Of a DNA stretch of 64,000 bases, positions 1 through 64,000 are shown in pieces. Source of the stretch: Cytophagaceae bacterium. GTDB taxonomy: Bacteria > Bacteroidota > Bacteroidia > Cytophagales > JAIYAX01. Both the position numbers and the translations under genes were made by a program. The stretch is taken from NCBI GenBank assembly GCA_027488815.1, contig JAIYAX010000026.1, positions 79,812-143,811 on the forward strand, written 5' to 3'. The notes beneath the pieces were generated by a model, which saw only the letters and a list, made by a program, of their open reading frames with translations, made no database searches and was not told the origin of the DNA. The stretch's first letter is position 1. Every line of letters begins with the position of its first letter.

Positions 1-1614
1 GCCATTACCGATTTGAACGATCTGAGAGTTTGGCTTGATCGACAGAGTGAGCTGGAAGCCATCTTGATGGAAGACATGGCTTGGAGATATATTCGCATGA
101 CAAGCGATACCGCACATGAAGGGTATCGCAGATCGTTTCAGAATTTTATCAAGGAGGTTCAGCCACAAGCTGCTGCGATGGGAGATAAGCTCAATCGGAA
201 ATTGATTGAACTTCCGTTCATTGATGAACACAATGACCCTGCATTTCAACTTTACAAGCGTAAAATTCAATCATCCATCAGAATTTTCAGGGAAGAAAAC
301 CTGCAACTGCTTACCGAAGAGGCGAGTCTTCAAAGACTATATGGAGAGATACAAGGTGCCATGTCGGTCAATTATGAAGGTAAAGAGCTTACCATGCCTC
401 AGGCTTCCGATTTGCTCAGGCAGTCAGATAGGGCCATCAGGGAGCGGGTTTACCATGCCATACAGGAACGCAGATTGGCCGATGCGGATGAGTTGGACCA
501 ACTGTTTGACGATCTTTTAAGGCTTCGACAGCAAATAGCGCTTCAGGCCGACTTTCCAAACTACAGTGCCTACAAGTTTCAGGCTTTAGGTCGCTTTGAT
601 TACGGCATTGACGAATGCCTTAGGTTTCATGAGTCAGTTAAATCCCTGGTGGTACCGATGCTTGATGAACTTGCTGTTTTTCGAAAGCAGCAGTTGGGTT
701 TATCAAAGCTGCGACCTTATGACCTGGCGGTAGATTTATTCGCAAAATCTCCCTTGTTGCCATTTGACTCTGTTGAACAGCTAACCGAGCGCACAGCAGT
801 TGTTTTTGGGAGGGTTGATCCTTATTTCGAAGAGTGTTTGCGTTGTTTGCAAACCATTGGGCAACTTGATTTGGGCTCCCGACTGGCCAAGGCACCCGGT
901 GGATACAACTACCCTCTGATGGAAACGGGAGCTCCGTTTATTTTCATGAACGCCACGAGCAATTTGAGGGATATGGTTACCCTGCTTCATGAAGGCGGCC
1001 ATGCAGTGCATTCCTTTCTTAGTAAGGATTTAAAACTCACAACCTATAAGCTGTTTCCCAGTGAAATTGCTGAATTGGCAAGTATGGGTATGGAGCTGAT
1101 CACTATGGATCATTGGGATGTATTTTTCCCGGTGCAGGCTGATTTACGAAGAGCTAAATTTCAGCATCTTGAGCAAATCATACAAACTTTGCCCTGGGTC
1201 GCTACTATCGATAAATTTCAACATTGGATTTATCAGCATCCCGGTCATTCCGTCACAGAGCGCCACATGGTCTGGGAAGCTATATTTCATGAATTTTGCG
1301 ATAACCAGCAGGATTTCAGTAACCTAGAACACTTCCGTAGGATCAGTTGGCAGAAGCAGCTTCATTTGTACGAAGTTCCTTTTTACTACATCGAGTATGG
1401 AATTGCGCAACTGGGAGCGATTGCACTTTGGAAAAACTACCGTGAACAGCCCGCAGAGACCATTAAAGCCTACAAACAAGCTCTTGCATTAGGATATACC
1501 AAATCAATACCTGAGCTGTATCATCATGCTGGTATTCAGTTTGATTTTAGCCCGGGCTATATCAAGGAGTTGATGGATTTTGTCATGAAAGAACTGCGTT
1601 TGCTTACCCGCTAA
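1..1614 (+). CDS. M3 family oligoendopeptidase (5' end outside window)
   Basis: Zinc metallopeptidase of the M3 (thimet/oligoendopeptidase F-like) family, which cuts short peptides in the cytoplasm. The reading frame is open from base 1, so the true start lies upstream; the first possible start inside the window is a TTG at 13, and I treat the gene as 5'-truncated by roughly 30 codons judging from family length. The zinc motif HEGGH is at about residues 326-330 counted from position 13. About 25 residues further on is the segment SEIAELASMGMEL, which supplies the third zinc ligand (Glu) in this family. The stop codon (TAA, 1612-1614) overlaps the stop of the convergent kinase gene. Family assignment is secure; the substrate is unknown. 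Confidence 0.93.
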   Translation, partial: AITDLNDLRVWLDRQSELEAILMEDMAWRYIRMTSDTAHEGYRRSFQNFIKEVQPQAAAMGDKLNRKLIELPFIDEHNDPAFQLYKRKIQSSIRIFREENLQLLTEEASLQRLYGEIQGAMSVNYEGKELTMPQASDLLRQSDRAIRERVYHAIQERRLADADELDQLFDDLLRLRQQIALQADFPNYSAYKFQALGRFDYGIDECLRFHESVKSLVVPMLDELAVFRKQQLGLSKLRPYDLAVDLFAKSPLLPFDSVEQLTERTAVVFGRVDPYFEECLRCLQTIGQLDLGSRLAKAPGGYNYPLMETGAPFIFMNATSNLRDMVTLLHEGGHAVHSFLSKDLKLTTYKLFPSEIAELASMGMELITMDHWDVFFPVQADLRRAKFQHLEQIIQTLPWVATIDKFQHWIYQHPGHSVTERHMVWEAIFHEFCDNQQDFSNLEHFRRISWQKQLHLYEVPFYYIEYGIAQLGAIALWKNYREQPAETIKAYKQALALGYTKSIPELYHHAGIQFDFSPGYIKELMDFVMKELRLLTR

Positions 1615-3452
1615 GCCGACTCTTGGTCTTCCTCAATCATCGGTAATACGGCAACGTAAAAACCCTCTTTTTCATAAAATTCCGGCAAGGACTCGCTGAA
1701 GTATTTGTACCTGCCCAAAAGGTTCTTAAGGCCTGTGCCTGTTGATTCGTGGCTTGAGTTTCTTTTTCGTAAGCTATTGCTTACAATGATCTTATCATCA
1801 GATGTATACAAGCGGATGCTGAGTGGGTAGTCTTCTGAAATCTCGTTATGCTTAATGGCATTTTCTACCAGCAATTGCAGACTAAACGGAGGAATATATT
1901 GACCTCTGCCAATTGAGATCAGTTCGTTTTGAACCTTTAAATTTTCACCATATCGAATTCCTTGTAAGTAAAGGTAGTTTTGAACTAGGTCCAGTTCCTC
2001 AGCCAAAGGAATCAGGTGTTGATTTCGGAGTTCAAGCACTTTTCTAAAAAGGGATGAAAACTTTTGGGAGAAGATTAATGCCTTATCGGGATCCGTTTTG
2101 ATCAGGGTGTTCAGGGCATTAAGGCTATTGAACAGAAAATGTGGGTCTACCTGATTTCTTAGGGTTTCAAACTGAGCCAGCAGGTGGTCTTTCTGCAATT
2201 GCAGGTGTTTACTTTCCAAGGCCAGTAGGCGATCATGTTCCCATTCTTTTTCCTTGGCCAGCAACTTGTTTGCCTTTTGCCTCAGCATATTGTTGTAAAT
2301 CAATATACCCACTAAAATGAGCACCAGAGCGATGATGGTAATCAGGGCATTTCGGGTTGAAATTTCCTTATCCAATTGAGCTTGTTTGATCTCCCCATCT
2401 TTGATAGCCATCTGCAGTTCCCTGTTTTTACGCTCCAGGCTCAGCTCACTTTCTATCTCACTGATTTTGGAATTTAGGTCTTCGCTGTTGATGGTGTCTT
2501 GCAGATCTACATAGCGTTGACTGTACTTAAGGGCTTCTTTGTATTTGCCCATCAATTCATACAGTTCCGATAGATTTCTGAAATAGTAGGCTACTGTCTG
2601 TTGTTCTTCACGCTCCTGACTATGCCGTAGACCTTCAAGAAAGAGTTTTTCTGCCCGATCGTACTGTTTGGAATACATGAGGCTTGTGGCCATGGTGTTG
2701 TAGGCATATCCCAGTTTGAAAAGCATCTTTTCGCTCTTAAGTAAAGGGATGGCGAGCTCTCCGTAATATATGGCTTTGTTGAAATCATCATTGTGGTAAT
2801 AGTAGGTGAGCAAACTTGCATACACGGAGGCCAATTCGCTTTTCAATTGATGCCTTTCTGCCAGTTTTATCGCTTCATCAAAATAGGCCAATGCACTGTC
2901 TTTCTGCTGATTAAAGTTGAAAACAGTACCCAGGTTGTTGTTTAAGGTGGCTAAAAGCTTATGATTGGATGTGTCGGCATTATTAAGTGCCTCACGCATG
3001 TAATCCAACGTTTTCGGGTAATTTTTTAAGCTGAAATACATGGAGGCCATTGCGTTAGCCGCCATACTTATGTTTTTTCTTTTGCCTAGCTTTTGGCTGA
3101 GCAGGTACCCTTTACGAAGGAAATGCCCTGCCGAGTCGATGTTCCCCTTTCGGTCAAAAAAAGTACCCTTGCTGATCCAAAAGGTACAAATGGCTGTGCT
3201 ATCAGGTCTTTGTTTGAAACTGTCTTCCAGCTTTTTCAGATAGAACTCGGTACTGTCAAGATTGACCTTGATCAATTCGGACACTAGATTCTGTAGAATT
3301 CGTTGGCTGCTGTCGGTATGGCCCCTTTGCTCGAAGCGGTTAAATGCGTTTCTGAGACTATCAACAATAGCCGTCTGCGCCTGAGCCTGAAATATGAAAC
3401 TGCTCAGTACAAATAGGTAGCAAAATGAAAATCTAAAGGCCTTTAGCCTCAC
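1611..3452 (-). CDS. TPR-containing LytS/YehU-type sensor histidine kinase, orphan
   Basis: A 613-residue sensor kinase. An N-terminal signal peptide (cleavage near AQAQ) precedes a periplasmic array of tetratricopeptide repeats (about residues 60-330), a coiled coil, one membrane segment (about 368-388), a second coiled coil, and a LytS-type kinase domain. The phospho-acceptor is H438 in DPHFLFNSLNAL, and the ATP-binding N-box is VENAIKHNE. The start is GTG at 3452: it directly precedes the signal peptide and lies 3 nt after the stop of the DUF2911 gene, suggesting cotranscription. No response regulator is adjacent, unlike the related kinase at 60142-62016, with which it shares the whole architecture. 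The input signal is unknown. Confidence 0.92.
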   Translation of the reverse strand: MRLKAFRFSFCYLFVLSSFIFQAQAQTAIVDSLRNAFNRFEQRGHTDSSQRILQNLVSELIKVNLDSTEFYLKKLEDSFKQRPDSTAICTFWISKGTFFDRKGNIDSAGHFLRKGYLLSQKLGKRKNISMAANAMASMYFSLKNYPKTLDYMREALNNADTSNHKLLATLNNNLGTVFNFNQQKDSALAYFDEAIKLAERHQLKSELASVYASLLTYYYHNDDFNKAIYYGELAIPLLKSEKMLFKLGYAYNTMATSLMYSKQYDRAEKLFLEGLRHSQEREEQQTVAYYFRNLSELYELMGKYKEALKYSQRYVDLQDTINSEDLNSKISEIESELSLERKNRELQMAIKDGEIKQAQLDKEISTRNALITIIALVLILVGILIYNNMLRQKANKLLAKEKEWEHDRLLALESKHLQLQKDHLLAQFETLRNQVDPHFLFNSLNALNTLIKTDPDKALIFSQKFSSLFRKVLELRNQHLIPLAEELDLVQNYLYLQGIRYGENLKVQNELISIGRGQYIPPFSLQLLVENAIKHNEISEDYPLSIRLYTSDDKIIVSNSLRKRNSSHESTGTGLKNLLGRYKYFSESLPEFYEKEGFYVAVLPMIEEDQESA

Positions 3453-3455
3453 TGA

Positions 3456-3986
3456 TTACAGAGTTGAGAAAGGAATATCCACTCCGGTCAAATCCCATTT
3501 GAGGCGTACAACAGGCAGTTCTCCCTCCTTCAGGATATTGATGGTGAATTGCTGAACAGTATCAGGCAGCATAAAAGGTTTGACAACAACACGGTTGATA
3601 TCTTTGGTTTCATCATAAGTGAATGCTCCCCATTGACCTAACTCGCTGTTTAAAATGACTGTCCATTTGGTTTTGTCAGGGATGGTAAAAAGCGCATAAC
3701 GCCCTGATTTGAGGGTAACTCCATTCCAACTGACATCTTGATTTATTTCTATTTCAGTAGCTTCATTAGCACCTGTACGCCATACCTTTCCGTAAGGCTC
3801 AAGTCCTCCAAAAATACTCCTTCCTTTTTTATAGGGTCTCGAGTAATAAATGCTCATTTGAAAATCACCTTGTTGATAGCTTGCGACTTCAGCCGGGCTA
3901 TGAGACTTAGTCTGCTTCTTCAGGTAAAAAAAAGTAGCCCCTACCAGTGCAATCACGATTGCAGCGGAAATCAGGATTTTTTTCAT
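3456..3986 (-). CDS. DUF2911 domain-containing envelope protein
   Basis: A 176-residue protein with an N-terminal membrane segment or uncleaved signal (residues 4-20) and one DUF2911 domain. The family's characteristic stretches are visible: YYSRPYKKGRSIFGG, PYGKVWRTGANEAT and SGRYALFTIP. It is common in Bacteroidota and usually exported; its biochemical role is not known. It is probably the first gene of a two-gene transcript with the orphan kinase at 1611-3452, which starts 3 nt after its stop. That pairing could mean that the protein feeds the kinase's sensory domain, but this is only inference from position. Confidence 0.9.
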   Translation of the reverse strand: MKKILISAAIVIALVGATFFYLKKQTKSHSPAEVASYQQGDFQMSIYYSRPYKKGRSIFGGLEPYGKVWRTGANEATEIEINQDVSWNGVTLKSGRYALFTIPDKTKWTVILNSELGQWGAFTYDETKDINRVVVKPFMLPDTVQQFTINILKEGELPVVRLKWDLTGVDIPFSTL

Positions 3987-4068
3987 GTTGGCGAGGTTGA
4001 TTATTTGATGTAAAGGTCAGCTAAGGCTTGGAAATAATCAAGTTCTTTTATTCAGGTGTAGTCATCTT

Positions 4069-7000
4069 TCAATTGAGCGACCTTAAGTCGACAGGCACCA
4101 CTCTGGAAATCCCTTTTTCAATCATGGTAATGCCATAAATCACATCAGTGGAGGCCATGGTTCTCTTATTGTGAGTCACGATAATGAACTGGGAGTCTTT
4201 ACTGAATTTCCGGATGATCTGGTTGAACTTGTCGATGTTCGCATCGTCCAGTGGGGCATCAACCTCATCGAAAATACAGAATGGGGCAGGTTTGAGCAAG
4301 TAAATCGCAAACAGCAAAGCGGTAGCAGTCAATGTCTTTTCCCCCCCGCTGAGCTGGTTAATGGAAAGTGGTCTTTTGCCTTTGGGTTTGGCAATGATTT
4401 GAATTTCACTCTCCAGCGGGTTGCTGCTATCAGTTAACAGCAAGTCGCAGGTGTCGCCTTCCTCAAACAATGACCGGAAGACATGAATGAAACTTTCCTT
4501 GATCTGCATAAAAGAACTTAAAAAGGCCTCTCTAGCGACAATATCAATCTCATCGATGGTGTTCAGCAGGGCAGTTTTGGCAGCGATCAGGTCATTTTTC
4601 TGCTGTGTGATAAAGTCAAACCGCTGGTTCATTTCATCGTAGGCCTCTTTTGCCATAGGGTTTACCATACCCAGCCGATCAATCTTCGCTTTAAGGTCGT
4701 CGACCATCGTTCTTAAGGTAGGCTCATCCATCATAGGGTCAAGTGGGCGATCCATGATCTCTTCCGCTTTTACACCCGACTCAGCTGCAAGTCGCTCGAG
4801 CACGGTCCCGATGGACATTTGCGCATTGGCCTGCTCTCGTTGGAGTTCCAGCATTAGAATATTCAGGTTTTCTCTGCTTTGCTGCAACTCTCTGATGTTT
4901 TGTTCAAGGCTACCTACCTCACCCCGTTTGGCATAGTATTCTTGCTCTGCTTCACGTAAGCCTTGCTCCAGACTTTCTTTTTCTTTGTAAAGCTCCAGCA
5001 GCTGGTCTTCACTTCCGGCATCGGCCTCAAGCAAAGCAATCACCTGCTGATCAATCGTTTCTAACTCGATTTTGCTGTTGCTGATCCTTTGCTGAGTTTG
5101 CTCCCCGCTCGTTTTTTTAAACTGGGCTTCATTTTCAATCTGTTTTAGCTGCGATTTATGTTGAAGCAGCTTCATTTGGGATTGGTTATAAGCCTCTTGC
5201 AGCAATGAAATCTGCCTGCTTTTTTCATCTGCCAGTTGCCGCTGAGCGAGCGATTGCTGCCGTACCTGCTCAAGCTCTTCCGCTAAAAGTGCCACCGTAG
5301 GTTGCAAGGCCTGGAGCTCATTTTCGAGCATAAGGATTTGCTCCATCAGCTCATCACGACGACCCGCATGATCTTGCATTTGAGACGTAAACTCCTCCTG
5401 ACGGGTCTGTACAACAGCCTCTTCCTGTCGCAGGCGGGAAAGTGTCTCTTGCTGCTGCTGAACAGATCCCTTAATGGAAGAGGCCCGCAAGGAGTTGATC
5501 TTTATCTGGTTTTCATCGAACAGCTTTCGCTGCCTTTGCAATTTGCCGCTCAGATTCTTGATTTCTTCTTGCAGCTTATCAAGGTTTTTGGCACGGCCAA
5601 TCCGCTTACCTTCAAACAAACCAACTGATCCACCTCCGATGATGCGTCTGCGCCGGGTAAGTGTTGCACTTTTGGATAAGTAAACAACATCTTCAGCTTC
5701 GGGAAGGCTTTGGTCATCTTCTGCTGTCAGGTAAACATTTTGCAGAAGATAGCTGATGAGATTTTTGTACAAGGGATCAAACTCAACCACATCAATTGCC
5801 GGGAAGGCGGACATATTGAAACTAGGGCGGGTTTCTTTCACTTTCTCAAATCGATTGAGGAGGAAAAAATTAGCTCTACCTCTGGCAGACTTGCCCAAGA
5901 GCTCTACAGCAGCTAGGGCTTGTTTCTCATCGGCAACCAGATAATAGTTCATGTATGGCTCAAGAAAATTCTCGATCGCTAGACGATACTCTTCCGAGCA
6001 GGAAATGACATCGGAGAGGAGTGGAGCATCTTTGCCCCAGTCGGCATTCTTTTTCAGAAATTTTATAGCCTCCGGAAATCCTTCCAGATTGTCTACCAAT
6101 GACTTGGTCAGATTGTACTCGTTTTGTTTCTGGTCAATGGTACGGTTGAGCTGGGCGATTTCTTCTCTAAGAGCCTCGGTTTCGGAGACTTTTCGATCAA
6201 TTTGTTCTTCCAGCACCTGTTCCTTTTGGTTTTGATCTTCGAGCGATTTTTCGGCTTCAGCTATCTGCTTTTTCAGGTCGATCAAACGTGATCCAAAATC
6301 CACCAAAGAGGTGCTTCTTTGCTGCTCGTTGTTGGCTGTTTTTTCAAGTTCATTTTTGAAAGAGTTGACTTGAATCTGCTTAAGTTCTGCTGCTTTTGAC
6401 TTTTCATAATACTGGCCTTGCAGCACTTGCAAAGACTCCATGGTGGCCCTGTTCTGGCCATCAATGCCTGACATTTCATCCTTTGCCGACCCAAAGGATT
6501 GCTCTAATTCAACAAACCTTTCTTCAAGATCCTTCAGCCCTTCCTGAAGCACTTTTGCCTCTTCTTCCAAACTTTGTATGCTGAACTCAGATCTCTCCAG
6601 ACTTTTTTTATCCGTTTCGATTTGCTCCTGAAGGGTATCTCTACGTTCGGTGAGGTAGCGCAGACGTTCATTTTTGATTTTACGCTCGCTTTCATAATTC
6701 CTGATGCGGGTCGTATGATCGTTTACAGTTTTCTGGCGGCTGCTCAGTGTCTTTTCGGCCAGAACGATACTGGTTTTCACCTGCTCAAGAGCAGCTTCCG
6801 TTTTGGCAAGCTCAGCAGATAGGGAGGCTTTTCTGTTTTGCTCTTCTTCAACTTGTCGGGTAAGACGCTTTAACTTTTCCGTTTCTTTGCTTACCAGCGC
6901 TGCAGCCCAGGCGATGGAGGTCTCTTTAAGCTCAGTTTTTAACAGGAAATATTGCTCCGCTTGTCTGGCCTGCTTTTCAAGACTTTTTAGATTTTTACCT

Positions 7001-7593
7001 ATTTCAAAAAGCAGGTCATCCACCCGACTCAAGTCCTGGTCAGTGTCCTCAAGCTTACGGAGTGTCTCTTTCTTACGGATTTTAAACTTCGACACACCGG
7101 CCGCTTCTTCAAACAACAGTCGTCTTGAATTTTCTTTGTCATTTAAGATTTCATCGACCATTTTGAGCTCGATGATGGCATAGCTGTCAGGCCCGATACC
7201 GGTATCCAGGAAGAGGTTGGTGATGTCTTTGAGCCTACAGGTTACACCGTTCAATTGGTATTCACTTTCTCCGCTTCGGTGGTAGCGGCGGGTTATGGTG
7301 ACCTGATTGTATTCTGTAGGAAGCAGGTTTTTGGTGTTGGTAAAAGTAAGACTTACTTCCGCCATCTGGGAGGGCTTACGTGAGCTTGTGCCGTTGAAAA
7401 TGATGTTTTCCATCTTTTCCGAACGAAGCATACGGGTCTTTTGCTCTCCCAGCACCCATCGGATTGCATCCACGATATTTGACTTGCCACAGCCATTGGG
7501 ACCTACAATTCCGGTAATACCCTCATCAAAGCGTATAGCGATCTTCTCGCCAAAGCTTTTAAATCCTTTTATCTCCAGTGAATTGAGCTGCAT
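4069..7593 (-). CDS. smc: Chromosome segregation protein SMC
   Basis: SMC is the ATPase core of the bacterial condensin that compacts and segregates the chromosome. The ATG at 7593 gives the usual N-terminus (MQLNSLEIKGFKSF); an in-frame TTG seven codons upstream is less likely. The 1174-residue protein has Walker A GPNGCGKS at residues 31-38, a long coiled coil, a hinge domain around residues 510-670 (containing GFPEAIKFL and GGGSVGLFEGKRIGRAKNLD), a returning coiled coil, and a C-terminal head with the signature LSGGEKT and Walker B FCIFDEVDAPLDD. Length and organisation match full-length SMC. scpA and scpB are not in the window. It is transcribed divergently from 7644. Confidence 0.98.
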   Translation of the reverse strand: MQLNSLEIKGFKSFGEKIAIRFDEGITGIVGPNGCGKSNIVDAIRWVLGEQKTRMLRSEKMENIIFNGTSSRKPSQMAEVSLTFTNTKNLLPTEYNQVTITRRYHRSGESEYQLNGVTCRLKDITNLFLDTGIGPDSYAIIELKMVDEILNDKENSRRLLFEEAAGVSKFKIRKKETLRKLEDTDQDLSRVDDLLFEIGKNLKSLEKQARQAEQYFLLKTELKETSIAWAAALVSKETEKLKRLTRQVEEEQNRKASLSAELAKTEAALEQVKTSIVLAEKTLSSRQKTVNDHTTRIRNYESERKIKNERLRYLTERRDTLQEQIETDKKSLERSEFSIQSLEEEAKVLQEGLKDLEERFVELEQSFGSAKDEMSGIDGQNRATMESLQVLQGQYYEKSKAAELKQIQVNSFKNELEKTANNEQQRSTSLVDFGSRLIDLKKQIAEAEKSLEDQNQKEQVLEEQIDRKVSETEALREEIAQLNRTIDQKQNEYNLTKSLVDNLEGFPEAIKFLKKNADWGKDAPLLSDVISCSEEYRLAIENFLEPYMNYYLVADEKQALAAVELLGKSARGRANFFLLNRFEKVKETRPSFNMSAFPAIDVVEFDPLYKNLISYLLQNVYLTAEDDQSLPEAEDVVYLSKSATLTRRRRIIGGGSVGLFEGKRIGRAKNLDKLQEEIKNLSGKLQRQRKLFDENQIKINSLRASSIKGSVQQQQETLSRLRQEEAVVQTRQEEFTSQMQDHAGRRDELMEQILMLENELQALQPTVALLAEELEQVRQQSLAQRQLADEKSRQISLLQEAYNQSQMKLLQHKSQLKQIENEAQFKKTSGEQTQQRISNSKIELETIDQQVIALLEADAGSEDQLLELYKEKESLEQGLREAEQEYYAKRGEVGSLEQNIRELQQSRENLNILMLELQREQANAQMSIGTVLERLAAESGVKAEEIMDRPLDPMMDEPTLRTMVDDLKAKIDRLGMVNPMAKEAYDEMNQRFDFITQQKNDLIAAKTALLNTIDEIDIVAREAFLSSFMQIKESFIHVFRSLFEEGDTCDLLLTDSSNPLESEIQIIAKPKGKRPLSINQLSGGEKTLTATALLFAIYLLKPAPFCIFDEVDAPLDDANIDKFNQIIRKFSKDSQFIIVTHNKRTMASTDVIYGITMIEKGISRVVPVDLRSLN

Positions 7594-7611
7594 CCGTTTG
7601 AATTGGGGTGC

Positions 7612-7639
7612 CAAAAATAGAAAGGATTGGCTACATTTG
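7612..7639. promoter_or_regulatory. Two opposed TAnnTTTG -7 boxes between smc and the 7644 gene
   Basis: The short divergent gap holds TATTTTTG on the minus strand (7619-7612), 18 nt before the smc ATG, and TACATTTG on the plus strand (7632-7639), only 4 nt before the ATG at 7644. Both match the Bacteroidota -7 consensus TAnnTTTG. Neither has a TTG -33 element at the preferred 17-23 nt spacing. If the plus-strand box is used, the mRNA for the 7644 gene would be nearly leaderless. Confidence 0.35.
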
Positions 7640-7643
7640 GTTC

Positions 7644-8213
7644 ATGGAAAACGTGGAGAACTGGCTCTATATCCTGGGCTTTGTCATTTATTTTTTATTG
7701 CAATTACGCTCTGCCCGCAAAAAGCAGAACCCGACCTCAACACCTGAGCCTCAGGCATCTGATTCACCCCCTAAATCAGGTCCAATTACTTTCGAGGAGG
7801 TCTTAAAAGAGATACTTGATGAGCGCAAACAAAGCCCGGCTCCTCAGCCCAAAGCGGAGGCCCCTGTGCCATCAACTCCCGCAAAAGTCGTGAGGCGCAA
7901 TTCACCCATGAGCTCAACCTCTTACGACAAGACCCTGAGGCCCAAATCTCTGGATCAGGTGGATGATGAAGCCAGAAGCCTTGAACTAATCCCTGTCAGA
8001 TCAAAGAAAGTTGAGCATGAGAAGCCCTTCTACGCCAAGTTGGAGACCAACGTGCCCGAAGTAGGGCTGGGTGCTGACTACCAAAGGGGAAGTATTTTCA
8101 AGGAGTTTGAGGTGAACAAGCCAAAAGAATCGAAGTATGCTAAAATGTTCCGCAACCCTGTCAGCCTGAAAGAAGCCATCGTTGCAGCGGAAATCCTGAA
8201 ACCCAAGTTTTAA
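7644..8213 (+). CDS. Hypothetical membrane-anchored protein, proline-rich linker
   Basis: A 189-residue protein of unknown function. One transmembrane helix lies at the N-terminus (about residues 5-21, VENWLYILGFVIYFLLQL), followed by a short basic stop-transfer segment (RSARKKQ). The rest is a hydrophilic, Pro/Ser/Lys-rich cytoplasmic tail with no domain I recognise. The ATG at 7644 is chosen because a GTG 36 nt upstream would add residues before the membrane segment and overlap the smc promoter. It is divergent from smc and followed by a strong terminator. The layout resembles other small Bacteroidota membrane-anchored proteins of unknown role. Confidence 0.75.
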   Translation: MENVENWLYILGFVIYFLLQLRSARKKQNPTSTPEPQASDSPPKSGPITFEEVLKEILDERKQSPAPQPKAEAPVPSTPAKVVRRNSPMSSTSYDKTLRPKSLDQVDDEARSLELIPVRSKKVEHEKPFYAKLETNVPEVGLGADYQRGSIFKEFEVNKPKESKYAKMFRNPVSLKEAIVAAEILKPKF

Positions 8214-8221
8214 ACCATAAA

Positions 8222-8246
8222 AAAACCCGCCGAAGCGGGTTTTTTG
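8222..8246. terminator. Bidirectional intrinsic terminator
   Basis: The stem AAAACCCGC / GCGGGTTTT with a CGAA loop is flanked by A and T tracts, so it can stop transcription of the plus-strand gene ending at 8213 and of the convergent desaturase gene ending at 8265. Confidence 0.9.
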
Positions 8247-8264
8247 TTTAAGCAATTTCTGTCA

Positions 8265-8999
8265 TCAGATCCGGGCTGGCATCAGACGGATGATGGTCAA
8301 CTTGTTCATAACCCAAATCACAGGGTAAGTAGGATCAAACTCAAACCATTTTACAGCAAAATTCGCACGTAAAGGAAGCTTGTGATGATTGTTTTGAAAC
8401 AATTCGCCTAACATCAGCATGTCGAAGATCAATGAATTTTTAGACTTATCGTGGTTGTCAAAGTTGGAATAACCATACTTGTGACCACTCCAGTTTACAA
8501 CAGCACCTTGAATAGGACCCATCAGAAAATGGATTGGGAGGAATAAAAACATCCACCACTGAGTAGCAAAAATCAGATAGAAAGCGATGTACACACCGGC
8601 CCAGCCCAGACGGCTGAAACCGCTATCTGCGAATTTTTCGAATTTCACCCATTCCGGATAGTTACGCTCAAAACGCTCATCCACTTTTACCCTTTTTTCA
8701 ACCAGATCATTGTAAATATTTTTGGTTTCCCACATCATGGTAAAAACATTTTTAGTGTGATGTGGAGAATGCGGGTCTTTATCCGTATCGCTGTAGGCAT
8801 GGTGCATCCTGTGCAAAATGGCATAAGCTCTTGGACTTAGATAGGAACTTCCCTGAGTTACATAAGTCATAATGTAAAAGAAACTCTCCCAAAACTTGTT
8901 CATGATGAACATCTTATGAGCAGAGTATCGATGTAAAAAAAAGCTCTGGCAGAACAAAGAGAGGTACCAGTGCAAAAGTAGAAAAGCGATAATGATCAC
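8265..8999 (-). CDS. Acyl-CoA/fatty acid desaturase (membrane di-iron)
   Basis: A 244-residue integral membrane desaturase that introduces a double bond into fatty acyl chains, adjusting membrane fluidity. The three histidine clusters of the family are present: HRYSAH near residue 23, HRMHH near residue 64, and QNNHH near residue 204; they bind the di-iron centre. Four hydrophobic membrane segments surround them. The start is inferred to be GTG at 8999, because the first ATG comes after the first histidine box and no ATG was found just upstream in frame. It is short for the SCD/OLE1 family but has all catalytic boxes. Electron donor and chain position are unknown. Confidence 0.92.
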   Translation of the reverse strand: MIIIAFLLLHWYLSLFCQSFFLHRYSAHKMFIMNKFWESFFYIMTYVTQGSSYLSPRAYAILHRMHHAYSDTDKDPHSPHHTKNVFTMMWETKNIYNDLVEKRVKVDERFERNYPEWVKFEKFADSGFSRLGWAGVYIAFYLIFATQWWMFLFLPIHFLMGPIQGAVVNWSGHKYGYSNFDNHDKSKNSLIFDMLMLGELFQNNHHKLPLRANFAVKWFEFDPTYPVIWVMNKLTIIRLMPARI

Positions 9000-9093
9000 G
9001 GTGCGGTGTGGTTGTTTAAATGAAAAACAAAATACTTCGCAAGTTAATTCACTTGTCGATAAATATAACCTGCGAAATAAAGAATAACTTACT

Positions 9094-9765
9094 TTACTGA
9101 CTTACATCACCTGATAGGGCGAAAGTTAAAATATTTACCCCCATACGAAGGGCTTGCTGCCTTACTTCTTCGGGGTCATTGTAGATCGCCTGATCTTCCC
9201 AGCCATTACCTAAATCACTTTCGTAGGTGTATATACAAATGATTTTGCCTTTGTAGATCAAAGCAAAAGCCTGAGGACGTTTACCATCATGTTCGTGTAC
9301 TTTAGGCAGTCCATTTGAAAACAAAAATGGTTTTTTAAATACCGGGTGTGAGTAGGGGAGTTCAATGAAGTTAAGCTCAGGGAATACTTTTTTCATCTCC
9401 GGTCTCACAAATTTATCCAGTCCATAATTGTCATCGATATGTAAAAAACCACCTGCCAAGAGATAGTTTCTCAGATTTTCAGCCTCCTCATTACTAAATA
9501 CCACATTGCCGTGGCCTGTCATGTACACAAAGGGGTAACTCATGAGCTCCGGACTACTCACCTCAACGATCTCTTCTTCCGGAGCAATTTTGCCTTTCAT
9601 TTGTTGGTTGAAAAATGAAATCAGATTGGGCAAAGCGGTTTTATTGGCATACCAATCACCACCTCCCTGGTATTTGAGTTTAGCGATTTTGAACGAATAG
9701 GTTTGTCCGTACGAAGCGAAACAAAGCAATAAGATGAATATGAATAAGGTATGGCGAAAGTTCAT
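9094..9765 (-). CDS. DUF4159 domain-containing exported protein
   Basis: A 223-residue protein with a cleavable signal peptide (MNFRHTLFIFILLLCFASYG) and a single DUF4159 domain covering the remainder. Recognisable stretches include GGGDWYANKTALPNL, YMTGHGNVVFS and GGFLHIDDNYG. DUF4159 proteins resemble glutamine-amidotransferase-like folds and are usually encoded in Bacteroidota near MoxR/aerotolerance genes; their role is unknown. Here the start codon overlaps the rsmE stop by 4 nt (ATGA), indicating translational coupling with rsmE. There is no evidence in the sequence for an enzymatic activity. Confidence 0.9.
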   Translation of the reverse strand: MNFRHTLFIFILLLCFASYGQTYSFKIAKLKYQGGGDWYANKTALPNLISFFNQQMKGKIAPEEEIVEVSSPELMSYPFVYMTGHGNVVFSNEEAENLRNYLLAGGFLHIDDNYGLDKFVRPEMKKVFPELNFIELPYSHPVFKKPFLFSNGLPKVHEHDGKRPQAFALIYKGKIICIYTYESDLGNGWEDQAIYNDPEEVRQQALRMGVNILTFALSGDVSQ

Positions 9766-10466
9766 GATGATACCGAAGAATTCAGGCGTGAAAGATACAA
9801 AGCAAAACAGGCAAAAGCAGCAGCCGACTCTGTGCGAAGGATATGCCTGCTGAGCCTGACAGGAGCATACCCATGAGCCAGAATTTTACGATACTCTTCT
9901 GAGCTAAAATCTCCCTCAGGCCCAATCAGGAGACTTAGGTCTTTCTGGCTCATTCCTTCCATCGGGCTGGCTTCCGGGAGCAAGGCAGCAACACGTTTGT
10001 CTTTGCAAGGGTCGTTTTCCAGAAATGAGCCGAGGCTTTGAAGTGGCTTGATCACAGGCAGGTAAAACCGCTTACATTGTTTAAGGGCTGCGATAGCTGT
10101 TTGTTCTAGTTTTGGCAAAGAAATCGTTCTTCTCTCCGAGTTTTGACACTCCAGCAGGTGAATGGTATCTGCACCACTTTCAACCAGTTTTTCGATTAAA
10201 AAGTCAATCCGTTCGGCTGATCGGGGAGGGGCAACGGCAATGTGAATGGAAGGTTTGTCTGGTTTTCCAAATTGACGATCCACGACTTCATAGCCGCATT
10301 TTTTCTTTTGAACCTGATGAACAATTGCCTTTGCTTTACAGCCTTTACCGTCCAGCAAAAGAATAGGGTCTCCTGCCTGCAATCGTAACACCTGAAGCGC
10401 ATGGTGGCTTTCAGCTTCGCTCAGAAAGCCTTGTTGCTGTATTTCCGGTAAATAAAAAGCCTTCAT
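9762..10466 (-). CDS. rsmE: 16S rRNA (uracil1498-N3)-methyltransferase
   Basis: RsmE methylates N3 of U1498 in 16S rRNA of the 30S subunit, using S-adenosylmethionine. The 234-residue protein has an N-terminal PUA-like domain (about residues 1-70) and a C-terminal SPOUT/trefoil-knot domain. The SAM-binding knot is visible as LLIGPEGDFSSEE and LSRHILRTESAAAFA. Family members more often read GPEGG, so the D after GPEG is a mild variant. The gene starts 43 nt from the divergent GT-C gene and overlaps the DUF4159 gene by 4 nt. A TATACTTG sequence just upstream could be a weak -7 box. Confidence 0.96.
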   Translation of the reverse strand: MKAFYLPEIQQQGFLSEAESHHALQVLRLQAGDPILLLDGKGCKAKAIVHQVQKKKCGYEVVDRQFGKPDKPSIHIAVAPPRSAERIDFLIEKLVESGADTIHLLECQNSERRTISLPKLEQTAIAALKQCKRFYLPVIKPLQSLGSFLENDPCKDKRVAALLPEASPMEGMSQKDLSLLIGPEGDFSSEEYRKILAHGYAPVRLSRHILRTESAAAFACFALYLSRLNSSVSS

Positions 10467-10509
10467 TTTTTATTATCATGCAAGTATAACCTAATTTCAG
10501 CCGGTGAAT

Positions 10510-12180
10510 ATGAGGACGGTAGCTGCACGCAAAGTCAGCCTGAGGATACATGCCCGGCTGATCAAACTGCTCAAAGGATTTTTCTTGCTCAGGCAACCTG
10601 TTTGGGTGCTTTGGATCACGGCCGGGTTTACGGTCATTTTTGCCTTGGTCACCTTTCAGGGGTTTTTCTTTTATGACGACATCAATTACCTGCGCTATGC
10701 CCATCAGGTATGGAATGGCACTTTTCAACTGACTGACGATATTCACAACCACCGCTTTGGATTAATCATCCCTCTTGCACTTATGACAGGATTGCTGGGT
10801 CTAAGCGACTTTAGTGCCATTTTATGGCCACTGCTTGCCACATTGCTTACCCTCGTCGTCATTTACCGTTTCGTTTACAGGCGATCCAGGTATGCAGCCT
10901 TGATGGCTGTCTGGCTTTTTGGAACGGAGTATTACATTATTTTCTATTCGAACAAAGTATACCCCGATACGACTGACACTTTGTTCATGATGTTGGGTGT
11001 GATGCTGCTCTGGGTGTCACGCTACAAAAATGCCTGGTACAGTCTTTTGCCTGCGCTGGCATTTTTTGCCTGCTTACTCACCAAGGAAACGGTGATATAT
11101 GTGTTTCCATTTTTGATGTGGTGGATTGTCACCAGATTTAGAAAAGAGCAGGACATCAAAAGACACCTCATCTTCACCTTTTCGCTGATGTTGCTATTGG
11201 CAGTGCTATTCAATGTGTACTATTTTGTTGCCGGTGACTATTTTTACCTGATTGATACGGTTCAGGCTGCTCAAAAGGCAAGACATCTGGCTCAGGACGC
11301 TTTAGAAGAAGCCATGTTGCTTTTTCCCAGACTTACCTATGAGCCACTGGTGATGCTCTCTGACTCAGGGATGATCGCTGTGCTGATCCTTTCGATGCCC
11401 AAATTGCTCAATGGCTGGAGATGTCTCATTTACACACGGGATAATGTGGAGTCAATCGCATGGGTATACACTGTATCCGGCTTGCTGGTGTTTTGGTTTA
11501 TGAGCTCCAGCTTTCAGGAGTATCGGCCCATACCGCTTAATCCCAGGATGTTTTTCCCGATCATGCCGGGTATTGCTATTCTGGCTGCGTTTAGCATCAG
11601 GTATTATTTCCAGAAAAGGGTTTGGCTGTTTCGCTATACTTTGATGTTCCTGGGAGCAGCATTCATTGATTTGCTTACCGGCCATGAGAAAATCGCACTG
11701 GTCTATCTGGGATTTGCCTTGCTTTTTGCAGCGGCATGGTATCCCCGTGTGCGGTTAAGCAAGGAAGCCTTTTGGGTGGGATTTATTGCACTTACGGCGC
11801 TTCATCCTTTATATGCACTTGTCAAAACCCATCCCCACGATTATTTTTCAGAAAAGGCTGCTTTTCAATTTATTCAACAAAACCGGCCGGCCAAGCTGCT
11901 TTTGCTTACAGATGACCGATTGTTGAAACAGGCTGACTTCTATTTTGGGTTTAGCATTCCAAATGGGCTCCAGATTGGCAGTTATTGCTCAGCAACAGCC
12001 GGTAACGGTATGGAAACCTGGTTGTTTGTCAATGACCACTCTGTGTCGGTCTTATCAGCAGCAGGAAAACAAGCCTGCCAGCCACCTGTAGAGGCAGCCG
12101 GCAGGGAGTTACTTTGGAAAGAGGATAATGTAGCGGTATACCGCCTAAAAAATTCTCAGCTTCGGGCAACCTCTGAGTGA
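10510..12180 (+). CDS. GT-C superfamily membrane glycosyltransferase-like protein (GT39-like)
   Basis: A 556-residue polytopic protein with about 10-11 predicted membrane helices. The first periplasmic loop begins FFFYDDINYLRYA with the acidic pair D56-D57, the place and style of the catalytic acid in GT-C lipid-phosphate-sugar glycosyltransferases (PMT/ArnT-like). A soluble C-terminal tail of about 130 residues follows. The ATG at 10510 is chosen over a GTG two codons earlier. It stands alone, divergent from rsmE, and its 3' end overlaps the convergent helicase gene by 25 nt. Acceptor and donor cannot be read from the sequence. Hydrophobic profile and DD motif support the class; the exact family is uncertain. 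Confidence 0.72.
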   Translation: MRTVAARKVSLRIHARLIKLLKGFFLLRQPVWVLWITAGFTVIFALVTFQGFFFYDDINYLRYAHQVWNGTFQLTDDIHNHRFGLIIPLALMTGLLGLSDFSAILWPLLATLLTLVVIYRFVYRRSRYAALMAVWLFGTEYYIIFYSNKVYPDTTDTLFMMLGVMLLWVSRYKNAWYSLLPALAFFACLLTKETVIYVFPFLMWWIVTRFRKEQDIKRHLIFTFSLMLLLAVLFNVYYFVAGDYFYLIDTVQAAQKARHLAQDALEEAMLLFPRLTYEPLVMLSDSGMIAVLILSMPKLLNGWRCLIYTRDNVESIAWVYTVSGLLVFWFMSSSFQEYRPIPLNPRMFFPIMPGIAILAAFSIRYYFQKRVWLFRYTLMFLGAAFIDLLTGHEKIALVYLGFALLFAAAWYPRVRLSKEAFWVGFIALTALHPLYALVKTHPHDYFSEKAAFQFIQQNRPAKLLLLTDDRLLKQADFYFGFSIPNGLQIGSYCSATAGNGMETWLFVNDHSVSVLSAAGKQACQPPVEAAGRELLWKEDNVAVYRLKNSQLRATSE

Positions 12181-13949
12181 ACGGTTTTCCCTTTGATGCT
12201 TACCTGTGACATGGTCTCAGAGATTTCACGAGCCAGGCTTTGGGGGACTTCCACAAAGGAGAAATGATCAAAAATCTCGATATGCCCAATACGATCTCCA
12301 GCCAGACCGGTTTCCCCGGCAATAGCACCTACCAAATCACCCGGCTTGATACGTGCTGATTTGCCCAGGTTGATGAAAATTCTGGACATCTTTTCCCCGC
12401 TGCCTCTGGCTGGTTTTGGTCGGCCAAACTCACGTTCAGGTCTGCCTGCCGGAGCCTCATCACCTTGCCTGCTTCGGCTTCTGGGTTGATCTCTTTGAGC
12501 GAAGCTGCCCCGGTCATTGCCTCTGCGATCTGAACCACGGCGGTCTGAGTCCCTTCCCCCTCGATCACGATCAAATCTGGAGCCACGCTCCGGACGATCA
12601 TCTGACCTTTTCTTGGGTGATGCAAAAATGAATACCGTATCGTCAGTTGGTAATGGGCCAAACTGTAAATTCAACAGAGAGGAAAGAACAAGCTCAGGGC
12701 TTAAGGTTTCATCATGAAGTAATTCCTGCGCAATTTCCTTGAACTGATGGATATCAGGAGACTGCATGCTTTCCTGAATCTGCTCTTTGATCTTCCTCTT
12801 CTTGATGATCATCAGCTGCTCTTTACCTGGTATTTCGCCTTCAGAGATTTCTGCTTTGGTGTATTTTCTTATGTCTTCCAGAGTACGCAGGTTATCACGG
12901 TTAGAGCAAAAAGTAAATGCCAGGCCAGATTTACCGGCTCTGCCTGTTCGGCCTATGCGGTGAACGTAGATTTCTTCATTGTTAGGCATGTCATAATTAA
13001 ACACTGCCTCTACATTGTCTACATCGATTCCACGGGCTGCAACATCCGTAGCGACCAGAATACTTCCTTTACCTTTTTTGAAGGTGTTGAGCACCATACT
13101 TCGTTGGTTCTGACGCAGGTCACCGTGAAGTGCCTCAGCATCAAAGCCTTTTTCAATCATTTTTTCCGTAAGCTCATCTGTCATCGATTTGGTATTGCAA
13201 AACACCAGAATCTGGCTAAGCTGATATCCCTCAATCAAACGAATCATTAGCTCTAGCTTCAGACTACCCTTTACATCGAAATAGTATTGTGTAATGGCTG
13301 AAACAGTGACCGCTTTTGAAGCTATTTTAATCATCTCCGGATCCTTTTGGAATCGCTTGGTGATCGACAAAATAGGTGGTGGCATAGTGGCTGAGAAAAG
13401 TACTGTTTGTCTCTCCTCTGGTACCGATTCCAGAATTTGCTCGATGTCTTCACGGAAGCCCATATCCAGCATTTCGTCAGCTTCATCAAGCACTACCATA
13501 CTGATTTGCTCCAGTTTTAAAGTGCCACGGTCCATATGATCCATTACCCGACCAGGTGTTCCTACTATGATCTGGGCTCCTTTTTGCAAGGCTTTGATTT
13601 GTTTGTCGATGGACTCACCACCATAAACCGCACATATATGTAGTCCTTTCACATGTTTGCTCAGCTTTTTTAGTTCTTCAGCCACCTGAACGGCAAGCTC
13701 ACGGGTAGGGCATAGGATGATGGCCTGTGGGAAACGCTCTGAGGGGTCAGCTAATTGAATTACCGGAGCTCCGAAAGCTGCAGTTTTTCCAGTACCGGTC
13801 TGAGCCTGTCCAATTAAATCTTTACCCTGTAACATGACAGGGATCGCCGATGCCTGAATGGCAGAGGGCTGAGTGAAGCCCATATCGCTGATGGCTTCAA
13901 GTAATGGAGCGGTGAGCCCCAATTGTTCAAAAGTGGGAATTTCTTGCAT
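12156..13949 (-). CDS. DEAD-box RNA helicase with DbpA-type RNA-binding domain (CsdA/DeaD-like)
   Basis: ATP-dependent RNA helicase of 597 residues. The Q motif region is at the N-terminus, motif I AQTGTGKT at 49-56, DEAD at 155-158, SAT near 185, and motif VI HRIGRTGRAG near 330. An Arg/Asp/Gly-rich low-complexity linker (about 445-520) leads to a C-terminal DbpA-like RNA-binding domain (MSRIFINLGKSARIKPGDLVG onward). This order is typical of DeaD/CsdA-type helicases that act in ribosome assembly and mRNA unwinding at low temperature. A perfect 18-bp palindrome sits just upstream of the ATG and could fold in the leader. The 3' end overlaps the convergent GT-C gene. Confidence 0.95.
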   Translation of the reverse strand: MQEIPTFEQLGLTAPLLEAISDMGFTQPSAIQASAIPVMLQGKDLIGQAQTGTGKTAAFGAPVIQLADPSERFPQAIILCPTRELAVQVAEELKKLSKHVKGLHICAVYGGESIDKQIKALQKGAQIIVGTPGRVMDHMDRGTLKLEQISMVVLDEADEMLDMGFREDIEQILESVPEERQTVLFSATMPPPILSITKRFQKDPEMIKIASKAVTVSAITQYYFDVKGSLKLELMIRLIEGYQLSQILVFCNTKSMTDELTEKMIEKGFDAEALHGDLRQNQRSMVLNTFKKGKGSILVATDVAARGIDVDNVEAVFNYDMPNNEEIYVHRIGRTGRAGKSGLAFTFCSNRDNLRTLEDIRKYTKAEISEGEIPGKEQLMIIKKRKIKEQIQESMQSPDIHQFKEIAQELLHDETLSPELVLSSLLNLQFGPLPTDDTVFIFASPKKRSDDRPERGSRFDRDRGGRDSDRRGSDRRGNDRGSFAQRDQPRSRSRQGDEAPAGRPEREFGRPKPARGSGEKMSRIFINLGKSARIKPGDLVGAIAGETGLAGDRIGHIEIFDHFSFVEVPQSLAREISETMSQVSIKGKTVHSEVARS

Positions 13950-13959
13950 AATAAATTGA

Positions 13960-13977
13960 TCAGCACCATGGTGCTGA
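13960..13977. promoter_or_regulatory. Perfect 18-bp palindrome in the helicase leader
   Basis: TCAGCACCATGGTGCTGA is perfectly self-complementary and lies 11-28 nt upstream of the helicase ATG. It could be an operator for a dimeric protein or an mRNA hairpin close to the ribosome site. Confidence 0.5.
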
Positions 13978-14024
13978 GTTAAGTTTTGTAAAATTTTAAA
14001 GGGGGCTGAGTTGAAGTTTTAGCT

Positions 14025-14282
14025 TTACTGTGATTCGAGTGATTTAATGAGGTCTACATACAGATCCATTGCCTGCTGGGTATCCATACCCTTCAATGCC
14101 TCCCAGGCATTGTATTTCGCTATGGCAACAAAATCAAAGCCTCCCGGCCGCTCTGTATTGACATCACCCACAGTAGCCTGCTTGTAATGTGCATATAACT
14201 TCAGCAAGATATCGTTTGAGGGTTTTTGGGTCAATTGCTTTGACCTATCAAACGCTGCTTCAAACTCTTCTTTCGTTACCAT
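14025..14282 (-). CDS. Acyl-CoA-binding protein (ACBP)
   Basis: An 85-residue member of the ACBP family, a four-helix bundle that binds long-chain acyl-CoA esters in the cytoplasm and buffers or delivers them. Family landmarks are present: the N-terminal helix EEFEAAFDRSKQL, LLKLYAHYKQAT (with the conserved YxxYKQAT pattern), RPGGFDFVAIAKYNAW and the final helix DLYVDLIKSL. Small soluble ACBPs are widespread in eukaryotes and occur in a limited set of bacteria, Bacteroidota among them. It stands upstream of the helicase gene on the same strand (75-nt gap). A perfect TATCTTTG box 17 nt before its start is a likely promoter. Confidence 0.95.
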   Translation of the reverse strand: MVTKEEFEAAFDRSKQLTQKPSNDILLKLYAHYKQATVGDVNTERPGGFDFVAIAKYNAWEALKGMDTQQAMDLYVDLIKSLESQ

Positions 14283-14299
14283 TCAACAATAATCGGGTG

Positions 14300-14307
14300 C
14301 AAAGATA
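14300..14307 (-). promoter_or_regulatory. TAnnTTTG -7 box for the ACBP gene
   Basis: On the minus strand the sequence is TATCTTTG, a full match to the Bacteroidota -7 consensus, 17 nt upstream of the ACBP start codon. A TTG -33 element at the usual spacing was not found. Confidence 0.45.
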
Positions 14308-14388
14308 ATAGGAAATATCAGATGATCAGCCTGATGGCTTAAATATTCAAAATTGAAGTAAACCCTACATGGGTACAATTTGAGTCGA

Positions 14389-14871
14389 TTATTGCTCGAG
14401 TAGGGGAATATTTTTGAACTCACCCTGTGTGATGGTTCGGGTGGAATTGTCACGGGCACTTTTGGCAGTAAAGGTAAAGGTGCCACTTGCCAGTTTTTGC
14501 TTAAGGTCAACGCTTGATACCAATACGTTGCATTCAGTGCTCATCCAGGTGTCTTCGGCAGTACCATCCGTAAAGGCTGCTGTAGCGATCGGCTGAACGT
14601 AGGTACTTTTTTCTAAAGCGTTGATAGTGAGGGTGATCGTTCGTCTGGCGTTTTGCGGTGTGATCTCAAAACCGGAAATAATCATTTGACTGCTGGTTTT
14701 GTCGAAAATGAAGGTGCAATTAAGCTTGCTGTTCCATTCCGCACCGTTTACAGAGGCTTTCATGCTGCCGGTAAGTTCGATGTTGATCGGATCAAATTCT
14801 TTGGGCTCTCCGCATCCTGTCAGTAGGATCAACAGACTGAAGAAAAATAAAAGCTTATGCATTTGGCTCAT
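14389..14871 (-). CDS. Putative lipoprotein, DUF6252-like
   Basis: A 160-residue exported lipoprotein. The signal peptide ends with the lipobox LLTGC (Cys about residue 20), so the mature protein is lipid-anchored. The remaining part is a predicted beta-rich domain with the pattern ASVNGAEWNSK near its start and repeated short strands (TITLTINALE, GTFTFTAKS), resembling DUF6252-type Bacteroidota lipoproteins; the family call is tentative. Two starts are possible, ATG at 14871 or ATG at 14862 (MHKLLFFF). It is separated from ACBP by about 100 nt, so it may be its own transcript. Function unknown. Confidence 0.78.
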   Translation of the reverse strand: MSQMHKLLFFFSLLILLTGCGEPKEFDPINIELTGSMKASVNGAEWNSKLNCTFIFDKTSSQMIISGFEITPQNARRTITLTINALEKSTYVQPIATAAFTDGTAEDTWMSTECNVLVSSVDLKQKLASGTFTFTAKSARDNSTRTITQGEFKNIPLLEQ

Positions 14872-14990
14872 GAGAATTTTGATGTTTTAACAAATTTCAG
14901 AATTTCAACGGGCTTCTTATCGTGTAGATCAATAGCTCCGGCAAAAGCGATGTAAGAACCAATTGTGTAAAACTGAAAAACAAGTAAGAG

Positions 14991-15004
14991 ACTGAAATTT
15001 CAGT
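14991..15004. promoter_or_regulatory. Perfect 14-bp palindrome upstream of the DUF3127 gene
   Basis: ACTGAAATTTCAGT is a perfect palindrome 38-51 nt before the ATG at 15042. A near-consensus -7 box (TACTTTTC, about 15014-15021) follows, so the palindrome would overlap the expected -33 region. It could be an operator. Confidence 0.35.
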
Positions 15005-15041
15005 TTCATTCAGTACTTTTCGGTTTTAAAAAGGAATCCCT

Positions 15042-15437
15042 ATGTTGAGCATCAAAGGCAAAGTGTTGGAAGTGTTTCCAGTCGTGCAAGTGAGTGAGAA
15101 ATTTAGAAAACGTGAGTTTGTGGTGGAGTATGTGGAAAACCCACAGTACCCAGAGTTTATCAAATTTGAATGTGTGCAAGACAAGTGTGAGCTATTGGAC
15201 CGTGTTGCACCTGGTCAACAGGTGGAGGTTTCGTTTAATTTGAGGGGACGCTCTTACGTCAACCCGCAAGGCCAGAAAAGCTATTTCAACTCCTTACAAG
15301 CCTGGAGAATATTACCTGCTGCTGACAGTGGATATACACCAACAGGCCAGCAAGCTCCTCAGCAACATAGCCCGGCACCTGAGTCTGCACCGGATATGGG
15401 AGCTTATAGCGGTGGGGATGATGACCTGCCATTTTAA
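15042..15437 (+). CDS. DUF3127 domain-containing protein
   Basis: A 131-residue protein with a DUF3127 domain in residues 1-90 (MLSIKGKVLEVFPVVQVSEKFRKREFV-type start, then a central GQQVEVSFNLRGR strand). The domain looks like a small beta-barrel of OB-fold character and is nearly restricted to Bacteroidota. The C-terminal 35 residues are Pro/Gln/Ser-rich and end in an acidic tip (GGDDDLPF). That tip resembles the C-terminus of single-stranded DNA-binding proteins (DDDIPF), so a nucleic-acid or SSB-like role is a reasonable guess, but not proven. It is followed by prfC on the same strand. Confidence 0.9.
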   Translation: MLSIKGKVLEVFPVVQVSEKFRKREFVVEYVENPQYPEFIKFECVQDKCELLDRVAPGQQVEVSFNLRGRSYVNPQGQKSYFNSLQAWRILPAADSGYTPTGQQAPQQHSPAPESAPDMGAYSGGDDDLPF

Positions 15438-15523
15438 GGCACCAATTCCGAAACTGAAATAGTATTTGCTCAAGGATGCAGTGAGATTTTTCTCCGGCAT
15501 CATCTTTTTAAGTAAGAGTGCAG

Positions 15524-15531
15524 TACCTTTG
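15524..15531 (+). promoter_or_regulatory. TAnnTTTG -7 box for prfC
   Basis: TACCTTTG matches the -7 consensus and lies 22 nt before the chosen prfC ATG (15554), a sensible short leader. There is no TTG at the -33 position, only a T-rich tract. Confidence 0.42.
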
Positions 15532-15553
15532 CCCTCTTTTCTTTATAGCTTTC

Positions 15554-17158
15554 ATGATCAACCCTTCACAGCTGGAGCGTCGAAAGACCTTTGCCATCAT
15601 CAGCCACCCCGATGCAGGCAAGACTACCCTCACGGAGAAATTTCTACTTTTTGGAGGGGCCATTCAAACAGCTGGAGCGGTTAAGTCCAACAAGATCAAA
15701 AAGTCGGCTACCTCTGATTTCATGGAAATCGAGCGGCAAAGGGGTATCTCAGTGGCCACCTCGGTAATGGTGTTTGATTACAAAGGATTTAGGATCAATT
15801 TGCTGGATACACCCGGTCACAAAGACTTTGCAGAAGATACCTATCGAACCCTCACAGCGGTTGACAGTGTCATTCTAGTGATCGACTGCGTAAAAGGGGT
15901 AGAAGAGCAAACCGAGCGACTTATGCAGGTTTGCAGGATGCGAAACACACCGGTGATCATTTTTGTGAACAAAATGGATCGAGAAGGTAAAGATCCCTTT
16001 GACTTACTCGATGAGCTGGAGGAGAAACTGAAGATCAAAGTGAGGCCTTTGAGTTGGCCCATAGGAATTGGAGCGACATTTAAGGGGGTTTATGATTTGT
16101 TTCGTGAGGAGTTGATGGTCTTTAATCCCAACAAAACCACTATTGAGAAAGAAGTCACCCGAATTAAAAATCTGGACGATCCTGCGTTAGAAGAAAAAGT
16201 TGGGAATCAACTTGCCAAACAGCTGAGAGAGGATGTGGAGCTCATTCAAGGTGTTTATGAGCCTTTTACTGCTGATCAGTACAGAGAAGCCCATTTGGCT
16301 CCGGTGTTTTTTGGAAGTGCGATCAATAATTTTGGAGTACAGGAGCTTTTGGAGAACTTTATCTCCATTGCACCCACACCCGGCTCAAGACCTACCCAGC
16401 AACGAGAGGTAAGCCCACTGGAGCCTAAATTCAGCGGCTTTGTTTTTAAAATCCATGCAAATCTTGACCCCAGGCATAGAGATCGAATTGCATTTGTGCG
16501 TGTTTGCTCCGGTAAGTTTGAGCGAAACGCAGTGTACAAGCATGTGAGGCTTTCAAAAAACCTAAGATTTGCCGCTCCTTTCAGCTTCATGGCTCAAGAA
16601 AAAAATGTACTAGAAGATGCCTGGCCGGGTGATGTAGTTGGTCTATATGACACAGGTAACTTTAAAATTGGAGATACTTTGACGGAGGGTGAAGATCTGA
16701 TGTTTCAAGGCATTCCGAACTTTTCCCCTGAGATATTCCGAGAGGTGATCAACACCGACCCGCTCAAAACCAAGCAATTGGATAAGGGTATCATGCAGCT
16801 TACGGATGAGGGTGTAGCTCAGCTTTTTATACTAAGCGGAGGACATCGCAAAGTGATTGGTACCGTTGGTGAGCTTCAATTTGATGTCATTCAGTACCGT
16901 TTACAACACGAGTATGGAGCCTCCTGTCGGTTTTCCCCAATGCCAATTCAAAAAGCTTGCTGGATTACAGCTGAAAAACAATCTGACTTACAGGAATTTA
17001 TGAAGTTTAGAGCGCAGCAGATCGCTCAGGATAAAGATGGTATGCCTGTTTTTTTGGCGGAAAGTGAATGGGTCTTAAGGATGGTCATGGAGAAAAATCC
17101 GGGAATTCAATTTCACTTTACTTCAGAGTTTAAGATGCAGGCGGCTTCGGCTACTTAA
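15554..17158 (+). CDS. prfC: Peptide chain release factor 3
   Basis: RF3 is a translational GTPase that recycles RF1/RF2 from the ribosome after termination. The ATG at 15554 gives 534 residues, close to the usual 525-530, and places the G1 motif SHPDAGKTT at about residues 18-26; an upstream non-ATG extension would be hydrophobic and atypical. G3 DTPGHKDF and G4 NKMDRE are present, followed by domain II and the RF3-specific C-terminal domain (FGELQFDV-type motif seen as [13 protein letters not shown]). It appears to be monocistronic, with decayed DNA downstream. Confidence 0.97.
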
Positions 17159-17192
17159 GAGTTGTTTTCACAGGTTGATTGGTCATCCACAC

Positions 17193-17217
17193 CTTGGTCT
17201 GTGAGCCACAGACCAAG
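17193..17217. repeat. Palindromic repeat, copy A (11-bp perfect arms)
   Basis: The arms CTTGGTCTGTG and CACAGACCAAG flank an AGC centre, a perfect inverted repeat. The core GGTCTGTG-AGC-CACAGACC recurs at 33438-33456 and, degraded, at 17295-17317. This suggests a dispersed REP-like element. It also could act as a terminator-like hairpin after prfC, but no T tract follows. Confidence 0.8.
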
Positions 17218-17294
17218 ACTTTGTCTATTCGTCCATTCTTCTTATTGATGTGTTATGTACAGGCTAGGGCTTACAATTTTAAGTTTGATTTGAA

Positions 17295-17317
17295 TGATCT
17301 GTGAGCCACTGACCAAG
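17295..17317. repeat. Palindromic repeat, degraded copy B
   Basis: TGATCTGTGAGCCACTGACCAAG-type sequence: the same core as copy A with two or three substitutions that break the pairing. It lies only a few bases before the point where the decayed hydrolase reading frame begins. Confidence 0.65.
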
Positions 17318-17324
17318 GGGGTGT

Positions 17325-17918
17325 GAAGGCTCTGGCCCGGATATAATATCTTTAGATTATGGTGTTTGGGCTAATGAAGTTTTTGAAAAGCTCGTTATTA
17401 AGAAGGCATACATCCCAGGTGCATCATTTGGAGGGCTTAATTATATGAAATTTGGAATTGAGAAGCCGGAAATTGTTATAACTGCTTTTTTGTTAAATCC
17501 TGGTTGTTTGCAACCTTTCTTGCTAGGCGCAAAGAATCTATATTTTAATCTACTGCCTATGCTTAACCCAACTTCAAAGAATGTATTAAAATTTCTTGAT
17601 AAGGCTGTTTTTTCTAAACCCAATCACAGTCTTACAAACCAGTCAGAAAAAATGCTTGTTGACAATGAAGTTTTTGCTGCCAGTCGCTACAAGGACAAAA
17701 CGCAAAAGCCATCTTATATGGATAAGCAACTCGCCGAGGTATAGGTGAAAACCAATTTACTAGTAGGTGATAAAGACCTGTTGTTTCCAAATCAGAATTC
17801 AATTGAAAGAGCCAAAAAACAAATAGGATCCTTAAAGGAAGTAAAAGTGTACGAGTACGTAGCACACGGAATTGAGACCTACGATAAGGCCATGAAGTAC
17901 ATCGGCGAAAAGATATAG
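17325..17918 (+). pseudogene. Decayed alpha/beta hydrolase, 5'-truncated with an in-frame stop
   Basis: One frame reads continuously as alpha/beta hydrolase sequence from about 17325 to the stop at 17916-17918, interrupted only by TAG at 17742-17744. Upstream of the stop are LDYGVWANEVFEKL and the nucleophile elbow GASFGG (serine at about 17423). Downstream are LLVGDKDLLFP, the strand carrying the catalytic acid in this fold, and VAHGIETYDKAM with the catalytic His. The N-terminal part of the fold (first strands and oxyanion region) is missing, and the homologous frame starts right after the degraded repeat copy B. Truncation plus a nonsense codon make it a pseudogene; a shorter open frame (17445-17744) is probably not functional. 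Confidence 0.8.
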
Positions 17919-17954
17919 AATCAAAACTAGCAGACCTATTGGGAAGCATAGGGT

Positions 17955-18113
17955 GTGATTGATTTTAAAAAAACCTTTGTAGGATTTTTAAATAAATGTT
18001 TTGTTTGGCCGAAGGAGTTGTCAATGTTTCAGAACAACAAAAATGGCTCCTTCCTGAACCTAAATGATGCTATGCGAGCACTTCTCTACTTCAAATTTAA
18101 AGCTAAGCCATAG
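17955..18113 (+). other. Short open frame, possible gene remnant
   Basis: A 52-codon frame, GTG at 17955 to TAG at 18111-18113, with protein-like composition (IDFKKTFVGFLNKCFVWPKE near the start, NDAMRALLYFKFKAKP at the end). I do not recognise it. It ends exactly where the convergent SDR fusion gene ends. It may be the tail of a decayed gene rather than an expressed small protein. Confidence 0.25.
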
Positions 18114-19979
18114 TTACAACCCTGCCCTGATCCGCATTATCTGCTCGGTATGCCGCTCCATATGTGCAGACATGAGCAGGAGGGTTTGGTACAGATCAAT
18201 CTGTCCGGTAAGGGGATGCCTCCAATAGTGGTACCTGAGCGCATCCCGGCTGCTTGTAGCATATTCAATAGTGGACTTTCTCTGATTGCGAATAGCCTCA
18301 AGTGCTGCCTGAGCATCTTTGAATTGCCCGCTTGGTCTGAACACCTCAGGTGAGCGTGCCTTCCAATTTCGGCTGGTCATTCGGGGACGTATCTCTTCAT
18401 CCTTTATCCTGATCTTGCTTCTAAGCTCTGGTGCAGGTGCTTTGCTCATTTGTTCTTTCACGATATCCGGAAATTTCCGCTCTGCCAGTGCCAGGTGCTC
18501 TAGGCATTCGGATATGCTCCATGAGTTGGGTTCAGACTTTTTGTAAAATTTGTACTCTTTCAGCCCGGCCAATGCATCTTCCAGTTTGTTCATAGAAGTC
18601 CGAAGGGTGAGAATAAGTTGATCCCGCTCTGTTTGGGTTATCTCTCCTTTCGATCTGCCCTCTGCCTTGCGCTTGATCTCTTTGAGCCATACATCGTGCA
18701 GCTTGATCAGTTTATTGGGCTGAAAGATCTTTTCAAAAAAAGTGAGCCATCCTTTTTGTGACTCGTCCGTTACCAGCAGGCAGCCGCCAGGTCGAGGTTC
18801 AATATACCAGGCATGATAGCCTTGTATCTGTTTCTTTTCTGACAACCAGCTGAGTCTTTCATTCGGTACAAACTCTTTGATCTCCGAGCTGAACTGTAGA
18901 TCCATGGTCTCCCATTCAAACACTGCATTAGGCTGTAGCTTTCCTCCACCTTGTACAACAACGTTTTTAGCACCCACATACCATTCCGGCCAGTTGGAAG
19001 CATCAATCAGAATAGCCCAAACTACCTCAGGCGGGGCTTGTATTTCGATCTCATTATGGATGTAAAACCTGGCTTTGGAAGGATGAAAATCCACAGGCCA
19101 GTTGATCCTGTCTTTTAATGGGTCGTACTTTTTGGAAAGCGTTTGAGCCATGAGAGCCTGCTGTCCGAATAGCAGCAAACTCATAAGCAAGAGGATAACT
19201 GCCACTCTGGGACTTGCCAATTGCTTTTTGATCTTCTTCATAATAAAACTTGGAGTAATTCTGGGCAGATTGGAAATAAACCAGTTGTTTAAGCCAACGA
19301 GTTTTTTACCTTTTCCATGCATCAGCAGTTTTACTCCGGCTTCGGCTACTTCCTTTGCGGGCATGGGTTTGTTTGCATGCATGGCATTGGTTTTTCGCAT
19401 GGCAGGGCTATGGAAAGGCGTTTCCACCGTACCCGGGCAAAGCACAGAAACGACTACTCCGCTTCCTTCAAGTTCAGAGGCAAGAGTTTCAGAAAAGGCC
19501 AGAACAAAGGACTTGGTTGAAGAGTAAATCGAGTAGTAGGGGAAGGGAATGAAGGCCAGCAATGAAGCCACATTCATGATCCTGCCTGACTTACGGCCAG
19601 CCATATCTTTAGCAAATAGTTTGGTAAGGATCACCAGACTGCTCACATTCAGGTTGATCATCTGAAGCTCCCGCTCCAGAGAGGTTTCCAGAAAGGCACC
19701 GTACTCTCCAAATCCGGCATTGTTCACCAGATGGCTGACGACAAGCCCTTGCCCGATGATTTCATGATAGAGTTCAAATGCCTGTGCAGGTTGACTTAAA
19801 TCTTTGACAAAAACCTGTACATCAATCCCGTATCGGGCAATCAAGGCCACCTGCATTTCCTTGAGCTTACTTTCATTGCGGGCTGTCAGGATTAAATGAT
19901 GTTTACCATTGGCCAGTTGAACGGCCATTTCATAGCCGATGCCTGAGGAGGCTCCGGTGATCAAAATGTAGTTTTTCAT
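18114..19979 (-). CDS. SDR oxidoreductase - SRPBCC - DinB-like three-domain fusion
   Basis: A 621-residue protein joining three families in one frame. Residues 1-250 are a classical short-chain dehydrogenase: TGASSGIG at 8-15, NNAG at 86-89, catalytic S139, Y152 and K156. Residues 258-280 are strongly hydrophobic and end in ALMAQ, looking like a signal peptide or membrane segment that begins at M247. Residues about 305-435 resemble an SRPBCC/polyketide-cyclase lipid-binding domain (IEIQAPPEVVWAILIDASNWPEWY). Residues about 450-621 resemble DinB/YfiT with the metal-site histidines H495, H606 and H610. It follows DUF2147 by 22 nt at the end of the efflux operon. Whether it is one polypeptide or also gives an exported product from M247 is unclear. 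Confidence 0.85.
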   Translation of the reverse strand: MKNYILITGASSGIGYEMAVQLANGKHHLILTARNESKLKEMQVALIARYGIDVQVFVKDLSQPAQAFELYHEIIGQGLVVSHLVNNAGFGEYGAFLETSLERELQMINLNVSSLVILTKLFAKDMAGRKSGRIMNVASLLAFIPFPYYSIYSSTKSFVLAFSETLASELEGSGVVVSVLCPGTVETPFHSPAMRKTNAMHANKPMPAKEVAEAGVKLLMHGKGKKLVGLNNWFISNLPRITPSFIMKKIKKQLASPRVAVILLLMSLLLFGQQALMAQTLSKKYDPLKDRINWPVDFHPSKARFYIHNEIEIQAPPEVVWAILIDASNWPEWYVGAKNVVVQGGGKLQPNAVFEWETMDLQFSSEIKEFVPNERLSWLSEKKQIQGYHAWYIEPRPGGCLLVTDESQKGWLTFFEKIFQPNKLIKLHDVWLKEIKRKAEGRSKGEITQTERDQLILTLRTSMNKLEDALAGLKEYKFYKKSEPNSWSISECLEHLALAERKFPDIVKEQMSKAPAPELRSKIRIKDEEIRPRMTSRNWKARSPEVFRPSGQFKDAQAALEAIRNQRKSTIEYATSSRDALRYHYWRHPLTGQIDLYQTLLLMSAHMERHTEQIMRIRAGL

Positions 19980-20001
19980 GATTGTCAGTTTTTAATGTAG
20001 A

Positions 20002-20430
20002 TTACTTTACCCGGCTCCAGACTGCAGTGCGGCCAAAAAGGGAAATCCCAACAAAACCCCTCACTTCCAATATGTTGGGGTCTGTCAAGGTAATTTTACA
20101 AGCATAGGTCTTACCCTCCCTTGGGTCATAAATGCTGCCCTCTTCCCAAACTTTATTCCCTGAGTAGACAAAGTCTTTAAGAATGACGAGGCCTATAAGC
20201 TCACGTTCTCGCAGTTTTGGGTCTGGATTTTTACGGTCTTTGGATTCTTCCCCAGTGCCCCAGAGCACTTTGCCGTAGTATTTTGTACCCGATATATAAA
20301 TCTGAAAGCGGGCATCTTTCTCTTCATTGAGCCAGTTACCCACCAAGGCATTGGCTTCGGAACTTTTGCCGGACTGAGCCAAAACTACACTTACCAGCAA
20401 CACAAACATGAACGATAAAATGGTTTTCAT
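20002..20430 (-). CDS. DUF2147 domain-containing exported protein
   Basis: A 142-residue protein with a cleavable signal peptide (MKTILSFMFVLLVSVVLAQS) and a DUF2147 domain, a small beta-barrel family seen in Bacteroidota and Proteobacteria. Landmarks are LVGNWLNEEKDARFQIY, YYGKVLWGTGEE and GFVGISLFGRTAVW. The ATG at 20430 is selected because the upstream TTG would overlap the RND gene and put residues before the signal peptide. It begins 13 nt after the RND stop and is therefore probably in the efflux operon. Its role there is unknown; a periplasmic lipocalin-like binding function is possible but unproven. Confidence 0.88.
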   Translation of the reverse strand: MKTILSFMFVLLVSVVLAQSGKSSEANALVGNWLNEEKDARFQIYISGTKYYGKVLWGTGEESKDRKNPDPKLRERELIGLVILKDFVYSGNKVWEEGSIYDPREGKTYACKITLTDPNILEVRGFVGISLFGRTAVWSRVK

Positions 20431-20443
20431 AAGGCGCTTTGTT

Positions 20444-23400
20444 TTAATCTTTTTCAATGACAGGAGGAATGAGTTTGTACATCACCGGAGTGACAATACG
20501 TGACAGGATGGTAGAGCTAATCAAACCTCCGATCAGCACGATCGCCAGAGGTGAAATCTGAGGGTTAGGGTTAATGGCCAAAGGGATAAGGCCACCAATC
20601 GCTGTAAGAGAGGTAAGCACCACCGGAAGGAAACGCAACTCACCTGCCTGCTCAATAGCATCCTCAAGAGGCACTCCTTCTTTCCGCAATTGATTGGTAA
20701 AATCCACCAGAAGGATGGAGTTTTTCACTTCGATACCTGCCAGCCCAATAAAGCCGATGATGGCAATAAAGGACATCGGATTCCCGGTCAGCCAAAGCAA
20801 AGTAATGCCGCCAATCACTCCCAACGGGATCACCGATAGCACGATAAGGATACCCTTGAATGTTTTGAACTGTAGGATGAGTACCGCCACAAACAGAAAC
20901 ACCGTAAGTACAATGACCGTAGCAAAGCCACCTCCAAAGGCATCTCCTTCGCTCTCAGCCTCTCCGGCAAGCTTATAGGAATACCCGGATGGCATACTCA
21001 TCTTATTCAGTTCTGGGACTACCTGTTTGAGCACCTCATTGGCCAAAACTCCTTTGCGGGTATAAGAGGTGACTTTTACAAACCTGTTTTTATTGAAGTG
21101 GTTGATGCTTGTCGGTGAGCTTTCAAACTGTATCTCGGCAATCTGACTGAGCGGAATGGCCGTCCCCAGAGCATTGTTGACATACAATTTGTTTAGCACT
21201 TCGATGCTTGCCCACTTCTCACGAGGTGCCGTCACCATGATGTTGAACTCAGCACCCTCTTCATTGGTGTAGGTGCCCATATTTAGCCCGGCAACAGCAA
21301 GGCGTATGGTCCTGTCAATATCAGCAGTGAACACTCCGAGGGTGCGGGCTTTCTCTTTGTGAATGCTCACTTTCACGTCTGTTTTGAGTGTGTTTAACTC
21401 ATTGTTCACATACAGAGTACCCGAGTGATTTTTGAGCAATTGTTCTACTTCAAAAGAAAGCCTGCGCAAAGTATCCAAGTTGTCTCCAAACACCCGGATG
21501 GAGATTGGGGCCTCAATGGGCGGGCCCTGCTCGAAGTCCTTGACCTCTACTTTGGCATAGGGGAAGTCAGCGAACTGGTGTTGCAACTCACTGATCAGAA
21601 AGGTTTTGTTTTTGGGTTTTTCGTCCTCAGCGAGTTGCACAAACACCTGGGCAAAATCAGCCTTTTCGCCCTGCTGATTCACGTTGTAGTAAATTTGTGG
21701 GTTGCCTTTACCGATGTTACTGCTGAAGTAGCGGATCTTAGGGTTTACACTTAGGCTGTCCTCCAACATGCGCATGATGCGGTCACTCTCCTGTAGGCTG
21801 GTTTGAAGAGGCATACGCACATTGATGAGAAAAATCGGCTTCTCTGAACTGGGGAATAGCTTAAAACCCACCACTGGAAAAAGGCTCATCGAAGCTCCAA
21901 ACAGCACAAAGGCAATAAGCAAGGTCTTTAATGGGTGAACCAATGCCAGTTTCATTACTTTGGCATAGGTGGCACCAATGGCTTTTTTGAGGATGCGGAG
22001 AAACACATTGCCTTCAGGGTTATGATGCTCTTTCAGCACCCTGCTGGCTAGGAAAGGCACAACAGTAAGCGACACAATCATGGAGGCCAGTACGCTGCAA
22101 ATGACCGCCAGGGGCAACCCACGCACAAACTCTCCCGGCCCACCGGGCAAGAAGACCATTGGTAGGAAGGCGATGATCAATGTGGCAGTACAGCCAATTA
22201 CAGCTACGGTGATTTGTCCGGTGGCCTTGATGGCAGCCTCCCTGCGGCTGTAGCCTTCACGTAGCCATCGCTCAATGTTTTCCACCACTACAATGCTGTC
22301 ATCAACCAGTAGACCCAACGATACGACAAGGCCTACGATACTTAACTGGTTGAGTGCGATGCCAAACAGATTGAGTCCTACCAGCCCAAGAGCCAGCGAA
22401 AGGGGAATGGCGATCATGACCAGCAAAGATGCCCTGCCGCCCAAGGGAGCCAGTGTAAACAACACCAGCACAATAGCAATCAGGAAATCAAAGCCCAGAC
22501 CGGAAAGCCTTCTTGACACATTATCCGCCTGATCAAAGTGCTTCACCAAACGGATGTTTTGGGGGAGCGTTTTTTCAAACTTCTCGATCACAGGCAGGTA
22601 AGCCGCTTGTGTTGACGCTATGTTTCCACCTACTTTTTGAGCTGCGTTGACCAGAACAGACCGGTTTCCGTTAAGTCGGGTGATATGCTTATCTTCTGCA
22701 TTGCGCAGGCTCACCTCAGCTACTTCTTTGAGCAAAACGATTTTACCGTTGGCATTGCTTACCACCGTGTTTGCGATTTCTGCCAGATCTTCAAATTTGC
22801 CGCTGGTTTTTACATTGAAGGTCCGTGTTCCTGCGGTCACATTGCCACCGGGAATGTTCAATGCCTCACTTTGGATACTTCCCAAAACGACATTCAGCGG
22901 AATTTTATATTGCGCCAACCTATCCTGCTTCAGGTCTATGCGAACCTCCTCCTCCGGGGCACCTGACACCTTAACTTTTTTGAGATTGGCCACTTTTTCC
23001 AAGACTTCCTTAAGGTTTTCGGCTTGCGTTTTTAAGTCACGGTAGGCGGCAGTCTCACTGACAAGTGCAATCTGAAGAATGTTCACATCACTGGGGTCAA
23101 CTTTGCTGATGTCGATGCTGTAGATGTCCTGAGGGAGGGTGTTTTTCAGGGCGTTTACCTCACGTACCACTTCCTGATAAGTATTGTCAACATTCACACC
23201 GTACTTAAACTCTACCCGCACGACGGCGATCCCATCTTCAATCGAGCTTACGATTTTGTCTACATCTTCAAGTTCATAGATTTTGTCCTCAATGGGTTTT
23301 ACCACGAGTTCCTCCATATCTTTGGGACTGGTACCAGGGTAAACTACGACAATCGGATAAGTAGGAGGGTTGATCTGCGGGTCTTCCGCACGAGGCATGG

Positions 23401-23491
23401 TGAGCATGGTGACCAGACCGACGACGGCCACCATGATAAAGATCACCAGGGTAAAGGAGTAATTCTTTACCGAAAATTCTGTCAGTTTCAT
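20444..23491 (-). CDS. RND efflux transporter permease
   Basis: A 1015-residue proton-driven pump of the inner membrane, exporting small molecules through a tripartite envelope channel. The topology is the AcrB type: helix 1 at the N-terminus, a large periplasmic loop with PRAEDPQINPPTYPIVVVYPG, a membrane block with the proton-relay pair DD in GLLVDDSIVVVENIERW, a second periplasmic loop, and a final membrane block. The sequence character resembles the heavier HAE1/MdtBC-like clade rather than metal (CusA) pumps, but the substrate cannot be deduced. It follows its adaptor by 5 nt and lies in the order tolC - adaptor - pump. Confidence 0.97.
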   Translation of the reverse strand: MKLTEFSVKNYSFTLVIFIMVAVVGLVTMLTMPRAEDPQINPPTYPIVVVYPGTSPKDMEELVVKPIEDKIYELEDVDKIVSSIEDGIAVVRVEFKYGVNVDNTYQEVVREVNALKNTLPQDIYSIDISKVDPSDVNILQIALVSETAAYRDLKTQAENLKEVLEKVANLKKVKVSGAPEEEVRIDLKQDRLAQYKIPLNVVLGSIQSEALNIPGGNVTAGTRTFNVKTSGKFEDLAEIANTVVSNANGKIVLLKEVAEVSLRNAEDKHITRLNGNRSVLVNAAQKVGGNIASTQAAYLPVIEKFEKTLPQNIRLVKHFDQADNVSRRLSGLGFDFLIAIVLVLFTLAPLGGRASLLVMIAIPLSLALGLVGLNLFGIALNQLSIVGLVVSLGLLVDDSIVVVENIERWLREGYSRREAAIKATGQITVAVIGCTATLIIAFLPMVFLPGGPGEFVRGLPLAVICSVLASMIVSLTVVPFLASRVLKEHHNPEGNVFLRILKKAIGATYAKVMKLALVHPLKTLLIAFVLFGASMSLFPVVGFKLFPSSEKPIFLINVRMPLQTSLQESDRIMRMLEDSLSVNPKIRYFSSNIGKGNPQIYYNVNQQGEKADFAQVFVQLAEDEKPKNKTFLISELQHQFADFPYAKVEVKDFEQGPPIEAPISIRVFGDNLDTLRRLSFEVEQLLKNHSGTLYVNNELNTLKTDVKVSIHKEKARTLGVFTADIDRTIRLAVAGLNMGTYTNEEGAEFNIMVTAPREKWASIEVLNKLYVNNALGTAIPLSQIAEIQFESSPTSINHFNKNRFVKVTSYTRKGVLANEVLKQVVPELNKMSMPSGYSYKLAGEAESEGDAFGGGFATVIVLTVFLFVAVLILQFKTFKGILIVLSVIPLGVIGGITLLWLTGNPMSFIAIIGFIGLAGIEVKNSILLVDFTNQLRKEGVPLEDAIEQAGELRFLPVVLTSLTAIGGLIPLAINPNPQISPLAIVLIGGLISSTILSRIVTPVMYKLIPPVIEKD

Positions 23492-23496
23492 GGAAT

Positions 23497-24552
23497 TCAG
23501 TCGTTTACGATTAGAATACGGGCATTTTCATTGAGGAATGCGCTATTGCTGATCACGATGCGCTCTATGTTTTCCAATCCACTTTTAACCCATACTTCCT
23601 TGTTGTCAAAGCTTTCGATCTCAATGGCTTGCTTTTTCACTTGGTCTGTCTGTAGGGGTATGTAGACAAAAGCCTTCATTCCATCTGCTTCTATCAACGC
23701 TTCATAGGGGATAGATATCATTTCTACAGGCTTGCCCGACTTAATTATGGCTTTACCGAACATACCGACAGCCGGTTTGATGCCTTTCAAATTGACTTCT
23801 ACCTCTATCGTAAATGAGCCGCTCCCTTGGTCTGCGGCCATGGCCTTTCGAAGTACTTTTCCGATAAACAATTGATTGGGAAAAGCATCAAACTGCACTT
23901 CGGCTTCATCGGCCTCCTTGATCAATGCCCAGTCAGCATCTGATAGCCCCACTTTGAGTACCCATCCTTTTGCAGAGCTCTCACTGATGGCAAGGATAGG
24001 GCTTCCAGTAGCGACAACCTCTCCTTCATTGGCCAGTTTGCGCTTCACAAAACCGGCTTCAGCTGCTAAGATGACAGCATGGGTTTTATTAAAATTAAGT
24101 GCTTCCAGTTGTCTTTCAGACACCTTTAGGGCCGTTTCACTGTTTTGAACCTGCTCCAGTGTGGTTACACTGTCGGCATACAGCCTCAAGACCCGCTCAT
24201 GGTCTCTTTTGGCTTTTTCAAGCCCCAGCTTTGCTTGTGCTACTCCAGCTTCGATTTCGGTCAGCTTAAGAGTGGCCAGTACCTGACCTTTGTTGAAGAA
24301 CTGCCCCTCCATAACATTGATCTTGTCGATGACACCACCAATTTTAAAACTGTACAAGGCTTCATCACCTGTGCTGAGCAGGCCGGTGCCGGAGAAGGAT
24401 CTTTCACGGATTTGTTTTTTCAGTGCCAGCGTTTTTACAGCTATGGCCTCTGAGTTGGAAGAACTTTGCTCTGGCTTGGGAGCTGAATTGCATCCTGCCA
24501 GCATGGCTGCGACTATTGCGAAGCCGCTGAGAGAGTTTAAAATGGATTTCAT
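23497..24552 (-). CDS. RND efflux periplasmic adaptor (membrane fusion protein), lipoprotein
   Basis: A 351-residue adaptor linking the RND pump to the outer-membrane channel. The start is ATG at 24552, 7 nt after the tolC stop; this puts a signal peptide with lipobox MLAGC at the N-terminus, so it is lipid-anchored. An upstream in-frame extension would overlap tolC and is rejected. The lipoyl/biotinyl half-motif is visible at GGVIDKINVMEGQFFNKGQVLATL, followed by an alpha-hairpin (AKLGLEKAKRDHERVLRLYADSV-type) and barrel domains. It is coupled to the pump gene 5 nt downstream. Confidence 0.95.
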   Translation of the reverse strand: MKSILNSLSGFAIVAAMLAGCNSAPKPEQSSSNSEAIAVKTLALKKQIRERSFSGTGLLSTGDEALYSFKIGGVIDKINVMEGQFFNKGQVLATLKLTEIEAGVAQAKLGLEKAKRDHERVLRLYADSVTTLEQVQNSETALKVSERQLEALNFNKTHAVILAAEAGFVKRKLANEGEVVATGSPILAISESSAKGWVLKVGLSDADWALIKEADEAEVQFDAFPNQLFIGKVLRKAMAADQGSGSFTIEVEVNLKGIKPAVGMFGKAIIKSGKPVEMISIPYEALIEADGMKAFVYIPLQTDQVKKQAIEIESFDNKEVWVKSGLENIERIVISNSAFLNENARILIVND

Positions 24553-24559
24553 GGGATAA

Positions 24560-25903
24560 TCAGTTGATGTTGAATGATGCATGAGCACGCTCTGTTTCAG
24601 CGGCTTGTAGGTATGTTTCGGTACGGGCGATCCCAAGCTGCAAGGCTGATTGCACCTGTTGGTTTTGGGCATCGAGCAGCTCGATGTAGCTCAGTTGGCC
24701 TTCACGATAGAGTTTAATGGCATCCTCATAGTTGGCCTGCGCCGTTATATAGGATTTAGCAGCTCCCTGATGGCCTAGCAGAGCATTGTTTAGCTTCTGT
24801 TCCGCAATGGTTTGCTGGAGCTCGATTTGCTGATCTACTGTTTCCGTTTGAAGTTTATTGATCTGTTGGTCCAGTTCGGCTTGCCTGGATTTGTGTCGGT
24901 TACGACCAGAGTTAAACAGATCCCATTGCAGAGCCAGACCGAAAAAGTAATAGCGTGTTTTATTGTCGTACTTCCATTCAAAACCCTGAGAGCCAAGGTC
25001 CAGAAAAGTACTCAGCTTAGGGATCAGGTAAGCCTGAGACATTCCTTTCAGATGGCTGCTGATGTTACCGGCAATGCCTAGTTTTTGTAGCTCTTCACGT
25101 TGGCCCGAGGCCATTTCTGTTTGAAGTAATGCAGGCACACTGAGGTAGCCGCTGTCAATCAGGATGCTATCCTCCAGATTTTTGTTAAGCAAAAAGTTAA
25201 AGTAGGCCTTTGCTGATGCAGCATTCTGTCCGGCCTGAGCCGCCAATGTTTGATAGCGGACGAGCTCGTTCTCAGCTCTAAGCACCAGGGTGCGGTTGGC
25301 CTTGTTGTTTTTAAACAGAGATTGATTGATCCTGAGGCCTTCTGCTGCCAGCAGAGTAGCAGACTGGTAGACCTGAATAGCGTCAAGGGCTTGCATGTAG
25401 CGGAAGTATGCTTGTTTGATTTCTTTTACCAGTTCTCGCTTATACAGGTCAATTTCAATCTGCTGCAGAGTGATTTGTTCCTTTTTTATTCTTCTGTTGT
25501 ACTCGATTTCAGCATTCAGCAAAGGCATGCTACCTCTTACTCTTAGGTCATAAAAGTTATTTGGATTTAGCAGGATACTCTCGTTTTTCAATTCAGGAAA
25601 CTGAGAGCTGGCTGTGAGTTGATTGAGGCTACGGTACACCGGATTGAGAAGGTCACCGGCCGGGAAGTCAACTGTACGGCCCCCTTCAGCCAGAAAATAG
25701 TTTCCTAATAGGCTGACCGATGGTAAGAAAAGGCTTTTTGCTTCTTTCAAGGCATGAAGGCTTTTTTGAAAGGCTATGTGTTGCTGTTGCAAGGATTTGT
25801 TTTTTGCAAAACCCTCACGGATGTAGGCATCCAGTACCTGCTGGCCTGAGGCTGTGCTGAGGCCGAAAAACAGGAGGTAGGCTGAGATCCAAAATCTGTT
25901 CAT
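24560..25903 (-). CDS. TolC family outer-membrane efflux channel
   Basis: A 447-residue outer-membrane protein with a signal peptide (MNRFWISAYLLFFGLSTASG) and two long alpha-helical repeats that form the TolC channel-tunnel. The second repeat ends with the family pattern AQANYEDAIKLYREGQLSYIELLDAQNQ. It is the first gene of the efflux operon, 47 nt after the TetR gene stop. A perfect TGAAC-N3-GTTCA palindrome lies 19-31 nt upstream of its ATG, consistent with repression by the TetR protein. Confidence 0.95.
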   Translation of the reverse strand: MNRFWISAYLLFFGLSTASGQQVLDAYIREGFAKNKSLQQQHIAFQKSLHALKEAKSLFLPSVSLLGNYFLAEGGRTVDFPAGDLLNPVYRSLNQLTASSQFPELKNESILLNPNNFYDLRVRGSMPLLNAEIEYNRRIKKEQITLQQIEIDLYKRELVKEIKQAYFRYMQALDAIQVYQSATLLAAEGLRINQSLFKNNKANRTLVLRAENELVRYQTLAAQAGQNAASAKAYFNFLLNKNLEDSILIDSGYLSVPALLQTEMASGQREELQKLGIAGNISSHLKGMSQAYLIPKLSTFLDLGSQGFEWKYDNKTRYYFFGLALQWDLFNSGRNRHKSRQAELDQQINKLQTETVDQQIELQQTIAEQKLNNALLGHQGAAKSYITAQANYEDAIKLYREGQLSYIELLDAQNQQVQSALQLGIARTETYLQAAETERAHASFNIN

Positions 25904-25921
25904 TGAATGCTGTTTTAATGT

Positions 25922-25934
25922 TGAACAATGTTCA
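25922..25934. promoter_or_regulatory. Probable TetR operator upstream of tolC
   Basis: TGAACAATGTTCA, an inverted repeat TGAAC-N3-GTTCA, lies between the tolC start and the TetR gene stop. The same arms with a different centre occur upstream of the TetR gene. Two copies flanking a TetR gene are good evidence for an operator. Confidence 0.7.
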
Positions 25935-25950
25935 TATAGATTGAAAAATA

Positions 25951-26568
25951 TTACGCTCTGTTGATCAGCATGACCAATTCATCATACGCACGGTCAAGCA
26001 TGGTTTCAGGTCCGCAGAGATTGACTCCTTTAATCCTTTGGTTGATGTGGAGAGAGGCCATACCGTGTGTGGCACTCCAAATTGTAAAGGATAGTGCTTC
26101 AAGCTCATGGCCTTTGAAATGCCCTTTCTCCATACACTGGTTCACTGTTGTGCGTAGAAAGTCAAAGGTGGCTTTCCCTTCATTCCATTCCTGGTTGTGA
26201 AGGGTTTCCAGAAACTCCATAGGAGCTTTCATGGAAAACATAAGTTCGTACATATCAGGGTTTTCAATTGCAAACCGAAGATAAACTCTACCTAGCGCTC
26301 TTAATCGTTCCATCGGGTCATCAACTGAGGCTAGTACCCGCATATCTCCACCAAGCTGCTTAAATCCTTGAATATGCAGATGGTGCAGGATTTCGTTTTT
26401 GTCTTTGAAATAAACATAAACAGTGCCCACACTGTATTCGATCTCCTGGGCGATGTTGCGTATAGTGGTCTGTTCGATACCGTTTTCAGCAAACAGCTTT
26501 CTTGCTGCCTGAAGGATCAGGTTTTTCAGCTCTTCTTTCTCTTTTGCTTTTCGCTCGGCAGTACCCAT
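25951..26568 (-). CDS. TetR/AcrR family transcriptional regulator
   Basis: A 205-residue repressor with an N-terminal helix-turn-helix domain (about residues 15-60; EQTTIRNIAQEIEYSVGTVYVYFKDKNEIL is the recognition region) and a ligand-binding C-terminal domain (the pattern of TetR_C_13-like proteins, not assigned further). The ATG at 26568 is chosen; a start 33 nt upstream would run across the operator. It precedes tolC on the same strand and most likely controls its own gene and the efflux operon through two TGAAC-N3-GTTCA sites. The inducer is unknown. Confidence 0.94.
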   Translation of the reverse strand: MGTAERKAKEKEELKNLILQAARKLFAENGIEQTTIRNIAQEIEYSVGTVYVYFKDKNEILHHLHIQGFKQLGGDMRVLASVDDPMERLRALGRVYLRFAIENPDMYELMFSMKAPMEFLETLHNQEWNEGKATFDFLRTTVNQCMEKGHFKGHELEALSFTIWSATHGMASLHINQRIKGVNLCGPETMLDRAYDELVMLINRA

Positions 26569-26594
26569 CGTTTGAATTGATGTGACAAAGAAAA

Positions 26595-26607
26595 TGAACA
26601 TCGTTCA
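26595..26607. promoter_or_regulatory. Probable TetR operator and own promoter
   Basis: TGAACATCGTTCA lies 27-39 nt before the TetR start. On the minus strand it sits between a TTTG (-33-like) and a TTTCTTTG (-7-like, one mismatch), 21 nt apart, so a bound repressor would block that promoter (autoregulation). Confidence 0.68.
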
Positions 26608-26714
26608 ATATCTACAAATTTGGTCTGACATTTTTTTTGTTTTTCTGCTGAAGTGTAGAAAAGGGAGGATGAGTTGTGTGATCGTCGTCCTGTACAGTTG
26701 TTCACTTGTTCTAG

Positions 26715-26849
26715 GAATTTGGTTATCGAAGTGTCACTTCAGTTCTATATGAAAAAGCTAGTTTAGATAGAATTGGAGGAGATCTGTTAAATAACCAGCA
26801 AGCTTTTTGGTGGGAGTTTGAGAGAATGCATAGTGTAACCTATAAATAA
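26715..26849 (+). other. Possible gene remnant in the 390-nt gap before the ulosonate cluster
   Basis: The gap 26602-26991 is AT-rich and holds no complete gene. One 44-codon frame ending at TAA 26847-26849 reads as plausible protein (EFGYRSVTSVLYEKASLDR near its start, NNQQAFWWEFERMHSVTYK at its end) and is bounded upstream by a TAG at 26712. I do not recognise it. A TACATTTA sequence at 26962-26969 is a near-consensus -7 box and may drive the cluster at 26992. Confidence 0.25.
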
Positions 26850-26991
26850 CAGCTTAATGATCAGTAGCATATGATAAATTTTGGTTGTTCAATATTTTTC
26901 CCATCAAGCCTATTAATTACTCCTCTCAAACCCGCAAGCCTATCTTTCACGAACAATTATATACATTTATACTCCTTTCTTATGGGATGAT

Positions 26992-28077
26992 ATGTTTGAT
27001 TTAAGATTTGTGATCCATACCTCTTCACTGAAAAAAGCGATTACAGAGCCCAATGATTTTGAGCAGCATTTGAGTTTGTTGGAAGATCACAAGCCTCAAG
27101 TCCCTCCGGTTTTCCAGATCGAAACCACAAATATTTGCAACCTTACTTGCGTAATGTGTCCAAGAACAAACCTGATGGAAAGGCCACTGGGAAGTATGAG
27201 TGTAGATCAGTTTAGGTATATTCTAGAGAGATTAAAGCCGCAACAAACAGCAGTTTGGGAAGAATGGGAAACATTTGTAAGAGAGTCCAATTTGGAAAAT
27301 TCAAAGGCTTATCTTGAGGACTATTTTTACTTTTTCATTTGTGCCAAGTCAATTATTTTACATGGATTTGGAGAACCTATTTTAGATAAAACACTTCTTC
27401 AGAAAATTGAGATAGCTTCAGAACTAGGCTTCCCTACCTATTTTTCCATGAACCCTGTTAACATTCAAGTTGAGAAAATTGAGAAACTAATGGAGGCAGG
27501 GTTGGATTTTATAAAATTCAGCTTAGAGGGGTTAGACAACGAAACTCAACAGAAATATAGAGGACGAGTAGATAAGGACTTTGAGATAACTTTAGATAAA
27601 ATACACAAAATATTAGGAGTTAAAAAAGATAAAGGATATAAGACCACTATAATACTAACTAAGTTGGATTTCAAAAGTAATGATCCAAAATCTGTCGAGT
27701 TCATATCCTATTGGGAGCAGTTTCCAGTATTGGCTTATATCAAAAATCAGCATAACAGGTGGTTATATCAGGAAGAAGAAGTTGGTCCTAATACTGCAGA
27801 GTACATGCAAAGGTATTGTGAGTTTCCCTGGTCTTCAGTATCTATATTGTATGATGGCACAGTAGTACCTTGTCCATTAGAGTATGAAGGTAAACTCAAT
27901 ATGGGAAACATTTTCAAGCAAAGCTTAGAAGAGATTTGGAACAGCCCAACTTATTTTGCCTTTAGAGAGATGCACAAGAATGGCAACTTTCCTGAAGGTC
28001 ACTTTTGTAAAACACAGTGCGACTACAAGCAAGTTTATGAATTCAGACCTTCTGTCAAAAGCAAGAAAAAGAGCTAG
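26992..28077 (+). CDS. Radical SAM/SPASM domain protein of ulosonate cluster
   Basis: A 361-residue radical S-adenosylmethionine enzyme. The iron-sulfur motif CxxxCxxC is C49-C53-C56 (NICNLTCVMCPR), and HGFGEP, the region near the SAM-binding strand, follows. Four further cysteines (C276, C294, C339, C343) form a SPASM-type auxiliary cluster. Compared with usual family members there is an extra helical-looking stretch of about 30 residues between the first motif and HGFGEP. In this context it may oxidise or rearrange a sugar, as SPASM/twitch dehydrogenases do in aminocyclitol biosynthesis; that is inference. Its 3' end overlaps the aminotransferase gene by about 40 nt. Confidence 0.88.
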   Translation: MFDLRFVIHTSSLKKAITEPNDFEQHLSLLEDHKPQVPPVFQIETTNICNLTCVMCPRTNLMERPLGSMSVDQFRYILERLKPQQTAVWEEWETFVRESNLENSKAYLEDYFYFFICAKSIILHGFGEPILDKTLLQKIEIASELGFPTYFSMNPVNIQVEKIEKLMEAGLDFIKFSLEGLDNETQQKYRGRVDKDFEITLDKIHKILGVKKDKGYKTTIILTKLDFKSNDPKSVEFISYWEQFPVLAYIKNQHNRWLYQEEEVGPNTAEYMQRYCEFPWSSVSILYDGTVVPCPLEYEGKLNMGNIFKQSLEEIWNSPTYFAFREMHKNGNFPEGHFCKTQCDYKQVYEFRPSVKSKKKS

Positions 28078-29332
28078 CGATTTAATTCCTTCAGGTGCCC
28101 ACACCTATTCCAGGGCATCGGATCAGTTTCCATCAAATGCGCCTGACTTTATTCTACGCTCAGAAGGTTGCAAAGCCTATGCATCAGATGGTAAATCTTA
28201 TCTTGATTATGGCATGGGCCTTTTTTCAGTATCTCTAGGACATGCGTACTTACCTGTCATCTCTGCAATAAGTTCTAATTTGTCAATAGGAAATAGTTTT
28301 TCAAAACCTTCTTTACTCGAAGGGGAGTTAGCAGAAAGGTTGCACCATGCTATTCCATCAGCTGAGATGGTCAAATTTGCAAAAAACGGGTCTGATGCAA
28401 ATTCTGCAGCTGTAAGACTGGCAAGGTATTATACTCAAAGAGATTTAGTGGTTCGATGCAAAGGGCAACCGTTTTTAAGCTTTGATGATTGGTTTATAGG
28501 GTCTACCAGTAGGCCAGGGGGAGTGCCAAAATGTGAAAGAAGCCTGATTTTGCAAATGGAGTATAATAATGTCAAAAGTCTGGAGGCCTTATTCCATGAG
28601 TTTCCTAAACAAATAGCTTGTGTCATTATTGAGCCAGTTACTTTCTATGAGCCGGAAAATGGATTTTTGCAGCTTGTAAAAAGCTTATGTGAAAAGGAAG
28701 GGGCATTGCTCATTTTTGACGAAGTTATTACCGGCTTCAGGTGGCATACAGGCGGTGCTCAAACCTATTTCGGGGTGACACCACATCTAAGCACTTTTGG
28801 TAAGGGAATGGCAAATGGATTTGCACTGTCAGCAGTAGTGGGCAAACGTGAAGTAATGGATGCAGGAAGAAGAAACGGACCAGTTTTTTTACTTTCATGT
28901 ACCTATGGCGGAGAAATAGTAGGCTTATCAGCGGGAATTAAAACATTTGATATTTTTATTAATGAGCCTGTTATTAAACACTATTGGAACTATGGCCGGA
29001 AGTTGAAAGGCATTATATCTGAACTGATTGAACGCTATAACCTGGATTCATTTATTTCTGTAATCGGAATGGATTGTCGACCTGAAATTGATTTTCATGG
29101 AGGCGGGCATTTCGACCGATGGGAGCTTAAGACTCTGTTTTTGCAAGAGATGATAAATATGGGTGTATTTATGGAGCGTATTTGTATTTCTTATAGTCAC
29201 TCTGAAACAGATTTAGAATGGACAAAGACTGCTTTGGCAAAAGCACTAAATCAAGTATCAATCGCTGTTCAGGCAGGCAACATAAGTCAGTTTTATGATG
29301 GAGAAGCCATTAAACCAGTCTTTACATATTAA
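28037..29332 (+). CDS. Class III (GSA-aminomutase-like) PLP aminotransferase
   Basis: A 431-residue pyridoxal-phosphate enzyme related to glutamate-1-semialdehyde 2,1-aminomutase. The start is ATG at 28037 (MNSDLLSKARKRASD), overlapping the radical SAM gene; this is a typical N-terminus for the family. Visible landmarks are DYGMGLFSVSLGH, KNGSDANSAAVRLAR, the PLP-ring Asp in IFDEVITGFR, and the Schiff-base lysine in STFGKGMANGF. In this cluster, a role in tetrapyrrole synthesis is unlikely. It more probably adds an amino group to a sugar or ulosonic acid carbonyl; the substrate is not known. Confidence 0.9.
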   Translation: MNSDLLSKARKRASDLIPSGAHTYSRASDQFPSNAPDFILRSEGCKAYASDGKSYLDYGMGLFSVSLGHAYLPVISAISSNLSIGNSFSKPSLLEGELAERLHHAIPSAEMVKFAKNGSDANSAAVRLARYYTQRDLVVRCKGQPFLSFDDWFIGSTSRPGGVPKCERSLILQMEYNNVKSLEALFHEFPKQIACVIIEPVTFYEPENGFLQLVKSLCEKEGALLIFDEVITGFRWHTGGAQTYFGVTPHLSTFGKGMANGFALSAVVGKREVMDAGRRNGPVFLLSCTYGGEIVGLSAGIKTFDIFINEPVIKHYWNYGRKLKGIISELIERYNLDSFISVIGMDCRPEIDFHGGGHFDRWELKTLFLQEMINMGVFMERICISYSHSETDLEWTKTALAKALNQVSIAVQAGNISQFYDGEAIKPVFTY

Positions 29333-29338
29333 CCCTGC

Positions 29339-30394
29339 ATGAAGTCAATTGCTGTTATTCGCACAGGGGGTATTGGGGATGTTATTCTTTCTTTTGTTTT
29401 TTTTAACGTTCTGAAAAGGCATTCATTGTCAGACATCAGAGTATTCTGGATTGGGAGAGGGCAATCACTGGATTTAGTTTGTCATTACTTTCCATTTATT
29501 ATACCTGTCGAAATTCAAGGGAAAGGAAAACTTTGGCCATCTATCAGAGAAGTGGTACACAAACTTCCTCCTATCGATTCCATAATTGATCTCCAAAGAA
29601 GTTCCAGAACTGTTCTTTTAAGTTTGGTATTGTATTTTAAGTATAATTCAAGTTATACGACATGGGACAAGAGAAGTGTTTTCAGAAGTTGGCAAACAAT
29701 TAAAAGCTATTTTAGGGGCAGGTTTTATAGTAAACCTTTGCTGGTAAATTCTAAGAAAAGCCGTGTTTACCTGATGGCTGAAGCCAGCCATTTGGGTATA
29801 TGCAAAGCTGTTAATTGTCCTGTAGATCAAGTCAAATGGCAAGACTGTAAGCCATCACTTAATCAAGATGGCAAGAGGAATAGTCTATTCACCATTTCTG
29901 TAGTGGTCGATGCCTTATTTGATAAAAAGTCATTGCCAGAAAATAAATGGATAGACCTTTTGAATAAAATAAATTCTGCTTACTCAGAAATTTTCATCCA
30001 ATTTCTTGGGGAAGAACCCTCTTACTACAAGTCGGAGCGCATTGCCAAAGCGGTTGGACTAAAAAACTATTCAAATCACTGTGGTATGACCACTTTGATC
30101 GAAGCCAGCCAATTGTTAAACAAAGGAGAGCTAACTTTAAGTAATGATAGTGCCTTAGCACACCTATCGGAGGCATTAGGTGTCCCAGTAATGGTGTTTT
30201 TTGGACCCACAATTGAGGCCTTTGGCTATCTTCCGTATCTGACCAGCAGTCAGGCTTTTTCGGTTCGTCTTGGTTGCAGACCTTGTTCAAAAAGTGGCTC
30301 CGGATCTTGTAGATATGGTGACCGACTTTGCTTTCAGGCTTTAAATACAAATGAGATTTCTACCCAGGTTTTATCAAGATGTTACGTATCATAA
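29339..30394 (+). CDS. Glycosyltransferase family 9 (heptosyltransferase-like)
   Basis: A 351-residue cytoplasmic GT-B enzyme of family GT9, which in other bacteria transfers heptose to lipopolysaccharide core. The N-terminus IAVIRTGGIGDVILSF and the C-terminal donor-site stretch LSNDSALAHLSEALGVPVMVFFGPT are the hallmark regions. It starts 6 nt after the aminotransferase stop, and its 3' end overlaps the next gene by 16 nt. The Cys-rich tail (GCRPCSKSGSGSCRYGDRLC) is also seen in this family. It probably builds the same glycan as the other genes; acceptor unknown. Confidence 0.93.
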   Translation: MKSIAVIRTGGIGDVILSFVFFNVLKRHSLSDIRVFWIGRGQSLDLVCHYFPFIIPVEIQGKGKLWPSIREVVHKLPPIDSIIDLQRSSRTVLLSLVLYFKYNSSYTTWDKRSVFRSWQTIKSYFRGRFYSKPLLVNSKKSRVYLMAEASHLGICKAVNCPVDQVKWQDCKPSLNQDGKRNSLFTISVVVDALFDKKSLPENKWIDLLNKINSAYSEIFIQFLGEEPSYYKSERIAKAVGLKNYSNHCGMTTLIEASQLLNKGELTLSNDSALAHLSEALGVPVMVFFGPTIEAFGYLPYLTSSQAFSVRLGCRPCSKSGSGSCRYGDRLCFQALNTNEISTQVLSRCYVS

Positions 30395-31575
30395 CGTACA
30401 TATCCATTGGTCTGTTTTGGGACCTTCTTTCGATCCCGCTCTTGCCAGTTTTACTTTTACTTGGAATTAAATATTCCACTTTAAATACCTACATGAAAAC
30501 CAGGTCATGGAATTTTTTATTTAGCAGACATACTGGTGAGCTGCCTGTCGTTTTGCTTTATTGTTCAAGTGCAGGTGAATATGAGCAAGCAAGTCCGTTG
30601 GCACGGCAGTTTGAAGAAAAGGGATATGAACCCATCTACATCTTTTTTTCAGTTAACGGTTTGCAACATGCAAGTAGCCAGCAAGAAAATTATAAGATGC
30701 ATATGGCTCCCTATGATAGTTTTTTTACTTGGTTTATATTTCTTTTAAGGTTTAGGCCTAAATCTCTTACCATCATTAAGCATGAGTTCTGGCCATGTTG
30801 TATTGCAGCTGCTGCTTTGTTTAGTAAGGTTAATGCAGTGTTGATTCCTTTAAAAAACAGAAACGGTTTGAGGCAATTCGTTCAAAATTCACTTTTGAGA
30901 CTTTTTGACACTTTGCATTTTATCTCTTACAAAGAGAAAGATCTCTCTGATTTTTACTACGATACAAGGCCTCACCAAATAGATTTTAAAGTAAAAAATG
31001 GCTATTTGAAATTAACTCCTTTTGTAGAATGGAAAAGCAATATTTGTAAATCAGGTGAACTTTTATTGGTAATGGGTAATGCATATTTATCTGATGCAGA
31101 ACAGCTTTTAAGATTAGGCTATTTTGATTTATTGCAAACGATCAAGATAATTATCGTACCACATAACACTTTTGAAAGCCAAAGAATTAACTCATATTTT
31201 TCAGATACTATACCTTCACATTTTGATTCCATCAACACAATAGGCTTGGAAACCAATAAGTCAATATTAATTATTTCTGTTTACGGTCAATTGCTCTGGA
31301 TTTATTCTATTGCAGACGTAATTTGGATTGGAGGAGGTTTTGGAAAGGGAGTTCATTGTATTTGGGAGCCGGCCTATTTTAATGTGCCACTGGTTTGTGG
31401 CCCTCATTTAAATGACGAGCCTGATGCTCTCTTTTTCAATGAGAACGGAATGCTGTATGATCCCAGTTATTTAAAAGAGAATTTTTTATCCTTGCAAGAG
31501 AGCTTCAAGTTGCCAGGAATACTTTATCTCGAGCATTTAAAAAAGCCGTCAATTCAAATTAATAAATTGGTATAA
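30379..31575 (+). CDS. Kdo transferase-like (WaaA/KdtA, GT30) glycosyltransferase
   Basis: A 398-residue GT-B protein resembling 3-deoxy-D-manno-octulosonic acid transferase, which moves Kdo from CMP-Kdo to lipid A. An N-terminal membrane anchor (about residues 5-30) is followed by the segment YCSSAGEYEQASPL, matching the catalytic [W]xHxxSxGE region with E67 as the candidate catalytic acid; the usual His is replaced by Tyr. The CMP-binding region reads IGGGFGKGVHCIWEPAYFN followed by GPH, close to canonical. Sited beside CMP-sugar synthetase and ulosonate synthase genes, it is probably a specialised transferase for that sugar rather than the housekeeping enzyme. Confidence 0.82.
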   Translation: MLRIITYISIGLFWDLLSIPLLPVLLLLGIKYSTLNTYMKTRSWNFLFSRHTGELPVVLLYCSSAGEYEQASPLARQFEEKGYEPIYIFFSVNGLQHASSQQENYKMHMAPYDSFFTWFIFLLRFRPKSLTIIKHEFWPCCIAAAALFSKVNAVLIPLKNRNGLRQFVQNSLLRLFDTLHFISYKEKDLSDFYYDTRPHQIDFKVKNGYLKLTPFVEWKSNICKSGELLLVMGNAYLSDAEQLLRLGYFDLLQTIKIIIVPHNTFESQRINSYFSDTIPSHFDSINTIGLETNKSILIISVYGQLLWIYSIADVIWIGGGFGKGVHCIWEPAYFNVPLVCGPHLNDEPDALFFNENGMLYDPSYLKENFLSLQESFKLPGILYLEHLKKPSIQINKLV

Positions 31576-31579
31576 ACAC

Positions 31580-32245
31580 ATGAAAGTATTAATCCCTGCC
31601 AAGTCAATCTCAAAAAGGGTCACTCTAAAGAATTTTCGGCCATTTTATCAAAACAAGTCCTTAGTAGATATTAAAGTTGAACAGGTCTTAATTGCATTTA
31701 GCCCAACTGACGTGTATCTGAGCTGCGATGATCCTGCTTATTCGGAGGTGGCTGATCGATATGGAATTCACTTTGTTTTACGGAGTAAAGAGTACGCTCA
31801 TGAAGAAATTCCTTGGCCAGTTTCATTTGCAGGGATAGTATCTGAGTTGCCTGTATCTGAAGAAGAAGATATTTTTTGGACAGAAGTTGTAAATCCTTTG
31901 TTTAGTGATTTTTTATTATTTCGACAGACATGGGAAGTCAAAAAGAAGGAAGGATATGACTCGATGCTACTTGTCTCTTCATTAAGAAAGTTTTTATTTA
32001 ATTCTGAAGGTCATCCAGCTAATTTTTTATACGGCCATTGGCATACTTATTCTCAGGAGATCAGACCATTTTATAGTTGGGATAGTGTGTGCGTCATGCA
32101 AAAAGCATTAATGCTTCGCTTTGGCTACCCAATAGGACGTAAACCTTTTTTCTTTAAGTCAGAAAGTCCTTCGATAGACATAGATACTCTTGAAGAGTTT
32201 AATATGGCTCAGACTGTTTATGAAAGAACTATTGAAAGGAAATAG
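31580..32245 (+). CDS. Acylneuraminate cytidylyltransferase-like CMP-sugar synthetase
   Basis: A 221-residue nucleotidyltransferase of the NeuA/KdsB-like family, activating an ulosonic acid with CTP to CMP-ulosonate. The nucleotide loop LIPAKSISKRVTLKNFRPF corresponds to IPARxGSKRxxxKN, with Arg-Gly replaced by Lys-Ile in part. SCDDPAYSEVA and the C-terminal DIDTLEEF fit the metal- and sugar-binding positions. The gene starts 4 nt after the previous stop and overlaps the synthase gene by 26 nt. Given the NeuB-type synthase downstream, a nonulosonic-acid-like substrate is likelier than Kdo. Confidence 0.87.
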   Translation: MKVLIPAKSISKRVTLKNFRPFYQNKSLVDIKVEQVLIAFSPTDVYLSCDDPAYSEVADRYGIHFVLRSKEYAHEEIPWPVSFAGIVSELPVSEEEDIFWTEVVNPLFSDFLLFRQTWEVKKKEGYDSMLLVSSLRKFLFNSEGHPANFLYGHWHTYSQEIRPFYSWDSVCVMQKALMLRFGYPIGRKPFFFKSESPSIDIDTLEEFNMAQTVYERTIERK

Positions 32246-33275
32246 AGGCAGATCTACATACATTATCGCTGAGATTGGGCATGCACATAGAGGTAATGTA
32301 AATCTTGCTTTGGAACTGATTGAAAGATGTGCAGTGGGAGGTGCAGATGCTGTTAAGTTTCAAAAAAGAGATCCTAGAACACTATTTACCAGTAAGTTCT
32401 TTAATAGTCCTTATGAAAGCAAGTATAGCTTTGGTAGGACTTATGGAATTCATAGAGAGTTCCTGGAGCCGACTTTAGAGATGCTAGAGAAGGCTAACGC
32501 AAAAGCTCATGAGTATAAACTGGATTTCATCGTAACACCTTTTGATATAGCAAGCCTTACTTTCTGTGAAAAATATCTAACAGTAGATGCTTATAAAATA
32601 GCTAGTGGTGACATTACCAACCACATTCTTATCGAAGAGATTGCTTCTAAGCGAAAGCCTTTATTTTGTTCTTGTGGTGCTGCCTCACTTAATGAAGTTG
32701 ACATGGCTGTAAAGATACTTAAGACTAACTCCGGCCATTTTGTACTCATGTATACCTATTCAGAATATCCACTTAAGAGAGAGCATATATTTTTAGGAAG
32801 CATTCCATTTTTGAAGTCAAGATATGAATTGGAAAACATAGGATATTCATGTCATAGCCCTGATATTTTAGTCCCTCGTATGGCCATTGATGCTGGAGCA
32901 TTATTTATTGAGAAGCACATTAAATCTGATCAATCATTCCAATTAAACGATGATTTTCATTCTATTTTACCTGAAGATTTATACTTGTTAAGACAGCCCA
33001 TTTCAGTATTGCCAGAGTTTTCAGGTATTTCATGGTCAGGAAGTATGGAGATAAACATGGGGGAGATGGAGTCGAGATATAAAATGGGTAAAAGCCTTTA
33101 TTACAAGGCTAATTTGAGTAAAGGAACAACCATTTCCGTAGATCATTTGATTAGTCTTTCACCAGCCACAGGGCTTCCACCCTATTATTTATATCAGCTT
33201 TTAGGAAAGAAGTTGTTGAAAGATGTTAAAGAAGAACAAGCGGTTCAGGTTGATGATTTCAGTAGCTCCAATTAA
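32220..33275 (+). CDS. N-acetylneuraminate synthase-like (NeuB) ulosonate synthase
   Basis: A 351-residue enzyme that condenses phosphoenolpyruvate with an amino or deoxy hexose to form a nonulosonic acid. The TIM-barrel domain (about 1-270) shows IIAEIGHAHRGN, AVKFQKRD, VTPFD, KIASGDITN and FIEKHIKSDQ; a C-terminal SAF (antifreeze-like) domain (about 275-351) follows. The start is ATG at 32220, inside the cytidylyltransferase gene, leaving a normal N-terminus. It is the last gene of the cluster. Which sugar it uses cannot be read from the sequence; no dehydratase, epimerase or acetyltransferase for a legionaminate-type pathway is in the window. Confidence 0.9.
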   Translation: MKELLKGNRGRSTYIIAEIGHAHRGNVNLALELIERCAVGGADAVKFQKRDPRTLFTSKFFNSPYESKYSFGRTYGIHREFLEPTLEMLEKANAKAHEYKLDFIVTPFDIASLTFCEKYLTVDAYKIASGDITNHILIEEIASKRKPLFCSCGAASLNEVDMAVKILKTNSGHFVLMYTYSEYPLKREHIFLGSIPFLKSRYELENIGYSCHSPDILVPRMAIDAGALFIEKHIKSDQSFQLNDDFHSILPEDLYLLRQPISVLPEFSGISWSGSMEINMGEMESRYKMGKSLYYKANLSKGTTISVDHLISLSPATGLPPYYLYQLLGKKLLKDVKEEQAVQVDDFSSSN

Positions 33276-33435
33276 AAGCAAATTAGAATTAATGATAGTC
33301 CGCATGAATGTGTAAGCACCGTTAACCACGTTGAAAGTTGCGAATTCGTACACAAAGGATTCATTGCAAGAACATTTTTCATTTTTAGCAATGGTTGACT
33401 TAGATAGGAATCCTATTGGATGAGGTGGGTGTGGT

Positions 33436-33458
33436 GTGGTCTGTGAGCCACAGACCAC
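33436..33458. repeat. Palindromic repeat, copy C (10-bp perfect arms)
   Basis: GTGGTCTGTG and CACAGACCAC flank an AGC centre, a perfect inverted repeat sharing its core with the copies at 17193 and 17295. It stands between the end of the ulosonate cluster and the convergent lipoprotein gene. The rest of the gap 33276-33503 shows no gene. Confidence 0.8.
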
Positions 33459-33503
33459 GGTGGCGGGGTAGCCAACTAATTTCCGGACTTTTATTTTATC
33501 CAA

Positions 33504-34355
33504 TCAGGAAGGCAGGGCCACAGGGCCATCAGAAATCAATTTTTGAAAGGAAGGAAGTAAAAAATTTTTGATCTGAGCAAAGGGGATGAGCAGTTCTGTG
33601 TCACCCATCGCATAAGGAGCAATGCTATAAGGTTGATAATAAAACACCAACCCTTCCGGATCCAGACCAATGGCATCAGGTAAAGGCAGATAGGGGCTGC
33701 TGAGGCTATAACCAAGGTCGGCAAGTGCCTGTTCATCAGGGATTTGCTTTTGCATCCTGAATAACTCTGTCACTTTTTGGCAAAGTTGATCCACTTTTAA
33801 GCTGTCAATCATTTCATACTGCTTCAAAGCCATTCCACTTTCTTTTGAAACTATAAGATATCGACGTTGATAGGAGGGATGGGCACCTCCCAGTGAGCGT
33901 TGTATTTCGGTATACATTCCAATCAGACTGTTGAATTCAGCAGACAGACCCACAGATTGTTGAAAATACCAGTTTTCCTGCCAGTCGGCCCCCATTGCTT
34001 TTTGCAAAGAGAGATATTCTGATTTAAATCTTTCCCCTTCTTGGTAAGGGTTGGCAGCCCCCTGCCCTTCAGCATCCCAATGGGCAAGCATGGATCGAAC
34101 GGCTTGATTTAGAGAGCGATCAAGGGTGGAGTTGCCATGAAAGTATGGCCAATCATATTTGATATAGTTGCAACCACCACTGTCGGGATGGCATTGATCG
34201 ATGGAAACGAGTACCGAGCTGTCAGCATAGACCATCCTTTCGGCAAACGGGATAGTGTTTTTTTTCTTTTCTTCGCAGGATAAAATAAAGTAAGTGGTCA
34301 ATCCGATAAATAGACTAATATGACTAGATACTGTTCTTCTATTAATCATTGACAT
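33504..34355 (-). CDS. DUF3298-containing lipoprotein (RsiV-like)
   Basis: A 283-residue envelope lipoprotein. The ATG at 34355 (or 34349) gives a signal peptide ending in the lipobox FILSC. The C-terminal portion carries the DUF3298 pattern: LGYSLSSPYLPLPDAIGLDPEGLVFYYQPYSIAPYAMGD followed by IPFAQIKNFL (shown here as a region, not verbatim beyond the key residues). The N-terminal half resembles the DUF4163-like partner. Such proteins bind lysozyme or peptidoglycan pieces in other groups, but no function is established here. Its base composition is like the core genome, unlike its AT-rich neighbours. Confidence 0.8.
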   Translation of the reverse strand: MSMINRRTVSSHISLFIGLTTYFILSCEEKKKNTIPFAERMVYADSSVLVSIDQCHPDSGGCNYIKYDWPYFHGNSTLDRSLNQAVRSMLAHWDAEGQGAANPYQEGERFKSEYLSLQKAMGADWQENWYFQQSVGLSAEFNSLIGMYTEIQRSLGGAHPSYQRRYLIVSKESGMALKQYEMIDSLKVDQLCQKVTELFRMQKQIPDEQALADLGYSLSSPYLPLPDAIGLDPEGLVFYYQPYSIAPYAMGDTELLIPFAQIKNFLLPSFQKLISDGPVALPS

Positions 34356-34388
34356 CAAATTTAAACAAGCGTGCAAATTAAGAAAACC

Positions 34389-35726
34389 ATGACTAATGAA
34401 AGGCTTTACACAGCCCACGTTGTAAGAAATAAAGATTATACTACAATTTTAATTGTTCTTTTTGGCCTTGGATTTATCCTGAGATTAGCCTGGGTTTGGT
34501 TTGTGCCCATACAGCAATTTGGTGATTTTGCCTGGTTCAGTCTTGCCGGAATGAATATAGCTGATGGACGGGGGTATATTCATGAAGGTAAACCAACTGC
34601 AGCCTGGCCTGTTGGATATCCAGCCTTTCTTGGTAGTATTTACTTTGTATTCGGGAAAGTAGAGTATGCTGCACACATAGTGCAAATATTGGCTAATGTT
34701 TTGGCTGCGTATCTTTTTTATAAGCTGTTAAACAAGCTTTTCAAGCATTCCTTACTATCATTAATTTCTGTTGGTTTTATATTGGTTTATATGGAGCAAA
34801 TTGCTTCTGTGAATATTCTTGGTGCTGAAAATCTATTTTGGTTATTGCTTGTATTCGGACTTTATTACATCATTGATGCTACCAGAACAAGTCAGCTCAT
34901 ATTATCGGCAATTATATTTACATTTTCAGTTTATGTAAAACCAATTTCATTGTTTATCCCATTTATTGTTTTAATGATTTACCCATATAATAGGTCTTAC
35001 AAATTAAAATCTATTTTGTATTCAATTTCAATATTTTACCTTATTATCTTCCTAGGTATATTGCCTTGGATTATTAGAAATTACTATCATTTTAATAAGG
35101 TTGGCATGTCGAACAATATGGGGCTGAATTTATATATAGGAAATAACCCCAAAGCTGATGGTGGTTATATGTATGACGAGGAGTATATGATGAATGACGT
35201 TGGTAACTGGCTGGAAAATGAAGCACTTGTAGATCAAAGAGCAAAACAGAAGGCTATTCATTACATCGTCAATAATCCCGACAGTATAATTAAGTTAATT
35301 CCTAAAAAGTTTACAAAGCTATTTATTCACGACCATTTTTTTGTCGGCTGGCACTATTGGAGAAATTTTTCAGCTTATAAAACCCCTAGTCATGAGCTTT
35401 TCATTAAATATTTAATGAAGAATGGTGAAGATCGATACACAATATTTAAAAGAATTCTGCCAATTTCATTTTTCATTGGTTTTATGGCAGTATTATTAAT
35501 TCCTTTCTTTCGAAAGAGGTTTTTGAAACCTTATTTATTGATATGTGCTATTATCTCATATTTAGTATGTATTCATTTAGTCTTTTTTGGAGCTGAGCGA
35601 TTTCATTTCTCTATAATGCCCTTTCTATATGTAATTATTTTCTTTTCTGTTTTTGTTGCAGTGGAAATACTATTGCAAATTTTCAACAGGCTTAATGCTA
35701 CTATAAGTGCAGGTAAATTAAAATAG
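34389..35726 (+). CDS. GT-C glycosyltransferase, ArnT/PMT-like
   Basis: A 445-residue polytopic membrane protein with about ten helices. After the first helix, GDFAWFSLAGMNIADGRGY places an acidic residue (D46) where GT-C enzymes have their catalytic Asp, and AAWPVGYPAFLG matches the ArnT/PMT-type proline-glycine turn. These enzymes take sugar from a polyprenyl-phosphate carrier and act on the periplasmic side. The ATG at 34389 is used in place of a GTG six codons upstream. AT-rich like the ulosonate cluster, it may belong to the same accessory locus, but lies beyond a convergent core gene. Substrate unknown. Confidence 0.82.
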   Translation: MTNERLYTAHVVRNKDYTTILIVLFGLGFILRLAWVWFVPIQQFGDFAWFSLAGMNIADGRGYIHEGKPTAAWPVGYPAFLGSIYFVFGKVEYAAHIVQILANVLAAYLFYKLLNKLFKHSLLSLISVGFILVYMEQIASVNILGAENLFWLLLVFGLYYIIDATRTSQLILSAIIFTFSVYVKPISLFIPFIVLMIYPYNRSYKLKSILYSISIFYLIIFLGILPWIIRNYYHFNKVGMSNNMGLNLYIGNNPKADGGYMYDEEYMMNDVGNWLENEALVDQRAKQKAIHYIVNNPDSIIKLIPKKFTKLFIHDHFFVGWHYWRNFSAYKTPSHELFIKYLMKNGEDRYTIFKRILPISFFIGFMAVLLIPFFRKRFLKPYLLICAIISYLVCIHLVFFGAERFHFSIMPFLYVIIFFSVFVAVEILLQIFNRLNATISAGKLK

Positions 35727-35741
35727 TACTTGCTGTAGCAT

Positions 35742-37457
35742 TTACCATTTTTTTATAGTTTCTATGAATGCCAGAATTCGATCAGAATTAGTTGAACTTG
35801 TTTGATCATCGCCATTCACCCCCACATAAAACTTAATCTTAGGTTCCGTGCCTGAAGGTCGGGCCGAAACGATACTACCCCTATCAGTTAGCAATTGGAT
35901 TACATTTGAACTGGGTAGATCAATAGGGCTTTGTTTTCCGGTTATTAAATTTACAGCAACCTGTTTTTTATAATCTCTCACCTCAATGACTTTTTCACCA
36001 GCCATTTCAGCAGGAGGGTGATGACGTAGTTTTTCCATCATCTCTTTGATTTCTTCTACTCCGCTGGCTCCCTGTTTGGTCAGGCTGATGAGTGCTTCTT
36101 CATATCTTCCAAATTTCTGATAAATCTCTTGCAGGAGATCATACAGTGTCATTCCTGTTGATCTTGCATAAGCCGCTATCTCAGCGATCACTGCACAGGA
36201 TGAAACAGCATCCTTGTCACGCACAAAATCACCAACCATGTAACCATAGCTTTCTTCCCCTCCGGCGATGTATTCCTCTATTCCTTCTTTCTCCCGTATG
36301 ATTCCCGCTATGTATTTGAAGCCTGTTAAGGTATTGTAGCATTTGACGCCATAATGAGCAGCAATTTTATCCAGCAGATAGGTCGTGACAATGGTTTTGG
36401 TGATATACTGCTTTCCATTCAGTCTTCCGGCTTGCTTCCATGCTTCAAGCAGGTAATAGATAATTAAAGTCGCTGTTTGATTTCCATTCAGCAGTATCCA
36501 CTCCCCGGTGGCATTTTTAACACCCACTCCCACACGGTCGGCGTCAGGATCAGTAGCAAGAAGCAAATCGGCATCAAGGGCTTTTGCCTTGCTTAGGCCA
36601 AGGGTCATGGCTTCTTTTTCCTCAGGATTGGGGTAAATGACCGTAGGAAAATTTCCGTCAGGAATGGCCTGCTCATCTACAATGTGGACCTGCTCAAATC
36701 CAACCTTTTTCAAAAGTGCCGGAACCAATGTGATCCCTGAGCCATGGAGGGATGTGTAGACAATTTTCATGTCCCGCTGCATGTGGATAAGCTCCCTATT
36801 AACTACTATGGAAGAGGCCTTATTCAGGTAGATTTCATCAATTTCATGGCCAATGGTGCTGATCAGAGCTGGATTGGCATTAAATCGTATGGCAGATGGA
36901 GAAGGAATAGAATTGACTTCTTCAATCACATTTTTGTCATGGGGCTCGAGCAATTGTGCGCCATCATTCCAATAGGCTTTGAAGCCATTGTATTCTTTAG
37001 GGTTGTGAGATGCCGTTATCACTACACCTCCCTGGCAACCTAAATGCCTGATGGCAAAAGATAGCTCAGGAGTCGGCCGTAGCCCATCAAAGAGATATAC
37101 CTGTATGCCATGCGCACTCATCACCGCAGCAGTTACTTTGGCGAATTCAGTGCTGTTAAGCCTGCTGTCATGTGCGATAGCGACCTTTACATTTTGATCA
37201 GGAAAGGATTTAAGCAGATATGCCGCCAGTCCCTGGGCCGCTGCACCCACAGTGTATTTGTTCATCCGGTTGGTGCCAACCCCCATAATGCCTCTGAGGC
37301 CACCTGTACCAAATTCAAGCGTTTGGTAAAATGCATCCATCAACGGTGCCTTGTTTCCGGCATCGTATTGTTGAATCAATGCATGTACCTCATTCTTTAC
37401 CTGAGGGTCATCTGTGCTGGCGGCCCATGAGGCTGCTTTTTCTTTCTGGTAGGTCAT
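35742..37457 (-). CDS. Phosphoglucomutase/phosphomannomutase-type phospho-sugar mutase
   Basis: A 571-residue alpha-D-phosphohexomutase that interconverts sugar 1- and 6-phosphates through a phosphoserine. The catalytic serine motif TASHNPKEYNG, the metal-binding loop DPDADRVGV, and the substrate loop GGEESYGYM are present; the phosphate-binding RPSGTEPKIKFY is at the C-terminus. Length matches the PgcA/ManB-type group. It begins 5 nt after the hppD stop, so the two are probably cotranscribed. Substrate (glucose or mannose) is not resolved by sequence. Confidence 0.96.
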   Translation of the reverse strand: MTYQKEKAASWAASTDDPQVKNEVHALIQQYDAGNKAPLMDAFYQTLEFGTGGLRGIMGVGTNRMNKYTVGAAAQGLAAYLLKSFPDQNVKVAIAHDSRLNSTEFAKVTAAVMSAHGIQVYLFDGLRPTPELSFAIRHLGCQGGVVITASHNPKEYNGFKAYWNDGAQLLEPHDKNVIEEVNSIPSPSAIRFNANPALISTIGHEIDEIYLNKASSIVVNRELIHMQRDMKIVYTSLHGSGITLVPALLKKVGFEQVHIVDEQAIPDGNFPTVIYPNPEEKEAMTLGLSKAKALDADLLLATDPDADRVGVGVKNATGEWILLNGNQTATLIIYYLLEAWKQAGRLNGKQYITKTIVTTYLLDKIAAHYGVKCYNTLTGFKYIAGIIREKEGIEEYIAGGEESYGYMVGDFVRDKDAVSSCAVIAEIAAYARSTGMTLYDLLQEIYQKFGRYEEALISLTKQGASGVEEIKEMMEKLRHHPPAEMAGEKVIEVRDYKKQVAVNLITGKQSPIDLPSSNVIQLLTDRGSIVSARPSGTEPKIKFYVGVNGDDQTSSTNSDRILAFIETIKKW

Positions 37458-37462
37458 AGGTA

Positions 37463-38557
37463 TTATAAGTTTCCTCTCACCTCTTGCTCTCGCTCAATGG
37501 CTTCAAACAAGGCTTTGAAATTGCCTTTTCCAAAGCTTTTAGCTCCCTTTCGCTGAATGATTTCGTAGAATAGGGTAGGCCTGTCCTCAACCGGCTTGGT
37601 GAAAATTTGCAAAAGATATCCCTCATCATCACGGTCAACCAAAATGTTGAGGTCTTTCAGATCTTGTAAATCCTCATCCACATGGCCTACCCGTTCAATC
37701 AGGTCTTCGTAGTAATTGTCAGGTACATACAAAAACTCCACTCCATTTTCCCTTAACTTACTGACGGTGTGGAGTATATCGTTGGTTGCAATGGCGATAT
37801 GCTGAACTCCGGGCCCTTTGTAAAAATCCAGGTACTCTTCGATCTGTGATTTTTTCTTGCCTTCTGCGGGTTCATTGATGGGAAATTTGATGTAGCCATT
37901 TCCATTAGAAACTACTTTTGACATGAGGGCAGAATATTCAGTTGAGATATCACTGTCGTCAAAAGTGATGATAAGTTTAAAACCCATCACCTCCTCATAA
38001 AATTTCACCCAGGTATTCATTTCTCCCCAGCCCACATTGCCTACACAATGGTCTACATGAAGCAGGCCAAGAGGCTCAGATTTGATTTTGAACTTGGGTG
38101 GCAGGTAGCCGGGTAAAAAAGGCCCCTTGTAGTTTTTCCGCTCTACAAAGGTGTGAATGGTCTCGCCATAGGTATGAATTGAAGCCACTTTCACCTCTCC
38201 AAACTCATCTTTAAGCACCTTTGGGGCTTCCGCTGGTTTGGCACCTCTTTTTGTTGTTTCCAGGAATGACTTTTCGACATCGTCTACCCAAAGCGCAAGT
38301 ACTTTCACTCCATCCCCATGCACTTTCACATGCTCAGCAATCGGATGCTCAGGGTGGAGCGCTGTAGTCAGCACTAATCTCACTTTCCCTTGCTGAAGTA
38401 CATAGGAAGCACGGTCTCTTACACCTGTCTCCGGGCCACAATAGGCGATCAGTTCATAACCAAACGCTTTTTGATAATAGAGAGCCGATTGTTTTGCATT
38501 GCCTACATAAAATTCAATGTAGTCGGTACCGTTGAGGGGTAAAAAATCCTGAGACAT
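37463..38557 (-). CDS. hppD: 4-Hydroxyphenylpyruvate dioxygenase
   Basis: HppD converts 4-hydroxyphenylpyruvate to homogentisate with O2 and Fe(II), the second step of tyrosine breakdown. The 364-residue protein has two vicinal-oxygen-chelate domains; the iron ligands are in VDHCVGN, VQHIAI and a Glu in the C-terminal region (FYEIIQRKG). The family's C-terminal stretch YLLQIFTKPVEDRPTLFYEIIQR is intact. No other tyrosine-pathway genes (hmgA, fah) are in the window. A TTG-N20-TTTATTTG promoter candidate lies just upstream. Confidence 0.97.
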   Translation of the reverse strand: MSQDFLPLNGTDYIEFYVGNAKQSALYYQKAFGYELIAYCGPETGVRDRASYVLQQGKVRLVLTTALHPEHPIAEHVKVHGDGVKVLALWVDDVEKSFLETTKRGAKPAEAPKVLKDEFGEVKVASIHTYGETIHTFVERKNYKGPFLPGYLPPKFKIKSEPLGLLHVDHCVGNVGWGEMNTWVKFYEEVMGFKLIITFDDSDISTEYSALMSKVVSNGNGYIKFPINEPAEGKKKSQIEEYLDFYKGPGVQHIAIATNDILHTVSKLRENGVEFLYVPDNYYEDLIERVGHVDEDLQDLKDLNILVDRDDEGYLLQIFTKPVEDRPTLFYEIIQRKGAKSFGKGNFKALFEAIEREQEVRGNL

Positions 38558-38581
38558 GGTATTGTTGATTTTCGTGTACTA

Positions 38582-38612
38582 CAAATAAAATGGGTAAGGA
38601 CTCAAAAGACAA
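38582..38612 (-). promoter_or_regulatory. Candidate promoter for hppD and the sugar mutase
   Basis: On the minus strand TTG (38612-38610) is followed after 20 nt by TTTATTTG (38589-38582), one mismatch from TAnnTTTG, 24 nt before the hppD ATG. Confidence 0.38.
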
Positions 38613-38631
38613 GTGACAAGTTAAATCGAAA

Positions 38632-39837
38632 TCAGTTAGGAAGGAGCAAAGAACTGTCTCCGTATGAAAGAAATCGATAGGAATGTTGAAGAGCTTCTTC
38701 ATAGATTTCTTTCCAAACAGGGCCAACAAAAGCAGCTATAAGCATCATTAATGTACTTCCCGGCTGATGAAAGTTCGTGATCAGCCCTCTGCAAACCTTA
38801 AACTGGTAACCCGGTAAGATGAAAATTTCAGTAGTTCCGGTGAGTCTATCAAGTCCCAGTTGATCCATTTTTTTAATCAGATTGAGGAAGGAACGCTCTG
38901 GATCTATCGCCTTCACATGTTGCTGATAGGGTATGAGCTTAGGAATGAAAAATGGGGCATTTGAATCTTGATCAAGCAAAGCACCATACCAGTAAAGACT
39001 TTCAAGCGTACGCATGGAGGTTGTCCCCACTGCAATTACCTGACCGGGTGATTTCAATAGGTTTTCCAGCAGTTGACGTGAGATGATGATTTGCTCCCCA
39101 TGCATGGGGTGCTCTGTGATAGTTGAAACCTTTACGGGTTGAAAAGTACCGGCACTTACATGAAGAGTGACAAAATCCTGCCGGATTCCATTTTGTTTTA
39201 ACTTATTGAAAACCTCTTCAGTAAAATGCAAACCCGCCGTAGGTGCAGCAACAGCTCCTTCATATTTAGCATAAACAGTTTGATAACTAACCTTATCCTG
39301 AGGTGCTGCAGCTCTGTCAAGGTAGGGGGGGAGTGGAGTGTCCCCACAATACTGCAGTACTTCAGAAAACGAATAATGGGAAGGAGACCAGTTCAGACTT
39401 ACCAGATTTTCAGCTCTGTTTTTCCAACCTGCATCGAGGATCAACTCCCCCTCTTCTGTCAATAATCGGGTTCTTAATTTAAGATAATCCGGCCAGCGTT
39501 TTTTATTCCCGATCATACAAAGCCAATCGCTGCTTCCTGTCTTTTGCATGGCCAGGGCATAGTCAATCAATGACTGCTCAGGCTGAAGCAGCATAATTTC
39601 GATCAGGGCTCCTTCCTCTTTTTGAAATCGTAGCCTGGCAGGTATGACACGTGTATCATTAAAAACCAACAATGAGCCACTGGGGATGAACTCCGGTAAG
39701 TTGAAAAAATGATGATGCTCGATGTTTCCCGAGCGGAAGGTAAGTAGTTTTGACTGGTCACGAGGCTCCAAAGGAAATCGTGCAATCTGGTTTTCAGGTA
39801 GTTCGTATTGAAACTCTTCCAAACGTGCTGTTTCCAT
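38632..39837 (-). CDS. queA: S-adenosylmethionine:tRNA ribosyltransferase-isomerase
   Basis: QueA adds the cyclopentene ring to preQ1 in tRNA, making epoxyqueuosine at position 34. Family motifs are clear: FNDTRVIPARL, the long YQTVYAKYEGAVAAPTAGLHFTEEVF block, VTLHVSAGTFQPV, HGEQI and a C-terminal NFHQPGSTLMML. At 401 residues it is longer than the common 340-360, mainly through additions within the first half and around residues 280-310. It lies 19 nt downstream of the J-domain gene and is probably in the same transcript. Confidence 0.96.
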   Translation of the reverse strand: METARLEEFQYELPENQIARFPLEPRDQSKLLTFRSGNIEHHHFFNLPEFIPSGSLLVFNDTRVIPARLRFQKEEGALIEIMLLQPEQSLIDYALAMQKTGSSDWLCMIGNKKRWPDYLKLRTRLLTEEGELILDAGWKNRAENLVSLNWSPSHYSFSEVLQYCGDTPLPPYLDRAAAPQDKVSYQTVYAKYEGAVAAPTAGLHFTEEVFNKLKQNGIRQDFVTLHVSAGTFQPVKVSTITEHPMHGEQIIISRQLLENLLKSPGQVIAVGTTSMRTLESLYWYGALLDQDSNAPFFIPKLIPYQQHVKAIDPERSFLNLIKKMDQLGLDRLTGTTEIFILPGYQFKVCRGLITNFHQPGSTLMMLIAAFVGPVWKEIYEEALQHSYRFLSYGDSSLLLPN

Positions 39838-39856
39838 TTTTTCAATCAGGATTTCA

Positions 39857-40681
39857 TTAGTAGGGAGTTACAAGCAAGGCAAGCATTTCAACAAAAATCA
39901 TCATAATGGTTCCTATGGCCACGTGAATTTTTAATCGGTTGCGGTGTGGCATCAGGATGAAGAGCAATCCCAAAAGCCCGACGATGATCATTAAAAAAGC
40001 AAAATCATTGAAGAAGTAAGAGGCACAGTTGATCCACACAAGTCCATTGCTGGTTTGCAGCTCCACAGACCTGATCACGCCGGAGAGTTGGGTTTCAGAA
40101 ACATTTAGCCTTTCCTGAACTTGCGATTCAAGCCGGTAACTCAGATCCCCTTCCACTACAGCAACTTGTTGGTCAAACTGTAAGTAAAAATAATAGCTAA
40201 GTGTTTTTTCTTTGGTCATGTAGTCATTTACATGTGTAACATATTGAATTAAAGGTCTTTGTGTTTGTTTTAACGGGAGAAGCCATTCGGTAACCAGAAA
40301 CAGGTTGATCAAAAGACTTAGGTAGATGGGGATACTTAAAAATCCGTTGATCATCAGTAAGGTTGCGGCCATCCGCTGGGCGGCCTCTTTGGCTCTTTTT
40401 TTTGCCTCAGATTTTAATCGATCTCTTTCTGATTTCTCTTTCGCTTTTTGTTTTTTAATGAAATCTTCCGGAGTGTCTGTGTTCCTTTTAGGTACATCAG
40501 GTCGGGTAAGATACTCGTAGGCCTCTTGTACTTCAATGAATTGCTTTTCTGCACCTGGGGATGGGTTTAGGTCTGGGTGAAGTCTTTTTGCAAGGATACG
40601 GTAGGCTTTTTTGACATCGTCAATACTTGCATCCGGTGAAAGACCCAGGCGAAGAAGGTACTGCTGTCGACGTGAACTCAA
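39857..40681 (-). CDS. Membrane-anchored J-domain protein
   Basis: A 274-residue protein. The N-terminal J domain (residues 1-70, helix II-III with the HPD tripeptide in KRLHPDLNP) would stimulate an Hsp70 (DnaK). A charged helix (about 85-115) leads to two or three hydrophobic segments near 125-145 and in the C-terminal third (DFAFLMIIVGLLGLLFIL; VAIGTIMMIFVEML), so it is probably membrane-bound with the J domain in the cytoplasm. The start must be TTG at 40681: an in-frame TAA stands five codons upstream and no ATG lies between. The client is unknown. Confidence 0.86.
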   Translation of the reverse strand: MSSRRQQYLLRLGLSPDASIDDVKKAYRILAKRLHPDLNPSPGAEKQFIEVQEAYEYLTRPDVPKRNTDTPEDFIKKQKAKEKSERDRLKSEAKKRAKEAAQRMAATLLMINGFLSIPIYLSLLINLFLVTEWLLPLKQTQRPLIQYVTHVNDYMTKEKTLSYYFYLQFDQQVAVVEGDLSYRLESQVQERLNVSETQLSGVIRSVELQTSNGLVWINCASYFFNDFAFLMIIVGLLGLLFILMPHRNRLKIHVAIGTIMMIFVEMLALLVTPY

Positions 40682-40873
40682 TTCATCAAATCTGGCTTAA
40701 AAATATAAAATAGAATAAACACTCACACAAGTCCCGGCCTTACTGTTAGCCCTGATCAAAAGTCAATTTCAGGTCATTGGAACCAACAGGCCAATAAACT
40801 TTATAATTTCAACATACACTTGTTTAGTTTTCAAAGAGTTAATAAATTGATTTTTAATTCAAACTCTCAGAAT

Positions 40874-41281
40874 ATGAAAACCTCCAGTATTCACCAAACC
40901 GTCATATTCAATGCATTGCCTCTAGCCGTTTATGAGCTATTGATGGATGAAAAGCAACATGCAGCCTTCACAGAAGCCCCGGCAAGAATCGGAAAGCAAG
41001 TCAATGATACCTTCGAAGTTTTTGAAGGTTATTGCCAGGGCAAGAATTTGGAGCTGATCCCGGGAGTAAAAATTGTACAAGAATGGAATTTTGCAGAAGA
41101 CGGGTGGCCGGATGACCACTATTCTATATGCACTTTCGAGCTGAGACCGGTAGATGTAGGCACTGAATTAAAATTTACCCAAACAGGGGTTCCTATCCAC
41201 AAACTCGAGGCGCTAGAGTTTGGTTGGAAAGAATACTATTGGGACAGGATGCAGGACTACTTAACCAAGGAGCCTTCCTGA
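40874..41281 (+). CDS. SRPBCC/AHSA1-like domain protein
   Basis: A 135-residue START-fold protein similar to the C-terminal domain of Hsp90 activator Aha1 (AHSA1 family). The family pattern is visible at FNALPLAVYELLMDEKQHAAFT, GCQGKN-type turn (YCQGKNLELIPG), KIVQEWNF, WPDDHYS and a final helix with WKEYYWDRMQDYL. The ATG at 40874 gives a standard N-terminus; an upstream in-frame start would add an unrelated tail. Its 3' end overlaps the convergent hydrolase gene by 25 nt. It probably binds a small hydrophobic ligand, not established. Confidence 0.9.
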   Translation: MKTSSIHQTVIFNALPLAVYELLMDEKQHAAFTEAPARIGKQVNDTFEVFEGYCQGKNLELIPGVKIVQEWNFAEDGWPDDHYSICTFELRPVDVGTELKFTQTGVPIHKLEALEFGWKEYYWDRMQDYLTKEPS

Positions 41282-42603
41282 TTTTGAATCCATCGGGAAA
41301 TTGAGTCACCCACTTCCGTAGGAACATGTCCGGGTTCCATGTATTCTTCAGGTTTTGAAGGGCCTTTCCCACTTAGAAAAAGATGATTGAGATCTTTGAA
41401 CACGTTGATCTCCACGTTTTTGCGGTTTTTCGAGGCAACTTTTATCACATTCAGGTCAGTTTCATTGATTTGGTAATCACGACCAGCATGCAAAACAAGG
41501 GTTGGTTTTCTTAGTTTTTTAAAGTCCTTTAAAGCAGGGTTTTGATTGAGGTCTAACCAATAGCTTGCCGGCAGGTCCAGCAGCATTTTTTGATTTTTTT
41601 CGGAGGACTTAGCGCTCAATTTTTTCAATTCAAGCACTTGAAGTTTAACCGTTTCCATGATGGATTGTTCCTCTTTATTGAGGGATGAGTCTAGGTTGAA
41701 AAGATAGCGGTACTGGTCAAGAACCACATCCTCCAGCGGTCTTAAAGTTCCAGCCATCATAATCAGGCCCTTCAGGTCTGATTGAAGAGCAATTCTAGGC
41801 CCAAGCATGGCGCCAAGGCTATGGCCAAGCAGAAAGATCCTTTGAGGATCAATCAAAGGGTTATCCTTAAACATCAGTACAGCCTGCAAAGCATCTTCAA
41901 TCACCTCATCATGAACAGTATAGTCAGATTTAGTTAAGAAGAAACCCGGAAGAGATTTGGTTCTTTTGTCGAATCGATACGTGGCAATTCCTTTTTTGAT
42001 CAATTGATAGTTAAGGTCCTTGAAAAGCTTGTTAGGCCCAATTGTTTCATCCATATCATGAGGTCCAGATCCATGAATAAAGATAACCAATGGTGATTTT
42101 GAGTTTTGACAGGGAACAGATAGGGTCCCCGGCAGACTAATGTCACCGTGTTTAAGATCTATTTTCTTTTCTCCGACACATAGTTGATCAGAGTAAGCAG
42201 GAGCCAGGTATTCACTGGTTTGCCTAACTGGTTTTAAAAACAACCCGGCAATCTGATTTGACTTGTTTAAAGTTAATGTAAGCTCTGCCTCAGCACGTTT
42301 AAACTTGGCCGGTACGACAAACTTAAAAAGAGTATCTGCCTGGCTAACTCTGGGTTCAGAATGGCTAATGTATTCTCCAATCTGCATTAGCAATCGGGAA
42401 TAAACACGATCCAGAATGGAGGAATTGAGCTTTCTCTGCATGGTGCTGTCAAAATGAACAACCACGGAGTCAAAATCATTTGCAGCAATTCTTCTCATAG
42501 TATTGTAGGCAAATGTCCGCTGCTCCTCTTCATTCCAGGTTTGAGCAGCTAGTTGTAAGACAGAAAGAATTGAAATGACAAGACTAAAGGCAAAAGACTT
42601 CAT
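41257..42603 (-). CDS. Exported alpha/beta hydrolase with N-terminal DUF3887-like domain
   Basis: A 448-residue protein. A signal peptide (MKSFAFSLVISILSVLQLAAQ) is followed by a DUF3887-like small domain (about 25-145) and an alpha/beta hydrolase domain. The nucleophile elbow is GHSLG (about residue 265), the oxyanion turn HGSGPHD, and LHAGRDYQINE with DLNHLF gives the acid and His of the triad. It probably acts in the periplasm on ester substrates. The ATG at 42603 is used; an earlier start would precede the signal peptide. A TTG-N18-TGACTTTG promoter candidate is upstream. Confidence 0.9.
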   Translation of the reverse strand: MKSFAFSLVISILSVLQLAAQTWNEEEQRTFAYNTMRRIAANDFDSVVVHFDSTMQRKLNSSILDRVYSRLLMQIGEYISHSEPRVSQADTLFKFVVPAKFKRAEAELTLTLNKSNQIAGLFLKPVRQTSEYLAPAYSDQLCVGEKKIDLKHGDISLPGTLSVPCQNSKSPLVIFIHGSGPHDMDETIGPNKLFKDLNYQLIKKGIATYRFDKRTKSLPGFFLTKSDYTVHDEVIEDALQAVLMFKDNPLIDPQRIFLLGHSLGAMLGPRIALQSDLKGLIMMAGTLRPLEDVVLDQYRYLFNLDSSLNKEEQSIMETVKLQVLELKKLSAKSSEKNQKMLLDLPASYWLDLNQNPALKDFKKLRKPTLVLHAGRDYQINETDLNVIKVASKNRKNVEINVFKDLNHLFLSGKGPSKPEEYMEPGHVPTEVGDSISRWIQNQEGSLVK

Positions 42604-42626
42604 GGATTTGATTTGAATTGGCAAAA

Positions 42627-42655
42627 CAAAGTCAATAAACTGAAATTGGTTTCAA
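42627..42655 (-). promoter_or_regulatory. Candidate promoter for the exported hydrolase
   Basis: On the minus strand TTG (42655-42653), 18-nt spacer, then TGACTTTG (42634-42627), one mismatch from TAnnTTTG, 24 nt before the ATG. Confidence 0.4.
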
Positions 42656-42851
42656 GTGTTGGCTCAAAAATCTTAACTCACAGAAAGTGAATAACTAAGA
42701 AATCATACAGACAGTTTTCAGAGCAGTGTTAGTTTTCTTAAGGTTGGTTCTTAAGAAATAATGTTTCCGACGTATCAATATCGTAAAGAAAGCGGATTTC
42801 GATACAAGTTTATAGGGTTACTATATGGAGATGTAAACCAACGCCTCCATG

Positions 42852-42952
42852 AGGAGTCAAGGAAAACAAAAAAGCCTCAGACAAGGCTTTTGCGGAATGG
42901 ATCTTGTCAAGAACAGCGACCTTCCCGAAGTTTCGGGACAGGCATTCTAACC
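42852..42952 (-). pseudogene. Decayed duplicate of the tRNA-Asp gene and its terminator
   Basis: Compared with 43035-43135 the sequence keeps the flanking AGGAGTCAAGGAAAACAAAA, a terminator-like stem (AAAAGCCT/AGGCTTTT), the acceptor end GCGGAATGGA at the identical offset (183 nt) and, after a short indel, GGCATTCTAACC. The anticodon arm and T arm are lost; in place of the anticodon stem is a perfect hairpin TCCCGAA/TTCGGGA (42923-42938). It cannot form a tRNA. It may be a tRNA-derived palindromic element; I saw no third copy in this window. Confidence 0.75.
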
Positions 42953-43052
42953 ATAAAAACTATTTGAAGTTTTATTTTCAGCTAAAGCATTTGAACTTGT
43001 ACTAAGGGGAATTACTTTAAAAATAGTCTCGATTAGGAGTCAAGGAAAACAA

Positions 43053-43074
43053 AAAAGCCCCTGATGGGGCTTTT
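43053..43074 (-). terminator. Terminator after tRNA-Asp
   Basis: AAAAGCCCC/GGGGCTTTT stem with a TGAT loop and flanking T tract, immediately beyond the tRNA 3' end on the minus strand. Confidence 0.85.
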
Positions 43075-43075
43075 G

Positions 43076-43149
43076 CGGAATGGACGGGACTCGAACCCGC
43101 GACCTCCTGCGTGACAGGCAGGCATTCTAACCAGCTGAACTACCACTCC
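43076..43149 (-). tRNA. tRNA-Asp (anticodon GTC)
   Basis: A 74-nt minus-strand cloverleaf. The acceptor stem GGAGTGG pairs with CCATTCC, including two G-T or T-A-type pairs, and the discriminator is G as expected for Asp. The anticodon loop is CTGTCAC with anticodon GTC, within CCTGC/GCAGG. The T arm is CGGGTTCGAGTCCCG. CCA is not encoded. A terminator follows directly. Confidence 0.95.
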
Positions 43150-43357
43150 AATATGTCAAGACTCGACTAAGAGACTTTAATTTCTTTTCTGAGCATTTCA
43201 GGAAAAGGGCCAAATGGATGAACTAAAACAACCTTAAGCCATATCCCCAAAAGCACTTTTCTTCAAAAGTGGGTGCAAACATAGGGATAACAATTCAGTT
43301 GGTCAAGCGCATTTCCTTAAATTTTGGAATCAGAATAGATTTCTACAGGAGGTGCAT

Positions 43358-43385
43358 TTGTAAGACTGAGATTACCTTAACTTTG
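43358..43385 (+). promoter_or_regulatory. Promoter of accA and downstream genes
   Basis: TTG (43358-43360), a 17-nt spacer and TAACTTTG (43378-43385) match the Bacteroidota promoter consensus fully. The -7 box is 20 nt before the accA ATG. Confidence 0.6.
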
Positions 43386-43405
43386 ATCCCTCACCGTTAA
43401 TCTAG

Positions 43406-44365
43406 ATGTTCTTGGATTTTGAAAAGCCAATTGTAGAGCTTGAACAAAAGCTTACAGACATGAAAACGCTTGCTGAACAAAATAATGTCGATGTTTCAGA
43501 AGCTGTAAAGACACTTGAAGAGAAAATCAAGAAACTTAAAAAGGATGTTTATCAGAACCTTACCCGTTGGCAAAGGGTACAGCTCTCCAGGCATCCCGAC
43601 CGGCCTTACACCTTGGACTATATCATGGCGATCACCGACAGTTTTGTGGAGCTGCACGGTGACAGACAAGTAAGAGACGATCTTGCTATGGTCGGAGGAT
43701 TTGGCAGCATTCATGGCAGAACCTATATGCTCATAGGGCAACAAAAGGGAAGGAACACCAAGCAGCGCCAAATCAGAAATTTTGGTATGGCTAATCCTGA
43801 AGGGTACAGAAAGGCATTGAGGTTGATGAAACTGGCTGAAAAGTTCAATAAACCCATTATCACCTTTATCGACACCCCTGGTGCTTATCCAGGTCTGGAA
43901 GCTGAGGAGCGAGGCCAAGGTGAAGCCATTGCCCGAAACCTGAAAGAAATGTTCATGCTTAAGGTGCCCATTATTTGCATCGTTATTGGTGAAGGGGCTT
44001 CCGGAGGAGCTTTGGGTATAGCCATTGGCGACAAAGTTTTTATGCTTGAAAACACCTGGTACAGCGTGATTTCACCTGAAAGTTGCTCCTCGATACTTTG
44101 GAGAAGCTGGGACTTTAAAGAACAAGCTGCTGAGGCTCTAAAGCTAACAGCCACTGATATGAAAAGCGCCCAAATGATCGATGAAATCATTAAGGAGCCG
44201 CTTGGTGGGGCACATACGGATGCAGTAGGTATGGCAAAAAAGATTAAAAAAGTAATTATCGAAACCACAGATGAATTGATGCAACAAACTCCTGCTCAGC
44301 TCATTACAAACCGGATTGACAAATTCAGTAAAATGGGAGTTTTTAAGGAAGCAGAAACAGTATAA
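43406..44365 (+). CDS. accA: Acetyl-CoA carboxylase carboxyltransferase subunit alpha
   Basis: AccA forms, with AccD, the carboxyltransferase that moves carboxyl from biotin to acetyl-CoA, giving malonyl-CoA for fatty acid synthesis. The 319-residue protein matches the family along its length: N-terminal coiled helix [59 protein letters not shown] and the oxyanion stretch [34 protein letters not shown] strong TTG-N17-TAACTTTG promoter lies upstream. The MBL gene follows closely. Confidence 0.97.
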
Positions 44366-44378
44366 TCGATCTGTTCAT

Positions 44379-45230
44379 TTGAAGGTTTACACCATTGATA
44401 CCGGTCTTTTCAAATTGGACGGAGGTGCCATGTTTGGCATTGTGCCTAAATCCATCTGGAACAAGTTAAACCCATCTGACGAAAACAACATGTGTACCTG
44501 GGCAATGAGGTGCCTGTTGGTTCAGATTAACCAAAGGCTGATCCTTATTGACAATGGTATCGGGAATAAACAGGATGAGCGCTTTTTTAAGTTTTACTAT
44601 CTCCATGGCAATGAAACCTTAATTTCCTCCTTAAGGAAGCACGGTTTTGAACCTGATGACATCACAGATGTGTTTTTAACACATTTACACTTTGACCATT
44701 GCGGGGGAGGAGTAGAATGGAATAATGACAGGACTGCTTTTCAGCTTACTTTTCCTAATGCCACTTATTGGACCAATGAAGCTCACTGGAACTATGCATT
44801 GTCTCCAAACCAACGAGAGAAACCTTCTTTTTTAAAAGAAAATCTGTTGCCTATGTATGACAGTGGACATCTGCAATTTGTTGAGGAAGGATTGACCAGA
44901 TTTTTACCAGAATTTGAAATCATATATACCGATGGGCATACCGGCAAACAGATGATCCCGGTGCTTCGCCATGGTGGAAGAACACTTGTTTATTGTGCGG
45001 ACTTGATTCCTTCAAAACACCATGTTCCCATTCATTATGTAATGGGCTATGATGTGAGGCCCTTGCTCACTTTGGAAGAGAAAAAATCAGTTTTGAATAT
45101 GGCCATAGCTGAAAATGCCTATTTGTTTTTTGAGCATGATCCCATTCATGAATGCGTAGGTCTGATACAGACAGAAAAAGGGATACAGTCAGGCGAATCG
45201 TTCCATTTAAGCGAGGTTTTTAAATCGTAA
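44379..45230 (+). CDS. MBL-fold metallo-hydrolase
   Basis: A 283-residue metallo-beta-lactamase-fold hydrolase. The metal-binding HxHxDH motif is HLHFDHCGG, with a later His in DGHTGKQM and the Asp in YCADLIPS. The start is taken as TTG at 44379, giving an N-terminus (LKVYTIDTGLFKLDGGAMFG) like relatives; an in-frame ATG appears only much later, and an upstream start would overlap accA. It lies 13 nt after accA and 1 nt before the patatin gene, so it belongs to the accA transcript. The substrate is unknown. Confidence 0.9.
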   Translation: MKVYTIDTGLFKLDGGAMFGIVPKSIWNKLNPSDENNMCTWAMRCLLVQINQRLILIDNGIGNKQDERFFKFYYLHGNETLISSLRKHGFEPDDITDVFLTHLHFDHCGGGVEWNNDRTAFQLTFPNATYWTNEAHWNYALSPNQREKPSFLKENLLPMYDSGHLQFVEEGLTRFLPEFEIIYTDGHTGKQMIPVLRHGGRTLVYCADLIPSKHHVPIHYVMGYDVRPLLTLEEKKSVLNMAIAENAYLFFEHDPIHECVGLIQTEKGIQSGESFHLSEVFKS

Positions 45231-45231
45231 A

Positions 45232-46002
45232 TTGAGGATAGGTTTAGTACTTTCAGGAGGAGGAGCAAGAGGTATTGCTCATTTAGGAGTATTCAAAGCC
45301 CTGATTGAGTATGGGATTGAGCCTTATTTGGTTTCAGGCACCAGCGCCGGGGCAATCGCAGGTTCTTTGTATTGTGAAGGTTACAAAGCCGAAGAAGTGC
45401 TTGAAATCATTCAGGAAACAAATGTTTTTGCTTACCTGAGACCCTCTTTCTCTACCACCGGTCTGATCAGCATGGAGAAAACAGAAGAGGTTTTTAAGAA
45501 ATACATTCAACACAACAGTTTTGAAAGCCTCAAAAGGAAATTGGTTGTCAATGCAACCGATATTAAAACAGGCGAATCGGTTTATTTTTCATCAGGAGCC
45601 TTGATCAGACCCATACTGGCTTCTGCCAGCATACCGATCATTTTTGCTCCTGTGAAACTTCAGAATCGAATGCTGGTAGATGGAGGAGTTGTAAATAACT
45701 TCCCTATTGAGCCATTGCAAAACTCCTGCGACTACCTTATTGGGGTGCATTGCAATACCATCAACGATCATATACGGATCAATAGCTTTAGACGAGTAGT
45801 AGAGCGCAGTTTTGATCTGGCTGTTCTGGGAAATACTGTGAACAAACTGGATAAAGTGAACTTATTGATTGAAGATAAGGGTTTTGGAAAATATGGTATT
45901 TTTGACAAAAAAGCAGCTCCAGCTCTTTTCAAACTTGGTTATCAGGCTGCTCGTAAACACCAGGAAACCCTCAAAAAGTTAGCAAATCAGATAGTGCCAT
46001 GA
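45232..46002 (+). CDS. Patatin-like phospholipase family protein
   Basis: A 256-residue serine acyl hydrolase. The oxyanion motif GGGARG (residues 9-14), nucleophile GTSAG (about 41-45) and the catalytic Asp in DGGVVNNFP (about 147) are all present, so it should be active on a lipid or ester. The start is TTG at 45232, one nucleotide after the previous stop, and no nearby ATG would keep the oxyanion motif. It overlaps the hutU start by 4 nt. Its place after accA and before an acyltransferase suggests lipid turnover; inference. Confidence 0.92.
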
Positions 46003-47663
46003 TTGATTTTAAGACAATGGGTAAAACCCCAACCGGAACAAAGCTACATACCAAAGGATGGGTACAAGAAGCAGCGTTAAGAATGCTGTACAATAATCTC
46101 GATCCTGATGTGGCAGAGCGTCCTGAAGATTTGGTGGTGTATGGAGGCACCGGAAAGGCAGCTAGAAATTGGGAGAGTTTTGATCTCATCGTAAAAGCAC
46201 TTAAAGATCTTGGGGATGATGAAACCTTATTGGTGCAAAGTGGGAAGCCCGTAGGAATACTCCCAACTCACCCCGATGCACCAAGAGTTATCATTTCCAA
46301 TAGCCAATTGGTGCCACACTGGGCCAACTGGGAGCACTTTAGAGACCTTGAAGCCAAGGGGCTCATGATGTATGGACAAATGACTGCAGGATCCTGGATA
46401 TACATCGGTTCACAAGGCATAGTTCAAGGCACTTATGAAACCTATGCAGAAGTAGCCCGTCAGCATTTTGGGGGTAGCTTAAAAGGCACCCTCAATGTTA
46501 CCGCTGGCCTTGGAGGAATGGGCGGGGCCCAGCCTTTAGCCATCACGATGAACGAAGGTGTCTGTCTTGCAGCTGAGGTAGAGCTATGGAGGGCCCAGAA
46601 AAGAATAGAGACCCGATACCTGGACGTGATCACTCATGACATCGACGAAGGAATTGATCTGGCACTTAGGTCCAAGGACAAAGGTGAAGCACTTTCGGTG
46701 GCAGTCATCTGCAACGTGGTTGATCTTTTGGAGCGACTGATTGCCAGAAACATCACACCGGACACTTTAACCGACCAGACCTCTGCTCACGATGCCCTGG
46801 TGGGTTACTTCCCCGAGCATCTCTCCGTAGATCAGGCAAAAGTGTTGAGGGATCAAAATCCGGAGGAGTACATCAGCCGTTCTTTAGATACTATGGCCCA
46901 CCATGTAAAACTCATGCTGGAACTACAGAGGCGGGGAGCCGTTACGTTTGATTATGGCAATAACTTAAGGGGACAGGCTAAGGACCAAAGAAAGGTTGAA
47001 AATGCATTCAATTTCCCCGGATTTGTACCTGCTTACATCCGCCCACTTTTCTGTGAAGGCAAAGGGCCTTTCAGATTTGTTGCCCTGAGCGGCGATCCTG
47101 AAGATATTTATACTTGTGATCAAGTTCTTTTGGACTTGTTCCCGGAAGATTTGGCCCTCAAGCGTTGGCTTAAACTGGCTAAAGAGAAAATCGCCTTTCA
47201 GGGACTACCCGCACGTATATGTTGGTTGAGACAGGGAGAGCGAGAAAAAGCCGGTCTGGCTTTCAATCAATTGGTGAAGGAAGGAAAAGTAAAAGCCCCA
47301 ATTGTGATTGGAAGAGATCACCTTGATACGGGATCAGTTGCTTCTCCTAACCGGGAAACAGAAGCAATGCTTGATGGATCCGATGCTGTGGCAGATTGGC
47401 CAGTTCTCAATGCATTGATCAATACAGCAGGAGGAGCAAGTTGGGTATCTCTTCATCATGGGGGAGGTGTAGGGATCGGCTATTCCATTCATGCAGGTAT
47501 GGTGATCGTGGCAGATGGAACTGATCAGGCACAGAAACGACTTAAACGAGTGCTTCACAATGATCCGGCTATGGGCGTCATAAGGCATGCCGATGCAGGA
47601 TATGACATTGCCAAAGATTATGCACGGAGATTTCGGTTGGATATAAAAGATAGACTGTTGTGA
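45999..47663 (+). CDS. hutU: Urocanate hydratase
   Basis: HutU hydrates urocanate to imidazolonepropionate in histidine degradation, using tightly bound NAD+ as an electrophile. The 554-residue protein has [14 protein letters not shown] (nucleotide-binding loop) and the signature [16 protein letters not shown], where most members have WLGYGER; the active-site Cys is retained. Start ATGA overlaps the patatin stop. hutH, hutI and hutG are not in the window, so this copy is separated from a full hut operon. Confidence 0.97.
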
Positions 47664-47665
47664 GT

Positions 47666-48211
47666 ATGAAGATTCTTATTTCACGGATTTTTTTCAAACT
47701 CACCGGTTGGACTACCAAAGGAGGAGTACCGCCAGAGATTAGGAAATGTGTTTTGGTAGCAGCCCCACACACCAGCAATTGGGATTTTTTTTACTGCATG
47801 TGCGCTTTGTATCTGATGAAGGTAAATGTGAAATTTTTGGCAAAAAAGTCATTATTCAACTTTCCACTTGGACTCATTATGTATCCCACGGGAGGAATTC
47901 CGGTGGACCGAACCAAAAATACCAACATGGTAGAGACCATGGTAAAAATGTTTGCTGAAAGAGACGATTTTGTGTTGATGATTCCTGCAGAAGGTACAAG
48001 AGGAAAGGTAAAGGAATGGAAGTCAGGTTTTTATCATACAGCCGTACAAAGCGGTGTTCCGATTATGATGGGATACCTGGATTATAAATTCAAAGTAGCA
48101 GGCATAGAAAATGTATTTTACCCATCTGGTGATTTTGAAGCAGATCTTCCTAAAATCAAAGCTTACTACAAAGGTATTCATGCCAAGCATCCTGAATTGG
48201 CAAGTGTGTAA
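47666..48211 (+). CDS. Lysophospholipid acyltransferase family protein
   Basis: A 181-residue membrane-associated acyltransferase of the PlsC-like (LPLAT) family. The catalytic HxxxxD motif is HTSNWD (about residues 35-40), and the acceptor-phosphate site resembles IPAEGTRGKV (about 110-119). The ATG at 47666 is preferred over an overlapping GTG at 47660. It begins 2 nt after the hutU stop and is likely cotranscribed with accA-MBL-patatin-hutU. It is shorter than full PlsC enzymes, as is common for this group; substrate unknown. Confidence 0.9.
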   Translation: MKILISRIFFKLTGWTTKGGVPPEIRKCVLVAAPHTSNWDFFYCMCALYLMKVNVKFLAKKSLFNFPLGLIMYPTGGIPVDRTKNTNMVETMVKMFAERDDFVLMIPAEGTRGKVKEWKSGFYHTAVQSGVPIMMGYLDYKFKVAGIENVFYPSGDFEADLPKIKAYYKGIHAKHPELASV

Positions 48212-48307
48212 TAAATGGCAAGTGTCACTTTTTTGGTTAAGCTGCCATGTTGAACGAAACAAAACAATTGGAACCAAATTTGATTTCTAATTTCAAACAT
48301 CTTTTTT

Positions 48308-49261
48308 ATGAGTCAACATCCTGAGCACGTTCACTGCCTCATTATCGGATCAGGGCCTGCAGGGTATACTGCAGCAATTTATGCAGCAAGAGCCAACTTA
48401 AAACCCATCATGTATACTGGAGTACAGCCTGGTGGTCAACTGATGATTACCAATGATGTGGAGAATTATCCGGGTTATCCTATGGGGGTTCATGGCCCAA
48501 AGATGATGGAGGATTTTAAAGCTCAGGCAGAGCGATTTGGTACCGATGTTCGCATGGGAGTAGCCACCAAAGTTGATTTTAGTGGCAGCCCGCACAAAGT
48601 CTGGATTGATGACAAACATGAGATACATGCCGATGCTGTCATCATTTCAACAGGTGCATCAGCTAAATGGCTGGGAATTCCTTCGGAGCAAAGATTGAAT
48701 GGCTCAGGAGTATCCGCCTGCGCAGTATGCGATGGCTTCTTCTACCGGGGTCAAGAGGTTGCCATTGTTGGGGCTGGAGATACAGCTTGTGAAGAGGCAC
48801 TTTACCTTTCTAAGCTTTGCCCAACCGTTCACATGCTTGTGAGGGGGGAGAAAATGAGAGCAAGCAAGATTATGCAGGATCGTGTACTCAAAACGCCAAA
48901 TATCAAAGTATACTGGAATTCAGAAACCGACGAGATTTTGGGAGATCCGGTAGTAACAGCAGTAAGAATAAAAAACAATAAAACCGGAGCCCTGACAGAG
49001 ATACCTGTAACAGGCTTTTTCGTAGCGATAGGGCACACGCCAAATTCATCCATTTTTAAAGGCTGGCTCAACATGGACGATGCCGGATACTTAAAAACAA
49101 TACCCGGCACTGCTGCTACCAACATCGAAGGAGTGTTTGCCTGCGGCGATGTGCAGGATAAAATATACCGTCAAGCTGTGACTGCTGCCGGCACGGGTTG
49201 CATGGCGGCCTTGGAGGCAGAGCGTTGGCTGGCTGCCAAAGAGGCAGAGGTGATGGCCTGA
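48308..49261 (+). CDS. trxB: Thioredoxin-disulfide reductase
   Basis: TrxB reduces thioredoxin with NADPH through FAD and a redox disulfide. The 317-residue flavoprotein shows the FAD fold GSGPAGYTAAIYAARA near the N-terminus, the redox site CAVCDG (about residues 138-143), the NADPH fold GAGDTACEEALYL, and the C-terminal FAD-binding GVFACGDV. Organisation and length are typical of low-molecular-weight TrxB. A 96-nt gap separates it from the acyltransferase; it may have its own promoter. Confidence 0.97.
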   Translation: MSQHPEHVHCLIIGSGPAGYTAAIYAARANLKPIMYTGVQPGGQLMITNDVENYPGYPMGVHGPKMMEDFKAQAERFGTDVRMGVATKVDFSGSPHKVWIDDKHEIHADAVIISTGASAKWLGIPSEQRLNGSGVSACAVCDGFFYRGQEVAIVGAGDTACEEALYLSKLCPTVHMLVRGEKMRASKIMQDRVLKTPNIKVYWNSETDEILGDPVVTAVRIKNNKTGALTEIPVTGFFVAIGHTPNSSIFKGWLNMDDAGYLKTIPGTAATNIEGVFACGDVQDKIYRQAVTAAGTGCMAALEAERWLAAKEAEVMA

Positions 49262-49327
49262 TAGTAAATGACTATTTAAATTTAATTTTTGTTCTTAATT
49301 TTCCATGTTAATTTATATTAAGTGATA

Positions 49328-49349
49328 AAAAAGAGTAAATGCTCTTTTT
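49328..49349. terminator. Bidirectional terminator between trxB and the convergent lipoprotein
   Basis: AAAAAGAG/CTCTTTTT stem with a TAAATG loop between the converging ends at 49261 and 49362. Confidence 0.75.
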
Positions 49350-49361
49350 ATTTTAAAAATA

Positions 49362-49937
49362 TCATTGTTGTATAGTAAAGTCAGCTTGGGCAGTGATAGT
49401 TTCCGGGCCACCAATACCAAGTCTGTCTAATGTTACTTGAGGCAACTGTATTCTAATCCCATTTGTGCTTCTAGTTACGGTAATTTTAGTGCTTACCGAG
49501 CGACTTGTGTAATTGCTACTGGGCTGAAGGTTGTCAGCAACTATATAACAATCGGCAGGAGTTGATGTCTGTAGAAAATCAGATTGCTTTTTAATGTTAA
49601 ATGTTCCAGAGTTTGGTTGGCCCCTGAAATAAATAACCATGTCTCTTTCTGAGGTGTCAGAAATAGTCGCTGAATACAAAGAGCTGGTAGTTACGCAAAT
49701 ACCAGTAACGATGATATTTCCACTACTTCCAATTCCGTTCAAACTAAATGAACCGCTCCCAGAAAGACTGGTTGAACAATTTGCTGATATTGTACCTGTA
49801 CCTCCACCTAGAGAACCACCTCCTCCACCACCACCAGAAGGGTTAGGATCGTTGCTTTCGTCTTTATTACAAGAAATAGCAAGAGCTACTAAACTTGTGA
49901 TTATCAGGATTTTTAGAGTTGATGTAAGTGTTTTCAT
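49362..49937 (-). CDS. Hypothetical Gly-rich lipoprotein
   Basis: A 191-residue protein with a lipoprotein signal (MKTLTSTLKILIITSLVALAISC; lipobox AISC), a Ser/Pro/Asn linker, a polyglycine tract (GGGGGGGSLGGG, about residues 35-48) and a predicted beta-rich domain with alternating Thr/Ser strands. I recognise no domain. The ATG at 49937 is chosen because the upstream codons would push the signal peptide inward. It may face the cell surface. It is separated by 183 nt from the large T9SS gene upstream. Confidence 0.78.
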   Translation of the reverse strand: MKTLTSTLKILIITSLVALAISCNKDESNDPNPSGGGGGGGSLGGGTGTISANCSTSLSGSGSFSLNGIGSSGNIIVTGICVTTSSLYSATISDTSERDMVIYFRGQPNSGTFNIKKQSDFLQTSTPADCYIVADNLQPSSNYTSRSVSTKITVTRSTNGIRIQLPQVTLDRLGIGGPETITAQADFTIQQ

Positions 49938-50053
49938 ATACTTTTTTTGGTTTTTGTGTCGCAATGTAATACACGATTATTAAAAGTAAAATGATTGCAG
50001 TTAAAAGAAGTTCGTTTTCAGCAATAAACATTATGTCTTTTTTTCATAAAGTT

Positions 50054-50087
50054 CAAAAAAAATGAGCCTCTTTTCAGGAGGCTCATT
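50054..50087 (-). terminator. Terminator of the large T9SS gene
   Basis: AATGAGCCTC/GAGGCTCATT stem, 7-nt loop, then a T run on the minus strand, 34 nt beyond the gene's stop. Confidence 0.88.
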
Positions 50088-50120
50088 CATGGTATTAAAG
50101 TATATACCTGGAAAAATTTC

Positions 50121-53100
50121 TTATTCCTTGATCAGCTTACGCCTCAAGACGCCTTTGTCACTATGCAGGATTAGCATGTAGGTGCCGGGGCTGAGCTGCT
50201 CTATGGACAGGGGAATACTCACTCCGTTTATTACTTCTATTTGTTCTTCCACTTGTATCAGTCGTCCTTCGAGTGAGTAGATTTCCAGGCGGCCTTGTGG
50301 TAAGCCTTCGCCTGAAGTAGCCAATTGAATGGTGTTCTGAGCAGGGTTGGGGTATATCTCAAGCTTGCCAAATTGCAAAGGCTCTTGTTCAATTCCGGTA
50401 ACAATGCCGATGTTGTATCGCTGGGCAAGGTAAGCATGCAAGCTGTCCAAACCACTGCTTGCAATTTGAGCATTATTGATGATCACCTCTGCAATTTGAC
50501 CTGTCATAAAATCGCTTGCAGCATTTCTTGAGCCAAGGAATAACGTTGCATCAGCAGATGCGCCGGGATTGGCAGTGAATGGCCCATTGGTCATAGACAT
50601 TAGTTGACCATTCACATAGAGGTTATGGCTGGCATGCGACCCTGTAAATACATGGGTAACTATTCTGTACGTGTTATTGGTTGCCCATCCGGCAGCTAAA
50701 TTTTTGGTCGATCTGTCAAAGCTTCTTCTTACCATTATTGTGTTACCGTTGGTTGAGTTTAAATAGGATCCGTCGTTAAAATTAGTATTGGTTCCATGCT
50801 CGTATACCAGGCCTCCTGTAGCCTTAAAGACGATTGAAATCGTAAAGAATCCCAAGTTTACCAAGGCATTTGACCTTAAGCTAGTGGTTGCACCATTAAA
50901 CTCCAATGCAGGATGAGTGTTGATCGCATTGGTTTGTAGTGAAGGCTCTTGTAAACCAAGCAGTGCTTCGAGATCATTACTCACCGAACCAGAATTCCTC
51001 AAGTTTATCCATCGCTGTACTTTGCCGGCTGTTGTACCTATGACCACGCCTCCGTCTGATCTATACCACCCCTGGATTTGTGAGTCATCGAAATTTGCAA
51101 AAGGAGACATAGCTTCTCTGGACAGGGTGTCAGTTCCGAAAGCGTTGCTTGCCACCACTCGTACCTGATACACGGTAAATTTCAAGGGAGCAGGTATCTG
51201 GGCAGTAAAGCTACTTTGAGCGGAGGTGTAAAACTGTCTGGCAAGTGTATCAAAAGTGCTGAACTTGTTGCTAGAGTACTGCACCTGGTAACTGCCACTA
51301 ACGCCTCTGTTATCAATAGTAAAGCTTGAAGCTAGAAATGTGTTGGATCCACCCTGCTTCGTTACGCTCAAGTTAGAAAGGGCAGGTTTCAAAATTCCAA
51401 GGCTATACTTCTGCTCCAGATATGCGTGCAATTGGGATAACTCTTGAGCAGTCAGTACTCGATTGTAAGCGATCACTTCTGCGATGTCACCATCCAGGTA
51501 CTTGTTGCCTGCGAAAGCAGTGCCATTGTAGCCGATGCCAATGTAAGGAGTGTTGATGAAGTTGGGAGTTCTAAGCGATTGAGTGGTCCCGCCTAAAGTT
51601 TGAGTGATTAAATTGTTATTAATTAATCTTGATCCTACAGCAGGATTTCCAATTTGAAATTTTTGTTCTACCCAAACGTAATAATTGTTTACCGGGAAGG
51701 TATTTCCGCTACTGCTCGTTTCTAGAGTTGCCAAAGAATTAGAAGCTCTATTTACACTGATAAATTGTAGTCCATTCCCTGTTCCCCCACCATCACTAAA
51801 AATTTCTAGATTGGAAGTTTCACCTGTTAGTGCCGAAGCAATCCTGAACAACCCATTGTAAGACTTTCTTACCCTGTTTTTAAATACAATAACGGTTGTC
51901 AAATTGGTGCGTAGGTCAAGGGGACGGTTTCCTGTCAATACATCATTGGAGCCATCATAGCGCAAGACCGGCTTCCCATTCAGCACATTAGTTACCAAGC
52001 TTGGAGCCGTTGCGGTATCTGTGGAAGTGTAGAGTCTGGGTTCTGCAAGGTCGTAGATACCCGTCACTTTTTGGTTAGTGGTTTCCACTGCCTGGTCGGC
52101 ACTGATCCAGGTACGCATACCGTTAGTGGGTATCTGGGTTTGGGGTTTAAAGGCCCCTATGTTGCTGTAGAAAGTACCCGCAGCATTGGTCAATTTTGTA
52201 CGGTAGTAATAAATGGTACCACTGCTCAAGCCACTTATTGTCGCACTCACCAAGGAGGCAGTGGCAGAAGCGGCTAGTGATGCTGTAGTAGAACTAATTG
52301 GCGAAGTAAAGTTGGGGCTGGTAGATACTTCAAACAAATAGTTGGTGCCCAAACTTTTGGGGGTCACATTGGCCCTCAAGGTAATAGAAGTGGCTGTCAG
52401 GTTACTAAAGGTATCCAATGAAGCAGTTGGAACATAGCCAAGGCTCAGGTTGTAGCGATTGGCCAGGTACAACTCCACCTGAAGGCGTTCTGTTTGGCTC
52501 AATGGGCGGTTGTAGATGATCATCTCGGCTATATCTCCATCTAAGAAGGAAGCTCCTCCAGGAATTACCCCTATGTGGGCAAGATCAGCAATTTGTGGAA
52601 AAAAGACACCCGTTCCTCCATCAATGCCATTGGTAAGTGAGTCTCCGTTGTAATAACCGGAAGCTTCAATATTGCTTGGCACTATAAAACTTGCCAAATA
52701 ATATGTATTTGCAGTTCCAATATTTGCATAACTTTTTGATTTCGCCAATCCTCCAAATCCACTTGTTGGCCTGTTGGCAACATACACAAGATTTCCGTTT
52801 CCGGATGTCCCGGCCTGCCAATACAGCTCCATTTGTGAGCTCGTTTGAGTATGAGTAGCTGAAAGCTTTAGTAAAGCATTGTAATCTTTCCTTACATCAT
52901 TTTTAGTGACTACAAAAACAGAAGGACCGTTGCGTACATCCAAATTCTTGGTGCTTGTCAAAAAGTCGTTTGTACCATCAAAACGTACCACAGGAAATCC
53001 ATTTATAACATTGCTTACGATGGTGGGTTGGCTAATTCCAGGAGCTATGCCTACATCGTTTGATTTAGATGAAAGATCAGCCCAACTGGTTATTAATGAG

Positions 53101-54812
53101 CCATTGGAAGTAGTAATACCAAGATCAGAACGAAGCCATAAAGAAAGGCTATCTGATGGCAAGATGTTGTTGAATAAAAATGAAACTGTTGCTGAAGTAT
53201 CATTTCCATTGATATTGCTGCTGATGGCTCTGGCATAATACGGTACCCCTGGGCTCAAACCGACAATAGTGCTTGTTACAGTGGTATCAGAGACACCTGA
53301 ACCAGTAGCCGTGGTAATGCTGTTCACAATACTTCCAAACGTTGCAGAAGTACTCACCTGAAAAACGGTACTGGTCGAGATTGCGCCTGGATTGACAGCA
53401 CAGCTTAGAGTTACACTGTTCGCTAAAACTGATGTTTTCGAAATACTTTTGATTTCAGGTATAAAACTTGTGACTACCAAAGGGGCTATGGTGCCATTCA
53501 GTTGTGCAACAAGTGCTCGTATTTTGCCGCCCACCGAAGCCTGACCTACTGCCACCAGTTTTCCACTGGGATTTACCAATACATGGTAACCAAAATCTTC
53601 ATTGTTGCCTCCGCCGTCAACAAAGGTTCTTCCGGCCAAGGTTCCAAAGGTATTGTCCAATGATCCGTTGCTGTTCAGTCTGATCACTGCCATGTCTCTT
53701 GACGTAGCCAATGTGGTTCTCAGAGAGGCACCTGCTACCACTATTTTGCCATTGGTGAGTAGTCTTAGCTGGTATGCTTGGTCTTGTAGGCTACCTACCA
53801 GATCAAATGTAGCTATACCTGAGGTGCCAAAAGTGCTGATCAGGCCACCATTGGCATTCACTTTTAATACAAACATGTTATCGCTATTGTTTCCTGCCAG
53901 CACGTTTCGGGCAATTCCTGCAAGTAAAATGGTTCGGTCAGAACCTATTTCCATGCCAAATGCTTCACTTGCGAGCAAACCGGGTATTGTGTAGAATTCC
54001 ACTCCATCTCCACTGAATGTACTGTCCACCAATCCATTGTTGGTGATACGTATAATTCCAGGATACCACGCACCTGCTATCGCCATCCGACCTGTGGTCA
54101 GAATTTTGTTGTCAGGAGTTAGTACAACTTCTGATATTGATCCACTGACTATGCCTGTAGGAATTCCATACAATCCATCACCGCTAAAACTATTGTCAAA
54201 ACTACCGTCAGCATTGAGTCTTGCCAACATCCAAAAGCGGTTCACAGATGTCGAATAATCTCCAGATAGAACCAGTTTGCCATCAACACTAATTTTCAAA
54301 TCTGTAAGTCGTTGCGAAACAGTAGCAGCAGCATCAAAATCAATAATTCTTGTTCCGCTCACCCCAAAAGTAGTGTCGGTACTTCCGTTAGGGTTTAGTC
54401 GTGTAACGTACCAACGCTGCTCGCCGGCGATGGTAGTGGTACCGGCAAGTAGTATTTTGCCACTGCTAAGAAATCGTACTACGCTGCCCGTTGTGCTGGT
54501 AGAAGCACCAATAAAGCCCCTAAGGACACCGTCAGTGCCAAATGAATTGTCAAGTGATCCATTGGTGTTGAAACGCATTAGAAAATATCGTCCATTGGCA
54601 CCATTGACGGCATCACCGCAAACCAAAAGTTTGCCATCTGTTTGTATGGCACTAGCAAAAGCTCGGTCGGTTGCTGCAAGTGCAGTATCTGAAACTGCCA
54701 GTACAATACCATCGGTATCAAAGCCGGTGTCAAGGTTACCATCTTGTGCAAATGCAGCATTCGTAAATGCCATGCACAGAAGCATAGTTAAAAAAGAGTA
54801 AATAGTTTTCAT
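50121..54812 (-). CDS. Secreted T9SS cargo protein with delta-60 repeats and three LamG-like modules
   Basis: A 1563-residue surface or secreted protein. After a signal peptide (ending TNAAFAQ) come about seven delta-60 repeats (residues ~25-440; units such as GSLDNSFGTDGV and DGKLLVCGDA). Three modules follow, each with a fibronectin-like piece and a LamG/concanavalin-like domain whose C-terminus is repeated: DGDIAEMIIYNRPLSQTE, DGDIAEVIAYNRVLTAQE, and TGQIAEVIINNAQIASSG. The final ~75 residues (LEIYPNPAQNTIQLATS... LSPGTYMLIL) are a type A type IX sorting domain, for export across the outer membrane. Likely a glycan-binding or adhesive protein; ligand unknown. Confidence 0.93.
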   Translation of the reverse strand: MKTIYSFLTMLLCMAFTNAAFAQDGNLDTGFDTDGIVLAVSDTALAATDRAFASAIQTDGKLLVCGDAVNGANGRYFLMRFNTNGSLDNSFGTDGVLRGFIGASTSTTGSVVRFLSSGKILLAGTTTIAGEQRWYVTRLNPNGSTDTTFGVSGTRIIDFDAAATVSQRLTDLKISVDGKLVLSGDYSTSVNRFWMLARLNADGSFDNSFSGDGLYGIPTGIVSGSISEVVLTPDNKILTTGRMAIAGAWYPGIIRITNNGLVDSTFSGDGVEFYTIPGLLASEAFGMEIGSDRTILLAGIARNVLAGNNSDNMFVLKVNANGGLISTFGTSGIATFDLVGSLQDQAYQLRLLTNGKIVVAGASLRTTLATSRDMAVIRLNSNGSLDNTFGTLAGRTFVDGGGNNEDFGYHVLVNPSGKLVAVGQASVGGKIRALVAQLNGTIAPLVVTSFIPEIKSISKTSVLANSVTLSCAVNPGAISTSTVFQVSTSATFGSIVNSITTATGSGVSDTTVTSTIVGLSPGVPYYARAISSNINGNDTSATVSFLFNNILPSDSLSLWLRSDLGITTSNGSLITSWADLSSKSNDVGIAPGISQPTIVSNVINGFPVVRFDGTNDFLTSTKNLDVRNGPSVFVVTKNDVRKDYNALLKLSATHTQTSSQMELYWQAGTSGNGNLVYVANRPTSGFGGLAKSKSYANIGTANTYYLASFIVPSNIEASGYYNGDSLTNGIDGGTGVFFPQIADLAHIGVIPGGASFLDGDIAEMIIYNRPLSQTERLQVELYLANRYNLSLGYVPTASLDTFSNLTATSITLRANVTPKSLGTNYLFEVSTSPNFTSPISSTTASLAASATASLVSATISGLSSGTIYYYRTKLTNAAGTFYSNIGAFKPQTQIPTNGMRTWISADQAVETTNQKVTGIYDLAEPRLYTSTDTATAPSLVTNVLNGKPVLRYDGSNDVLTGNRPLDLRTNLTTVIVFKNRVRKSYNGLFRIASALTGETSNLEIFSDGGGTGNGLQFISVNRASNSLATLETSSSGNTFPVNNYYVWVEQKFQIGNPAVGSRLINNNLITQTLGGTTQSLRTPNFINTPYIGIGYNGTAFAGNKYLDGDIAEVIAYNRVLTAQELSQLHAYLEQKYSLGILKPALSNLSVTKQGGSNTFLASSFTIDNRGVSGSYQVQYSSNKFSTFDTLARQFYTSAQSSFTAQIPAPLKFTVYQVRVVASNAFGTDTLSREAMSPFANFDDSQIQGWYRSDGGVVIGTTAGKVQRWINLRNSGSVSNDLEALLGLQEPSLQTNAINTHPALEFNGATTSLRSNALVNLGFFTISIVFKATGGLVYEHGTNTNFNDGSYLNSTNGNTIMVRRSFDRSTKNLAAGWATNNTYRIVTHVFTGSHASHNLYVNGQLMSMTNGPFTANPGASADATLFLGSRNAASDFMTGQIAEVIINNAQIASSGLDSLHAYLAQRYNIGIVTGIEQEPLQFGKLEIYPNPAQNTIQLATSGEGLPQGRLEIYSLEGRLIQVEEQIEVINGVSIPLSIEQLSPGTYMLILHSDKGVLRRKLIKE

Positions 54813-54923
54813 TGGTTTTGATGGGTTTTTACGTTTCGAAAGTAGTGGGGGGCTACTTCTATATATCGTACAAATCCACCAACTGCGGCTTTGAACCCAC
54901 GAGCAACGGAGTTATTTCATGAG

Positions 54924-55688
54924 CTACGGCCTCATCTCAGCCAAAGCATCACTTAGCTCGGTTCTCTTCTCTCTTGAGATGGGGATTTCCTGGTCATTTT
55001 CCATGATGAGGTAGCCGCCATCCCCACGCACAAATTGTTTGATCCTGCGAAGGTTGATCAGAAAACTCCTGTGGCAGCGAAAGAACTTACGGGTAGGAGG
55101 GAGCAGTTTTTCAAATTCAATCAGTTTTTTACTCACCACCAACTGGCTGCCATTGTTGAGGTAAATTTCTGTATAAGAGCCATCTGCTTTCAGATACAGT
55201 AGTTCCCTGATATGTACAAAAAGGAGCCCTGTAGCGATAGGTAGAGCGATTTTCTGATCCTCTTCGTTTTCTGAGAGGTTGATCTTCAAGGCCGCCATGC
55301 GTTCCTTGTGCTGGTCTTCTTGTTTGATGATCACCTTTTGTAAGGCATCCTGCAATCTTTTGATCTGGATGGGTTTGAGCAGGTAGTCTACTGCAGATAG
55401 CTCAAAAGCTTGAATGGCATATTCGCTGTACGCTGTAACGAAAATGATCTGAAAATTGACCGCATCGGTGTCAAAGAAATCAAGTAGCTGAAGCCCGGTA
55501 TAGCCCGGCATCTCCACATCCAGAAAAACCAGATCAGGTTGTGTACGGCGGATGAGCTTCACCGCTTCCGGTACATCATCTCCTTCTCCCACAATTTCCA
55601 CTTCTGGGCAATGCTGACTGATCAGGTGCTTTAGTGTATTTCTCGCTAGCTCTTCATCATCAATCACTAAGGCTCTGAGTAAACTCAT
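54924..55688 (-). CDS. LytTR family response regulator
   Basis: A 254-residue response regulator with a receiver domain (about residues 1-125) and a LytTR DNA-binding domain (about 150-254). The phospho-acceptor is D57 (LVFLDVEMPG), acidic pocket D10/D11 (VIDDEE), and the conserved Lys of the receiver is in YLLKPIQIKR. LytTR landmarks are FRCHRSFLINLRRI near 215-228. It begins 9 nt after the stop of the kinase gene upstream on the minus strand (55698-58715), its cognate partner by position. Confidence 0.96.
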   Translation of the reverse strand: MSLLRALVIDDEELARNTLKHLISQHCPEVEIVGEGDDVPEAVKLIRRTQPDLVFLDVEMPGYTGLQLLDFFDTDAVNFQIIFVTAYSEYAIQAFELSAVDYLLKPIQIKRLQDALQKVIIKQEDQHKERMAALKINLSENEEDQKIALPIATGLLFVHIRELLYLKADGSYTEIYLNNGSQLVVSKKLIEFEKLLPPTRKFFRCHRSFLINLRRIKQFVRGDGGYLIMENDQEIPISREKRTELSDALAEMRP

Positions 55689-55697
55689 CGGGTCGTT

Positions 55698-58600
55698 TTA
55701 GTTGTTGGTTTTTACAGGTATGTTCAGCCATACGGTTGTGCCGATGGATTGGTTTTGCAAATCTACTTTATCCACAACTTCTACGCTCAAATTTCCTCCA
55801 AGCTCACTATTGAGCAGGTCTAGTCTTTGTTGGTTGGCCCGAGTTGAAAAGGAGGTGTATTTTTTTCTATCCTGATTGATTTGGGCTGATCTGGCCCTGC
55901 CTACGCCATTGTCATCGATTTTTACCCGTAGTAAATCACCTTTCTGGTAGAAGGCAATCTCCAGTTTCCGATCTTGCTTTTTGTGAAGCAGGCCGTGTTT
56001 GAGGGCATTTTCAACGTAAGGCTGCACCAGCATGGTGGGCAGCATGATCTCATCAGCGTCACACTCCAGCTCCGTATGCAGGTGGTAACTAAAGCTTTGA
56101 CCAAATCGGACCTGCTCAAGTTCCAGATAAAGCTTCAATGCTTCGAGCTCCTCTTGTAGATCAATAAGCTCTTTATTGGACATGTCCAGAATTCGCCTCA
56201 TCAGGTCAGAGAATTTACCCAGGTATTCATTTGCTCTGGATTTATCATCGGTGATGAAAAAGTTTTGAATGGCATTGAGTGCGTTGAAAATGAAATGCGG
56301 GTTCATCTGGGCTTTGATTGCCGTAAGTGTCGATATCTTAAGCCTCTGTTCGATCTGTTCTTTTTCGTTTTTAAGTGTAGCCTGCTCCAAAGCCAGCCTA
56401 CTTTTGATTTGAAGTTGCTTGATGCGGTTTTGGAAATAGAAAGCGACCAGGCCAAGAGCAGAGAGGCCACATAAGCTTAAGAACCACCACTGCATCCAAA
56501 AAGGACGAAGGATTTCCAGAGGGAAATTCACAAAATCAGCCGATTCTACCCCATCTTCATTGATGGCATGTGCCTGGAAGACATAATTACCGGGTGAAAG
56601 CGATATAAAGCGGGCGACATGATCGGAAGCATTGCTGTATTGCCAGCCTGAGTCAAGGCCAAGCATGCGGTACTTGTATCGAAAGGAACCCCAACTTCTG
56701 AAGCTGATCCCATCCAATTCAAACAACAGATTGTTATCCAAATGACTGAGATGAGGCTTTTTCGCCAGATCAGATGGCCGGTCATTGACCAGCAGGCCAG
56801 TGAGGTAAATCTTGGGTTCATGTTGGTTTTGAGGTTCAAGTGAGGTAGGAATGGATGCTAGACCCTTTCCTGTGGCTAGCCATAGCTGGTCTTTGTTGAG
56901 GAGTAGGTCATTGATTTCATTGGAAGGAAGGCCATCCGCTTTGTTGTAAATGAGACTCTTTTTTTCACTTAGTGAAATTCGAGCTAGTCCCTCGTAAGAC
57001 CCTACCCACACCCTGCCGGGCTCGAGTGCAAGCGAGGTGATTGCATCGGTCTTTAGCAGGTTTTCATGGTTAAAATGATAAATCTCTTTTTGATCTACAA
57101 AGGCATATAGCCCATTTGAGACTGTGCCCACCCACAGGGTATCTTTCTGCAAAGCCAATGTACTGGTGTAAAGGCTTTGTCCTGATTTGGTTTTTAATTC
57201 GGTATGCCCTTCCGGGGTGTATCGGTAAACTCCATCCTGGTAGGCTATCCACAACTCATTATTAATGCTATCATATAGGGCAGTCCTGCAGCGATTCGTT
57301 CGGAACATGCGCTCAGGCCGCATTCCGGGGGCAGGGGGTACCAGCTTCCAGCCGACATCCTGTTTTTTACTGCCAATCAAGGCTGATTTGAAGCAGGAAA
57401 CATAAAGCAATGATCCGACAGGCCCGGGGCTGATGGATTTAATACAACCTTGCTCAAGAAGCACTTCTGCCTTGCTTTGCCCCGGTTTGAAGGAAATGAT
57501 GATGTCTGAACCGGTGACGATCCTGTCTTCTTCCTTCCAGTAGTGAACAGCAGATACATTTTTTTTGATAGGCGTTATGTACCTGAACAGCACTTTGCCG
57601 CTTTGAGGGTCAATCTGATAGATCACTCCATTTTGCATGGCCGTCAGAATGGTTCCATCAGGACCTGAAACCACTTTGAGACAACGGTGGCCCATGTTTT
57701 CTGAAGGAAGTAATTGCATCACCTCCAGAGAAGGGAAAAATAAAATGCCTGAGCCCAAAGTAGCTATCCACCAGTTGCCCTCCCGGTCCGTAATTACTTT
57801 CGAAATGGCCTTGTCAGGAAAAAAAGGTCGGGTATTGAGGGGTCTATAAAGACTGTCAAAAAGGTAGAAGCCATTGTAGGAAGCAAGACAGAAGTACTTT
57901 CCCAGGCAGGTGGTAACCCCGGTAAATACAAGTTCTTTGGGAAAAACACTTTCGATCGCTTTGTTTCGCACAAAAACCCCATTTTCATAGGTGAAAACGG
58001 ATTTATTGTTCCGGGTGAAAAACATGGCCTTGTCACCTAATGTACTTAACAAAGGATTACTGAGCAGTTCATTCTCAGGGGATATGGACATACTGCTGTC
58101 GGTAAATTGAATAGGGTTCCAATTTTTTAAATCACAGGTGGTAAACACTTCTGACATAGAGTTAATGTACCAGTATTGACCCCTTTGGTCTTGGGAGATG
58201 TCTAATGGTACATCATTTTGTGTTCTGCCGGAGGGAGAAGGTACTTTATTCCATTTCTTTTTCGATTGCTCATACCAGAATAAGCCTTTGTCGGAGCCAC
58301 CCCAGAGTTTATCTTGCCGGTCAACAAAAATGATCGGGAAGCCAAGTCTGATGTTGGGTAGCCATTCTTCCTGCACATGCATGCTGTCATTTTTCAAGTA
58401 AAGGATCTGCCCTGTGAAATTATGGCACCAAATCCGCCCGGACTGATCCTCAATCGTTCCTGTTAAGGCCCTTCCGGTAAGGTTCTCTGAGGCGTACTTT
58501 TTAAATCGAATGCCATCATACCGGCTCAAACCATCGGCAGAACCAACCCATAGGTATCCCTTTCGGTCTTGATACAAATGATAGATTTCCATGCTTGGCA

Positions 58601-58715
58601 AGCCATCCTCATCACTTAACAGCCTACATGCAGGATTAGCTTCAGGCAGGTCACTTTGCCCTACAGCAGCCATGGAGATCAAAAGCAGACAACCAATCAG
58701 GCGAATGAAGTACAT
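55698..58715 (-). CDS. Beta-propeller (Reg_prop/Y_Y_Y) LytS-type sensor histidine kinase
   Basis: A 1005-residue membrane kinase. After a signal peptide (ending AAVGQ), repeated two-component propeller repeats (for example RKGYLWVGSADGLSRYDGIRFKKY) form a periplasmic beta-propeller, then a Y_Y_Y domain (RYKMLGLDSGWQYS), one membrane helix near residue 745, a coiled coil, and the LytS kinase with H807 in NPHFIFNALNAIQNF. Unlike hybrid HTCS sensors it lacks a fused receiver. Such propeller sensors often detect polysaccharides or cell-wall material in Bacteroidota, but the ligand here is unknown. It is paired with the LytTR regulator. Confidence 0.94.
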   Translation of the reverse strand: MYFIRLIGCLLLISMAAVGQSDLPEANPACRLLSDEDGLPSMEIYHLYQDRKGYLWVGSADGLSRYDGIRFKKYASENLTGRALTGTIEDQSGRIWCHNFTGQILYLKNDSMHVQEEWLPNIRLGFPIIFVDRQDKLWGGSDKGLFWYEQSKKKWNKVPSPSGRTQNDVPLDISQDQRGQYWYINSMSEVFTTCDLKNWNPIQFTDSSMSISPENELLSNPLLSTLGDKAMFFTRNNKSVFTYENGVFVRNKAIESVFPKELVFTGVTTCLGKYFCLASYNGFYLFDSLYRPLNTRPFFPDKAISKVITDREGNWWIATLGSGILFFPSLEVMQLLPSENMGHRCLKVVSGPDGTILTAMQNGVIYQIDPQSGKVLFRYITPIKKNVSAVHYWKEEDRIVTGSDIIISFKPGQSKAEVLLEQGCIKSISPGPVGSLLYVSCFKSALIGSKKQDVGWKLVPPAPGMRPERMFRTNRCRTALYDSINNELWIAYQDGVYRYTPEGHTELKTKSGQSLYTSTLALQKDTLWVGTVSNGLYAFVDQKEIYHFNHENLLKTDAITSLALEPGRVWVGSYEGLARISLSEKKSLIYNKADGLPSNEINDLLLNKDQLWLATGKGLASIPTSLEPQNQHEPKIYLTGLLVNDRPSDLAKKPHLSHLDNNLLFELDGISFRSWGSFRYKYRMLGLDSGWQYSNASDHVARFISLSPGNYVFQAHAINEDGVESADFVNFPLEILRPFWMQWWFLSLCGLSALGLVAFYFQNRIKQLQIKSRLALEQATLKNEKEQIEQRLKISTLTAIKAQMNPHFIFNALNAIQNFFITDDKSRANEYLGKFSDLMRRILDMSNKELIDLQEELEALKLYLELEQVRFGQSFSYHLHTELECDADEIMLPTMLVQPYVENALKHGLLHKKQDRKLEIAFYQKGDLLRVKIDDNGVGRARSAQINQDRKKYTSFSTRANQQRLDLLNSELGGNLSVEVVDKVDLQNQSIGTTVWLNIPVKTNN

Positions 58716-58869
58716 GCACCAACTTAGTATTTTTTTATCATGTGGGCATATCAGCTTGAAAGGCTGGTTGCCGATTTAGGTTTTTTGTGACTTAAAAAGC
58801 TGATAAACCGAGGGGTAATCTTCAAAATAATAAATTTATTACATTGATAATCAATACATAAAATAAAAA

Positions 58870-58890
58870 TATGTACAATATATGTACATA
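58870..58890. promoter_or_regulatory. Probable MarR operator
   Basis: An inverted repeat of arms TATGTACA and TGTACATA separated by ATATA; both 8-bp arms are perfect. It lies about 17 nt before the TACATTTG -7 box (58908-58915) of the marR gene, covering the expected -33 region. Two direct repeats ACATACATTT (58886-58895 and 58905-58914) overlap this area. Confidence 0.6.
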
Positions 58891-58907
58891 CATTTAAATT
58901 TAATACA

Positions 58908-58915
58908 TACATTTG
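58908..58915 (+). promoter_or_regulatory. TAnnTTTG -7 box of the MarR-yceI operon
   Basis: TACATTTG is a full -7 match 8 nt before the MarR ATG (58923), implying a very short leader. Confidence 0.55.
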
Positions 58916-58922
58916 TACCGTC

Positions 58923-59372
58923 ATGGGAATTCAGCAGGACATACAACAAACCAAGTTCAAAAGCGTGTATCACAAAGCCTTTGTAAATATTCTATACACC
59001 AGTGCATGGCTGGAGTATCGGTATGCGGCGGTTTTCAAGCGGTACGATTTGACTTCGGCACAGTTCAATGTATTGCGCATTCTGAGGGGTCAGCATCCCA
59101 AGCCCTCTACAGTAAACCTGATTATTGAGCGCATGTTGGACAAGAGTTCCAACGCCTCAAGAATTGTGGAAAAACTAAGGCTAAAAGAAATGGTAACCCG
59201 GGAAGAGTGTGCTACCGACCGCAGACTTGTAGAAGTAAGGATAACTGCAAAAGGACTAGGATTGCTCAAAGAAATTGATCAGAAAGAAAATGATATTAAT
59301 CTTGAGCCGTCTCTTCTCACGGAGCAGGAAGCGGAGCAACTGAGTGAACTCCTTGACAAACTAAGAAAGTAA
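58923..59372 (+). CDS. MarR family transcriptional regulator
   Basis: A 149-residue regulator of the winged-helix MarR type. The DNA-binding region spans residues ~50-100 (NVLRILRGQHPKPSTVNLIIERMLDKSSNASRIVEKL, then the wing VTREECATDRRLVEVRITAKGL). It precedes yceI by 29 nt on the same strand and probably controls it; a palindrome TATGTACA-N5-TGTACATA stands upstream. MarR proteins often respond to small phenolic or oxidative signals, not demonstrated here. Confidence 0.94.
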   Translation: MGIQQDIQQTKFKSVYHKAFVNILYTSAWLEYRYAAVFKRYDLTSAQFNVLRILRGQHPKPSTVNLIIERMLDKSSNASRIVEKLRLKEMVTREECATDRRLVEVRITAKGLGLLKEIDQKENDINLEPSLLTEQEAEQLSELLDKLRK

Positions 59373-59401
59373 CCTTTTAAACCTTTTAAATTTAAAACAC
59401 C

Positions 59402-60007
59402 ATGAAAACAAGAATGCAATTTGTAACACTTCTTTCAGCGATGCTGATTTCAGCTTTGAGCTTTGCCGGAACAAAAGATGGCAACTTTAATGCTGACACT
59501 AAGTCAAGTTCAGTAAAATGGCTGGGCAAGAAAGTAACCGGCGAGCATTATGGAACTGTAAAAGTCAAAGCTGGCTCATTTACCGTAGCAGGTGGTCAAT
59601 TGACTGCTGGTAGCTTTGAAGTGGACATGAACAGTATCGTTTGTGATGACTTGAAAGATGCTGAATACAATGGAAAATTGATCGGACACCTTAAGTCAGA
59701 TGACTTTTTCTCAGTAGCTAAATTTGCAACTGCCTCTTTCAAAGTTACCAAGGCTACCAAAGGAGCTAAAGATGGTGAATACACAGTAACAGGTGATCTG
59801 ACCATCAAAGGCAAAACTCTTCCCGTTAGTTTCCCGGTAACGATCACTGAAGCTGGAGGAAAAGTAACTGTAGCTGGAGACCTTACTTTCGATCGTGCCA
59901 AATATGATATCCGCTACGGATCAGGCTCTTTCTTTGAAGGTTTGGGTGACAAAATGATCTACGATGAGGTAAAACTTAGCCTGAACATCGTGTCTTCAGC
60001 CAAATAA
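59402..60007 (+). CDS. YceI family protein
   Basis: A 201-residue exported protein. The signal peptide (MKTRMQFVTLLSAMLISALSFAG) precedes a YceI lipocalin-like barrel that binds isoprenoid-type ligands in the periplasm. Family landmarks are SSVKWLGKKVTGEHYGTVKVKAGSFTV, LKSDDFFSVAKFATASF, and ITIKGKTLPVSFPVT-like DLTIKGKTLPVSFPVTITE. It probably shares the MarR transcript and is followed by a strong terminator. The AT-rich sequence before its ATG contains a tandem ACCTTTTAA repeat. Confidence 0.95.
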   Translation: MKTRMQFVTLLSAMLISALSFAGTKDGNFNADTKSSSVKWLGKKVTGEHYGTVKVKAGSFTVAGGQLTAGSFEVDMNSIVCDDLKDAEYNGKLIGHLKSDDFFSVAKFATASFKVTKATKGAKDGEYTVTGDLTIKGKTLPVSFPVTITEAGGKVTVAGDLTFDRAKYDIRYGSGSFFEGLGDKMIYDEVKLSLNIVSSAK

Positions 60008-60039
60008 GCACACTTAACACAACCAAAACTTAATGAAAG

Positions 60040-60066
60040 GGGCCGCAATGCGGCCCTTTTTTTTTC
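60040..60066 (+). terminator. Terminator of the MarR-yceI transcript
   Basis: GGGCCGC/GCGGCCC stem with an AAT loop followed by a run of at least nine T. Confidence 0.9.
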
Positions 60067-60098
60067 GGGTTCATGACCGGATTTTTCGGGTTCATGAC
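60061..60098 (+). promoter_or_regulatory. Two 17-bp direct repeats, 21-bp period (possible LytTR sites)
   Basis: TTTTTCGGGTTCATGAC occurs at 60061-60077 and again at 60082-60098. The start-to-start distance is 21 bp, two helical turns, as expected for tandem LytTR-domain binding. It stands upstream of the kinase-regulator operon starting at 60142, about 32 nt before a TAAACTTG box (60130-60137). Confidence 0.55.
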
Positions 60099-60141
60099 AA
60101 TCGCTCGCTACTTAGCTGAAGCCCTTGGTTAAACTTGCCCG

Positions 60142-62016
60142 ATGAACATCATGCTTAGCTCCAGGCTTCTCTTCATTACTGTTTCGATCAGCTTGTTTTC
60201 GCTCTATCAGCTTGCTATTGCTCAGGGATCAACAAACAAAAAACAGGATGAAGTCTGGTTTTTAAACCTCCCCAATGACACCATTTCAGTACGCAGGCTT
60301 TATGAATTATCAGATAGTCTGGCGCATGAGTCGAGCGAATTATCACGAATGGCTGCTGAAACAGGCCTTAGGATAGCAAAGTCCATTGGCTTTGAGGAGT
60401 ACAATGGAAAGCTTTACTCATGCATGGGCAGGTATTTTTACCAGCAAGGTGAGCCATCAAAAGCGCTGGAGTACTGCCATAAAAACCTTGACTTTTATCG
60501 GAAACGAAATGACAGCCTGCATGTAGCACAGGCGTACAGCAATATTGCATTGATCTACATGCGTTCTGAAAACCAAACAGAAGCATTGAAGTACCTGCGT
60601 AATTCTGAGCAGATTTATCTAAACGCTGGGAGAAAGACTGAGCTGCCTGGCATTTACAACAAAATAGGAGGATGCTACAATGAAATGGGCATGTTTGAGG
60701 AGGGCGGGCATTATTTGCTTAAAGCCTTTGATCTCGCCATGTTTTTACAAAGCCATGATCAGGCACTTTATATCTCAAACAACCTATGTAACCATTTTAC
60801 CAGTCTGAATGCCTTTGAAGATGCAAAAACCTATGCTTTTAAAACCATCCAACTGGCGGATGATCTGAAGAACAAAAGTTATCAGGCCATCGCATACCAA
60901 AGTCTGGGTCAGGTATTATTCAATCAGCATCAATATAAGGCAGCTTACGACTGGTATTACAAGGCTTACGGCATAAACAAAGCCATAGGGCTACGCTATG
61001 AATCGGTGCAGCTGATGGACAATATTGCGGAAAGCCTGGAGTTTGATGGGCAACTTAAGGAAGCCCTGATGTGGTTTAAGCGATATAAACTTGCCAATGA
61101 TAGCCTGATTAATTTAGATAAAGCAGAGGCCATGGCAGAGCAAGAGCGCAAGTTTCAACTTAAGGAGAAAAACGAGGCCATTCATGCGCTTAGCCTTGAG
61201 AACAAAGCCAAAGAAGCTGATCTGGCAAGAGCTGAAACAGAGCGAAACTTCCTGCTGTTGCTGGGGGCACTGATCTTTTCCTTGGTCTTCATTGGGTGGA
61301 TGCATTACCAGTCTAAAAACAGGCTCAACAAAATATTACAGTCAAAGAACAAACAGATCGCCTTGCAGAACAAGCAGATAGAGGAGCAGAACGACTTGCT
61401 GCGTCGGTCAAATGCCTCGCTCAAGGAGGAAAATATTCAGGCCCAGTTTGAAATACTGCGAAACCAGATCAATCCTCATTTCTTGTTTAACAGCCTCAAT
61501 ACCCTGGCCTCGATTATCCCTCAGAACCCCTCAAGCGCTGTGCATTTCACCCATGAATTTGCCAAACTGTTCAGAAAAGTGCTTGAGTTTAAAAATCAAC
61601 ACCTCATCAGCCTTGAGGAAGAGCTAGAACTGGTGGATCGGTACCTGTACTTGCAGCGTACACGTTTTGCCGACAAGTTGCAGGTGCGTCAACAGATCGA
61701 AGCAGAAAGCCTGAAAGAATTTGTGCCTCCTTTTTGCCTGCAGTTGCTCATCGAAAACGCCATCAAACACAACGAGATTTCCTCGGAAAAGCCTTTGAAA
61801 ATCTCAATATTTACAGAAAATAATCAACTCTGTGTGTTGAACAACATACAGTTGCGCAGCAGCAGGCCAGAGTCAACCGGCATAGGATTGGAAAACATAC
61901 GTCGCAGGTATGCCATTCTCACAGGTACAACTCCTATTTTTGAACGAAATGGTGAGCAGTTTGAAGTACGTGTACCCTTGCTTGAATGTGAAGAGCTTCA
62001 TGAAATAAACCCTTGA
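60142..62016 (+). CDS. TPR-containing LytS-type sensor histidine kinase
   Basis: A 624-residue kinase with the same plan as the orphan at 1611-3452: signal peptide, TPR array (about 60-330), coiled coil, one membrane helix (about 375-393, FLLLLGALIFSLVFIGWM), coiled coil and LytS kinase. The phospho-acceptor is H446 in NPHFLFNSLNTL and the N-box is IENAIKHNE. Its LytTR regulator starts 15 nt downstream. A perfect 21-bp-period direct repeat in its upstream region may be a binding site for that regulator. Confidence 0.95.
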   Translation: MNIMLSSRLLFITVSISLFSLYQLAIAQGSTNKKQDEVWFLNLPNDTISVRRLYELSDSLAHESSELSRMAAETGLRIAKSIGFEEYNGKLYSCMGRYFYQQGEPSKALEYCHKNLDFYRKRNDSLHVAQAYSNIALIYMRSENQTEALKYLRNSEQIYLNAGRKTELPGIYNKIGGCYNEMGMFEEGGHYLLKAFDLAMFLQSHDQALYISNNLCNHFTSLNAFEDAKTYAFKTIQLADDLKNKSYQAIAYQSLGQVLFNQHQYKAAYDWYYKAYGINKAIGLRYESVQLMDNIAESLEFDGQLKEALMWFKRYKLANDSLINLDKAEAMAEQERKFQLKEKNEAIHALSLENKAKEADLARAETERNFLLLLGALIFSLVFIGWMHYQSKNRLNKILQSKNKQIALQNKQIEEQNDLLRRSNASLKEENIQAQFEILRNQINPHFLFNSLNTLASIIPQNPSSAVHFTHEFAKLFRKVLEFKNQHLISLEEELELVDRYLYLQRTRFADKLQVRQQIEAESLKEFVPPFCLQLLIENAIKHNEISSEKPLKISIFTENNQLCVLNNIQLRSSRPESTGIGLENIRRRYAILTGTTPIFERNGEQFEVRVPLLECEELHEINP

Positions 62017-62031
62017 TTAAACCCTTCCTTT

Positions 62032-62787
62032 ATGTTTAGCATATTTATAGTTGAAGACGAAAAGCTAGCTGCGGATAATCTCAAGCATCTTCTTGCTGAA
62101 ATCGACAGTAGCTATGAGGTAGTAGGCGTGGCCGATACCGTCAAAAAAACAGTTGAGTTTCTTCAGCAAAAGCAGCCTGATTTGCTGCTGATGGATATTC
62201 ACCTGGCAGATGACATCAGTTTTAAAGTGTTTGAGCAGGTTGAAGTAAAGTCTCCCATCATTTTTACAACAGCTTTTGATCAGTATGCCATTCAGGCCTT
62301 TAAGCACAATAGTATTGACTATTTGCTCAAGCCTATCACCAAAGAAGACTTATCGAATGCGCTGGTAAAATACCGGGAGAGAAGCGCCCCCCAGCAGGAG
62401 CAGCCCTGGCAAAAGTTGCTGGAGTACATTCAACAACCAAAAGCCGAATACAAAAAGCGCTTCCTGGTATCGACAGGCTCTAAAATCAAAACCATTTCGA
62501 TCGAAGAAGTGGCTTACTTTTTTGCGGAAGGGCGATATGTCACTTTGTTTACCCACAGTGGGCAGAAGTTCCTGATCGACCAGACCATGGAAAGCCTCCA
62601 TGATAGCCTTGACCCTGAACACTTTTACAGGATCAACCGTCAGTTTATCGTCTCCATCAAATCCATTCAGCAGATGTATGCCTGGTCAAAGAGCAGGCTT
62701 AAACTGGTATTGGAACCGGCATCACCGGAAGAGGTGATTGTAAGCATTGACCGCTCCTCGGATTTTAAGAAATGGCTCAATCGTTAA
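62032..62787 (+). CDS. LytTR family response regulator
   Basis: A 251-residue response regulator. Receiver domain: D9 (VEDE), phospho-acceptor D55 (LLLMDIHL) and Lys in YLLKPITKED. LytTR DNA-binding domain in the C-terminal ~100 residues (VSTGSKIKTISIEEVAYFFAEGRYV, then HFYRINRQFIVSIKSI). It lies 15 nt after the kinase and should receive its phosphoryl group. Target sites may be the direct repeats at 60061-60098. Confidence 0.96.
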   Translation: MFSIFIVEDEKLAADNLKHLLAEIDSSYEVVGVADTVKKTVEFLQQKQPDLLLMDIHLADDISFKVFEQVEVKSPIIFTTAFDQYAIQAFKHNSIDYLLKPITKEDLSNALVKYRERSAPQQEQPWQKLLEYIQQPKAEYKKRFLVSTGSKIKTISIEEVAYFFAEGRYVTLFTHSGQKFLIDQTMESLHDSLDPEHFYRINRQFIVSIKSIQQMYAWSKSRLKLVLEPASPEEVIVSIDRSSDFKKWLNR

Positions 62788-62803
62788 CTCCATAAACTGT
62801 TGC

Positions 62804-62811
62804 TATATTTG
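62804..62811 (+). promoter_or_regulatory. TAnnTTTG -7 box for the DUF6580 gene
   Basis: TATATTTG, a full -7 match, lies 33 nt before the ATG at 62845. TTA instead of TTG is found at the -33 position with a 17-nt spacer. Confidence 0.48.
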
Positions 62812-62844
62812 TGGCCTTGAAATTGGTTCAACCTCAAGCCTCAA

Positions 62845-63414
62845 ATGTCTCGTCAACTCATTCAAATTGCCATAGGCACACTGCTCATCGTTCTGGCAGC
62901 CGTTTTGCGAATCATTCCTCATGAGTGGAATTTCTCCCCTGTTGGAGCTATGTTCCTCTTTAGTATAGCGACCTTTCAACGAAAGTGGCTGGCCCTTTTG
63001 ATCCCTTTTGCAACACTTTGGATCAGTGATTTATATCTCATGAACACCGTGTATGCTGAAGCAGGGCAGTCATGGAAATGGGCTTATGGTCAAATGGAAT
63101 GGATGTACGCCACCTATCTGGTAATTGCAGTCGCAGGATACTTTATTTTGTCAAAGATTTCAGTGATAAGAGTAATTGGAGCCACATTGACCGCAAGTGT
63201 TTTGTTTTTTATCATCACAAATTTCATGTGTTGGCCGGGAAGCCCTTTGTACAGTCAGGATATCAGCGGATTGATCGCCTGCTACACTGCCGGAATACCA
63301 TTCTTTAGAGGAACTGTTATGGGAGACCTTATTTTTTCAACGATTTTGTTTGGCAGTCATTACCTGATTGTTCAACGTTGGATGTTCCCAATAAAACAGG
63401 CCAAGACAGTATAA
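62845..63414 (+). CDS. DUF6580 family multi-pass membrane protein
   Basis: A 189-residue protein with about five membrane helices. The N-terminal region (RIIPHEWNFSPVGAMFLFS) and later PGSPLY and IPFFRGTVMGDL match DUF6580, which is similar to the substrate-binding (S) components of ECF-type vitamin transporters. The ligand is unknown, and no energising ATPase or T component is adjacent. It follows the LytTR gene by 57 nt with its own -7 box, and ends at a bidirectional terminator. Confidence 0.85.
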   Translation: MSRQLIQIAIGTLLIVLAAVLRIIPHEWNFSPVGAMFLFSIATFQRKWLALLIPFATLWISDLYLMNTVYAEAGQSWKWAYGQMEWMYATYLVIAVAGYFILSKISVIRVIGATLTASVLFFIITNFMCWPGSPLYSQDISGLIACYTAGIPFFRGTVMGDLIFSTILFGSHYLIVQRWMFPIKQAKTV

Positions 63415-63440
63415 AAAAGGGCGCCTTGAGCGCCTTTTTT
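63413..63440. terminator. Bidirectional terminator
   Basis: GGCGC/GCGCC stem, CTTGA loop, flanked by A and T tracts between converging genes ending at 63414 and 63442. Confidence 0.85.
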
Positions 63441-63441
63441 G

Positions 63442-64000
63442 TTAATAAACTTCTGTCAGCTTTCTTAAAAGCGGCTCCCATGGGATTCCTCCTTCTTTCT
63501 CTCCTAATCGAACCATCATTAGGTTTTTCTTTGGGTACACATACACAAATTGCCCCAGATGACCATTCATGTAGTAGTCCCCGTTGGTCTCTGAGCCAAT
63601 CCACCATTGATATTGGTAATACCACACTGATCCATGGGTAGAGTCCACTATAGTTGAGGCCTTCACCCAGTCCGCAGAAACAATTTGACGGCCATCAGGA
63701 GCTCCTTCGTATAAGAATACTCTTCCAAGTCGGGCAAAATCCTCGGCAGTAGCATTGATGCAACAAAAGGTTTTTTCCATTCCATCTTTCTTTTGGTCGA
63801 TGCTCCAGCTACCTGCGCTGTTCATCCCTGCCGGATGCCACACTTTTTCCTGAAGGTAGGAGGTAATGGTTTGCGGGGCAATGGCTCGCTCCAAAACTTG
63901 CCCAAGCAACTGAGTGGTACCACTGGCGTATTTAAACTGTTTTCCCGGCTCATTTTTAAGCTTTGAGCGGAGGGCATGCTTCCTGAGATTGAGCCCATAG
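63442..64000 (-). CDS. Serine hydrolase, beta-lactamase family (5' end outside window)
   Basis: The C-terminal part of a class C beta-lactamase/penicillin-binding-protein-like hydrolase. The frame stays open to the window edge; it does not begin at the internal TTG near 63909. The part seen includes PGKQFKYASGTTQLLGQVLE, with Y-A-S in the position of the family's YxN motif, and the C-terminal third motif region GHLGQFVYVYPKKNLMMV (H-x-G type). The nucleophile SxxK lies upstream, outside the window. Substrate and cell location are unknown. Confidence 0.85.
   Translation of the reverse strand, partial: YGLNLRKHALRSKLKNEPGKQFKYASGTTQLLGQVLERAIAPQTITSYLQEKVWHPAGMNSAGSWSIDQKKDGMEKTFCCINATAEDFARLGRVFLYEGAPDGRQIVSADWVKASTIVDSTHGSVWYYQYQWWIGSETNGDYYMNGHLGQFVYVYPKKNLMMVRLGEKEGGIPWEPLLRKLTEVY

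Follow-up and report, generated by a model that had tools for sequence, protein, structure and literature searches.

A six-gene operon in a Cytophagaceae genome probably makes and transfers a dedicated CMP-activated ulosonic acid distinct from Kdo, Neu5Ac, Pse and Leg. The operon occupies positions 26992-33275 (+) of the window, by which we mean the whole 64,000-nucleotide stretch of contig JAIYAX010000026.1 analysed here. The proposal builds on gene content, conserved gene order, co-occurrence, paralogy and motif retention, all of which were observed directly. Assignment to the pathway class, in which an ulosonate is made, activated and transferred, is well supported. From these data we infer the exact sugar, which is probably amino-modified, the order of the steps and the acceptor.

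Results

A compact six-gene operon shared by four Cytophagales lineages

The host genome of the window comprises 3.37 Mb in 30 contigs and is 99.6% complete. Cluster proteins were assigned using Pfam and NCBIfam profiles (Table 1). All six frames are open, and the Pfam match of each protein exceeds its curated cut-off. ORFs and Pfam matches agree in place and strand with the initial annotation, which had named six same-strand genes of these families. In place of the 4-7 nt gaps or overlaps described there, two junctions have gaps (6 and 4 nt) and at the other three the genes overlap, by 41, 16 and 26 nt. None of the cluster's sugar-biosynthesis proteins reaches the NCBIfam equivalog cut-offs for sialate, pseudaminate, Kdo or heptose enzymes.

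Table 1 Genes of the operon and loci with the same gene order in other genomes
Feature	Position or accession	Strand	Profile match or source
Radical SAM enzyme (C-terminal twitch domain), 361 aa	26992..28077	+	PF04055 4.5e-14, PF13186 1e-17
PLP class III aminotransferase, GSAM-type not HemL, 431 aa	28037..29332	+	NF004856 498.4 bits
GT9 (heptosyltransferase-family) glycosyltransferase, 351 aa	29339..30394	+	PF01075 7.2e-16
GT30 / WaaA-like transferase, hydrophobic N terminus, 398 aa	30379..31575	+	PF04413 7.8e-12
CMP-sugar synthetase, NeuA/PseF-like, distinct family, 221 aa	31580..32245	+	PF02348 4.4e-9
NeuB-family PEP-condensing ulosonate synthase with SAF, 351 aa	32220..33275	+	PF03102 4.3e-50, PF08666
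Carrier locus L039	JAQZBV010000079		Cytophagaceae MAG
Carrier locus L040	JANQHS010000038		Cytophagales MAG
Carrier locus L041	JANQSY010000148		Cytophagales MAG; contig end cuts NeuB

The operon stands alone, as it is flanked by a divergent efflux/TetR locus upstream and a DUF3298 gene downstream. Flanks in the other carriers differ from those in the window and likewise bear no relation to the pathway. No transporter, polymerase, ligase or N-acyltransferase is encoded within the cluster. An adjoining AT-rich PMT_2 gene (34371-35726) was considered as a seventh member and rejected, since it is absent from the cluster in every other carrier. The GC content of the cluster genes is 0.35-0.40, compared to 0.449 +/- 0.032 for other genes in the window.

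A search for the same neighbourhood, as the initial annotation had proposed, revealed the identical six-gene order in three further Cytophagales genomes from two other families (L039, L040 and L041). Identities to the window proteins are 47% for the radical SAM (rSAM) enzyme, 50-54% for the aminotransferase, 34-36% for GT9, 25-29% for GT30, 43-45% for the CMP enzyme and 38-48% for NeuB. All four carriers are environmental, distantly related Cytophagales, belonging to three families in all. The distribution was determined across 390 sampled genomes of the order, a census of one genome per species that does not cover all metagenomes. The CMP-synthetase profile yields four matches above 385 bits, with the next at 105 bits, and the rSAM profile reaches E <1e-30 in the same four genomes (4/390). 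The repeated order, together with the co-occurrence of rSAM and CMP-synthetase, indicates that the six genes are not a chance run of ORFs. Furthermore, the distribution of carriers and the low GC content suggest that the six genes move, or are lost, as one unit; our preferred reading is a compact, horizontally spread operon. Plasmid searches returned only distant relatives of the rSAM enzyme, NeuB, GT30 and the CMP enzyme, while a single scan for viral carriage, with the cluster GT30 as query, found no relative.

The cluster GT30 is a WaaA paralogue

A canonical WaaA (411 aa, G000:C20:582332) and a canonical KdsB (248 aa, G000:C19:21077) are encoded elsewhere in the window genome, making the cluster GT30 its second GT30. 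The initial annotation had held that a sole WaaA-like gene, alongside an ordinary synthase, would mark a normal LPS or sialate locus; the separate WaaA and KdsB rule the cluster out as the normal LPS pathway, and a normal LPS locus was rejected on this ground. C20 also holds three more GT9 genes, at 525-569 kb, close to the canonical WaaA (582 kb). GT30 was detected in 341 of 380 genomes searched and gave two matches in only 8. Four of these are G105, G160, G199 and G252. The other four are the carriers, on which the closer look was focused, each with a strong canonical GT30 (118-143 bits) and a weaker cluster copy (45-77 bits). G178, G186 and G202, congeners of carrier G161, contain a single GT30 each.

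The cluster GT30 scores 45.5 bits against a cut-off of 23.9 for the N-terminal domain PF04413, and 71.8 bits against 363 for the lipid IVA Kdo transferase equivalog NF004389. WaaA structures (2xci/2xcu and 4bfc) are its only PDB profile matches. It resembles WaaA (KdtA; Aquifex 2xci, E. coli K-12) in profile and fold family, in the catalytic Glu (E67, SxGE), which is invariant, in the CMP-binding motif G-G-x-F...H...E, which is kept in the cluster GT30s, and in an N-terminal hydrophobic stretch. In contrast, it is only ~24-30% identical to canonical copies, and it is a second copy located beside a NeuB-type synthase rather than in a Kdo pathway. Six residues ahead of the Glu, E. coli K-12 WaaA and 35/35 canonical Bacteroidota WaaAs have a His, where 4/4 cluster GT30s have Tyr or Phe, and the Tyr of YLPxD is replaced by Leu or Met. 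The four cluster GT30s form one clade (support 100/99), apart from the 35 canonical WaaAs. AlphaFold models of GT30 and the rSAM enzyme are poor (pLDDT 57 and 50, respectively) due to the four-sequence alignments available. A Foldseek search with this GT30 model returned WaaA 2xci as the top match (E 9e-12, TM 0.4), and we count this as weak support.

The NeuB-family synthase forms a separate clade

Cluster NeuB is the sole NeuB in the window genome. It has the NeuB fold and SAF domain of NeuB/LegI/PseI and SpsE, and the PEP and metal-binding residues are retained, with Asp at the E134 equivalent. Equivalents of meningococcal E25, K53, Q55, T110, F112, K129, S132, S213, H215, E234 and H236 are kept in the cluster NeuBs; the list of binding residues and the role of Arg314 are taken from work on the meningococcal enzyme (PMC6795526). 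Cluster NeuB differs from NeuB/LegI/PseI in scoring 191.6 against a cut-off of 399.65 for the NeuB_NnaB equivalog and 168.6 against 340.25 for PseI. The cluster NeuBs constitute one clade (98/96) outside the annotated PseI and NeuB/LegI groups, with a NeuB from a Streptomyces plasmid as sister. The synthase is thus not of the ordinary type, and a sialate or pseudaminate locus was rejected given the missed cut-offs and the position in the tree.

In the cluster NeuBs, the N74 region carries a distinct motif, S-[FY]-G-x-T-Y-G-x-H-R-E-x-L-E, and the R314 equivalent is Lys in every member that reaches this position, in place of the Arg314-type N-acetyl contact. This Lys was rejected as a decisive specificity marker because it also occurs in 8/38 other NeuBs and because the R314K variant of N. 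meningitidis NANAS remains active (PMC6795526).

In the GT30 and NeuB trees, the longest branch is that of the window copy (4.4 and 1.7 substitutions per site, respectively), and in both copies residues that are conserved in the other proteins have changed (HN to HC; SDH/SGH to SCH). These two window copies could be drifting. As they evolve fast relative to those of the other carriers and some conserved residues differ, functional claims are safer for L039-L041.

CMP-sugar synthetase and GT9

The cluster CMP enzyme differs widely from NeuA, PseF and KdsB: it scores 41.5 bits against a cut-off of 205.7 for the PseF equivalog, and no match to the KdsB model was found. GT9 is related by profile to HepII (1psw, 3e-12), with scores of 49.4 against 134.6 and 47.9 against 185.3 for the LPS heptosyltransferase I and II equivalogs.

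A twitch radical SAM enzyme is paired with an aminotransferase

The initial annotation described a radical SAM/SPASM enzyme. The radical SAM assignment and a SPASM-type Pfam match stand, but the CxxxCxxC motif is accompanied by only four invariant C-terminal Cys (C276, C294, C339 and C343), the pattern of a twitch domain that holds a single auxiliary cluster. The nearest solved relative is BtrN (4m7s/4m7t, 2e-15), although the relationship is distant. BtrN, a twitch enzyme, carries out the two-electron oxidation of an aminocyclitol alcohol (PMC9012708). As in butirosin biosynthesis, where an aminotransferase follows BtrN, radical SAM and four-Cys twitch domains are paired with a PLP aminotransferase; unlike BtrN, the cluster enzyme is longer (361 aa) and occurs in a sugar-acid context. 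It is a probable sugar-alcohol dehydrogenase. The BtrN-like sequence does not prove dehydrogenation, as the decarboxylase BlsE is also a distant match.

The aminotransferase is adjacent to the rSAM enzyme in 4/4 clusters. Its NF004856 score lies just above the cut-off of 486, Lys256 is invariant, and assignment as HemL was rejected (TIGR00713 227.9 against a cut-off of 527.3). The same family is found next to NeuB elsewhere in the order, with an SDR in place of the rSAM enzyme (G019/G035), and is also present in CDP-sugar-type clusters without NeuB.

Proposed pathway

We infer each of the following reactions, the order of the first three steps, the sugar and the acceptor from the gene families involved. 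By analogy with BtrN, the SAM/twitch enzyme would oxidise a sugar hydroxyl by radical chemistry (step 1), following which the class III aminotransferase would convert the carbonyl into an amine (step 2), both amine and position being guessed from family relations. Step 2 is paralleled by the aminotransferase-NeuB-SDR set of G019/G035, where the SDR could be the oxidising part. The NeuB-family enzyme would then join the aldose and PEP to yield a 3-deoxy-2-ulosonic acid (step 3), which its active site retention supports, and the NeuA-like enzyme would form the CMP-ulosonate (step 4), which family membership supports. The membrane-associated GT30 paralogue may transfer this to a lipid-linked acceptor (step 5), for which our likeliest guess is the inner core of LPS or another glycolipid of a related kind. 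This transfer is supported by the linkage of the genes in all four carriers, by the motifs retained and by the hydrophobic N terminus. GT9 may add the next sugar (step 6), as modelled on the WaaA-WaaC order in LPS.

The formation, CMP activation and GT30 transfer of an ulosonate had already been put forward in the initial annotation. As a prediction, this part fits all observations. The rSAM enzyme, aminotransferase and GT9 had been given no role there; putative oxidation and amination, as well as chain extension, are added here. On a fuller and more tentative reading, to which we give somewhat less than even weight, the cassette provides a radical-SAM route to a new amino-ulosonic acid, the CMP form serves as donor for a non-Kdo GT30, and an outer-membrane glycolipid is decorated.

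Discussion

Relation to known systems

Judging by the tests run, the cassette would work like a sialate/legionaminate pathway coupled to an LPS inner-core transferase pair while being a member of none of these, and we class it as a new variant among known ulosonic-acid pathways. Related clusters that combine an aminotransferase, NeuB, SpsF, a split transketolase and an SDR (L157, G019/G035) also place a GSAM-type aminotransferase beside NeuB and a CTP_transf_3-like enzyme. They differ in having SDR and transketolase in place of the rSAM enzyme, with no GT30 or GT9 in the stretch read. The KdnA/KdnB route of Shewanella leads to 8-amino-Kdo, and Kdo is there the substrate of KdnB, a metal-dependent alcohol dehydrogenase. 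This route shares the logic of oxidising and then aminating an ulosonate, whereas the cluster uses an rSAM enzyme and a NeuB-type synthase; no metal-dependent alcohol dehydrogenase of the KdnB type was found by Pfam among the six proteins. Such a pathway was not described in the literature searched, nor was any paper found joining 'radical SAM' and 'nonulosonic', an absence that is weak evidence.

Alternative explanations

In one alternative the pathway class is unchanged, but the cluster does not aminate the ulosonate. The rSAM enzyme and aminotransferase might instead carry out epimerisation, decarboxylation or deamination of a sugar, or modify the acceptor or the later glycan. Twitch rSAM enzymes catalyse many reactions, the cluster enzyme is distant from BtrN and matches BlsE as well, and its partner's family is found in the CDP-sugar-type clusters. 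Set against this, the two genes are adjacent in all four clusters and the aminotransferase family adjoins NeuB elsewhere in the order, and we regard a cluster that leaves the ulosonate unaminated as unlikely.

It is more doubtful still that the operon is a diverged sialic/legionaminic-type locus supplied in trans with ManNAc or a diacetamido hexose, with GT30 an unrelated passenger or second Kdo transferase. Membership of the NeuB family and a UDP-GlcNAc 2-epimerase match elsewhere in the genome of three carriers are in keeping with such a locus. A second Kdo transferase is possible, as illustrated by Acinetobacter KdoT, an ulosonate transferase beside WaaA that uses CMP-Kdo and is described as unassigned to any characterised glycosyltransferase family (PMC12856342). 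However, no 2-epimerase match was found in carrier G027 (97% complete), which argues against ManNAc as an obligatory substrate. NeuB falls under the NeuB and PseI cut-offs and outside both clades, the CMP enzyme is remote from NeuA, PseF and KdsB, and all four lineages have kept GT30 within the operon. The long branches and changed motif residues of the window GT30 and NeuB, as well as the AT-rich composition, could also mean that the operon is what is left of a normal LPS core locus, or an island undergoing decay in the window genome. Yet the six frames are open with catalytic residues mostly kept, normal WaaA and KdsB are encoded elsewhere, and other genomes contain intact homologous operons; a remnant or decaying island thus appears highly improbable.

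Implications

GT30 is, to our knowledge, a single-activity family restricted to Kdo transfer, and in the ulosonic-acid routes known to us it is NAD-dependent dehydratases or oxidases, rather than radical SAM chemistry, that precede the entry of amino groups. If the proposed pathway of a dedicated CMP-ulosonate is correct, GT30 would have a second specificity, with the first non-Kdo donor in the family, and a surface sugar would be made by radical chemistry. The finding also implies that 'NeuB plus CMP synthetase' in Bacteroidota need not signify sialic, legionaminic or pseudaminic acid. On the same condition that the pathway is correct, a small portable gene set could alter the outer membrane in both charge and chemistry.

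Relatives of the cluster enzymes in other gene contexts

The PMT_2-type gene beside the cluster is AT-rich (GC 0.323), and none was seen adjoining the clusters of the three other Cytophagales carriers.

Features in the window and at related loci
Feature	Locus and coordinates	Source
PMT_2-type membrane glycosyltransferase gene, directly downstream of cluster	window 34371-35726	
CMP-synthetase relatives and neighbours	L090 12204-12968; L091 8862-9668; L092 9040-9858	other Bacteroidota
Locus with CMP-synthetase relative	L170 8989-12700	E. coli KE47
Counterpart locus	L089 8929-12764	Bacteroidota
SpsF-like cytidylyltransferase, split transketolase, GSAM-type aminotransferase, NeuB, SDR	L157 5048-12272	G019
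Fused NeuB proteins	L122 1051-3321; L136 6566-8920	
NeuB on plasmid	L135 6962-8029	Streptomyces sp. NBC_01237

The cluster CMP-synthetase has relatives scoring 176-185 bits in L090-L092. An HpcH/HpaI-family aldolase (assigned by Pfam, in L090) adjoins or lies near these relatives, with GAPDH-like and HAD-like genes, judged by eye, around them. These gene sets apparently represent a different, aldolase-based ulosonate-type pathway.

The L170/L089-type CMP-synthetase is 34-37% identical to that of the cluster and is present in 11 of 5426 E. coli genomes. The capsule-like locus surrounding the L170 gene encodes a CatB-type acetyltransferase, an IMPase-like protein and a 'GKGPSIDQID' protein; in L089, the C-terminus of the matching large protein is a NeuB stretch.

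L157 is another nonulosonate-type gene set, to which we could match no pathway described to our knowledge. Similar genes occur in a second sampled Cytophagales genome, G035.

The L122 and L136 fusions appear to join a CBS domain to NeuB/SAF, with a sugar-isomerase-like domain at the C-terminus. The Streptomyces plasmid NeuB is sister to the cluster synthases. Beside it lie transketolase-like, NRPS-type adenylation and HPPD/HmaS-like genes, and it is possibly used in a natural product.
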